A stretch of 26,346 nucleotides of DNA from a virus. The DNA is taken from positions 1 to 26,346 of IMG/VR virus record IMGVR_UViG_3300010430_006946, one strand, 5' to 3'. This document shows positions 1 to 26,346 of this stretch, one piece after another. The notes beneath the pieces were generated by a model that was not told where the DNA came from, did not search any database, and saw nothing but the letters and a program-made list of their open reading frames with translations. The translations under genes were made by a program, and so were the position numbers. The number at the start of each line of letters is the position of its first letter. Position 1 is the stretch's first letter.

Positions 1-126
1 ATCGGGCTCGGCTTCTCTGGTTACACGCTGATCGAGCTGGCCGGCCAACAGATCGAAACATTCTTCAAGCGCCTGTTCGCCGTCGCGACCGGCGCTCTCG
101 ATAAGCTTGGTGGGAAGAGCAAATGA
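1..126 (+). CDS. C-terminal end of an unknown phage protein (partial)
   Basis: An open frame enters from the left edge and ends with TGA at 124-126, giving the last 41 residues. It contains a short hydrophobic stretch (residues 1-13) and ends Lys/Gly-rich. The stop overlaps the ATG of the next gene (ATGA at 123-126), so it belongs to the same translationally coupled operon. In Mu-like phages the lysis genes often precede the DUF2730 gene, so a lysis or holin-type protein is possible, but the fragment is too short to assign. Confidence 0.6.
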   Translation: MGLGFSGYTLIELAGQQIETFFKRLFAVATGALDKLGGKSK

Positions 127-470
127 GTAACTGGGTAGAGATGGCAACCATCGCGTTCATCGTGATTGGCATTTTCACCGCGATCTGGAGAGGCGGCGCG
201 GCCAATCCTGAAGGTACGCGGACATTGAGCAAGGGGCTTGGTCAGCTATCTGGCCGCGTCGGAGAGCTCGATCAACGCGTCGGCCACGTTGAGGAAGAGC
301 TTGACCAGCTGCAGGCAACGGCGGCGACCGGCAAGGACATCCAGCGACTTGAAGAGCGCATAGCCACTGTGCGCGCGGAAATGCAGGGCCACAGCGAGCT
401 CGCCAAGCGCACGCATGCCAGCGTCAAACGCATTGAAGATCACCTCATCGATAAAGGTTTTGGCCGATGA
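123..470 (+). CDS. DUF2730 family protein (Mu gp25-like)
   Basis: The protein has 115 residues. One N-terminal membrane segment (about residues 7-24, IAFIVIGIFTAIW) is followed by a long charged coiled-coil region (about 38-110) rich in Glu, Gln, Leu and Arg. This is the DUF2730/Mu gp25 arrangement, and the position directly before gp26- and gp27-like genes agrees. Members are small membrane-anchored phage proteins of uncertain role near the lysis/packaging boundary. Its start overlaps the upstream stop by 4 nt, and its stop overlaps the next ATG by 4 nt. The family call rests on architecture and synteny more than on a single motif. Confidence 0.8.
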   Translation: MSNWVEMATIAFIVIGIFTAIWRGGAANPEGTRTLSKGLGQLSGRVGELDQRVGHVEEELDQLQATAATGKDIQRLEERIATVRAEMQGHSELAKRTHASVKRIEDHLIDKGFGR

Positions 471-781
471 ACAGCTATGCCCAGCGCTGCGAACAGGATG
501 CGCGCCTTGCTATCCTGGCAGAGCTTGCCGAGCAGCGCGACGCGATGCTCAATGTCCTGTCAATCACGCGCGTGATGGATGCGATCGGCATGCGCCGGTC
601 GCGCGAATGGGTGGAAACCCAGCTGGAGAAGCTGGAAGAGCTTGGCGCTGTCAGGCTGAGCCATTCCGAAGTGTCGGGCCTTGGTGATGTCACCGTTGCC
701 ACGCTGACGCGCGCCGGGCGCGATCATGTTGAGCGGCGCAGTTTGATCCGCGGCGTCAGCTCGCCCGCGGACGCGGTTTGA
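467..781 (+). CDS. Winged-helix-like phage protein (Mu gp26 / VpaChn25_0724 type)
   Basis: The protein has 104 residues. Helical segments (about 8-30, 33-60) are followed by a short beta-like region containing the pattern VTVATLTRAGRDH (about 76-88), typical of a winged-helix fold ending in an 'L T xx G' wing. Small proteins of this type sit at the gp26 position in Mu-like phages and are often labelled VpaChn25_0724 family or ArsR-like. Their role is not established; a packaging or DNA-binding role is plausible because the next gene is the small terminase. The start is coupled to the DUF2730 stop through ATGA. Confidence 0.75.
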   Translation: MNSYAQRCEQDARLAILAELAEQRDAMLNVLSITRVMDAIGMRRSREWVETQLEKLEELGAVRLSHSEVSGLGDVTVATLTRAGRDHVERRSLIRGVSSPADAV

Positions 782-785
782 TCGC

Positions 786-1403
786 GTGGCCCAGGCAATC
801 GATCCGGTTCAGGGCGGCCCCGGCCGCCGCAAGGGTTTTGGCCATATCTCATCGATAGATCGCCTGCCAGAACAGTGCGACGAGGATATCGAGTGGGCCA
901 ATACCGAACTGCGCGAACGCCGCATGCCGCAAACGGTCATCCTTGAACAGTTCAACGCGCGGCTTGCCGATAAGGGCATCAAGGGCATCTCCAAGAGCGC
1001 TTTCAGCCGCCATTCGGTGCGGCTGGCGATGGAGATCCGCAAGATGGAAGCGAGCCGCCGCATTTCCGATGAAATCCTGCAGCGCCTTGCCCCTGGAGAA
1101 CGCAGCGAAGGCACGATCGCGGCGACCGAGCTGCTCAAGCACCGCATTCTGGAAATGGTGCTTTCTCAGGATGAGCCTGATCTGGGCCTGCTGGAAAAGG
1201 CATCGCTTACCATCAAGCGGCTGAGCAGCACGGCCATTCAGGAAGCCGAGGAACTGCGCGGCGATGAACAGCGCCGCCGTGATGAAGAACAACGCAAGGC
1301 CAACGAAGAGACCGCTGCCAAAGTCGCCTTTATCGCCACGGAGGCTGGCCTTGGAGAAGATCGCATTGCCGCGATCCGCAAGGGTGTTTTGGGACTTAAC
1401 TAG
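786..1403 (+). CDS. Small terminase subunit, DUF3486 family (Mu gp27-like)
   Basis: The protein has 205 residues with a GTG start 4 nt after the upstream stop. The N-terminal part has the DUF3486 signature: a GRRKGFGHISSIDRLPE stretch (about residues 13-29), then a helical DNA-binding region with an F-N-x-R-L pattern and ISKSAFSRHS (about 64-73), which resembles a recognition helix. The C-terminal half is a long helical, Glu/Arg-rich region. In Mu, gp27 is the small terminase partner of gp28, which recognises phage DNA for headful packaging. The large subunit lies about 1 kb downstream, separated by three accessory genes. Confidence 0.88.
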   Translation: MAQAIDPVQGGPGRRKGFGHISSIDRLPEQCDEDIEWANTELRERRMPQTVILEQFNARLADKGIKGISKSAFSRHSVRLAMEIRKMEASRRISDEILQRLAPGERSEGTIAATELLKHRILEMVLSQDEPDLGLLEKASLTIKRLSSTAIQEAEELRGDEQRRRDEEQRKANEETAAKVAFIATEAGLGEDRIAAIRKGVLGLN

Positions 1404-1418
1404 ACAAGGACAACGCCA

Positions 1419-1946
1419 ATGAACCGCGAAATCCACACCATTTCTGGCTTTGCGCTCGATCGTGAAGGGCAGCCAGCGCCAACGCTTTCCGTTCAGATCG
1501 GTTCGCTTGCCGGGTTCAGTAAGGATGACGGAAGCTGGTCGCGCCGTGTTTACGCCGGTGATGTTACACTGGAACTGAGGGGCGGCGGGCTTCCGGGACC
1601 GGTTACAGTTTCGGTTGCCGTCAATCGGGATATCCGTCTGGACGTGATCGGCGGAGACACCCTTCTAACCGACGCGTCGATCACGGCTGTCGGGCCGTTC
1701 GAGCGGGTTGAGCGCATAGGGGCTGCTGACGAAGAGCCGGAAGCCCCGCCGCAACAGCCGGACGGCCCATCGACCCGCCCGGAGTTCAATCCCAGCGGCA
1801 ATCCAGCGGTTGCCCGACTGAAAGTGAAAACCGAAGAGCTGCTCGGCGATATCATGGTGCTGCTGCCTGAAAGCCGCGAGCGCGCGATCGCGATTGCCAA
1901 TATTGAGCAAGGCTGCATGTGGGCCGTCAAGGCTGCGACAAAATGA
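1419..1946 (+). CDS. Ig-like domain protein with C-terminal Acb2/Tad1-type hairpin domain (candidate cyclic-nucleotide sponge)
   Basis: The protein has 175 residues, with AAGGA at 1406-1410 placed 8 nt before the ATG. Residues about 5-90 look like a beta-sandwich of the carboxypeptidase-regulatory/Ig type (SGFALDREGQPAPT at the front, alternating hydrophobic strands). A Pro/Glu linker follows (about 103-121). Residues 123-175 match the Acb2/Tad1 hairpin family: an FNPSGNP lead-in, a Lys-containing helix (K135, K137), then an S-R-E-R-A-I-A-I helix ending in MWAVKAAT. Known members bind cyclic di- and trinucleotides (anti-CBASS) or cyclic ADP-ribose isomers (anti-Thoeris). Ligand binding here is inferred. 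It is placed between the two terminase subunits, a typical slot for accessory genes. The fused beta domain is unusual compared with the roughly 90-residue stand-alone sponges. Confidence 0.75.
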   Translation: MNREIHTISGFALDREGQPAPTLSVQIGSLAGFSKDDGSWSRRVYAGDVTLELRGGGLPGPVTVSVAVNRDIRLDVIGGDTLLTDASITAVGPFERVERIGAADEEPEAPPQQPDGPSTRPEFNPSGNPAVARLKVKTEELLGDIMVLLPESRERAIAIANIEQGCMWAVKAATK

Positions 1947-2170
1947 TGAGCGTTGCTGACTATGTGCTGGCGGTCCTTGGCGCGCTGGTCTGCCTTGTCT
2001 GGTGCGGCGGATCGTTCCTGATCGCGGCGATAGACGCTTTCGCGCCATGCCCGAATGAGGCGACCGCAAAGACCGGACGCAAAGGCTGTGCCTCGCTGAT
2101 CGTTGCCCTGCTGGCGCTGGTCTATTTCGGCGGCGTGCTGCTGAACGGCACATGGAGCTGGTTGGGGTGA
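1943..2170 (+). CDS. Small two-helix membrane protein
   Basis: The protein has 75 residues starting at ATG 1943, which overlaps the previous stop as ATGA; ATG 1946 is an alternative. An upstream in-frame ATG at 1919 exists but lies deep inside the preceding gene. Two hydrophobic segments are visible: about residues 6-28 (ADYVLAVLGALVCLVWCGGS) and about 53-70 (ASLIVALLALVYFGG), separated by a Cys-containing polar loop. This is a plausible inner-membrane protein. Two-helix membrane proteins in phages can be holins, spanins or superinfection-exclusion proteins, but nothing in the sequence selects among these. Its stop is coupled to the next GTG. Confidence 0.65.
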   Translation: MMSVADYVLAVLGALVCLVWCGGSFLIAAIDAFAPCPNEATAKTGRKGCASLIVALLALVYFGGVLLNGTWSWLG

Positions 2171-2451
2171 GCAAGCGTTCCCGCCTTTATAGCCAACTTC
2201 CCGAGCGGCCCGTGGGCGTGCGGCGAAGCTGGCGCAAGCTGTCGCCTGACCTTGCTGAGATCGGCGAACGCCTGCGCACCTGCTCTGTCTTGGTGAAACC
2301 CGAATGGGGCAATCCGGTCGAAGCGTATGAGTATCGGGAGCGCAAAGGTGCCCTGCGACGAATTGAGGCGCGCTATGATGGCGAACGACGCATCTCGATC
2401 AGTTTCCGTCGCGATGGCACGCGGATCGAACGAACGTGCCTCTATGTCTGA
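2167..2451 (+). CDS. Hypothetical basic phage protein
   Basis: The protein has 94 residues from GTG 2167, which overlaps the upstream stop as GTGA; ATG 2152 would add five residues. It is rich in Arg (for example RPVGVRRSWRKL near the N-terminus) and ends in an alternating beta-like stretch (IEARYDGERRISISFRRDG). No family is recognised. It lies in the accessory slot between the small and large terminase genes and overlaps the probable terminase start by 8 nt. It could bind nucleic acid because of its charge, but this is only a guess. Confidence 0.55.
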   Translation: MSKRSRLYSQLPERPVGVRRSWRKLSPDLAEIGERLRTCSVLVKPEWGNPVEAYEYRERKGALRRIEARYDGERRISISFRRDGTRIERTCLYV

Positions 2452-4132
2452 ACCCGCCATCTCGATCGACACCGCTGGCGAGCAGCCCGTCATCCCGCGG
2501 GAGCCAGAGCAGCTTCCGCCCGAGCTGACACGCGGCGCGGAAATCCCGGACGATCTCGATCCGCTGGCTGACGGTATTCTGATGCAACATCAGAAGGACT
2601 GGCTCGAAGACGACAGTGACCTGAAGCTTGGCGAGAAAGGGCGGCGCACAGGCCTCACTTTTGCCGAAGCGCTTGACGATTCACTTTCTGCCGCCGCTTC
2701 GCGATCAGCGGGCGGCGATAACGTGTTTTATATCGGCGACACGAAGGACAAGGGACGCGAATTCATCGGGTATGTCGCGCACTTTCTGAAGATTGTTGCA
2801 GGCGAACTCGTAGAGATCGAGGAATTCGTCTTCATGGATCAGCGCGAGGATGGCTCCACGCGCGGCATATCGGCCTTCCGTGTGCGCTGCGCCAGCGGCT
2901 TCAGGGTTGAGGCGCTGTCTTCCCGGCCAGAGAACATTCGCGGGTTGCAAGGCATTGTCGTCATCGACGAAGCGGCCTTTCACAAGGACGTAAGAGCCGT
3001 CTTAGACGCGGTGAATGCGCTTCTTATCTGGGGCGGAAAAGTGCGCGTGATTTCTACGCACAACGGCACGCTCAATCCGTTCAACGAGCTGGTGCGTGAG
3101 GCACGCGCTGGCAAAGTGCCATTCTCGGTCCACAGGATCCCGTTCCAGGCAGCTATCGATAACGGCCTTTACAAACGCGTCTGTCTGATGCGCGGGCTGG
3201 AATGGTCGCCTGAAGCCGAAGCCGCATGGGAAGCAAAGATACGCGCCGCATACGGTTCGCGCACGGCCCAGATGGAGCAAGAGCTTGATGCCATCCCCGC
3301 CGATGGTGAAGGCGCGGCGCTAGCCCGTGTTGTCATCGAACAGGTGACAAGCCGCGACGTGCCAGTGATCCGGCTGTCGCTGCCCGACAGTTTCAAGGCC
3401 GCCGAAAAAAGCGCGCGCAAGAAGCAAATCGAGGACTGGTGCCGCACCGAGCTGCGCCCGCACCTTGATCGCCTCGATCCCAAGCGCCGCCACGATTTCG
3501 GATTTGACTTTGGACGCAGCGGCGATGCGTCCGACATGATTATTCAGGAGCTGGGACAAGACCTGATCCGGCGCTGGAAGTTCGTTGTTGAACTGCGCAA
3601 TGTCCCGTTCGAAGCCCAGCGCGATATCATGTTCTACATTGGCGAGGCTTTGCCCCGGCTTGGGCATGGCGCGCTCGATGCCACGGGCAATGGCGCCTAT
3701 CTGGCCGAAGTCGCCGCGCAGAAATGGGGCGACCGGATATCGGAGATCAAGCTGTCCCAGCAATGGTACCGCGAAAACGGCACGCCCTATATCGAGGCGT
3801 TCGGAGACCGCACTGTTGTCATCGCAGCCGATGAAGATGTCGTGCGCGATCATCAGGCGCTGCAATATGTGAAGGGCGTCGTCATGGTGCCTTCGGACAT
3901 GCGCTATAAAGGCGAAGACGGGCTGGATCGCCACGGCGATACCGGCATCGCCGGAATGCTCGCCTGGTTCGCATCGCGGCAAGGCGCGGTGCTTTACGAA
4001 TATGCGCCGGTCACCACGCGCGAAGCCAACGGCTTTGACGATCCCGATCACGATGATTTCAGTCGCGATGGCTTTGGCGGCCTTGGCCGATCGCCGCTGG
4101 GCGCGGGGATAAGGAGCGGCGGCACATGGTGA
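2444..4132 (+). CDS. Terminase large subunit (Mu gp28-like)
   Basis: The protein has 562 residues from ATG 2444, chosen because it overlaps the previous gene by only 8 nt; the frame stays open upstream to 2327 and ATG 2375 or 2414 are possible. It is the ATPase and nuclease of the packaging motor. Visible motifs are a deviant Walker A (EKGRRTG, about 64-70), Walker B (IVVIDEAAF, about 171-179), a coupling motif (STHNG, about 204-208), and the start of the RNase-H-like nuclease domain with acidic residues D351 and D355 (HDFGFDFGRS). Length agrees with Mu gp28-type terminases. The stop overlaps the next start. It acts with the DUF3486 protein and docks on the DUF935 portal. Confidence 0.92.
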   Translation: MSEPAISIDTAGEQPVIPREPEQLPPELTRGAEIPDDLDPLADGILMQHQKDWLEDDSDLKLGEKGRRTGLTFAEALDDSLSAAASRSAGGDNVFYIGDTKDKGREFIGYVAHFLKIVAGELVEIEEFVFMDQREDGSTRGISAFRVRCASGFRVEALSSRPENIRGLQGIVVIDEAAFHKDVRAVLDAVNALLIWGGKVRVISTHNGTLNPFNELVREARAGKVPFSVHRIPFQAAIDNGLYKRVCLMRGLEWSPEAEAAWEAKIRAAYGSRTAQMEQELDAIPADGEGAALARVVIEQVTSRDVPVIRLSLPDSFKAAEKSARKKQIEDWCRTELRPHLDRLDPKRRHDFGFDFGRSGDASDMIIQELGQDLIRRWKFVVELRNVPFEAQRDIMFYIGEALPRLGHGALDATGNGAYLAEVAAQKWGDRISEIKLSQQWYRENGTPYIEAFGDRTVVIAADEDVVRDHQALQYVKGVVMVPSDMRYKGEDGLDRHGDTGIAGMLAWFASRQGAVLYEYAPVTTREANGFDDPDHDDFSRDGFGGLGRSPLGAGIRSGGTW

Positions 4133-4341
4133 CCGACGACATGAAAGCCGCAGGCTGGATGGAACATGACGGCAGCCATTGCCCGATGCCAAACCGCGGC
4201 GCTGTCGAAGTGCTGCTTCGCAATGGCCGCATCTCGATGAGCCGGTTCGGTTTCTGGTTCTGGCCTTGGTGGAGCGAGACGAACATCGATATCGTTGGCT
4301 ACCGCCCCGATGAACCGGATGAGGAAAGGCTGGCCGCATGA
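4126..4341 (+). CDS. Small hypothetical phage protein (Trp-rich)
   Basis: The protein has 71 residues. ATG 4126 overlaps the terminase stop by 7 nt, and GTG 4129 is an alternative with a 4-nt overlap. It has a DGSHCPMP pattern (about 15-22), an alternating beta-like stretch (AVEVLLRNGRI) and an aromatic segment FWFWPWW (about 43-49), then DIVGYRPDE. Small single-domain proteins with a 'cP.P....v.v..r.G....' pattern followed by 'di.aYR' are common in phages and have no known function. Its stop is coupled to the next gene by ATGA (4338-4341). Confidence 0.65.
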   Translation: MVTDDMKAAGWMEHDGSHCPMPNRGAVEVLLRNGRISMSRFGFWFWPWWSETNIDIVGYRPDEPDEERLAA

Positions 4342-4703
4342 TCGCGCAAGGCTATCCCACACTGGAAATGATCAATGAGGCTGATCGAAAGGCCGCCGTC
4401 TGGTTTCTGATGGCCAAAGGCAGATTCGGCAAGCAACTGATAGGCGATGTGCTGTCCGGCAAACTGGATGACCGTCTGGATCTGCTGAGGCATCTTGCCC
4501 GGTTTCGGTTGGCGTTGCGGCGCAAGGTTCTTTCTGGCCTGCCGCTTTCGTGCCGGGACGCCTTTGAGGCGGCCGCGCAGTATTGCGCTTCGCTTGGTCT
4601 GTGCGCGGAGGCTGCCGCGCTGCGCTCTGGAAGCGGCCTTGATCGTCCGGAAGTCGCAGTGTTCGAAAAGCACCTGCGCAATTACGAAAGGATCTGTGCA
4701 TGA
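4338..4703 (+). CDS. Hypothetical helical phage protein
   Basis: The protein has 121 residues and is predicted to be mostly helical, with many Leu and Ala residues and three Cys (two in the C-x5-C arrangement CASLGLC, about 83-89, plus one near the C-terminus). No family is recognised. It starts with ATGA coupling to the preceding small gene and ends with ATGA coupling to the portal gene (4700-4703), so it is expressed with the packaging and portal proteins. This position next to the portal makes a small head-assembly or accessory role possible but unproven. Confidence 0.6.
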   Translation: MIAQGYPTLEMINEADRKAAVWFLMAKGRFGKQLIGDVLSGKLDDRLDLLRHLARFRLALRRKVLSGLPLSCRDAFEAAAQYCASLGLCAEAAALRSGSGLDRPEVAVFEKHLRNYERICA

Positions 4704-6262
4704 ACGCTCTCGTCGATCAATGGGGGCAGCCGCTTCGCAAGCAGGTGCTCACTCGCGAAGTGGCCGGGCCAACGCTGGCAGGCGTGCGATCGCCCATATC
4801 CGGCTATCCCGCCGATGGCCTGACGCCGGTTCGTCTGGCAGAGCTTCTGCGCGAAGCCGATCAGGGAGAGCCGCTGCGCTTCTTTGAACTGGCCGAGCTG
4901 ATCGAGGAACGCGATCTGCACTATGTCGGCGTGCTGGCCACCCGCAAGCGCAGCGTCTCGCAGCTGCAGGTCACCGTCGAAGCCGCGTCCGATGATGGTG
5001 CCGATGTTGAAAAGGCCGATATGGTGCGCGACTGGCTCAAGCGGGACGAGCTGGCCGACGAAACGTTCGATATTCTCGATGCGGTCGGCAAAGGCGTGAG
5101 CTTTACCGAAATCATCTGGGACAGTTCCGAAGGGCAATGGATGCCCGATCGGCTGGAATGGCGCGATCCGCGGTGGTTCACCTTCGATCGCAAGGATCTG
5201 CGCACGCCGCTGCTGCGCGGCGGGGAAAGCGGCAACGATCAGCCATCGCCGCTGCCCGCGTTCAAGTTCATCCATGCCAACATAAAGGCAAAGTCCGGCC
5301 TGCCGATCCGATCCGGCCTTGCGCGCATCGCTGCCTGGGCATGGATGTTCAAGGCCTTTACCCAGCGCGACTGGGCCATCTTCTGTCAGACCTATGGTCA
5401 GCCGGTGCGCATCGGCAAGTTCCACGAAGGCGCGACAAAGGAGGATAAACAGACGCTGTTTCGCGCGGTCGCCAATATCGCCGGGGATTGCGCCGCGATC
5501 ATCCCGCAGTCGATGGAAATTGAATTTGTCGAGGCGGACAACCTTGGCGCTGGGTCTGATCTTTATGAGAAACGCTCCGACTGGCTTGATCGCCAGATGT
5601 CCAAGGCCGTGCTTGGCCAGACGACAACGACCGATGCGGTATCGGGCGGCCACGCGGTATCGAAAGAGCATCGCAAGGTTCAGGAAGATATCGAGACAGC
5701 CGATTGCCGCGCGCTGGCCGCCACGCTTAATCGCGATCTCATCCGCCCGTGGATCGATCTGGAATACGGGCCGCAGAAGGCCTATCCGCGCGTCGTCATC
5801 GCCCGCCCGGATGAGGAAGATCTCGCCCAGATGTCGGAAAGCCTCAGCAAGCTGGTGCCGCTGGGCCTGCGCGTGAAGCAATCCGAAGTGCGTGACAAGT
5901 TCGGCCTGTCCGATCCCGATGATGAAGACGATGTGCTGCGCCCGGCCACAGCGCCAGTCGCTCCCGGCACTGCCCCGCCTGAAACGGCATTGCAGGCACA
6001 GGAAGCGCCCGCCGCGCCGCATCCCGCGGCGCAGATCGCCGATGCGATGGCAGGCCAGGGCGATGCTGCGGTTGCGGATATGATCGAACAGATTGAAGCG
6101 ATGCTGAACAGCGCCAGCGACCTGAACGAATTTCGCGCCATGCTCGATGCTGCCTATCCCGGTATCGATGCCAGCGATCTGGCCAGCGTTCTGGCAGGCG
6201 GCATGACTGCCGCCCATGCGGCCGGGCGCAGCGATCTGGAAGATGAGAGCGAGGGCGCGTGA
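4700..6262 (+). CDS. Portal protein, DUF935 family (Mu gp29-like)
   Basis: The protein has 520 residues, the usual length for DUF935 portals. Family-like stretches include the N-terminal ISGYPADGLTPVRLAELL region (about 33-50), the FFELAELIEERDLHYVGVLATRKRSV region (about 62-86) and the WRDPRWFTFD region (about 153-162). The C-terminal third is acidic and Ala/Pro-rich. Portals form the dodecameric ring at the capsid vertex through which DNA is packaged and ejected. It is coupled upstream by ATGA and downstream by TGATG. A long antisense open frame inside this gene is a by-product of codon bias. Confidence 0.92.
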   Translation: MNALVDQWGQPLRKQVLTREVAGPTLAGVRSPISGYPADGLTPVRLAELLREADQGEPLRFFELAELIEERDLHYVGVLATRKRSVSQLQVTVEAASDDGADVEKADMVRDWLKRDELADETFDILDAVGKGVSFTEIIWDSSEGQWMPDRLEWRDPRWFTFDRKDLRTPLLRGGESGNDQPSPLPAFKFIHANIKAKSGLPIRSGLARIAAWAWMFKAFTQRDWAIFCQTYGQPVRIGKFHEGATKEDKQTLFRAVANIAGDCAAIIPQSMEIEFVEADNLGAGSDLYEKRSDWLDRQMSKAVLGQTTTTDAVSGGHAVSKEHRKVQEDIETADCRALAATLNRDLIRPWIDLEYGPQKAYPRVVIARPDEEDLAQMSESLSKLVPLGLRVKQSEVRDKFGLSDPDDEDDVLRPATAPVAPGTAPPETALQAQEAPAAPHPAAQIADAMAGQGDAAVADMIEQIEAMLNSASDLNEFRAMLDAAYPGIDASDLASVLAGGMTAAHAAGRSDLEDESEGA

Positions 6263-6465
6263 TGGCTACCGCCGATCTGTTTGAACGGCCGCCCCGCCGC
6301 CCGGCACGCAAACTTATGAAGCTGTGCGATGCTGGTTCGTTTCCTGATGGCAGGAAGGCCATCCATTTCGTGTGCGCGCGCTGCGGCCATGATGATGGCT
6401 GGTCCTATCAGACCGAAACGAATAGCCAGGCAAAGGTTGGCCGCCCATGCCCGAAATGCAACTGA
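6262..6465 (+). CDS. Small zinc-ribbon protein
   Basis: The protein has 67 residues from ATG 6262, whose A is also the last base of the portal stop (TGATG); GTG 6259 would add one residue. It carries a two-knuckle zinc ribbon: CARC at about 34-37 and CPKC at the extreme C-terminus (about 63-66), separated by a Trp/Tyr-containing strand. Such mini zinc-ribbon proteins are frequent between portal and minor head genes in phages and have no fixed function. They may bind nucleic acid or a protein partner. The stop is again TGATG-coupled to the next small frame. Confidence 0.7.
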   Translation: MATADLFERPPRRPARKLMKLCDAGSFPDGRKAIHFVCARCGHDDGWSYQTETNSQAKVGRPCPKCN

Positions 6466-6587
6466 TGGAACGCCTTCGCCACACAAGCCCCAGAACGCGC
6501 GTAGAGCGCCTCGCGGCCAGTAGGGCGGCTGAAATCGCAGTACCTGCCTTCTTATGGCTTCTTATCGGGCCTCTTGGCTGTGTTTGA
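6465..6587 (+). CDS. 40-residue hypothetical protein with C-terminal hydrophobic segment
   Basis: This short frame begins with the ATG overlapping the zinc-ribbon stop (TGATG at 6463-6467) and ends at TGA 6585-6587. The first half is basic (RLRHTSPRTRVERLAASR) and the second half is hydrophobic (AVPAFLWLLIGPLGCV), as expected for a small tail-anchored membrane peptide. The unbroken coupling chain and the clean basic/hydrophobic split argue for a real gene. No homologue is recognised. Confidence 0.45.
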   Translation: MERLRHTSPRTRVERLAASRAAEIAVPAFLWLLIGPLGCV

Positions 6588-6598
6588 AAGGAACTGAG

Positions 6599-6808
6599 AT
6601 GAGGTTGCACTGGCTCGCCGCCGCCACCCTTGTTGGTATGGATATAGCCACCGGTCGCCGCGAAGCAGCGGGGCGTGGCAATGACCCGCGTTCAGATGCG
6701 GTGAAACGCTGCTATTTCGGTAGTCCAAACAGACTACCGGGCGGCCCGCCGAAACCTTTGACCAAGAGGCAGCGGCGACGAATGCGCGGCAAAACAAAGA
6801 GGCGCTAA
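6599..6808 (+). CDS. Small basic hypothetical protein
   Basis: The protein has 69 residues. The start at ATG 6599 is supported by an AAAGGA ribosome-binding site at 6587-6592; an in-frame upstream ATG at 6554 lacks this and lies inside the previous frame. The N-terminus is mildly hydrophobic (WLAAATLVGM) and the C-terminus is strongly basic (LTKRQRRRMRGKTKRR), so it probably binds nucleic acid or a negatively charged surface. It ends one base into the ATG of the MuF gene (TAATG at 6806-6810). No family is recognised. Confidence 0.6.
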   Translation: MRLHWLAAATLVGMDIATGRREAAGRGNDPRSDAVKRCYFGSPNRLPGGPPKPLTKRQRRRMRGKTKRR

Positions 6809-8082
6809 TGCCCGATGAACATCCTTCCGCCGTTTCCGGTGCATTTCGAGAGCCGTTCCCGGAGCAGGTCGCGTTCTTTCGTGGCAAGCTGGGCAATCTG
6901 GTGCCGACCGAGCGCTGGGACGATATTGAGCGCGAAGCGCATGACAGCGCGTTCATGGTCGCCGGTGCCACAAAAGCCGATCTGCTGACCGATCTGGGCG
7001 CGGCAACCGACCGGGCTATCACCGAAGGCAAATCGCTCGAAGCGTTCCGCAAGGACTTCAAGGCGATCGTTGGCAAGCACGGCTGGACGGGCTGGACTGG
7101 CGAAGGCAGGCTCAAGGGCGAAGCATGGCGCGTGCGCACGATCTATTCGACCAATGCCTACACCAGCTATGCAGCCGGGCGGCTGGCCCAGCTGCGCGAA
7201 GGCAACTTTCCGTTCTGGCTCTATCGTCACGGCGGCAGTCTGGAACCGCGCCTGCATCATCTGGCATGGGATGGCACCGCACTGCCGCCCGATCATGAAT
7301 TCTGGAAGACGCACTATCCGCCCAGCGACTGGGGCTGCAGCTGCTATGTCGTTGGCGCGCGATCGGCGCGCGGCGTAAAGCGGCTGGGCGGCGATCCCGA
7401 CAAACAGCTGCCAAAGGACTGGAAACGCCGCGATCCAAAAACCGGCGCGCCGGTCGGCATCGGGCGCGGCTGGGATTATGCGCCGGGCAGCACCGTGTCG
7501 AACACGATTTCGGCGCTGGCCGCTAAACCGCGCAACTGGGATTATGCGGTTTCCAAGGCGTTCATGGGGTCGCTTCCGCCTGATCGGGCAGAGGCATTTG
7601 CCGAAGCTTACCGGTCGTTGCCCAGCACACAGGACGATGCCCGGCGCTTTGCAAAGGCGATATACGAAGGCAGACCGCCCGCGGCAGACAAGCCTGTCCG
7701 CACGCTTGGCCCGGCGCGGGCGACCGACGCCGCTGAAGTCAAACGGCTGACCGGCAAGGATGTTGACGGGTTCGATTATCGCGTCGCCCAGGATTCCGTG
7801 CGCCACGTTATCAACGAACACACTGATCCCGAGGTTGAAGCCGCGCGCGATCAGCGCGTGGTCGGCCCGGAGGATTTTGGCCTGCTACCGTCGATCGTTT
7901 CATCGCCTGACGCGATCACGGGGCCGAGCGTTTCCAAAACTGGTGAACTGCTCGTGCATTTCTCCAAATTGATCGGGACGGAGCGAGTGACCGCAACATT
8001 CGCGATCCACGAACGCCGCCGTTCGATGACCCTGAAAACCTATTTCGTGAAAGTGATGAACGGCCCCGCACTTACGCCTTGA
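6808..8082 (+). CDS. MuF minor head protein with C-terminal PBECR-type nuclease toxin domain
   Basis: The protein has 424 residues. Residues about 30-225 form the MuF (Mu gpF, PF04233) head-morphogenesis domain. Its hallmarks are the RTIYSTNAYTSYAAGR helix (110-125) and a block with LHHLAWDGTALPPDHEFW (149-166) leading to PPSDWGCSCYVV (171-182), the 'PP..W.CRC' signature. Residues about 300-424 form an extra domain with VRHVINEH (331-338), EDFGLLPSIVSSPDAI (355-370), LVHFSKLIG (382-390) and a terminal MTLKTYFVKV (407-416). This resembles the phage-Barnase-EndoU-ColicinE5/D-RelE-like (PBECR) nuclease domains found on MuF proteins. MuF proteins are packaged structural components, and polymorphic MuF toxins are known in temperate phages. 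The toxin call is by pattern; RNase activity is an inference. Confidence 0.85.
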   Translation: MPDEHPSAVSGAFREPFPEQVAFFRGKLGNLVPTERWDDIEREAHDSAFMVAGATKADLLTDLGAATDRAITEGKSLEAFRKDFKAIVGKHGWTGWTGEGRLKGEAWRVRTIYSTNAYTSYAAGRLAQLREGNFPFWLYRHGGSLEPRLHHLAWDGTALPPDHEFWKTHYPPSDWGCSCYVVGARSARGVKRLGGDPDKQLPKDWKRRDPKTGAPVGIGRGWDYAPGSTVSNTISALAAKPRNWDYAVSKAFMGSLPPDRAEAFAEAYRSLPSTQDDARRFAKAIYEGRPPAADKPVRTLGPARATDAAEVKRLTGKDVDGFDYRVAQDSVRHVINEHTDPEVEAARDQRVVGPEDFGLLPSIVSSPDAITGPSVSKTGELLVHFSKLIGTERVTATFAIHERRRSMTLKTYFVKVMNGPALTP

Positions 8083-8135
8083 ACGTTGCTGCACCGAATG
8101 CAGCCGCCGCGATGCCGTCAGGAGGCACTATAACC

Positions 8136-8633
8136 ATGCCCAGGTTAATTTTCAACAACGAGGCTTCGAAGAAGGCGTTGCGCCGCGCGGCGGACCTGCT
8201 TGGCGATATGACGCCGGTCTATCAGGACGTCGGCGAATACATGCTGGAGGCGACGCGCGATCGGTTCCGCAAGGGGGAAGCGCCGGACGGATCGAAGTGG
8301 CCGGCCAAAAGCGCAGCCACGCTCGATCGCTACAAGCGGCTGGGCTATGGCACGCTCAATCGCCCCTTGATCGGCCCGTCGAAATCGCTCTCTCGTCAGA
8401 TCCTGCGGTTCGTGTCAGCCGATGGCGTCACCATCGGTTCAAACCTTGAATACTCCGGCGTGATGCAGTTCGGCGCGGCCAAAGGCGCGTTCGGCACGGA
8501 CAGTCGCGGACGATCGATCCCCTGGGGCCGCATCCCGGCGCGCGCCTTTCTCGGCCTTTCAGATGCCGATGAGGAAGCAATTATCGACATCGCAGAAGAA
8601 CACATTGAGCCGCTTCTCGACGCTGACGGTTAA
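8136..8633 (+). CDS. Phage virion morphogenesis protein (Mu gpG-like, PF05069)
   Basis: The protein has 165 residues from ATG 8136, selected because AGGAGG (8120-8125) lies 10 nt upstream. A TTG at 8079, overlapping the MuF stop, and ATG 8112 are in frame but lack such a site. Family features are the YMLEATRDRFRKGEAPDGSKW region (about 29-49), a pattern L-x-x-S-G/ILR.. (SRQILRFVS) and the C-terminal IPARAFLGLSDADEEAI stretch (about 131-147). gpG-type proteins act in head completion or head-tail joining. It follows the minor head gene, as in Mu. Confidence 0.85.
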   Translation: MPRLIFNNEASKKALRRAADLLGDMTPVYQDVGEYMLEATRDRFRKGEAPDGSKWPAKSAATLDRYKRLGYGTLNRPLIGPSKSLSRQILRFVSADGVTIGSNLEYSGVMQFGAAKGAFGTDSRGRSIPWGRIPARAFLGLSDADEEAIIDIAEEHIEPLLDADG

Positions 8634-8768
8634 GCGCACCTTCCCCGAATCACAGTTTTCGTTCATGATCCGGCCGATCGCCTGATCACCCTCCCACCAC
8701 GCTGATTGCCCTGCTGCCCGCCTTCGCGGTCATGTATTTGCCTGCGCGGGCGGTGCACATCGTGGCTC

Positions 8769-9779
8769 ATGACGAAGCCCGCAACCCAGATCGCGCTATG
8801 CGCCGCAATTCCGGTTCCCGATGGGGACGCCGCCGGTGACGCGCCTGAATGGGTGCATCTGCTGCCTGCCGGTGAAATCCGGACCGAAGATGGCCGCGGG
8901 CCTTATCGCGTCAAATCGATGCATGCGGTCGCGGACACGCTGAAGCCGGGCGACAAGCTGGCGATCGATGAATGCCATTCGATTGATCGCGCTGCGCCCA
9001 AGGGAAGCCCGGCACCGGCGCGTGGCTGGATCGTGGCGCTTCAGGCGCGCGACGATGGCCTGTGGGGCAAGGTGGAATGGACCGAGACCGGCAAGGCGCT
9101 GATGGCTGACAAGGCCTATCGCGGGATCAGCCCGGTCATCCTGCATGACAAGGCTAACACGGTCAGCGGCCTGCTGCGCGCCAGCCTGATCAACACCCCA
9201 AATCTCAAAGGGCTTGTTGCCCTGCATTCGGAGGAAAACCCAATGGATTGGAAAGCGAAGCTGATTAAGGCTCTTGGCCTTGACAGCGAAGCCGACGACG
9301 CGGCGATTGAAACCGCGCTCAAGGCAAAATTGAAAGCAGCCGACGCAAAGCCCGAAAAGGCCGAGCAGTCGCAGGACGTGCAAATGTCCGAACAGTCGGT
9401 GCTTGAAAACCCGACATTCATCGCCCTGCAGGCCGAGCACACCGCGCTTGCCGGAAAGTTTGATGCGCTGAGCGAAAGCGTTGCGCGCGACAAGGCCACC
9501 GCTTTTGTCGATGGCGCGATTGCCGAGGGCTGCACCGGCGTGAAGCCAGCGCGCGACGAATACATCGCCATGCACATGGAAGATCCCGCGCGGGCGCAAA
9601 AGCTCATCGCTGCCATGCCCAAGCTGTCAGGCTCAACCCATGCGCAGGATGTTCCCGATCAGGCTGGCGAAAGCGGCCTTTCGGAAGCGGATCGCAGCGT
9701 CATCGCGCTGATGGGGCTCGACGAAGAGGAATACAAGGAGAGCCTTGCGGCCTCCGGCACAGTGAAGGAGGCGCTCTGA
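8769..9779 (+). CDS. Capsid maturation protease with scaffold region (Mu gpI-like)
   Basis: The protein has 336 residues from ATG 8769; the frame is open to 8706 but the upstream codons are not protein-like. The protease half (about 1-155) has the Mu gpI signature: KLAIDECHSID (63-73) with likely catalytic H70, ARGWIVALQARDDGLWGKVEWT (84-105) and YRGISPVILH (117-126), where S121 is a candidate nucleophile. The C-terminal half is Ala/Lys/Glu-rich and coiled, and corresponds to the scaffold. In Mu the protease removes the scaffold during head maturation. The stop overlaps the next ATG (TGATG). About 135 nt separate it from the gpG-type gene; I found no convincing gene there. Confidence 0.88.
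   Translation: MTKPATQIALCAAIPVPDGDAAGDAPEWVHLLPAGEIRTEDGRGPYRVKSMHAVADTLKPGDKLAIDECHSIDRAAPKGSPAPARGWIVALQARDDGLWGKVEWTETGKALMADKAYRGISPVILHDKANTVSGLLRASLINTPNLKGLVALHSEENPMDWKAKLIKALGLDSEADDAAIETALKAKLKAADAKPEKAEQSQDVQMSEQSVLENPTFIALQAEHTALAGKFDALSESVARDKATAFVDGAIAEGCTGVKPARDEYIAMHMEDPARAQKLIAAMPKLSGSTHAQDVPDQAGESGLSEADRSVIALMGLDEEEYKESLAASGTVKEAL
9243..9779 (+). CDS. Nested in-frame scaffold protein (Mu gpZ-like)
   Basis: An internal ATG at 9243 (residue 159 of the protease) is preceded by GGAGG at 9230-9234 with 8 nt spacing. This would give a separate 178-residue product with the same C-terminus as the protease. The product starts MDWKAKLIKALGL, is helical and rich in Ala, Lys and Glu, and ends acidic (LMGLDEEEYKESL), as expected for an assembly scaffold. 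Mu produces its scaffold Z from the 3' part of gene I in the same way. The strong internal ribosome-binding site is the direct evidence here. Confidence 0.75.
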   Translation: MDWKAKLIKALGLDSEADDAAIETALKAKLKAADAKPEKAEQSQDVQMSEQSVLENPTFIALQAEHTALAGKFDALSESVARDKATAFVDGAIAEGCTGVKPARDEYIAMHMEDPARAQKLIAAMPKLSGSTHAQDVPDQAGESGLSEADRSVIALMGLDEEEYKESLAASGTVKEAL

Positions 9780-10183
9780 TGGCCCTGTCTGCCGATCGCA
9801 ATACGCCGCGCCGCGAGGGCGGCTTTGAAAGTCATCCGGTCAAGGCATCGACCAAGATCTATGCGGGCGCGCTTGTCTGTCTTGATGCCAGCGGTTGGGC
9901 TGTGCCCGGCTCGGTGGCAACCACGCTGACAGTGCTGGGCCGCGCCGATGCACTGGCTGACAACAGCGCAGGCGCCAACGGCGATATCAACGTTCAGGTT
10001 CGTCGCGGCATCTTCCAATGGAAGAACAGCGCGAGCTCTGACGAAATCACCCGCGCCGAGATTGGCGACACTGCCTACATCGTTGACGACGAGACGGTTG
10101 CCAAAACCGATGGCAGCAGCGCGCGCTCAGCCGCAGGCATCATCATCGACGTCGACGCCCAGGGCGTCTGGATCGAAAGCTGA
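9779..10183 (+). CDS. Capsid decoration / structural cement-like protein
   Basis: The protein has 134 residues. It has the pattern common to small proteins located just before gpT in Mu-like phages: ADRNTPRREGG near the N-terminus, a KIYAGALVCLDASGWAVPG strand pair (about 27-45), LGRADALADNSAGANGD (about 53-69), VRRGIFQWKNS (73-83) and IGDTAYIVDDETVAKTDG (about 92-109), ending VDAQGVWIE. The predicted fold is an all-beta barrel of the DUF2190/cement type, which stabilises the capsid lattice. Coupled to the protease/scaffold stop by TGATG. The exact family is uncertain, but the position and fold fit a decoration protein. Confidence 0.75.
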   Translation: MALSADRNTPRREGGFESHPVKASTKIYAGALVCLDASGWAVPGSVATTLTVLGRADALADNSAGANGDINVQVRRGIFQWKNSASSDEITRAEIGDTAYIVDDETVAKTDGSSARSAAGIIIDVDAQGVWIES

Positions 10184-10197
10184 GGAGCTAACCCGAC

Positions 10198-11094
10198 ATG
10201 ATTATCAACAGTGCAAATCTCGCGTCGCTGCGCGTCGGCTTTTCGGCGGCAATGAAGCGCGGCCTTGGCCAGCAAACCAGCCAGTCCGCGCGCGTGGCCA
10301 CAACCGTGCCTTCGTCCAACAAGGAGCAGAAGTATGGCTGGCTGGGCAAGATCCCCAACGTCCGCGAATGGCTGGGCGATCGCGTCGTCCAGAATATCTC
10401 CGAAAGCGATTATGCGATCGCGGAGAAAAAGTGGGAGCTGACGATCGGCGTCGATCGCGACGATATCGAAACCGACAATCTTGGTCTCTATACCCCGCTG
10501 TTCGAGGAAATGGGCGCATCGACCATCGCCAAGCCCGAGCAGCTGGTATGGGATCTGCTCAAGGCCGGTTTCGCGACCGAATGCTATGACGGGCAGTTTT
10601 TCTTCGACTCCGATCATCCGGTGCTCGATGAGAATGGTGAGGAGCAATCCGTCGCCAACACCGATGGCGGTTCGGGCACGCCGTGGTTCCTGCTCGATGT
10701 CAGCCGCGCGATCAAGCCGATCCTGCTGCAGGTCCGCCGCCCGTTCGGTGAACTGGTCGCCAAGGATAAGCCGACTGACGATAATGTCTTTGATCGCAAC
10801 GAATACGTCTATGGCGTCGATGCCCGGATGAACGTTGGCTATGGCTTCTGGCAGTTCGCCTGGGGCTCAAAGCAGACACTCAACGCCGCGAACTACAAGA
10901 TCGCGCGCGCCGGGCTGCAGGGCATGACGGGTGACTATGGCCGCCCGCTTGGCGTGAACCCGACGCTGCTGGTCTGCCCGCCGTCGCTTGAAGGCAATGC
11001 GCTCGAAATTCTCAATGCAGAACGCGATGCCGCGGGCGCGACCAACGTCTGGAAAGGCACCGCCGAACCGCTCGTTGTGCCGTGGCTCGCCTGA
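10198..11094 (+). CDS. Major capsid protein (Mu gpT-like)
   Basis: The protein has 298 residues, close to Mu gpT (about 305). A GAGGAG ribosome-binding site (10182-10187) precedes the ATG. gpT-family features are the N-terminal LRVGFSAAMKRGLG (about 11-24), KYGWLGKIPNVREWLGDR (about 45-62), IGVDRDDIETDNLGLY (about 83-98) and the FFDSDHPV element (about 139-146). It forms the icosahedral shell after protease maturation. Its gene lies directly after protease, scaffold and decoration genes. A structured intergenic region follows the stop. Confidence 0.93.
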   Translation: MIINSANLASLRVGFSAAMKRGLGQQTSQSARVATTVPSSNKEQKYGWLGKIPNVREWLGDRVVQNISESDYAIAEKKWELTIGVDRDDIETDNLGLYTPLFEEMGASTIAKPEQLVWDLLKAGFATECYDGQFFFDSDHPVLDENGEEQSVANTDGGSGTPWFLLDVSRAIKPILLQVRRPFGELVAKDKPTDDNVFDRNEYVYGVDARMNVGYGFWQFAWGSKQTLNAANYKIARAGLQGMTGDYGRPLGVNPTLLVCPPSLEGNALEILNAERDAAGATNVWKGTAEPLVVPWLA

Positions 11095-11119
11095 CCCTGA
11101 CCGGGTGAACCACAATTGA

Positions 11120-11208
11120 GACCCGAGCCGACAATCCGCGTCGGCCGGGTCTTCCGAAAAGAGCCACGCTTTCGATCCGCGTGGGCGCGGCCCTTTTCGC
11201 AAGACCCG
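11120..11208 (+). promoter_or_regulatory. Alternative hairpins between major capsid gene and next gene
   Basis: Two mutually exclusive structures can form in the 125-nt gap after the capsid gene. Hairpin 1 pairs GACCCG (11120-11125) and CCGAC (11128-11132) with GTCGG (11140-11144) and CGGGTC (11146-11151). Hairpin 2 pairs CGGGTCTT (11146-11153) with AAGACCCG (11201-11208) and, inside it, CGAAAAG (11155-11161) with CTTTTCG (11193-11199). Both compete for 11146-11151. The end of hairpin 2 includes the first G of the GAGGAG ribosome-binding site (11208-11213) of the next gene. Possible roles are a partial terminator, mRNA 3'-end protection or control of translation. No U tract follows. Confidence 0.5.
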
Positions 11209-11219
11209 AGGAGCCATTG

Positions 11220-11510
11220 ATGACCGACACCAAGAACACCGATGCCAGCGGCAGTGCGGGCAAGACGGAACCGGCAACCGCGACTGCTGCGGCGAAGAAG
11301 CCCGCTGCGGCGAAGAAGCCCGCTGCGGCGAAGAAGCCTGCGGCCCAAAAGAAGTCCTATGTGTGCGTGCGCGCGGCAGGCAAAAAGCCGCGCCGCCGCG
11401 CTGGTCACAAGTTCGGTTCCGAAACGGTCCGGATCGCAGCGGACAAGCTGTCGAAAGCCGACATGAAGGCGCTGATGGACGATTCGCGCCTCGCCGTTGA
11501 AATCGACTGA
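11220..11510 (+). CDS. FluMu-N domain protein with Ala/Lys repeat (HI1506-like)
   Basis: The protein has 96 residues from ATG 11220, with GAGGAG at 11208-11213; an upstream in-frame ATG at 11181 lies inside a hairpin. The N-terminal half is a low-complexity Ala/Lys/Pro region with three tandem AAAKKP-type units. The C-terminal half (about 46-96) has the FluMu-N/HI1506 pattern: a YVCVRAAGKKPRRRAGHKF stretch followed by ADKLSKADMKALMDDSRLAVE, the 'RRaG... ls.ael..L..Dp.L.Ve' signature. These proteins sit between the capsid and gp36 genes in Mu-like phages, and their function is unknown. Confidence 0.78.
   Translation: MTDTKNTDASGSAGKTEPATATAAAKKPAAAKKPAAAKKPAAQKKSYVCVRAAGKKPRRRAGHKFGSETVRIAADKLSKADMKALMDDSRLAVEID
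11286..11339 (+). repeat. Three tandem 18-bp repeats within the FluMu-N gene
   Basis: The unit GCTGCGGCGAAGAAGCCC occurs three times head to tail at 11286-11303, 11304-11321 and 11322-11339; the last copy differs at its final base. It is in frame and encodes the Ala-Ala-Ala-Lys-Lys-Pro units. The near-identity at DNA level implies recent expansion by slippage and probable copy-number variation between relatives. Confidence 0.85.
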
Positions 11511-11528
11511 CCGGGCGGCGCGCGGGCC

Positions 11529-11957
11529 ATGCCATACATCTCTCTTGACCTTCTGACGGACCGCTATGGTGAGCGTATGCTCCTCCAGCTGACCGATCGG
11601 GATGAGCCCGCCACCGGGCTGGTTGACAGCGATGTTGTGGACCGCGCGCTGGCCGATACCGATGCCGTGATCGATGGCTATATTTCGGCGCGCTACAAGA
11701 TGCCGCTGGCCGAAACGCCGCCGCTGCTGGCCGATCTGGCCGCCGCGATCACAATCTACAAGCTCCACCGCTACGCGCCCGATCCCAAGATCGAACAGGA
11801 TTACAAGGATGCGCTGGCCTCGCTTGAGCGCATTTCCAAGGGCGTGATCCGTTTGCCGGTCGAAGGCGTTGAGCCAACCGGCTCTGGCTCTGCAGGCGTC
11901 CAGACCACCGACCGCGACAGGCCTTTCACGCAAGACAACCTCACAGGTTTCATATGA
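11529..11957 (+). CDS. DUF1320 family protein (Mu gp36-like, head-tail connector region)
   Basis: The protein has 142 residues. It starts with the DUF1320 pattern of a short strand and an L-x-D-R-Y-G motif (LLTDRYGERML, about 8-18), followed by VDRALADTDAVIDGYISARYKMPL (about 37-60), a conserved helix pair ending in R-Y-x-x-P-L, then an AAAITIYKLHR helix. In Mu, gp36 lies after the capsid gene, and the family is considered part of the neck or head-tail completion set. The stop overlaps the next ATG by 4 nt (ATGA, 11954-11957). Confidence 0.88.
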   Translation: MPYISLDLLTDRYGERMLLQLTDRDEPATGLVDSDVVDRALADTDAVIDGYISARYKMPLAETPPLLADLAAAITIYKLHRYAPDPKIEQDYKDALASLERISKGVIRLPVEGVEPTGSGSAGVQTTDRDRPFTQDNLTGFI

Positions 11958-12394
11958 TCCGGATCGATGAAGTCCGCGCGCGAATTGAGGCGCAGGTACC
12001 CGATTTGGCAGGCCAGCTTGGCAATGCCGGGCAGTTCTCGCAACTGATCGACAACAACCGCCTGCCTCAGCGCGCCAAAGGCGGTTTCGTGCTGCCGGGC
12101 AGCCTTTCTGGCGGGCAAGTTACGTCCGCCACCGGCCTGTTCGTCCAGAACTTCAATGAAACCGTGATGGTTGTCCTGTTCGCGCGCGTCGCGGGCGATC
12201 CGCTGGGTGAGAGCGGCCTTGATGAAATATCGCCGCTCGTGCGCGCTGTGATCGAAGGCGTGGTCGGCTGGGGCCCGGACGATGCGCCCGGCGTGTTCGC
12301 GCTTAGCCAGGCAGAGCTTGTCGGATCGAAAGACGGCGCGCTGATCTACGAAATCCATTTCACACTTCATGACCAGATGAGAGTGACACCATGA
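11954..12394 (+). CDS. Tail terminator-like protein (Mu gp37 position)
   Basis: The protein has 146 residues. The pattern IDEVRARIEAQVPDL at the N-terminus, a strand region with PLPG-like turn (FVLPGSLSGG), an FNETVMVVLFARV strand (about 69-81), and an acidic helix then LIYEIHFTLHDQMRV near the end fit the alpha/beta fold of tail terminator proteins (gpU/Gp37-like). These cap the tail tube and join it to the head. Coupled to the preceding gp36-like gene and to the next gene by ATGA. The identification is by pattern and position. Confidence 0.72.
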   Translation: MIRIDEVRARIEAQVPDLAGQLGNAGQFSQLIDNNRLPQRAKGGFVLPGSLSGGQVTSATGLFVQNFNETVMVVLFARVAGDPLGESGLDEISPLVRAVIEGVVGWGPDDAPGVFALSQAELVGSKDGALIYEIHFTLHDQMRVTP

Positions 12395-12621
12395 GCAAAC
12401 CTGAACCGAAGCCGCGCCCGCAAAAAGGCGGCAGCTATGTCCGCGATCCAAACACCGGCGATCTGACACGCACGGAATTCACCAGGCCCGCGCTGACCGC
12501 TGCCGAAAAGCGCAAGACTGAGGCCGAAGCGCGCAAGGCCGCGAAAGCCGAGGCCAAAGCCAAAGCGGCTGCCGAAAAGGCAAAGGCCGCAAGTTCCGCC
12601 ACAACCAAGAAGGAGGGCTGA
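12391..12621 (+). CDS. Small Lys/Ala-rich protein (Mu gp38 position)
   Basis: The protein has 76 residues. A short N-terminal element GGSYVRDPNTGDLTRTEF (about 13-30) resembles small Mu-like proteins at the gp38/DUF2635 position, whose motif is 'YvR.P.tg'. The remaining half is a low-complexity Lys/Ala/Glu helix (about 40-76). It lies between tail terminator and tail tube genes with a 4-nt overlap upstream and 3 nt to the next start. Function unknown; a minor tail or assembly role is possible. Confidence 0.65.
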   Translation: MSKPEPKPRPQKGGSYVRDPNTGDLTRTEFTRPALTAAEKRKTEAEARKAAKAEAKAKAAAEKAKAASSATTKKEG

Positions 12622-12624
12622 TCG

Positions 12625-13560
12625 ATGGCCGATCCGATTTTCTGGAGAGACAAGACCGTCCTGGCAAAGCCGGAAGGCACGTATGGTGTGGACAGCACAC
12701 CTGCCGCCGGGAACGCAATCCTGATGACCAACGTTTCGCTCGCTCCGATGGAGGGCGAAGACGTTAACCGCAATCTGGAGCAGCCCTATTTTGGCGCTTC
12801 AGAAGATATTCCTGTCGGGCTTTACTGCACCCTCACAGGCGATGTTGAACTGGTCGGTTCGGGCACGGCTGGAGATGCTCCGGGCTGGTCTCCGCTGATC
12901 CGCGCCTGCAACGTGGCCGAAACGATTAATGCTGGCGTCAGCGTCGAATACGATCCGATCTCAGCTGGCGGCGAAAGCGTTGCAATTTATATCCCGATCG
13001 GACCGACGCGGCACGTCATGCTGGGCACGCGCGGCACCTTCATGATCAAGCTCAATGCGCAAGGCATTCCGGTGTTGAGCTTTACCCTGTCAGGCTTGTT
13101 CACACTGCCGACTACTGAAACCCCGATCTCGCCGGACTATTCGGCATTTCAGGAACCGCAAGTCGCCACCAATGCCAATACGCCGACCTTCACGATCGGC
13201 GGCACGGATTTTGTGCTCGACACCTTTGAGCTCAACCGCGCAGGGCAAGTCTCTCGCCGCCTGCTGATCGGCAAGGAAGAGATTGTCGTTTCCAACTCTG
13301 ACGAAACGGCCAAGGCAGTGGTCGAGGCAGTCGGGCTGGGAACCTATAATCCCTATTCGATTGCTCAGGATCGCACGAAGCAGGTGATCCAGCTGGTTCA
13401 CGGCACGGCTGCAGGAAAAATCGTCACGCTTGATCTCGATCGGACACAGCAGAAGCGAGTTACAGGCTTCGAAGAGAAGGACGGCGTTCAGTTCTGGCCG
13501 CTCGATTTCAAGGTTTTGCCAACTACCGGCAACGATCAGTGGAAGATGACACTCACCTGA
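12625..13560 (+). CDS. Major tail tube protein (siphovirus type)
   Basis: The protein has 311 residues and is largely beta. The N-terminus has RDKTVLAKPEGTYGVDSTPAAGNAILMTNVSL (about 8-39), the usual opening of the phage_tube_2-type tail tube proteins, followed by beta-rich segments including VMLGTRGTFMIKLNAQGIPVLSFTLSGLF (about 132-160). It forms the stacked rings of the tail tube. No sheath gene adjoins it, so the tail is non-contractile, and the gene is immediately followed by the G/GT chaperones and the tape measure, a siphovirus order. A GGAGG-type site (12613-12617) precedes the ATG. Confidence 0.85.
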   Translation: MADPIFWRDKTVLAKPEGTYGVDSTPAAGNAILMTNVSLAPMEGEDVNRNLEQPYFGASEDIPVGLYCTLTGDVELVGSGTAGDAPGWSPLIRACNVAETINAGVSVEYDPISAGGESVAIYIPIGPTRHVMLGTRGTFMIKLNAQGIPVLSFTLSGLFTLPTTETPISPDYSAFQEPQVATNANTPTFTIGGTDFVLDTFELNRAGQVSRRLLIGKEEIVVSNSDETAKAVVEAVGLGTYNPYSIAQDRTKQVIQLVHGTAAGKIVTLDLDRTQQKRVTGFEEKDGVQFWPLDFKVLPTTGNDQWKMTLT

Positions 13561-13629
13561 TCCGACGTCGCTGACGCGCAGACAACCATTTCGCAGGCCT
13601 GAGAGGCTGCACAGAAAGGAATTATCGCA

Positions 13630-13959
13630 ATGTTCAAAGTGCTCGATGAGCCGACGTTCTCAACCGGTGTCGAAATCAAGGTTCCCACCGACAAGGGGCC
13701 GCAGACCGAAAAGTGCAAGCCAACCTATCGCGCGATCGATGCCGAGGAAATCGAAGTGTTCGATCTGCGCTCGGTCAAGGACACGAAGGCCTTCCTGCGC
13801 CGCGTGATTGTCCGGATCGATGATCTCACGGACGCCAAGGGCGCTCCTCTCACATGGTCGGAAGAGGCTCTCGAAGCCGTTCTCAGGCTGCCTTACGCGC
13901 TGAACCCGCTGACCGTTGGATACTTCGATCAGCTGAACGGCGCACAGAAGGGAAACTGA
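13630..13959 (+). CDS. Tail assembly chaperone G
   Basis: The protein has 109 residues, with an AAAGGA ribosome-binding site (13616-13621) before the ATG. It is an alpha/beta protein starting FKVLDEPTFSTGVEIKVPTDKG and ending LNPLTVGYFDQLNGAQKGN. Position between the tail tube and the tape measure, size, and the -1 frameshift signal at its end identify it as the short form (lambda gpG-like) of the chaperone pair that binds the tape measure during tail assembly. The short form terminates at TGA 13957-13959 directly after the slippery heptamer. Confidence 0.82.
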   Translation: MFKVLDEPTFSTGVEIKVPTDKGPQTEKCKPTYRAIDAEEIEVFDLRSVKDTKAFLRRVIVRIDDLTDAKGAPLTWSEEALEAVLRLPYALNPLTVGYFDQLNGAQKGN

Positions 13960-14321
13960 AAGATGCCGCCCGCGCCTTTGCCGGGTTCGGGCGGCCCGCT
14001 GAAACGAGCCAGGCAGTCGAGGACGCGCGCACGCTCGGCGTTCCCGAAGAGGCGATAGCCCGGATCGAAAGGAGCACGAGCGAGGAGCAGAAAGTCGGGA
14101 TATGGCCGGAAAACTGGGACATTGTGATCGCCTTTCTGACGGTTTCCAGCCAGTGGCGAACGCTGGTTTTGCCCAACGGCAAGATTCACTATTCCGGGCT
14201 GGACTATACTGGCGCGCGCGCCGGGCTGGATTGCGCCGGGATCGCGATCACGCCCGATCTGTGGTCCGGCATCCGCGTGATGGAAGCCGCCGCCGCCACT
14301 GCGCTCAACTCGCGGACGTGA
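13630..14321 (+). CDS. Tail assembly chaperone GT fusion made by -1 frameshift (DUF1799 C-terminus)
   Basis: Predicted join 13630-13956 with 13956-14321, re-reading one base; product 230 residues. After the slip the frame reads LKDAARAFAGFGRPAE and continues through a DUF1799-type domain (IWPENWDIVIAFLTVSSQW, then LDYTGARAGLDCAGI) to TGA at 14319-14321. The second frame has no sensible start of its own near the junction, so frameshifting is the natural way to express it. In lambda the G and GT proteins are both needed for tail assembly in a fixed ratio. The tape measure gene begins 4 nt after the stop. Confidence 0.82.
13950..13995 (+). promoter_or_regulatory. Programmed -1 ribosomal frameshift signal
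   Basis: The heptamer GGGAAAC (13950-13956) is in the correct phase (G GGA AAC) immediately before the TGA of G. It differs from the lambda G/GT slippery site (GGGAAAG) only in the last base. Eight nt downstream a perfect 8-bp hairpin forms: GCCGCCCG (13965-13972) pairs with CGGGCGGC (13988-13995), with a 15-nt loop. Slippery site, spacer and stimulatory hairpin are therefore all present, and the -1 frame is exactly the DUF1799 frame. Confidence 0.88.
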
Positions 14322-14325
14322 TCGT

Positions 14326-17300
14326 ATGAGCCTGCGCACCGCCCTTGTAATCGATGGTGACAGCGACGGCGCGCAACGCGCGGTTGCCGATGTCGAAAAG
14401 TCGATGGCGCTGGCCGAAACGGAAGCCCAGGCGCTTGACACCGCCTATGACCGACTGGAAGCGACCACCCGGTCGCTGGAGGCGGCAACGGATCAATCGG
14501 TCAGCGCTCTCAATAGTGCGAAAGCCGCGTTCGCGGCTGGCGAAATCGGACTGGAAGAATACAACAAGTCGCTGTTGGAAACAAAGCAGGCGCTCTCGCT
14601 GGTAGAGGCCGAGCACAACGACGCGATGGCTGCGGCAAAACGCGCCGAGGCAGCCAACGCCAGCACCGCCCAAAGCATGGGAGCACTGACCAAAGTCTCC
14701 GGCGCACAGCGCGCCGGAATGCAGCAGCTGTCCTATCAATTGAACGACGTGGCCACAATGTATGCACTGGGCGCGCGGCCAATGCAGATTTTCGCCTCGC
14801 AAAGCGGACAGGTATTTCAGGCTACCCAGATGCTTTTGGGCGGCACGAGTAAGTTTGCCGCGTTCCTTGGCGGTCCGTGGGGCATTGCGATAACCAGCGC
14901 GGTCTCGGTGCTGGCCGTGCTTGGCGGTCAGCTCCTTGCGACGGGTGATGATGCGGAAACGGCAGCGGGCAAGATCGATGGCCTGACAGACTCGCTGAAG
15001 CGTCTTGCGGAAGAGCAAGGCACGATCGTCGACATAGCCAGGGCTGAGCAAAAAATTAACGCGCTGAGAGAGCGGCAACTTCAGATCGACACCGAGCAGT
15101 CTGGCCATGCCGGGCGCGCAGCAAGGAAGCGGCACGCGTCGATTCAGGATGAGATAGACCTTCTTGAACAGCAAGTCGTCTGGAACGAAGTCGCGAATGA
15201 GGGCAGAAAGAAGTCAAACGAGACGGCTGGCAACAGCGCCCGCGCATCCGGAAAAGCGACAGCCGCCACCAAGAAACACACATCTGCCCTTGCGGACAAG
15301 ACCGCAGCGACCGAGCGTGAGATCGCGCAGACAATCGGGTTGGCCGCGGCGTATGGGGAAGGAGCCGCCGCGGCGCTGGCCTTTGGCAAGAGCGAGCAGG
15401 AACTGCGGCTGGCGATTGCTGAAACAACAGCGGCAGGCGCAAAGCGCATTGCCGATCTGGAGGCGGAAACATCGGCGCGCGCCATTCTGAACAACCAGGT
15501 GGCGCAAGGACTTATCACTGCCGAAGAAGCCGCCGAGCAGCTGCAGCTGGAAATGGACCTGCGCCCGGCTCTGGCCGCGGCGGCGCTGGCTGAAGGCGAT
15601 GCCAAGGCCCGGCTGACCGCTATCATCCAGCGCCAGCGCGATGCCTATGCCGATAACAACGCGGAAATCGCGCGTGGCCAATCGGCAGCGCAGACAGCGC
15701 ACATCCGCACACAAACCGGGCTGATCCGTCAGGAAATCGGCCTCACGCGTGAACTGGGCGAACGACGCATTGCCGCGCTTACCGGGTTGAACGGTCAGGC
15801 GCTGGAAGAAGAGCTGGCCGCGATCAACGTCCAGCGCGAGAAGTCAACTGTTCGACTTCAGGCCGATGCCGATGCTGAGGAGCTGCGCAAACAGAAAGTC
15901 GACGGCACATCCTACGCGGCCGAACAGCTTAACGCGCAGCTCGAAGCCCAGATCGAGGCGATCTACGAGCGCGCTGACGCTGAAGAAAAGCTGATCGATC
16001 TTAAGGCCCGATTCGATGCCGAAGCACGTGCGGCCGCGCGGCTCGCCCAACAGGTTGCGGCACTTGCCGGGACGCTTGGCAATCTTGGCGGTGTGGGTGG
16101 TCAGATCGGCGGGCTTATCGGTGCGCTGGGATCGGGCGATCCCGCGTCGGCGTTGCTGGGCATGGGTGGATTTGGCAGCGCGGCTGGCCTGCTCCTCAAT
16201 CCCGGATCGGTAACACGGCTTGGCTTTGGTATTGAAGGCGGTCTGAACCAGCTTGGCATCGGCAATCTGATCGGCGGCAGCGCCACTCAATTCCTTGGAC
16301 AGGGCCTTGCCGGTGCAGGCGTTGGCGGTTTGGCCGGTGGCCTTACAGGCAGCAGCACAGGCGGAAGCATTGCCGGGCTTGCCGGGGCTGCGATCGGGCT
16401 TGGCCCATTGGGCATTATCGGCGCGGGACTGCTTGGCGGCGTTCTGGGCGGTGCGCTTAAATCGACCAAGCGCGGATCGGCTATCGTTGGCGGCGCAGGC
16501 GATAATCTCTCGGTCACCGGCTTCTATGGCAACAGCCAGTCGCGCAAGGATACCGCATCTGCCATCGCCGACGATGCGATCCGGGCGCTCGAACAGATCG
16601 CATCGTTGCTTGGCGGAACGCTGGATGCATCGCAGGGACGTGCCTCGGTTGGGCAGCGCGAAGGCGAATTCTTTGTTGATCCGCAGGGGCGCGGTTACAC
16701 GAAACAAAGCAAGTTTCCGGACATTCTGGGCTTTGGCCAGGATCAGGTTGGCGCGCGCGATGGCTTGATTGCCGATCTCATTTCCGATGGCGTGGTCACC
16801 GGTCTGTCGGGCACGCTTGAAAACATCCTTTCCGGCGATGGCTCGCTGGACGAGCGGCTGGGCCGTGCGCGGACAGTCCAGGGCATCGGCACCGCGCTTG
16901 AACAGGCGCGCGATCCGCAAGGCTATGCGCTCAAACTGCATGAGGAATGGCGCGCTGGTATTGAGGCCGTTCTGGTAGAGGCAGGTGCCGGAGCGGACGA
17001 GCTGGCCCAGCTGGAGGAACTGGCGGCGATCCGGCGTAAGGAAATCGTCGCGCAGTTTGGATCTGATGTCAGCCAGCTTGAACAGGATTTCCGCGACAAG
17101 AACATTGAGTTGCTGGCCGCTGAAGGGAAGGCATACGAAGCGCAAATGGCCGCGCGCGCCGCTGAGCTGGAGGATGCGCCCGAGCATCTGAAAGCAACCA
17201 TTGCTCGAATCCATGCAGCGCAGGACGGCCAGCTGTTAAGGCAGGCCGAAATAGCGTTGCTGGTCGCTCAAGGCGATGAGCTTGGCGCGTTGACCCTTCA

Positions 17301-18639
17301 ACGTGATCTGGAGCGTGCCGCGATGAGCCCGGCGGTCGCTGCCATACACGCGCGCATCTGGGCGCTGGAGAATGAGGCAAAAGCCGAGGCAGCTGCTGCG
17401 GCGTCTCGCGAGCGCAGCCAGCAGTGGTTCCTGAGCCGTCAGGCAATAATGGCAGACATTCTGACACTGGAAGGTGACACCATTGGTGCGCTGACGATCA
17501 CGCGCGCCAACGAATTGCGCGCAGCAGAGGCCTCACTGCGGCCTTTGCTCCAGCGCAAATACGCGCTGGAGAATGAGGCCCGCGCAGCCTCGCAGGCCGC
17601 TGAAGCTGCGGCGGAACTGGCGCAAAAGCAGAAGGCGATCGCGGATGAACGCTATTCGCTGGAAGATCGCTATCTGAACCTGATCGGTGACAAGGCCGCG
17701 CTTCGCGATCGGGAGCTTGAACGCACGGACCCGGAGAACCGCGAATACTTGCAGATGATCTTCGAGGTTGAAGATGCGCTGGCCCGCCAGGAAGAAGCCG
17801 CGCGCGCCGCAGCCGCCGCCCAGGAAGCCGCAGCGCGTGCCGCGGAGGCGCATGGTCGCGCGATTGAGCAGGCGCGCAGCGCTCTCGCCGATGCCTGGCA
17901 GCGTGAACGCGGCGAACTTGAACAGACGCGCGATACGTTCCGCGCGCTGGCGGGCGATATCCGTGAATTCCGGACTGGCCTGTCCTTTGGCGCACCGGGC
18001 AATCCTGCCGCAGGCTTCGGTCAGGCGCAGGCCGAATTTCAACGCACGGCGCGGCTTGCTCAATTTGGCAATGAGAACTCTCTCAAGGCCTTCCAGGGCG
18101 ATGCCCAGGACTATCTCGATGCTGCGCTGTCCCGCTCGGCCAGCCTGCTTGATTATCAGCGCACGGTGGCCGAAGTCGCCAACGCAGCCCGGCGCGCGGA
18201 AAGCGGCGCTGGCGGCGTTGCGAGCGCCGCTGAACGGCAGGCCGCGGCACTTGATGCGCAAGTCGCCGGATTGATCGATATCGATGAGAACGTGCTCTCC
18301 GTGCGCGAAGCCATAGAACAGCTTAACGCGCTGCAGACCGATACCGTTGTCCCGGCATTCACGCATGCGGTTGAGGACAGCTTCGAAACGGTGCGCGCGG
18401 AGCTGCAGACAGGCCGCGAGGAAACCAAAGCCGTCCAGGCCGAGACCAAAAGCGAAGTGGCCCGCGTAACCGAGCTGCTGGGTGAGCTGCTGCGGATCTT
18501 CCGCGCGGTGACCTATCGCGACTATTTGCGGGTCGGCGTGCCTTCGGACAAGACGCTGCCAGTTACGATCAGCGGCACGATCGACACCAACATCACCAAC
18601 AACACAGGCAGTCCGGTTCCGGTGGATCAGGTGTCATGA
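14326..18639 (+). CDS. Tail tape measure protein
   Basis: The protein has 1437 residues. The N-terminal third is coiled (about 15-110), followed by a QLNDVATMYALGARPMQIFASQSGQV element (about 140-165) characteristic of the phage tail tape measure family, and a hydrophobic segment (about 177-205). Residues about 575-720 are Gly/Ala-rich and could insert in a membrane during DNA entry. From about 925 to 1180 there are four helical repeats, each opening with a 'LL..(E/Q)GD' motif (Gly at 934, 983, 1050 and 1121). At about 0.15 nm per residue the tail would be roughly 215 nm long (estimate). The stop is coupled by ATGA to the next gene. Confidence 0.92.
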   Translation: MSLRTALVIDGDSDGAQRAVADVEKSMALAETEAQALDTAYDRLEATTRSLEAATDQSVSALNSAKAAFAAGEIGLEEYNKSLLETKQALSLVEAEHNDAMAAAKRAEAANASTAQSMGALTKVSGAQRAGMQQLSYQLNDVATMYALGARPMQIFASQSGQVFQATQMLLGGTSKFAAFLGGPWGIAITSAVSVLAVLGGQLLATGDDAETAAGKIDGLTDSLKRLAEEQGTIVDIARAEQKINALRERQLQIDTEQSGHAGRAARKRHASIQDEIDLLEQQVVWNEVANEGRKKSNETAGNSARASGKATAATKKHTSALADKTAATEREIAQTIGLAAAYGEGAAAALAFGKSEQELRLAIAETTAAGAKRIADLEAETSARAILNNQVAQGLITAEEAAEQLQLEMDLRPALAAAALAEGDAKARLTAIIQRQRDAYADNNAEIARGQSAAQTAHIRTQTGLIRQEIGLTRELGERRIAALTGLNGQALEEELAAINVQREKSTVRLQADADAEELRKQKVDGTSYAAEQLNAQLEAQIEAIYERADAEEKLIDLKARFDAEARAAARLAQQVAALAGTLGNLGGVGGQIGGLIGALGSGDPASALLGMGGFGSAAGLLLNPGSVTRLGFGIEGGLNQLGIGNLIGGSATQFLGQGLAGAGVGGLAGGLTGSSTGGSIAGLAGAAIGLGPLGIIGAGLLGGVLGGALKSTKRGSAIVGGAGDNLSVTGFYGNSQSRKDTASAIADDAIRALEQIASLLGGTLDASQGRASVGQREGEFFVDPQGRGYTKQSKFPDILGFGQDQVGARDGLIADLISDGVVTGLSGTLENILSGDGSLDERLGRARTVQGIGTALEQARDPQGYALKLHEEWRAGIEAVLVEAGAGADELAQLEELAAIRRKEIVAQFGSDVSQLEQDFRDKNIELLAAEGKAYEAQMAARAAELEDAPEHLKATIARIHAAQDGQLLRQAEIALLVAQGDELGALTLQRDLERAAMSPAVAAIHARIWALENEAKAEAAAAASRERSQQWFLSRQAIMADILTLEGDTIGALTITRANELRAAEASLRPLLQRKYALENEARAASQAAEAAAELAQKQKAIADERYSLEDRYLNLIGDKAALRDRELERTDPENREYLQMIFEVEDALARQEEAARAAAAAQEAAARAAEAHGRAIEQARSALADAWQRERGELEQTRDTFRALAGDIREFRTGLSFGAPGNPAAGFGQAQAEFQRTARLAQFGNENSLKAFQGDAQDYLDAALSRSASLLDYQRTVAEVANAARRAESGAGGVASAAERQAAALDAQVAGLIDIDENVLSVREAIEQLNALQTDTVVPAFTHAVEDSFETVRAELQTGREETKAVQAETKSEVARVTELLGELLRIFRAVTYRDYLRVGVPSDKTLPVTISGTIDTNITNNTGSPVPVDQVS

Positions 18640-19682
18640 AGATTGCACCGCCAATCACGATTGCCGAAGGCGATCTGACCAGCAACGTGGTGGAGACTCC
18701 GCCTGCGGCCTACAGCGGCGCGACCAGCTATGACACAGGCGATCAGGTGTCGATCATCACCGGCACTGTGGCCGCGGTTTATCAAAGCCTGATAGATGCC
18801 AATCTGGGCAACGATCCGGCAAGCTCTCCAGACGAGTGGGAAAGCGTCGGGACGGCCTATGAAGTCTATGCTGGCGGCCCCTATGATCTGGACGATATCG
18901 TTACCGATGCGGCCAACCATCGGCTGTTTCAGAGCCTGAAGGGATCTAACTCCGCGCCATTGCCCAGCGCCGCCGAAAGCGATGCGAACTGGGGCTATTA
19001 TGGCCCGACGAACCGCTGGGCGATGTTTGATGAGAAAACCGGAACGCAAACCACGCGGCCCGGTGAAATCGCGGTGACGATCGCGGCCTCGGGCCGGGTG
19101 ACGATGATCGGTCTGATCAACATCGATGCCGCCGCGGCCAATGTAACGGTTTACGATTCAACCGGGCTGACAGAGCTTTATAATGAGGATTTCTCGCTGG
19201 TCTCAACCGAAGGCGAAGCGGGCTGGTTCAACTGGTCGTTTGAGCCGATCGTTCGCTACATCGCACTGACGATCGATGATCTGCCCAACGTGTCGAACCC
19301 GAAGATCACGGTGACGCTGACCGGCGAAGGCAATGTCTCCATCGGTCATCTGGATGCCGGTTGGGGCTATGACATCGGCGGGACGGAGCGCGGCGCGAAG
19401 ATCGGCATCACCGATCATTCTGAAAAAGTGCAGGACAGCTTTGGCAATTATTACCTGCTTGAGCGCGACTACAACGATCGCGGCAGCTTCACGGTGGAGA
19501 TCGACAAGGTAGATGTTGACCGGATCAAGACCCTGCTCACCTCGCTGCGCGCCAAACCGGCGCTGATTGTCGGCTCCGAACTGCACCGAACGGCGATCTA
19601 TCACGCGCTGGCGTGGGATTGGGACATCCAGATCAACGATCCCGCGCCCGCGCGCCTGACAATCCAGACCGAAGGACTTTGA
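18636..19682 (+). CDS. Tail tip protein with two CBM5/12-like carbohydrate-binding modules
   Basis: The protein has 348 residues. Two short modules of the CBM5/12 type occur in tandem: about 25-72 (YSGATSYDTGDQV ... YQSLIDANLG ... WESVG) and about 78-123 (GPYDLDDIV ... LFQSLKGSNSAPL ... NWGYY). A beta-sandwich middle region follows (about 125-235). The C-terminal part (about 240-348) has GAKIGITDHSEKVQDSFGN then LRAKPALIVG and a terminal LTIQTEGL, the pattern of a phage tail protein family that follows the tape measure in several siphophages. It probably sits at the tail tip and binds cell-surface glycans. Coupled to the tape measure stop by ATGA. Confidence 0.75.
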   Translation: MKIAPPITIAEGDLTSNVVETPPAAYSGATSYDTGDQVSIITGTVAAVYQSLIDANLGNDPASSPDEWESVGTAYEVYAGGPYDLDDIVTDAANHRLFQSLKGSNSAPLPSAAESDANWGYYGPTNRWAMFDEKTGTQTTRPGEIAVTIAASGRVTMIGLINIDAAAANVTVYDSTGLTELYNEDFSLVSTEGEAGWFNWSFEPIVRYIALTIDDLPNVSNPKITVTLTGEGNVSIGHLDAGWGYDIGGTERGAKIGITDHSEKVQDSFGNYYLLERDYNDRGSFTVEIDKVDVDRIKTLLTSLRAKPALIVGSELHRTAIYHALAWDWDIQINDPAPARLTIQTEGL

Positions 19683-19683
19683 G

Positions 19684-20637
19684 ATGCCCGAAATTCCAAC
19701 ACTGACCGCTCCGCCCGCAGCAGGCGCGCCGCAGCGCCTGGTTGATGCCAAGGCAGTGTTCGATCCCAAATCGGACGCTGCGTGGGACTGGCTCTACACC
19801 GTGTTCCCGGAACTTGCTGACTTTGGGACCGGGCTGGTCGCGGCCGCGGGGGCCGTTCGTCCGGCAGGAACGTCCACAACCTCGGAGAGTATCGGCACAG
19901 GCAGCAAGGCGCTCACGGTCGACGCGCTGCTGCCGCTCACACCAGCGCAGTGGATCATCGTCTCCGATACCGCCGCGCCAACAACGAATTTCATGGTCGG
20001 CCAGATCGAGACCTACAATTCGGAAACCGGCGCGCTGACGTTCTCTGTGCCGACCGGCCAGGCCTATGGATCGGGCACCAAGACCAGTTGGGTTGTCGGC
20101 CTTTCCGGTCCGCCCGGACCAACCGGCGCGACCGGCGAGACATTCCCATCGTTCGCAAGCAACGCGGGCAAGATGCTGGCGGTAAACAGCGGCGAGAGCG
20201 CGACTGAATGGGTTGCGTCCGGTTGGGAAGTTATTGGCACGGCATCACCATCCGGTGCCGCGAGCGCGTCGTTCACGTCGCTGTTGGCGAACGATCAATA
20301 CAGCGACCTTCTGGCAGTCTTCTCACTCACTCCGAGCACGACAACATCGCTGCGCTTTGCTGTGGGCGATGAGGTGCCAAATTACAGTGGAGAGCAATTG
20401 CTGGCGTCCAGCACCACTTCTTCTACTGCAACGCGGGGCTCCATACTGATCCCATTGTTCTCGGCGGATCAGGGGATTGCGATCTTTGCAGGCTCGCCAC
20501 TCACGTCCGAGCCTGATCTCGATGACGGCAGCTACGATGTTCAGGCTTTCTATGTCGCTGGCGGCATTGACAGCCTGAAATTCAACCCGGCCAGCGGAAC
20601 AATGTCCGGAACCATCACACTCTACGGAAGGCGCTGA
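19684..20637 (+). CDS. Tail fibre protein with short collagen-like motif
   Basis: The protein has 317 residues. The N-terminal region (about 1-60) is likely the virion attachment part. The middle is beta-rich (about 75-140) and is followed by a short collagen-like element GPPGPTGATG (142-151), typical of trimeric phage fibres. The C-terminal domain (about 180-317) is Ser/Thr/Ala-rich beta sequence ending in TMSGTITLYGRR, like a fibre-head domain. It probably recognises the host surface. It begins 1 nt after the preceding stop and ends 1 nt before the next ATG. Confidence 0.75.
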   Translation: MPEIPTLTAPPAAGAPQRLVDAKAVFDPKSDAAWDWLYTVFPELADFGTGLVAAAGAVRPAGTSTTSESIGTGSKALTVDALLPLTPAQWIIVSDTAAPTTNFMVGQIETYNSETGALTFSVPTGQAYGSGTKTSWVVGLSGPPGPTGATGETFPSFASNAGKMLAVNSGESATEWVASGWEVIGTASPSGAASASFTSLLANDQYSDLLAVFSLTPSTTTSLRFAVGDEVPNYSGEQLLASSTTSSTATRGSILIPLFSADQGIAIFAGSPLTSEPDLDDGSYDVQAFYVAGGIDSLKFNPASGTMSGTITLYGRR

Positions 20638-20638
20638 T

Positions 20639-21094
20639 ATGGTTGATGTAGTATTTGATGCAAGGCGAAAGCGTGAACTAACGCCTGAGGAAGTATCGGC
20701 TCTGCCGAAGCCCTCAAGGCCTGCGCTGGCCGTGCGCAAACAGCGCCTGCGCGATCAGGTCAACACCATCAAACGAGACCGCCAGAACGGCACGGCGGTA
20801 ACATCGCAAGGCACCGTCGATTCCGATCCTGAAAGCCGCAACAAGCTGAATGGTGCCGTGCTTATGGCGATGCTCTCGATCCAGAACAGCCAGTCGTTCT
20901 CGATTGACTGGACGCTGAGTGACAACAGCAGTGTCACACTCAATGCGCCCGCCATGATCGCAATGGCCAGCGAAGTCGGCACGCACGTTGCAACCCAGCA
21001 CGCCTACGCCAAAGCGCTCAAGGATGCGATCGAAGTGGCGGCGGATCATGCTGCGCTCGATGCCATCGATATACAAACGGGCTGGCCCGGCTGA
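20639..21094 (+). CDS. DUF4376 domain protein (tail fibre-associated)
   Basis: The protein has 151 residues. The region from about 30 to 145 fits DUF4376: a basic helix with a VRKQRLRDQVNTIKRDRQ stretch, a V-Q-Q/D strand, a short polar beta part (FSIDWTLSDNSSVTLNAPAMIAMA, about 88-111) and a helical end (VGTHVATQHAYAKALKDAIEVA). DUF4376 proteins are encoded between tail fibre genes in many phages and are thought to be minor tail or fibre-assembly proteins. The stop overlaps the next ATG by one base (TGATG). Confidence 0.8.
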   Translation: MVDVVFDARRKRELTPEEVSALPKPSRPALAVRKQRLRDQVNTIKRDRQNGTAVTSQGTVDSDPESRNKLNGAVLMAMLSIQNSQSFSIDWTLSDNSSVTLNAPAMIAMASEVGTHVATQHAYAKALKDAIEVAADHAALDAIDIQTGWPG

Positions 21095-22665
21095 TGGTCG
21101 CAGTTCTCGATCCGGACGCTCAGACAGGCTTTGTTGAAGGCTACTTCGCGTGGTCAAACGAGGATGACAGCGCCTACCTCATCGGTGACGATGGCGCGCT
21201 GCCAGTAAGCGGCACGCGCGGTCTGACGACACTCGACGATGCGCAGCTTGCGCGGATGGGATCGGACTGGTTCAGCTATGAGGTTGGGCTGGTGTTTATC
21301 GACAAGCCGGGAAGTCCAGTTGTTGTTGGCAACAACGGGTTCGAGGGGCAGATTTTTGGTGTGTTCGCAGGCGTTAGCCGAAAGGTGTTTCTTCTAGGCG
21401 GGGCCGGGCTGGCTGAAGCCTACAGCCCAATTGGCTCCGCTGTTTTGAACTTCGACTTCCTCATCGCTGAAACGCTCGACCCGCGCATCAGCGCCAGCGG
21501 TGGCGTGGGTGGCACGCGGTTCAACGCCAGCGGCGTGCTGGCAGCGGCCTCCGCCCCGCGTTTTAATTACAAGTACAACCCGGCATCGGGCCTTTGGGAA
21601 GGCGCGGGTTTACTTTCTGAAGATCAGAAGGAGAATCTGCTGATCTATTCGGAGGAAATTGAGAATGCGGCGTGGAGCGCGAGCAATGTCTCCATCACTG
21701 CGAACGCCGTCACCGCCCCTGATGCCGCGATGTCCGCAGATATTATAGTCGAAGACACCTCAACAAGTTCGCACAGCGTTACCAGTGCGACAATCAGCAT
21801 TTCAAAAGATGCGCTTCAGACGTTTTCTTGTTTTGTGAAGGCCGCCGGTCGGGATGAACTGCGCCTTCAAGTCAACGCGTTCTCGGGTAATCTGATTTAC
21901 GCTGATTTTGACCTATCGGATGGCACGGTAACACGCGCGATTAACACCGGGAGCGGGAGTGACGTAAGCGCGACAATATCTCAAATAGCAGACGGGTTCT
22001 TCCGTGTCGCAGTCAGTGGAATACCGAACGCAGCCAGTTCGGCTACTGGTGTGCAGGCGTCTTTGGTCCTGAAAAAAGACGACGCCTCCAGTTATACAGG
22101 CGATGGTTCCAGCGGGATTTGCGTTTGGGGCGCGCAGCTTGAAGAAGGCGCGTCTGCATCGTCCTACATACCCACGACTGGATCAACCGCCACCCGCACA
22201 GCCGACAGCCTGACGATGACAGGCGCGGACTTCTCTGACTGGTTCAATCCAGAGGAGGGCACGTTTGTTGTTGAGTTTGATGCCGTCAGTATGGAGGTTA
22301 TTCAAGCTATATTACAAGTTTCTGATGGCAGCTGGGCAAACCAGGTCAGCCTTTTTCTGACCCCTGAAAACAAAGTGAAACTGCATTCGAAAGACAATGA
22401 TATTATTACGGTGGATGTCGAAGTGAGTGGTGTTCTCTCGGGTGGTCCGCATCGCGTGGCGATAGCCTACAAGGTGAACGACTTTGCTAGCTCTGTCGAT
22501 GGCGGGTCTGTCACAGGCGATGCATCTGCGGTGGTGCCGGCTGTGGATCGGCTGCATCTCGCACAATGGCACAGCGGCGATGGAAATCTAAACGGCCACA
22601 TCCGCAGTATCCGATACTACAGCAGACGCCTTCCAGATGCTGAATTGCAGGCCCTGTCAACATGA
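21094..22665 (+). CDS. Tail spike/fibre with lectin-like C-terminal domain
   Basis: The protein has 523 residues. An N-terminal beta region (about 1-130) is followed by a module beginning ENLLIYSEEIENAAW (about 180-194) and ending CVWGAQLEEGASASSYIPTTGS (about 344-366), the carbohydrate-binding 'N.l.yS..f....W ... aQlE.G...t.yi.t' pattern common in phage fibres. Residues about 375-523 look like a concanavalin-A/LamG-type lectin, ending with NGHIRSIRYYSRRLPDAELQALS. The gene is less GC-rich than its neighbours, with many A/T-ending codons between about 21560 and 22620. This suggests a recently exchanged receptor-binding module. Confidence 0.78.
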   Translation: MVAVLDPDAQTGFVEGYFAWSNEDDSAYLIGDDGALPVSGTRGLTTLDDAQLARMGSDWFSYEVGLVFIDKPGSPVVVGNNGFEGQIFGVFAGVSRKVFLLGGAGLAEAYSPIGSAVLNFDFLIAETLDPRISASGGVGGTRFNASGVLAAASAPRFNYKYNPASGLWEGAGLLSEDQKENLLIYSEEIENAAWSASNVSITANAVTAPDAAMSADIIVEDTSTSSHSVTSATISISKDALQTFSCFVKAAGRDELRLQVNAFSGNLIYADFDLSDGTVTRAINTGSGSDVSATISQIADGFFRVAVSGIPNAASSATGVQASLVLKKDDASSYTGDGSSGICVWGAQLEEGASASSYIPTTGSTATRTADSLTMTGADFSDWFNPEEGTFVVEFDAVSMEVIQAILQVSDGSWANQVSLFLTPENKVKLHSKDNDIITVDVEVSGVLSGGPHRVAIAYKVNDFASSVDGGSVTGDASAVVPAVDRLHLAQWHSGDGNLNGHIRSIRYYSRRLPDAELQALST

Positions 22666-22733
22666 CTGATCTGTGCATTCTCGCGCGCCTGATCGCCCTG
22701 GCGTTTTACCTCACAGGAGGAAAGCATGTTTAA
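22662..22733 (+). CDS. Possible 23-residue hydrophobic peptide overlapping the next gene
   Basis: A very short frame starts with ATGA coupling to the spike stop and runs MTDLCILARLIALAFYLTGG to TAA at 22731-22733, which lies just inside the next gene (ATG 22726). Its central part is hydrophobic. It contains the AGGAGG site of the next gene, so its translation would bring ribosomes to that start. It may be a leader or coupling peptide. Real status is uncertain. Confidence 0.3.
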   Translation: MTDLCILARLIALAFYLTGGKHV

Positions 22734-22989
22734 CGCACTCGCTGCTGCATCGCTGGCTGTTGTCGGTCCGACTGGCCCCACTCTTAAGGCGGCTGAAGCG
22801 ACCACTGCTGAAGACATTCGCATTGCTCGGCAAGGCTTTGCTGGCCGGGTTTATGGAGTGGCGCACGGCGCGATGGACCAAGGCGGGCGACTACAAGTCA
22901 GCCTGCGCCGGCATGAAGATCAACGCAGTGGTTACTGGCTCTATAGCGGCTGCGAATGTGCGGCTGGCTTTCTGATGATAGTGCAGTGA
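22726..22989 (+). CDS. Hypothetical protein with hydrophobic N-terminus
   Basis: The protein has 87 residues, with a strong AGGAGGAAA ribosome-binding site (22715-22723) just before the ATG. The first residues are hydrophobic (MFNALAAASLAVVG) and might act as a signal or membrane anchor. The rest is polar with a CEC pair near the C-terminus (about 77-79). A competing open frame over the same region (22673-22975) was rejected because only this frame has the ribosome-binding site and a stop that overlaps the next GTG start (GTGA). No family recognised. Confidence 0.6.
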   Translation: MFNALAAASLAVVGPTGPTLKAAEATTAEDIRIARQGFAGRVYGVAHGAMDQGGRLQVSLRRHEDQRSGYWLYSGCECAAGFLMIVQ

Positions 22990-23363
22990 ATGCTCGCCGC
23001 TTCACCGATCCGCTTGATGTTCGCCTGCTCGACACCGAACGCGATGGCCTGGGTGAGTTCGAAACGCTCCATCCCTTTACATACGATGTTGGTTATTTCG
23101 GGTCAGGGCAGAGCGTGACAGTGCCAGCCGGATATGTGACCGATTTCGCATCGATCCCAAGATGGGCGCGCGGCCACGTGCCGATCACGGGCCGCGGCGC
23201 GAAGGCCGCGCTGCTCCATGACTGGCTGCTCGACCAGGACGATCCGCGCGCCAATGATGTGTTTGCTGAAGCGCTGACGCTGGCCGGTGTGCCCTGGCTG
23301 CGCCGGACGGCGATGGTGGCGGCCGTAAAGGTATACTGGCGGTGGAAACGCCTCTGGACTTAA
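22986..23363 (+). CDS. DUF1353 family protein
   Basis: The protein has 125 residues from GTG 22986, which overlaps the preceding stop as GTGA; the open frame extends upstream to 22956. It carries the DUF1353 core: F..Y.....V.VPAGYVTDFASIPRW (about 44-58) followed by KAALLHDWLLDQD (about 72-84) and a late Arg/Trp-rich helix. DUF1353 proteins are small phage proteins whose core contains a conserved His-Asp motif (here LLHDWL); function is not established. This is the last gene of the late block before the structured region preceding com. Confidence 0.88.
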   Translation: MNARRFTDPLDVRLLDTERDGLGEFETLHPFTYDVGYFGSGQSVTVPAGYVTDFASIPRWARGHVPITGRGAKAALLHDWLLDQDDPRANDVFAEALTLAGVPWLRRTAMVAAVKVYWRWKRLWT

Positions 23364-23384
23364 CCGCGCCCTGACGGGGGCGGC

Positions 23385-23478
23385 CGAGGCGCGGACACGC
23401 CTCGAACCGCGAGCACACACTCGCACCTTGGGCTGGCGCGCCAGCCTTTCAGCTCCCCCGGCCGACATCGGCGGGAGC
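23385..23478 (+). promoter_or_regulatory. Cluster of four hairpins in the leader of the com-methyltransferase cassette
   Basis: The 132-nt gap between DUF1353 and com holds four adjacent inverted repeats: CGAGGCG/CGCCTCG (23385-23404), GCGAG/CTCGC (23409-23424), the perfect palindrome GGCTGGCGCGCCAGCC followed by TTT (23431-23446), and GCTCCC...GCCG/CGGC...GGGAGC (23452-23478). The third could be a weak intrinsic terminator. The fourth ends 17 nt before the com ATG. Together they suggest that expression of com and the methyltransferases is controlled separately from the tail genes, by termination, antitermination or translational control. The mechanism is an inference. Confidence 0.5.
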
Positions 23479-23495
23479 GTTGATAGGTGTTAACC

Positions 23496-23654
23496 ATGAA
23501 GGAGTCGTTTAGATGCGGCGGTTGTGCCGCGCTGCTGTTTAAGGCAGAAAGGAACGCACTGGCCGGGCTGGTCGAGATCAAGTGTCGTCGATGCCGCCAG
23601 ATCAACCAATTGAGGCCTTTGAGCCCTTCTCCGAGCGCCAAGAGAGACGCCTGA
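23496..23654 (+). CDS. com: Com-like zinc-finger regulator
   Basis: The protein has 52 residues. It matches Mu Com in size and layout: M-K at the start, FRCGGCAALLFKAE (5-18) with the first Cys pair (C7, C10), then VEIKCRRCRQIN (26-37) with the second pair (C30, C33), giving one zinc finger, and a basic tail. In Mu, Com is a zinc-finger RNA-binding protein that exposes the mom start for translation. Here the gene directly downstream is a DNA methyltransferase instead of mom, so Com may control that gene. The ATG 23496 is preferred, though its ribosome-binding site is weak. Confidence 0.85.
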   Translation: MKESFRCGGCAALLFKAERNALAGLVEIKCRRCRQINQLRPLSPSPSAKRDA

Positions 23655-24628
23655 GGAGACAGTCCTTGTGGCTTTATATTCCAACGTTGATGGCGGCGAA
23701 TTGCGCGGCCTCTCACTATGCTCCGGATATGGAGGACTCGAACTCGGCATCAGTATCGCCGAGCCCGGATATCGAACTGTTTGTTTCGTCGAGCGGGAAG
23801 CCCATGCGGCGGCGGCTCTCGTGGCCCGGATGGAAGACAAAGCGCTGGAGCAAGCGCCTGTCTGGGACGATCTTAAATCCTTCGACGGCCACGCGTGGCG
23901 TGACCGCGTTCATATCCTCACTGCCGGTTATCCGTGCCAGCCATTCAGCATGGCAGGGAAGCGATGCGGGAAAAACGATCCCCGACACCTTTGGCCTGAA
24001 GTCGAGCGCATCATCGGTGAAGTGCGGCCAACTGCCGTCTTCGCAGAGAATGTCGAAGGGCACATCGATCTGGGATTTGCCGAAGTCGCAGCGAGCCTTC
24101 AGAAGCTGGGCTATTACACAAAAGCGGGACTGTTCACGGCGCGAGAAGTGGGCGCAAGCCACCGGCGTCGCCGCCTCTTCCTCCTGGCCTACGCCGACGG
24201 CGAGCGATGCGGGCTATATGCCGGATCTGATACTGGAGGGCGGTTCGATCACGATCAAGTCACCGTTCTACACGGCGGAGACGAGCTCGGGCCAGTTCTC
24301 GCTGACAAATGCAGCGCGGGCATGGTCGAGCATGTGGATGGCGATGAGGGCGCTTGGTTGGCGTCCGATCGCGAAGAGCTGGCCGAATGCGAAGCAATCT
24401 TCGCACCAGGTCCGGGTGAGCTTCAGGACTGGCACCGGCTCTTACATCGGCGGCCTGATCTCCAACCCGCGATTTTTCGAACACGTGATGGGCTGGCCGA
24501 TCGGGTGGAGCGCACCAGAGGAGCCGGTAACGGAGTATGCAGCCTGGCTGCGGCGTTCGCGTATCGAACTCTCAAGGCTGACTTCGTTGGCGATGCTGCG
24601 GGATCGGGAGTTAACCAATGACGCTTGA
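23582..24628 (+). CDS. Overlapping frame: WPTP...MGWPIGW-type phage protein (candidate overprinted gene)
   Basis: This frame, +1 relative to the C5-methyltransferase, is open for up to 348 residues across the entire methyltransferase gene. The start is uncertain: GTG 23582, ATG 23591, ATG 23690 and ATG 23804 are possible. Residues 199-210 (SSSWPTPTASDA) and 288-310 (containing SNPRFFEHVMGWPIGWS), plus SWPGWKTKRWSKRLSGT (80-96), match a family of phage proteins of unknown function encoded beside or on top of C5-methyltransferase genes. Codon use from about 24184 to 24560 looks normal for this genome in this frame (many G/C third bases), while the methyltransferase frame also keeps its motifs. 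It ends 7 nt beyond the methyltransferase stop, inside the adenine methyltransferase start. Expression is unproven. Confidence 0.55.
   Translation: MSSMPPDQPIEAFEPFSERQERRLRRQSLWLYIPTLMAANCAASHYAPDMEDSNSASVSPSPDIELFVSSSGKPMRRRLSWPGWKTKRWSKRLSGTILNPSTATRGVTAFISSLPVIRASHSAWQGSDAGKTIPDTFGLKSSASSVKCGQLPSSQRMSKGTSIWDLPKSQRAFRSWAITQKRDCSRREKWAQATGVAASSSWPTPTASDAGYMPDLILEGGSITIKSPFYTAETSSGQFSLTNAARAWSSMWMAMRALGWRPIAKSWPNAKQSSHQVRVSFRTGTGSYIGGLISNPRFFEHVMGWPIGWSAPEEPVTEYAAWLRRSRIELSRLTSLAMLRDRELTNDA
23668..24621 (+). CDS. DNA (cytosine-5) methyltransferase
   Basis: The protein has 317 residues from GTG 23668, with GAGGAG at 23653-23658. C5-methyltransferase motifs are in order: motif I GLSLCSGYGGLELG (14-27), motif IV GYPCQPFSMAG (87-97) with catalytic C90, motif VI ENVEG (127-131), motif VIII GASHRRRRLFLLAYAD (162-177) and a C-terminal motif IX/X region DGLADRVERTRGAGNGVCSLAAAFAY (274-299). 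It transfers a methyl group from SAM to cytosine C5. The target sequence cannot be read off. No restriction partner is near, so it is an orphan phage enzyme, probably for protection against host restriction. Its whole length is overlapped by a second protein-like frame. The stop is ATGA-coupled to the adenine methyltransferase. Confidence 0.92.
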   Translation: MALYSNVDGGELRGLSLCSGYGGLELGISIAEPGYRTVCFVEREAHAAAALVARMEDKALEQAPVWDDLKSFDGHAWRDRVHILTAGYPCQPFSMAGKRCGKNDPRHLWPEVERIIGEVRPTAVFAENVEGHIDLGFAEVAASLQKLGYYTKAGLFTAREVGASHRRRRLFLLAYADGERCGLYAGSDTGGRFDHDQVTVLHGGDELGPVLADKCSAGMVEHVDGDEGAWLASDREELAECEAIFAPGPGELQDWHRLLHRRPDLQPAIFRTRDGLADRVERTRGAGNGVCSLAAAFAYRTLKADFVGDAAGSGVNQ

Positions 24629-25403
24629 GCCTGTCCAGCCGGTTAGGCCGGTCGCGCCATACCTTGGCGGCAAGCGCGCGCTCGCCAAGCGTCTTGTCCC
24701 GATGATCGATGATATTCCGCACGATCTCTATGCGGAGCCATTCGTTGGCATGGGCGGCGTCTTCTTTCGCCGGACGCGGCGGCCGAGGAAGGAAGTGATC
24801 AACGATATCTCGACCGATGTCGTGAATCTCTTCCGGTTGTTGCAACGCCATTATCAGCAGCTGCTCGACGTGCTGAAGTGGCAGGTCTGCAGCCGGGCTG
24901 AGTTTGAGCGTCTGGTCTCGCTCGATCCCGACAGACTGACCGATCTGGAGCGGGCCGCCCGGTTCCTCTATCTGCAGCGCGCGGGCTTTGGTGGCATGGC
25001 CCGCAATTATGGTGTGGCCAGAACCAACCCGGCGCGCTTCGATCTGACAAAGCTGGTGCCGATGCTTGAGGATGTTCATCAGCGCCTTTGCGGCGTCGAC
25101 ATCGAGCGGCTGCCCTATGCTGAGCTGATTGGCCGCTATGACACGCCTGGCACGCTGTTCTATCTCGACCCGCCATACTTCGGTTGTGAAGATGACTATG
25201 GCCCAGGCATCTTCTCAACGGCTGATTTCGAGGTTCTGAGAGGCCTCTTAGAAGGGCTCAAGGGCCGCTTCATCCTGTCGCTGAACGACAGACCTGAAGT
25301 CCGGGAGTTGTTCGCCGGGTTCAAGATCGAGGAGGCCAAGCTCAACTATCGAGTCAGCGGAAAGGTGACACCAGCCCGCGAGGTGATTATCACAGGGCCA
25401 TGA
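24618..25403 (+). CDS. DNA adenine methyltransferase, D12 class (Dam-like)
   Basis: The protein has 261 residues, a typical D12-class N6-adenine methyltransferase length. Motif X-like PYLGGK (14-19) is followed by motif I EPFVGMGG (40-47) for SAM binding, and by motif IV DPPY (184-187) within YLDPPYFG, the catalytic motif. The helical insert between them (about 70-165) is the usual target-recognition part. The enzyme methylates adenine N6 in duplex DNA; GATC is a common target of the class but is not proven here. It is translationally coupled to the preceding C5 enzyme (ATGA) and to the following gene (ATGA), so both base modifications are produced from one mRNA. Confidence 0.92.
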   Translation: MTLEPVQPVRPVAPYLGGKRALAKRLVPMIDDIPHDLYAEPFVGMGGVFFRRTRRPRKEVINDISTDVVNLFRLLQRHYQQLLDVLKWQVCSRAEFERLVSLDPDRLTDLERAARFLYLQRAGFGGMARNYGVARTNPARFDLTKLVPMLEDVHQRLCGVDIERLPYAELIGRYDTPGTLFYLDPPYFGCEDDYGPGIFSTADFEVLRGLLEGLKGRFILSLNDRPEVRELFAGFKIEEAKLNYRVSGKVTPAREVIITGP

Positions 25404-25789
25404 GCATTTACGACCAATCAAAATGGCCGAACCCTGAAGCCAACCCTCTCGTGATCATGCTGGAACGTGGTGACCAATGGTTCAGCAACACTGAGATCAA
25501 CACCGCCCTCGATCCGGAGCGCAGGAACAAGAATCGTTCCGTCATAGCGAACTGGCCTACGCTGGCTGAACAATTGAGAGACGGGGATACGATGATCGAA
25601 GGCCGCACTTTCCGGGAACCAACGAATGACCGGCAGGGCCGGACTGGAGGCGTCTCAAGATACTTCAGCCAGCGCGCGCTGATTCTGATCATAATGCGCG
25701 CTCAGACAATCAACGCCGCAGCATGCCGAGATTGGATAGCCACTGCTATGGCAGATACCCTTTCCGCCCACGAGTTTGCTGCTCAATAA
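25400..25789 (+). CDS. Unknown right-end protein (129 residues)
   Basis: The protein has 129 residues and is coupled to the adenine methyltransferase by ATGA. It has a Trp-rich N-terminal half (KWPNPEANPLVIMLERGDQWFS) and a C-terminal stretch GGVSRYFSQRALILIIMRAQTINAAACRDWIATAMA (about 83-118). This has weak resemblance to the 'Y.s..glY.Li.rs..p.A..f..Wv' end of BRO-N/antirepressor proteins. That resemblance is only suggestive. It is slightly less GC-rich than its neighbours. As the last gene before the phage right end it could be a regulator, an anti-restriction partner or a moron. Confidence 0.6.
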   Translation: MSIYDQSKWPNPEANPLVIMLERGDQWFSNTEINTALDPERRNKNRSVIANWPTLAEQLRDGDTMIEGRTFREPTNDRQGRTGGVSRYFSQRALILIIMRAQTINAAACRDWIATAMADTLSAHEFAAQ

Positions 25790-25801
25790 GGCAGTTTTAG
25801 T

Positions 25802-25851
25802 GCTCCAGAACCTCTTGTCAGAAATGGCTAATCGCTCCAGAACCTCTTGTC
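25802..25851 (+). repeat. Two perfect 18-bp direct repeats, candidate transposase-binding sites at the right phage end
   Basis: The sequence GCTCCAGAACCTCTTGTC occurs at 25802-25819 and again at 25834-25851, 32 bp apart start to start (about three helical turns). They lie after the last phage gene and before the host DUF3297 gene. Mu-type transposases bind tandem sites of about 20 bp beside each end, and the phage DNA ends in CA. The nearest following CA is at 25858-25859; another candidate is at 25867-25868. The role is inferred because the left end is not available. Confidence 0.5.
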
Positions 25852-25868
25852 CGGCTACAGCGGTTCCA

Positions 25869-25942
25869 GCCCGACTCCCCCGCCCAACCACCCGATATCC
25901 TTCAGGTAACCTTTATCGGGTGGTTGGGCGGGGGAGACGGGC
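25869..25942. repeat. Long perfect inverted repeat (29-bp arms with one mismatch)
   Basis: The arms 25875-25897 and 25914-25936 are perfectly complementary over 23 bp around a 16-nt loop (25898-25913). After a single A/A mismatch they continue 5 bp further as GCCCG (25869-25873) and CGGGC (25938-25942). No T-run follows on either strand, so it is not a classical intrinsic terminator. It may be a host REP-like palindrome, a Rho-independent-like barrier at the 3' end of the DUF3297 gene, or part of the phage end. Confidence 0.8.
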
Positions 25943-25981
25943 CGGTGCCGAAAGCGCATCACGAACGTGATACGCGCACCG
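25943..25981. terminator. Second hairpin beside the host gene 3' end (possible terminator)
   Basis: CGGTGC (25943-25948) pairs with GCACCG (25976-25981), enclosing GCG/CGC and the perfect inner arms ATCACG/CGTGAT (25958-25971). It directly adjoins the long inverted repeat and lies 47 nt beyond the 3' end of the minus-strand DUF3297 gene. It lacks a U tract. A transcription end or mRNA-stabilising structure for DUF3297 is the simplest reading. Confidence 0.4.
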
Positions 25982-26028
25982 AATAAGGACTCAGGCCAGC
26001 GCTGTTCCAGCCGACAGGCGAAGAAAGA

Positions 26029-26346
26029 TCACGCCTTGGCGACGGGCGGGTGGTCTCCCAGATCTTCGTACCAGGCTTCGACAGGTCCGTTCAGCTTGAT
26101 TGTCAGCGGCTGCCCGTTGCGGTCCAGCGATTTTCCAGCCTGCACGCGCACCCAGCCTTCGGAAATGCAGTATTCCTCAACATTGGTGCGCACCGACCCC
26201 TTGAACCGGATGCCGACACCGCGGCCCAGCTTGTCGCCATCGAAATGCGGACTGCGCGGATTGATCGCAAGCCGGTCAGGCGGAAGATCGGCGCCCGCTG
26301 CGCCTGCCGTGTTGCCGTTTTCGGCTGGTGTGTTTTCATCGGTCAT
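26029..26346 (-). CDS. DUF3297 family protein (host gene)
   Basis: The protein has 105 residues, with its ATG exactly at the window edge (26344-26346, minus strand). An N-terminal Ala/Asn-rich tail precedes the DUF3297 core: LPPDRLAINPRSPHFDGDKLGRGVGIRFKG (about 21-50), then RTNVEEYCISEGWVRVQAGKSLDRNGQPLTIKLNG (about 53-87). This small conserved protein of unknown function is common in alphaproteobacterial and other proteobacterial chromosomes. It is opposite in direction to all phage genes and marks host DNA to the right of the prophage. Confidence 0.9.
   Translation of the reverse strand: MTDENTPAENGNTAGAAGADLPPDRLAINPRSPHFDGDKLGRGVGIRFKGSVRTNVEEYCISEGWVRVQAGKSLDRNGQPLTIKLNGPVEAWYEDLGDHPPVAKA

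Follow-up and report, generated by a model that had tools for sequence, protein, structure and literature searches.

Acb2 (T4 Vs.4), an anti-CBASS sponge of cyclic oligonucleotides, and Tad1 (SBSphiJ7, cbTad1), a sponge of gcADPR and cyclic nucleotides, share a homologous helical hairpin, and both form hexamers through it, with cyclic oligonucleotides bound at the interfaces. Most sponge proteins consist of one small fold; to our knowledge, the example in which a beta domain is combined with the hairpin is Tad1. In the 26,346-nt stretch of viral DNA analysed here (IMG/VR record IMGVR_UViG_3300010430_006946; hereafter the window) we found a gene whose product, like Tad1, has a beta domain followed by the hairpin; unlike in Tad1, the beta domain is unrelated to that of Tad1 by sequence and is joined to the hairpin by a flexible Pro/Glu linker. 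What is new is this combination of domains, which is known from one sequence. The gene and its neighbours are:

1419-1946, + strand: fusion ORF with an ATG start, 175 aa, intact 528-nt frame
1419-1721, + strand: N-terminal beta-rich domain (residues 1-101), kin of a domain that secreted Sphingomonadales proteins carry between their CAP part and their RTX part
1722-1784, + strand: Pro/Glu-rich linker (about residues 102-122), from the sequence and from a model without regular secondary structure here
1785-1943, + strand: Acb2/Tad1-type helical hairpin (residues 123-175), from PF24729, the family profile searched against PDB, and AlphaFold2
786-1403, + strand: TerS (Mu gp27-like), which bounds the slot upstream (PF11985, 100 bits; phrog_426, terminase small subunit)
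1943-2170, + strand: small hydrophobic ORF of two-segment membrane type, from the sequence
2161-2451, + strand: 96-aa ORF; similar-looking small ORFs, judged by eye, lie in the TerS-TerL slot of relatives L063-L065
about 2444-4132, + strand: TerL, downstream border of the slot, by identity to RS1 and vB_ThpS-P1 proteins

A sequence-only reading had assigned the last 53 residues (F123-K175) to the Acb2/Tad1 hairpin, fused through a Pro/Glu linker to an N-terminal part, and both points held up. The single ORF carries the linker at approximately residues 103-121, and PF24729, the Acb2/Tad1 hairpin family, covers residues 126-174 (E=6.9e-11) with 42.6 bits against a curated cutoff of 27 bits, placing the protein in this superfamily by profile score. 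There was also a match to phrog_1454 (9.6e-7), while NCBIfam and PADLOC left the fusion protein unmatched. A profile built from 43 sequences of the hairpin family and searched against PDB recovered Acb2 homolog 43 (9ptq, 1.2e-5), Tad1 (0.0013, with several Tad1 structures among the matches) and T4 Vs.4/Acb2 (0.0095); the top line of this search, a designed TIM barrel, was set aside as a repeat artefact, no single stretch of it passing. Aligned with hhalign to Tad1, the match (E 3e-5) was confined to the hairpin part. Structure prediction, which had been suggested as a check, returned a confident two-helix hairpin: AlphaFold2 placed helices at residues 129-148 and 153-174 (pLDDT ~95 in the full protein, and a mean of 93 when the hairpin was predicted by itself), and the two long antiparallel helices that characterize PF24729 are present in the predicted model. 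Foldseek searches with the full model and with the hairpin alone gave nothing significant, a two-helix query not being specific; with the hairpin, Tad1 7uaw ranked second (E 3.6).

The N-terminal part had been likened to the Ig-type beta-sandwiches of virion proteins. Its beta-rich character stood, albeit from a weak model in which AlphaFold2 drew strands at low confidence (pLDDT ~50-66 over most of the domain and lower at the N terminus), but the resemblance to virion Ig domains did not: no Pfam family, Ig families included, matched above its cutoff (CarboxypepD_reg, PF13620, scored 16.1 bits, E=0.015, short of its cutoff of 32.3), and among viral contigs and phage records, virion proteins included, we found no relative. 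Neither did PDB hold a significant relative, nor was one found on plasmids. Relatives were instead found in Sphingomonadaceae, where the N-terminal 101 residues were 34-37% identical to a protein domain (L222/L246), with E-values per genome of 5e-11, 1.9e-6 and 4.3e-6, and further relatives were seen in L224, L225, L248 and L249. In the L222 protein the domain lies downstream of a Pfam CAP domain and upstream of RTX repeats, and the same order was judged by eye in L224, L225, L248 and L249. Such relatives are rare (3/251 Sphingomonadaceae and 4/401 Sphingomonadales genomes sampled). The phage domain thus resembles that of these Sphingomonadales CAP-RTX proteins (~30-37% identity for those aligned), although the latter carry CAP and RTX parts and no hairpin, and the phage copy lacks their D-D-D-YSxGEG loop. 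From these matches we infer that the beta domain was captured from a host-order protein. The proposal of a sponge on a virion scaffold, delivered with the particle, is left unsupported because we found no virion relative of the domain, its relatives being in secreted proteins; and since inspection by eye showed no clear signal peptide in the fusion protein, it is probably cytosolic.

The hairpin itself falls with a standalone subfamily of PF24729 that has the pattern FNPSG...MWAVKA and members of ~60-85 aa, to which it is up to ~57% identical over the hairpin, but from which it differs in that all members examined are standalone. A search seeded with the first two hairpin sequences gathered 55 viral loci, and all 55 held standalone hairpin genes, mostly of ~60-85 aa. 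No other fused hairpin was present among these 55 loci, 160 portal-relative loci, 401 Sphingomonadaceae genomes and 385 class-level genomes, which yielded standalone hairpins or one real Tad1; since these searches were sampled or seed-based, rarer fusions may exist. Long frames in L234, L242 and L244 were considered as further fusions and looked like chance or unrelated frames. The Tad1, apparently a genuine homologue, occupies frame 1060-1662 of L245, an alphaproteobacterial genome.

We compared the hairpin with T4 Acb2 (GYKPHTEEKIGKVNAIK...TIAKTKLKEASMWACRAVFQ), whose K23 corresponds to K26 of Pseudomonas Acb2. The two share the hairpin and the MWA helix and apparently an aromatic-plus-Lys pair; the fusion protein departs from Acb2 in its N-terminal 101-aa addition and at two ligand-contact positions. 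F123 aligns with Y8 (FNP/YKP), and K135 with K23 after a 3-residue gap, which puts the aromatic and the Lys three positions closer together than Y8 and K23. The equivalents of T68 and F82 are not kept, the aligned residues being A160 and T174. One study of T4 Acb2 (PMC12657218) reports disrupted binding in Y8A and stacking of F82 against the ligand; another (PMC12657230) describes reduced Acb2 binding in T68M. All 42 aligned relatives have Thr at position 160, where the fusion protein alone has Ala, and all 42 have Ala at position 165, where it alone has Gly; at position 174, 34/43 rows have Phe and eight have Thr, the fusion protein among them. F123, K135, R153, E163 and W168 are kept in the fusion protein. 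With F123 and K135 aligned but A160, T174 and G165 changed, the binding surface is partly kept and partly altered, and the protein may bind ligand differently or no longer at all. Because of A160 and T174 dinucleotide binding would be expected to be weaker or altered, with trinucleotide-type binding at the trimer interface the likelier of the two.

Judged by its sequence, the window is a Mu-like transposable siphophage or prophage of a sphingomonad-type bacterium; it carries the head and tail genes of such a phage, and its closest portal relatives are in Sphingomonadaceae prophages (74% identity, L059), followed by Rhodobacterales phages, e.g., RS1 and vB_ThpS-P1. The fusion gene does lie, as had been noted, in an accessory slot between the terminase genes, being the first of three small ORFs between TerS and TerL, the latter sharing 38% identity with the protein encoded at the equivalent place in Rhodovulum RS1 and 29% with the annotated large terminase of vB_ThpS-P1. 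Its stop overlaps the start of the translationally coupled 1943-2170 ORF (ATGA), for which Pfam and PHROG profile searches gave no convincing family match, and a ribosome-binding-like AAGGA precedes its ATG. Since its GC and codon-position GC are also close to those of its neighbours, the fusion ORF reads as an ordinary gene. A promoter and terminator scan of 700-2600 found nothing above chance, and an Rfam scan of 1-5000 found no match.

In relatives the TerS-TerL slot ranges from empty to ~1.3 kb of unrelated small ORFs, and as it is so variable, and empty in many relatives, we regard the fusion gene as accessory. Two related phages (L094 and L218) have a canonical Acb2-type gene in this slot (PF24729 54.9 bits for L094), and at least seven relatives (L063, L070, L085, L100, L126, L176 and L186) have hairpin genes elsewhere in the late region; in the transposable phage RcapMu a hairpin gene whose annotation notes resemblance to a cyclic-nucleotide binding domain lies just downstream of the major capsid gene. 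In three unrelated phages a Tad2-like gene (PF11195, 83-99 bits) comes immediately after a hairpin gene of the subfamily, the pairs being at:

L001, 5213-5637: hairpin gene and Tad2-like gene
L038, 3960-4384: hairpin gene and Tad2-like gene
L041, about 5995-6424: hairpin gene and Tad2-like gene

The pair amounts to a compact putative two-sponge cassette, which in L001, and apparently also in L038, lies between the two terminase genes. A Tad2 profile made from these three, narrower than that of Pfam, found none in 1.79 Mb of portal-relative loci. The Acb2-type genes in the same slot and the Tad2 neighbours favour a counter-defence role. Other occupants of the slot in related phages were DUF6527 proteins (L003:4048-4341 and L190:3557-3856) and a GapR-like DNA-binding protein (L202:1767-2021; PF10073, 110 bits) with look-alikes in several other relatives.

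The best-supported reading, which we hold to be somewhat better than an even bet, is that the phage makes the fusion protein as a sponge that takes up cyclic-nucleotide immune signals in the cytosol. By extension from Acb2 and Tad1, its C-terminal hairpins would assemble into a hexamer whose interfaces would hold cyclic oligonucleotides away from CBASS-type effectors, and the beta domain, kin of host-order secreted proteins and added by fusion, would lie at the periphery of the assembly, where it could alter stability or add a binding surface. Counting for this are the PF24729 score, the PDB profile matches and the confident hairpin model, the setting among Acb2-type and Tad2 genes, and the alignment of F123 with Y8 and of K135 with K23; counting against it are A160, T174 and the shortened F123-K135 spacing, the placement of the hairpin subfamily in late structural regions, the occurrence of the fusion in one sequence only, and the lack of a significant Foldseek match. 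Alternatively, the hairpin may be kept solely for oligomerisation, ligand binding having been lost, and the protein would present the beta domain or bring several copies of it together, perhaps within the virion or on its surface. The changes at ligand positions 160 and 174 together with G165 would suit this, as would the location among late structural genes and a kind of beta domain that also occurs in extracellular proteins, but the failure to find any virion relative of that domain, the accessory nature of the slot and the retention of F123, K135, R153, E163 and W168 make it improbable in our judgement. Somewhat less probable again is a decaying or chance fusion, in which a sponge gene joined to a captured host fragment would be losing its function: a single occurrence with changes at the otherwise invariant positions 160 and 165 is what such a fusion might look like, yet the 528-nt frame is intact, codon-position GC follows the neighbours, and the gene has both AAGGA ahead of its ATG and a coupled downstream start.

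The order of domains, beta part then hairpin, is that of Tad1, and the sequence-only reading had named anti-Thoeris activity beside anti-CBASS activity. It seems to us very unlikely that the protein is a sponge of the Tad1 kind whose beta domain would capture gcADPR as well, as hhalign of the N-terminal domain against four Tad1 sequences gave a probability of 0.1% (E 0.71), the conserved FQxGPxxE motif that should precede the hairpin is absent, the two domains are set apart by a long linker, and there is no C-terminal tail like that of Tad1; with an N-terminal domain that is not Tad1's, the anti-Thoeris part of the claim is unsupported. A bolder form of the sponge reading, that a hairpin sponge re-created the Tad1 architecture independently by capturing a beta domain akin to secreted proteins of the host's order, and so gained a new pocket that sequesters immune signals of a new class, we regard as a long shot. 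If the hairpin were confirmed to carry another beta domain, unrelated to that of Tad1, it would prove to be an assembly core that can be reused for new sponges, and the fusion would offer a testable way to new ligands. The late-region hairpin family, standalone, widespread and beside Tad2 in several phages, offers a set of candidate anti-defence genes.

At the right end of the window, GCTCCAGAACCTCTTGTC occurs in two copies within 25789-26028 and is followed by a bacterial-looking DUF3297 gene on the minus strand (26029-26346); together the repeats and this gene probably mark the right end of the transposable prophage. Genes for cytosine and D12 adenine DNA methyltransferases also lie at this end (23668-25403) and possibly protect against host restriction.

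Follow-up and report, generated by a model that had tools for sequence, protein, structure and literature searches.

In the methyltransferase M.EcoHK31I (YGGCCR), the frame of the beta polypeptide (176 aa) lies inside that of the alpha polypeptide in another reading frame, and both proteins are needed. The large subunit carries motifs I-VIII and X as well as the predicted target-recognition domain, and motif IX is located on the smaller polypeptide (PMC3404938); the enzyme is termed naturally split in a further account (PMC3439449). M.AquI consists of two polypeptides that form one C5 enzyme, the division lying within the variable region after motif VIII (PMC3404938). An out-of-frame gene of another kind inside a phage methylase gene, the HNH homing-endonuclease insertion called the ShiLan domain, has also been described (PMC11855218). 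The split C5 enzyme is already known as a principle. We found no account in the open-access literature of two fully co-extensive genes whose starts adjoin each other in different frames, a weak negative since most subscription journals are outside this coverage.

Here, we analyzed a locus in a virus record of 26,346 bases (the window, i.e. the whole stretch of DNA under study), in which a C5-cytosine DNA methyltransferase frame (A) and a +1 frame (B) lie over each other (Table 1). Dual coding of the A/B region is near certain, and judging from sequence comparison it is highly probable that the two frames, each coding over the full gene, specify the two subunits of one C5-cytosine DNA methyltransferase. 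By analogy in motif layout, the A/B pair would work like M.EcoHK31I, the closest known enzyme, without being classed as a member of that type. Unlike the beta polypeptide, B has 320 aa and is co-extensive with A; furthermore, M.EcoHK31I belongs to a restriction-modification system, whereas the present pair belongs to a phage and is located beside com and an adenine methyltransferase. As described for M.EcoHK31I, A carries motifs I-VIII and X, and motif IX is found, by pattern and profile, on a second polypeptide. In contrast, the conserved WPTP region, presumably the recognition domain, is located in B, while the predicted recognition domain of M.EcoHK31I is assigned to the large subunit (PMC3404938). 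The pair also differs from M.AquI, in that motif X of the window is in A and not beside motif IX in the second subunit, and in that the overlap amounts to about 950 nt.

Organization of the A/B locus

Both frames are open as the first-pass annotation of this DNA had claimed, the +1 frame over 23582-24628. It is open from upstream of GTG 23582 to its stop and would encode 348 aa if this GTG were used. The conserved blocks reported there were likewise found in place, namely motifs I, IV, VI, VIII and X of A in one chain, and LSWPGWKTKRW, SSSWPTPTASDAG, and NPRFFEHVMGWPIGW in B.

Table 1 Features of the A/B locus and its neighbours (positions in the window).
Feature	Position	Strand	Basis
com-like zinc-ribbon gene, 52 aa	23496..23654	+	Pfam PF10122 Zn_ribbon_Com, E 4.1e-9, 36.2 bits vs cut-off 22.9
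Presumed Shine-Dalgarno GAGGAGA, common to A and B	23653..23659	+	sequence
TTG, probable B start (TTGTGG)	23666..23668	+	aligned starts and MWLY N-terminus
B, +1-frame protein, 320 aa from TTG	23666..24628	+	phrog_1008 E 6.4e-12; score above all 100 permutations
A, C5-cytosine DNA methyltransferase, 317 aa, GTG start	23668..24621	+	PF00145 (DNA_methylase) E 2.4e-30; phrog_363 E 8.8e-53
A motif I (LSLCSGYGGLELG)	23710..23748	+	columns conserved in 18 homologues
B conserved N-terminal block LSWPGWKTKRW	23816..23848	+	alignment
A motif IV, catalytic PCQ	23926..23964	+	PC[QT] in A of 139/139 loci
A motif VI (ENV)	24040..24063	+	EN[VS] in A of 137/139 loci
A motif VIII region (ASHRRRRLFLLA)	24154..24189	+	sequence
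B SSSWPTPTASDAG, start of presumed target-recognition region	24176..24214	+	alignment
B NPRFFEHVMGWPIGW, presumed motif IX	24464..24508	+	profile match and pattern
A motif X (GAGNGVCSLAAAFAYRTL)	24520..24573	+	GNG/GNA-type motif in A of 128/139 loci
D12-class adenine methyltransferase, 3' of A/B	24618..25403	+	PF02086 E 5.7e-23

By profile, A matches HhaI with an E value of 1e-18, covering HhaI 73-181. Its fold model is fair over the first 178 residues alone, and the fold match to HaeIII/HhaI extends over no more than about 174 of 327 residues. The match of B to phrog_1008 is confined to two parts, residues 109-210 and a stretch at the motif IX region; phrog_27243 (E 2e-5) and two short PHROG families were matched as well. 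The predicted structure model of B is unusable (pLDDT 38).

On its 5' side, A/B adjoins the com-like gene, the stop of which overlaps the presumed ribosome-binding site. A com-like pattern was found 5' of A/B in 57 of the 137 loci with enough upstream DNA. Com of phage Mu promotes translation of mom, and by analogy com may regulate translation of the A/B pair. On the 3' side, the start of the adenine methyltransferase is overlapped by B over 11 nt (24618-24628) and by A over 4 nt. The +1 frame had been described as overlapping both neighbours; this holds for the adenine methyltransferase start but, if B starts at TTG 23666, not for com (23496-23654). In four loci (L010, L013, L017, and L019; around 2420-2520), the com-like ORF continues past the A/B starts in the third frame, which gives a short triple-frame stretch. 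Elsewhere in the window (6808-8082), a Mu protein F-like gene shows a C-terminal, sub-threshold match of the PBECR3 nuclease type (28.6 bits versus a cut-off of 30).

Conservation of the +1 frame compared with permuted genes

Because +1 stops are rare in GC-rich genes, we used a shuffle control, in which synonymous codons were permuted inside each A gene so that the A protein and its codon use were kept exactly. The control was applied to 139 distinct loci, obtained by reducing a set of 190 loci by identical core DNA. Within the aligned part of the gene, none of 22 homologous loci, of which L018 and L020 are incomplete, contains a +1 stop; in the +2 frame, by contrast, several stops occur in every locus except L020, a 270-base fragment. 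The +1 frame is stop-free in 123 of the 139 loci compared to 19.8 expected under permutation, and the total number of +1 stops is 19 compared to 355.6. The first-pass annotation had named frequent +1 stops in homologues with intact methyltransferases as the outcome that would contradict dual coding; such stops are rare, and dual coding is not refuted. Single-chain enzymes taken as negative controls had 10 (Shauna1), 5 (Papez), and 8 (B22) +1 stops, with shuffle means of 10.3, 6.5, and 6.6, respectively.

The amino acid sequence of the +1 frame is conserved as well. Its score against a B profile exceeded that of all 100 permutations in 138 of the 139 loci, L002 being the miss, and in 122 of 123 loci when the rows of the profile itself were left out. 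With a broader profile and a more distant set, 41 of 45 loci outside the training rows scored above all 200 permutations; the misses were L222, L237, and the partial loci L254 and L255. Together with the synonymous-site constraint described below, these permutation tests bear out the proposal that two conserved proteins overlap over about 950 nt. That B is a shadow, i.e. that the +1 frame is open only through GC-rich codon use and the conservation of A with no protein made, would suit GC-rich loci such as L081 and L189, which stay open in more than 90 of 100 shuffles. We regard it as extremely improbable in view of the excess of open loci, which extends to those below 56% GC (17 of 25 open, 1.1 expected), the near-uniform rank of the B score above the permutations, and the constraint on four-fold sites in all 55 pairs. 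The permutation tests led us to reject the possibility that the frame is open by chance as a result of GC-rich codon use.

Constraint at synonymous sites

A comparison of synonymous sites, which had been proposed along with the dual-coding reading, revealed constraint. Divergence at four-fold sites is 0.31 in A/B and 0.49 in the downstream adenine methyltransferase of the same 11 loci, and it is lower in A/B in all 55 pairs; this comparison was confined to the 11 loci in which the match to the adenine methyltransferase is nearly full-length (the match of L011 is partial, and L010, L012, L013, L027, and L028 have none). The constraint varies along the gene. It is weak or absent in the 40-column windows 1-40 and 81-120 (four-fold divergence of 0.44 and 0.49), whereas values of 0.28 were obtained for columns 41-80 and 121-160 and of 0.21-0.25 over columns 161-320. 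The stretch of A between motifs VIII and X is its least conserved part (identity of 0.33 in one 40-column window, columns 201-240), and B is conserved there. This least-conserved segment of A has the lowest four-fold divergence (0.21), so that the two frames share the burden segment by segment. Third codon positions in A columns 181-240 change less (0.31-0.44) than first positions (0.46-0.52) in a comparison that omits L018, which has an 87-nt deletion and lies at a contig end. The deletion in this locus (2501-3250) is in phase and removes part of A near motif VIII together with the matching part of B; both frames stay open.

Salmonella phage S9-5 and E. coli PT62 form a pair that diverged recently, with 40 differences between them. 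Among them, 26 are A third-position changes that are silent in A and alter B, and 7 are the reverse, indicating that A is more constrained than B in this pair. Structure in the RNA or DNA could by itself reduce synonymous divergence, but the signal follows the reading frame, with its lack of stops, its conserved amino-acid profile, and its start codon, so that we consider the probability that structure and not a second protein underlies the constraint practically negligible.

Start codons of A and B

The B start at TTG 23666 lies 2 nt 5' of the A start at GTG 23668, so that the two codons overlap by one base. TTG 23666 is the more likely start of B compared to GTG 23582, a preference based on the alignment of start codons and the MWLY N-terminus in 22 close loci and on 124 of 125 loci of the 139-locus set. 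In the 22 close loci, a possible B start precedes A by 2 nt (by 5 nt in L027 and L028); it is TTG in 19, ATG in 2, and GTG in 1 of them, in the contexts TGTGG or ATGACATGG/ATGACGTGG. The count in the larger set uses 125 loci, the other 14 having no match to the B N-terminus. In 124 of these, L104 being the exception, a start codon is present at or near the aligned position (58 ATG, 37 TTG, and 29 GTG). The nearest A-frame start lies at +2 relative to the B start in 76 loci, at -4 in 41, at +5 in 6, and at -7 in 1, and a Shine-Dalgarno-like 4-mer lies no more than 18 nt from the B start in 86 of these 124.

The N-terminus M(x)WL(Y/F) recurs in phages of Acinetobacter, Salmonella, Pseudomonas, Synechococcus, and Microcystis. 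In L004, L197, L198, and L265, a stop directly precedes it, which implies that B starts there or later. The conserved own start and N-terminus of B favour separate initiation over programmed frameshifting, in which the N-terminus of A would be fused to the C-terminus of B. Frameshifting from the methyltransferase had been raised in the first-pass annotation, and it has some appeal, since single-chain relatives join A and B sequence and Gordonia phage JKSyngboy mixes frames. Nevertheless, B is constrained over most of its length and keeps its own start near that of A in 124 of 125 loci, on which ground we rejected frameshifting; we judge it very unlikely.

In the arrangement that we favour, the two-subunit enzyme, frame A would encode the catalytic subunit with motifs I-VIII and X, and the +1 frame would encode B with motif IX (NPRFFEHVMGWPIGW) and the presumed recognition region, which extends from WPTPTASD to about residue 265. 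Ribosomes at one Shine-Dalgarno site would start at either TTG (B) or GTG (A), a single transcript would thereby yield both halves, and these would assemble into one enzyme. We infer that a B protein is made which binds A and recognises DNA, that methylation depends on it, and that the A/B enzyme marks phage DNA. With two start codons so close to each other, the choice between out-of-frame starts at a single ribosome site can be tested.

Motif IX and fused or split relatives of B

The motif IX pattern occurs in A in none of the 139 loci and in B in 125 of them; neither frame has it in the other 14. As A lacks motif IX, we do not claim full-length single-chain PF00145 membership for it. At motif IX, the B profile matches the corresponding region of single-chain and split actinophage enzymes with a probability of 94.8% and an E value of 5.3e-8 over only 20 columns. 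Mycobacteriophage Shauna1 gp67, a single chain of 455 aa, matches both phrog_363 (E 3.1e-77) and phrog_1008 (E 5.8e-67); its LPTP motifs are followed by EWMMGWPAGW and then by motif X. Papez gp46 is likewise a single chain that matches both families, and it has no LPTP motif. Split pairs with short overlaps are represented by Eagle gp78/gp77 (23 nt), ToneTone gp88/gp87 (68 nt), and Dylan gp7/gp6 (209 nt). Their first protein carries motifs I-VIII and the second the recognition region with motifs IX and X, as in M.AquI. In PHROG, the families matched by A (363) and by B (1008) are listed separately, each under the label DNA methyltransferase, with no mention of the overlap.

The single-chain and split relatives support the earlier suggestion that the second product is a target-specificity partner, and together with the motif distribution they allow the strong inference, by sequence comparison, that B forms a split C5 methyltransferase with A. 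The WPTP region of B is presumed to be the recognition domain on account of its position. Alternatively, B could be an overprinted protein that is indeed translated but has a job of its own, for instance in anti-restriction or regulation, and is no subunit of the methyltransferase. In line with this, B has no match in Pfam, a PDB sequence search with the B profile and Eagle gp77 returned nothing at E values up to 10, and on inspection the N-terminal half of B has no visible counterpart in single-chain enzymes. The presence of motif IX in B and its absence from A, the fusion of the A and B families in Shauna1 and Papez, and the finding of B only with A in 190 distinct loci all argue against a separate job, which we hold to be unlikely. 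An HNH or intein-like insertion of the ShiLan type, which resembles the present case as an out-of-frame gene inside a phage methylase gene (PMC11855218), was rejected: B is conserved along all of A and has no HNH match.

Six loci hand-picked from 40 listed rows, a non-random choice, comprised five with B in the +1 frame and one with motif IX in A. The latter, from Gordonia phage JKSyngboy (L264, 1201-2265), has the WPTP-like PTPQASD in the +1 frame and motifs IX and X in frame A; this mixed form is possibly a re-fusion or an intermediate.

Distribution and annotation

Among 398 genomes sampled from the phylum of Sphingopyxis, 27 gave matches to phrog_1008, and matches to the B profile were found in 12 of 296 genomes of the corresponding order. 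At the best loci of these 27 genomes, an A-type methyltransferase overlaps in the matching frame in 25 (in pieces in L252), while L255 has A only and L256 neither. With the B protein of Acinetobacter phage ABMM1 as query, 181 phage records were retrieved. A search of a plasmid collection yielded 2 records, and tblastn of B from the close homologue L027 gave no match among phages.

We compiled 190 distinct loci, dropping those with less than 150 aa of A or a duplicate core. The best B match is in the +1 frame and overlaps A in 189 of them and is in the same ORF in one. Some of these matches are weak, and the claim is therefore carried by the permutation tests and not by this count. A WPTP protein encoded without overlap, the search for which had been suggested, did not turn up: the 190 loci give only the +1 partner or the one fusion, and the annotated split pairs overlap by at least 23 nt. 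By pattern, 148 loci were classified as fully dual, 13 as embedded, 11 as split or truncated, and 4 as single-chain, with 14 unclassified; several of the 'split' labels reflect truncated contigs (L018, L079, L088, and L184) or a degenerate motif X (L198).

In the annotated relatives that we examined, mostly one of the two proteins is recorded. A alone is annotated in the records of E. coli PT62, Acinetobacter phage ABMM1, and Salmonella phage S9-5, and B alone, as 'cytosine-specific methyltransferase', in Acidovorax phage Alfacinha1. Both are annotated in Paenibacillus phages Diva, Bloom, and Redbud; B of Diva, labelled 'g49 internal gene', matches phrog_1008 with an E value of 1e-73. Gene callers with a rule against long same-strand overlaps miss half of the enzyme. 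Should B be the specificity subunit, many C5 methyltransferases of phages and prophages that are on record as complete would show no activity if cloned without their partner, nor could their targets be deduced from A by itself.

Origin of the overlapping arrangement

We built a tree from motifs I-VIII of A for 58 of the 190 rows, omitting the 14 unclassified loci, 4 truncated loci, and D rows above 62% identity. The fully dual type lies for the most part in a single cluster of 29 rows (support 93/98). The actinophage forms with a single chain or a short overlap make up a second cluster (8 rows; 99/94), at the base of which stands one embedded relative. The class labels require 10 changes on the tree, fewer than in all 200 shuffles. 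Embedded forms occur on both sides of the midpoint of this unrooted tree, which suggests that the +1 partner is old, and the single chains of actinophages may have arisen secondarily by fusion. An origin through two frameshifts, with one indel after motif VIII and another between motifs IX and X, would fit the division of the motifs exactly.

Tentatively, the A/B family may be counted among the longest and most widespread conserved dual-coding pairs known: two enzyme halves overwritten end to end (about 0.9-1.2 kb) and made together from one ribosome site with two starts a few bases apart, in which the N-terminal half of B would be overprinted on the catalytic domain and the recognition segment with motif IX would have moved to the +1 frame through two indels that flank it and compensate each other. 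The series of single chain, short overlap, embedded, and fully overlapping forms provides a natural laboratory for the origin of dual coding.

A prophage copy in E. coli PCP07014 (L205, 1501-2262), in which the annotation marks the methyltransferase as a pseudogene containing an internal stop, was excluded from the evidence for this reason. Several copies of the B family were found in single bacterial genomes (L240 and L258 in G470; L230 and L257 in G659), which presumably hold several prophages.

Follow-up and report, generated by a model that had tools for sequence, protein, structure and literature searches.

A Com-linked phage cytosine-5 methyltransferase gene appears to encode two subunits in overlapping frames from coincident start codons

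The two genes of the split cytosine-5 (C5) methyltransferase M.EcoHK31I reportedly overlap in different frames, as Lee, Kam and Shaw are said to have described in 1995, and its small subunit, about 176 residues long, is reportedly made from an internal start. Long overlapping genes on the same strand with good evidence are, to our knowledge, rare in prokaryotes, and we know of few natural examples of ambiguous initiation with two functional products. In M.EcoHK31I, motif IX lies on a small, separate polypeptide and motifs I–VIII and X on the large one, which is also predicted to contain the recognition domain (PMC3404938). Ambiguous initiation sites of the AUGUG/GUGUG kind occur in Escherichia coli pqiA, tamA and narQ, and Thermus rnpA–rpmH is a comparable case; E. 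coli ribosomes initiate at both codons of such a site when the aligned Shine–Dalgarno spacing is 12/14 for AUGUG or from 12/14 to 14/16 for GUGUG (Kohl et al., PMC9841429).

Here we report that the C5-methyltransferase gene of a Mu-like phage probably gives rise to two proteins that would make up one split enzyme, from a shared start site that Com may switch. The window, which is the whole 26,346-base virus record analysed, contains Mu gp27, portal and F proteins, and a host-type DUF3297 gene lies on the other strand, 3′ of the cassette described below; together these genes place the cassette at the right end, in the position of Mu com and mom. Just beyond the cassette, two identical 18-nucleotide (nt) direct repeats (GCTCCAGAACCTCTTGTC, 32 nt apart, 25802–25851) are followed by a 37-nt inverted repeat (25861–25950); the former are possibly the phage right end bound by transposase, and the latter possibly a terminator of the host, ahead of the DUF3297 gene. 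Elsewhere in the window, the C terminus (residues 126–174) of a 175-residue protein (1419–1946, +) matches the Acb2/Tad1 hairpin domain (E = 6.9e-11), an anti-CBASS/anti-Thoeris sponge domain that here ends a longer protein adjoining Mu gp27, and the Mu F-like head protein (6808–8082, +) has a C-terminal PBECR3 nuclease-like segment (residues 308–389; E = 1.5e-6, slightly below the cut-off).

An earlier note, made from the letters of this DNA, had described the cassette as a Com-like regulator followed by a C5-cytosine methyltransferase, a D12 adenine methyltransferase and a fourth gene, and all four open reading frames (ORFs) are present, on the plus strand. The first (23496–23654) encodes a 52-residue zinc ribbon (CGGC...CRRC), and its assignment to Com holds: it matches PF10122 at 36.2 bits, against a cut-off of 22.9, and PHROG 6417, annotated as a translational regulator. 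The D12-class (Dam family) adenine methyltransferase (24618–25403) is equally clear, with a PF02086 match of 82.4 bits and an intact DPPY motif (FYLDPPYFG). The fourth ORF (25400–25789; 129 residues) has weak Bro-N/antirepressor similarity (PF02498, E = 0.0041, under the cut-off), and no relatives of it were found in the fetched comparison loci. The genes were said to be joined by ATGA overlaps; this is so for the C5 and dam genes (24618–24621) and for dam and the fourth ORF (25400–25403), but com has no such join and ends 11 nt upstream of the next start. The C5 methyltransferase itself (PF00145, 106.5 bits) was correctly named, but its reading as a single protein is incomplete, a second ORF at 23666–24628 having been overlooked.

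This second ORF, in the +1 frame, spans the whole C5 gene. We refer to the product of the first frame (23668–24621, +; 317 residues) as alpha, and to that of the second (23666–24628, +; 320 residues), whose stop lies 7 nt beyond that of alpha, as beta. Alpha carries motifs I–VIII (PCQ, ENV, RRR), with invariant residues P89, C90, Q91, E127, N128 and V129, as well as motif X (GAGNGV), and it matches PHROG 363 (E = 8.8e-53). Its PF00145 match is confined to residues 13–179 and stops directly after motif VIII, and the match between the family profile and M.HhaI likewise ends at about motif VIII. The beta frame encodes WPTPTASD...NPRFFEHVMGWPIGW, which resembles the recognition segment and motif IX (MGWPIGW) of phage C5 methyltransferases. 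A single-chain C5 methyltransferase holds its recognition domain and motifs IX and X together in one chain; alpha lacks this combination, and the division found by sequence, with motifs I–VIII and X on one chain and motif IX on the other, is that of M.EcoHK31I.

Beta has a conserved N terminus (M-W-[LIT]-[YFH]-x-P), followed by a middle part of low confidence. It matches PHROG 1008 (E = 4.6e-12), a family that also covers the beta of Acidovorax phage Alfacinha1 (102–281) and whose end (293–321) matches motif X of alpha. For the window beta, no Pfam match passed the threshold applied and no convincing relative turned up among PDB sequences; its C-terminal segment alone gave no tblastn match in phage records. 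In the AlphaFold models, alpha is ordered over residues 12–180, where it matches the M.HhaI catalytic domain over about 170 residues, and of low confidence at 182–234, whereas beta is of low confidence across most of residues 1–133 and better from 180; the beta model, which is weak and of modest quality (pLDDT 59), matched no solved fold. The predicted order of the two chains is complementary and follows the same division of labour as the motifs.

An alignment-based search of viral contigs with beta yielded 174 loci, 80 of which were fetched; 78 were readable at the start. Alpha and beta overlap by 646–981 nt in the fetched loci (median 912), and at least dozens of related phages keep this layout. 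In the window, the two frames open within TTGTGG (23666–23671, +), where TTG begins beta and GTG begins alpha, two starts that overlap by 2 nt behind a single Shine–Dalgarno sequence (AGGAG, 23654–23658, +), as at described ambiguous sites; the aligned spacing is 14/16, and the window contains no alternative ATG, GTG or TTG start for alpha upstream in frame. Nearly coincident starts are kept in 78 of the 80 fetched relatives. Among the readable ones, TTG|GTG accounts for 38, GTG|GTG for 28 and ATG|GTG for 9, which gives NTG|GTG in 75 of 78; in the remaining three, a beta ATG lies 4–7 nt after an alpha ATG.

The spacing of these sites varies with the beta codon: it is 12 at 8 of 9 ATG sites, 13 at most GTG sites and 14 at most TTG sites. 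The ATG sites, at 12/14 in eight of nine, and the GTG sites, mostly at 12–14, fall within the published window for dual use, and the TTG sites at 14/16, the window's own included, are of a UUGUG type outside the sites tested in E. coli. Independent contrasts on the alpha tree, in a test devised after the pattern had been seen, indicate that spacing falls as the beta codon strengthens (r = −0.40, sign-flip P = 0.003), which looks like tuning that offsets the strength of the beta codon. We propose that one Shine–Dalgarno sequence places ribosomes on both overlapping starts, the TTG of beta and the GTG of alpha, and that start codon and spacing at this one initiation site set the balance of subunits. 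Alpha would supply the catalytic core and motif X, and beta the target-recognition segment and motif IX; the two would join as a heterodimer, a cytosine-5 methyltransferase split in the manner of M.EcoHK31I and able to methylate DNA. One RNA site may suffice for Com to turn on both halves of this enzyme: with the initiation site at the com 3′ end, it would switch both subunits, by analogy with Mu com/mom, and translational coupling would switch on the downstream Dam too.

The linkage to Com is extensive. The earlier note had called for comparison with other com–methyltransferase loci, and in that comparison Com stands upstream of alpha/beta in 69 of 80 loci, and before other modification genes elsewhere. 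In close relatives, com ends anywhere from 31 nt inside the shared start to 20 nt before it (−31 to +20), and in the window it lies directly before a modification gene at a Mu-like right end, as Mu com does. Com also precedes a Dam gene in L027 and an ABC-ATPase/GNAT protein in L021, and a Com-like ORF precedes an N6/N4 methyltransferase in L026. Com therefore looks, from gene order, like a common switch behind which one modification gene can be exchanged for another, and the suggestion that the regulation was kept as the chemistry was exchanged stands in this comparative sense. The L026 gene (4138–4935) lies amid structural-looking genes, not at an end. The L021 gene (4286–5494) encodes a 402-residue fusion of ABC-ATPase and GNAT parts that matches PHROG 11143 (function unknown; E = 4e-151) and is possibly a Mom-like DNA-modification enzyme. 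L032 has a second dam-like gene near its cassette, on the opposite strand (7437–8201, −).

Given this position and the analogy with Mu, alpha and beta are probably controlled by Com. That both proteins are made while Com is a mere passenger, or acts on another transcript, seems to us rather unlikely. SELEX with a Com protein selected the core GAG(N)2CC in vitro (PMC6483171), and the com 3′ end contains a candidate Com-contact RNA segment, GAGGCC...GAGCCC...GAGCGCC (23612–23639, +). Such cores are about eight times commoner upstream of the start than in shuffled leaders, an excess partly due to the conserved com tail. At one site in the com 3′ end, arginine is encoded by AGG in 17 of 18 loci, as against 8 of 81 arginine codons elsewhere in the finger, and these codon choices point to a constraint at the RNA (nucleotide) level. 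Together with the nearness of com to the start, seen in close relatives, and its place ahead of other modification genes, this argues against a passenger. The passenger reading draws on the folding of the leader, since a Mu-like translation-inhibiting structure could not be demonstrated: across 18 leaders RNAalifold returned only three pairs with zero covariation and no conserved structure, and single-sequence folding gave z-scores near zero. Pairing of the start codons is high, yet not above that in shuffled flanks, and we therefore do not claim a translation-inhibiting hairpin. The same reading is also favoured by coincident starts that occur where no Com is recognised, as in Alfacinha1 (L003) and in 11 of the 80 loci; Com is thus not required for a coincident start.

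Com would thereby turn the methyltransferases on late in infection, protecting phage DNA from restriction. Phage methyltransferases can serve varied roles and Dam-like enzymes regulate genes, and the two enzymes might instead be the modification half of a restriction–modification system or act in host regulation. We consider this improbable, because no restriction endonuclease gene was recognised beside the methyltransferases and the cassette occupies the late right end, the position of mom in Mu.

The case that beta is a protein in its own right rests on its conservation. In full-length relatives, drawn from viral contigs and genomes, the beta frame continues uninterrupted until its stop codon, close to where alpha ends, and over the roughly 170 codons before WPTP it is free of stops in 19 of 19 loci, where synonymous shuffles lead one to expect 1–3 stops per locus. 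Single loci are mostly not significant (P = 0.02–0.13 for zero stops in several), and we judge the frame to be maintained because all loci agree, an argument that their shared descent weakens. Similarity in the beta frame exceeds an alpha-preserving synonymous-codon null by 1.8 to 4.0 BLOSUM units throughout the gene, whereas in the dam control both alternative frames lie only 0.1 to 0.4 units from the same null. In an entropy test of 70 aligned genes, the third positions of alpha codons are less variable than the first at codons 2–6 and under the beta recognition segment, and about equally variable at motifs IX/X; dam behaves normally. The beta start M-W-[LI]-[YFH]-x-P persists in nearly every relative through changes that are synonymous in beta and vary the alpha residues. 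Selection acts on both frames. We reject a frameshift introduced by sequencing, since both frames coexist in every relative.

These data also bear on a programmed frameshift near alpha codon 172, which would fuse motifs I–VIII to the beta segment and motif IX and leave beta without a start of its own. The order of segments would indeed restore most of the canonical chain, and the point at which alpha loses recognisable homology is where the conserved C-terminal segment of beta sets in. A fusion product would, however, be without motif X, the N terminus and start codon of beta are conserved and its first 170 codons kept open, and other phages have internal candidate beta starts or separately annotated beta genes; we hold this route to be very improbable. 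Still less credible, despite a G+C content of 0.61–0.68 in most loci, an absence of stops that is not rare by chance in several single loci and the presence of the catalytic motifs on alpha, is an ordinary single methyltransferase whose +1 frame is open merely through high G+C and biased codon use, since that frame is open at all loci, M-W-[LI]-[YFH]-x-P and WPTPTAS...MGWPIGW are conserved as beta codons where alpha varies, the dam control has no such signal, alpha homology to M.HhaI stops at motif VIII and other phages have beta-like frames annotated as genes.

Among 12 other phage or plasmid C5 methyltransferases, ten have a +1-frame beta and two, from Gordonia phage JKSyngboy and an NgoMIV-type enzyme, are single chains. 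The +1-frame beta ORFs occur in many unrelated phage and plasmid loci (L004, L005, L119, L122–L125 and L127–L129), where either frame, or each of them, is named in the annotation; PHROG 363 corresponds to alpha and PHROG 1008 to beta. In Paenibacillus phage Bloom, both frames (BLOOM_56/57) are annotated as methyltransferases. Bloom and Stenotrophomonas phage S72 share the +1 split, but their candidate beta start lies inside alpha, as it does in most of the other +1-frame C5 methyltransferases; in Salmonella phage S9-5, Acinetobacter phage ABMM1 and a Leptospira plasmid, beta can start 4 nt after alpha. No Com was seen in the annotated neighbourhoods of the overlapping phage pairs of Bloom, S72, S9-5 and ABMM1. 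Split C5 methyltransferases encoded in two frames form a wide class that has been recognised only in part, and M.EcoHK31I is its characterised member.

The comparative evidence for the two-frame gene is strong. Many phage annotations of a 'cytosine methyltransferase' may name one subunit only, in which case the annotated ORF, expressed alone, would be expected to be inactive. Com, in turn, would no longer be only the partner of mom but, more generally, a switch ahead of several different DNA-modification enzymes. We lean towards the wider proposition that, across these phages, a single Com-controlled site opens about 300 codons in two frames and delivers both methyltransferase subunits in a tuned ratio. 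Split enzymes and ambiguous starts are each known, and a Com-linked split C5 methyltransferase whose starts coincide seems to be a novel variation on them; our literature search, which missed most subscription papers, the original M.EcoHK31I papers included, found no earlier description of the arrangement.

Set beside the known systems, the locus resembles M.EcoHK31I in having catalytic motifs I–VIII and X on alpha and motif IX on beta, but differs from it in that beta is full-length, has a start overlapping that of alpha and is preceded by com, and in that the conserved recognition segment lies in beta instead of the large subunit. With pqiA, tamA, narQ and rnpA–rpmH it shares one Shine–Dalgarno sequence, two overlapping or adjacent starts and two frames; unlike them, it mostly uses UUGUG or GUGUG and is conserved across many phages, and its products are conserved and full-length and would share one enzyme. 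As in Mu com/mom, a Com zinc ribbon immediately precedes a late modification gene at the right end, but here a split C5 methyltransferase and a Dam take the place of mom.
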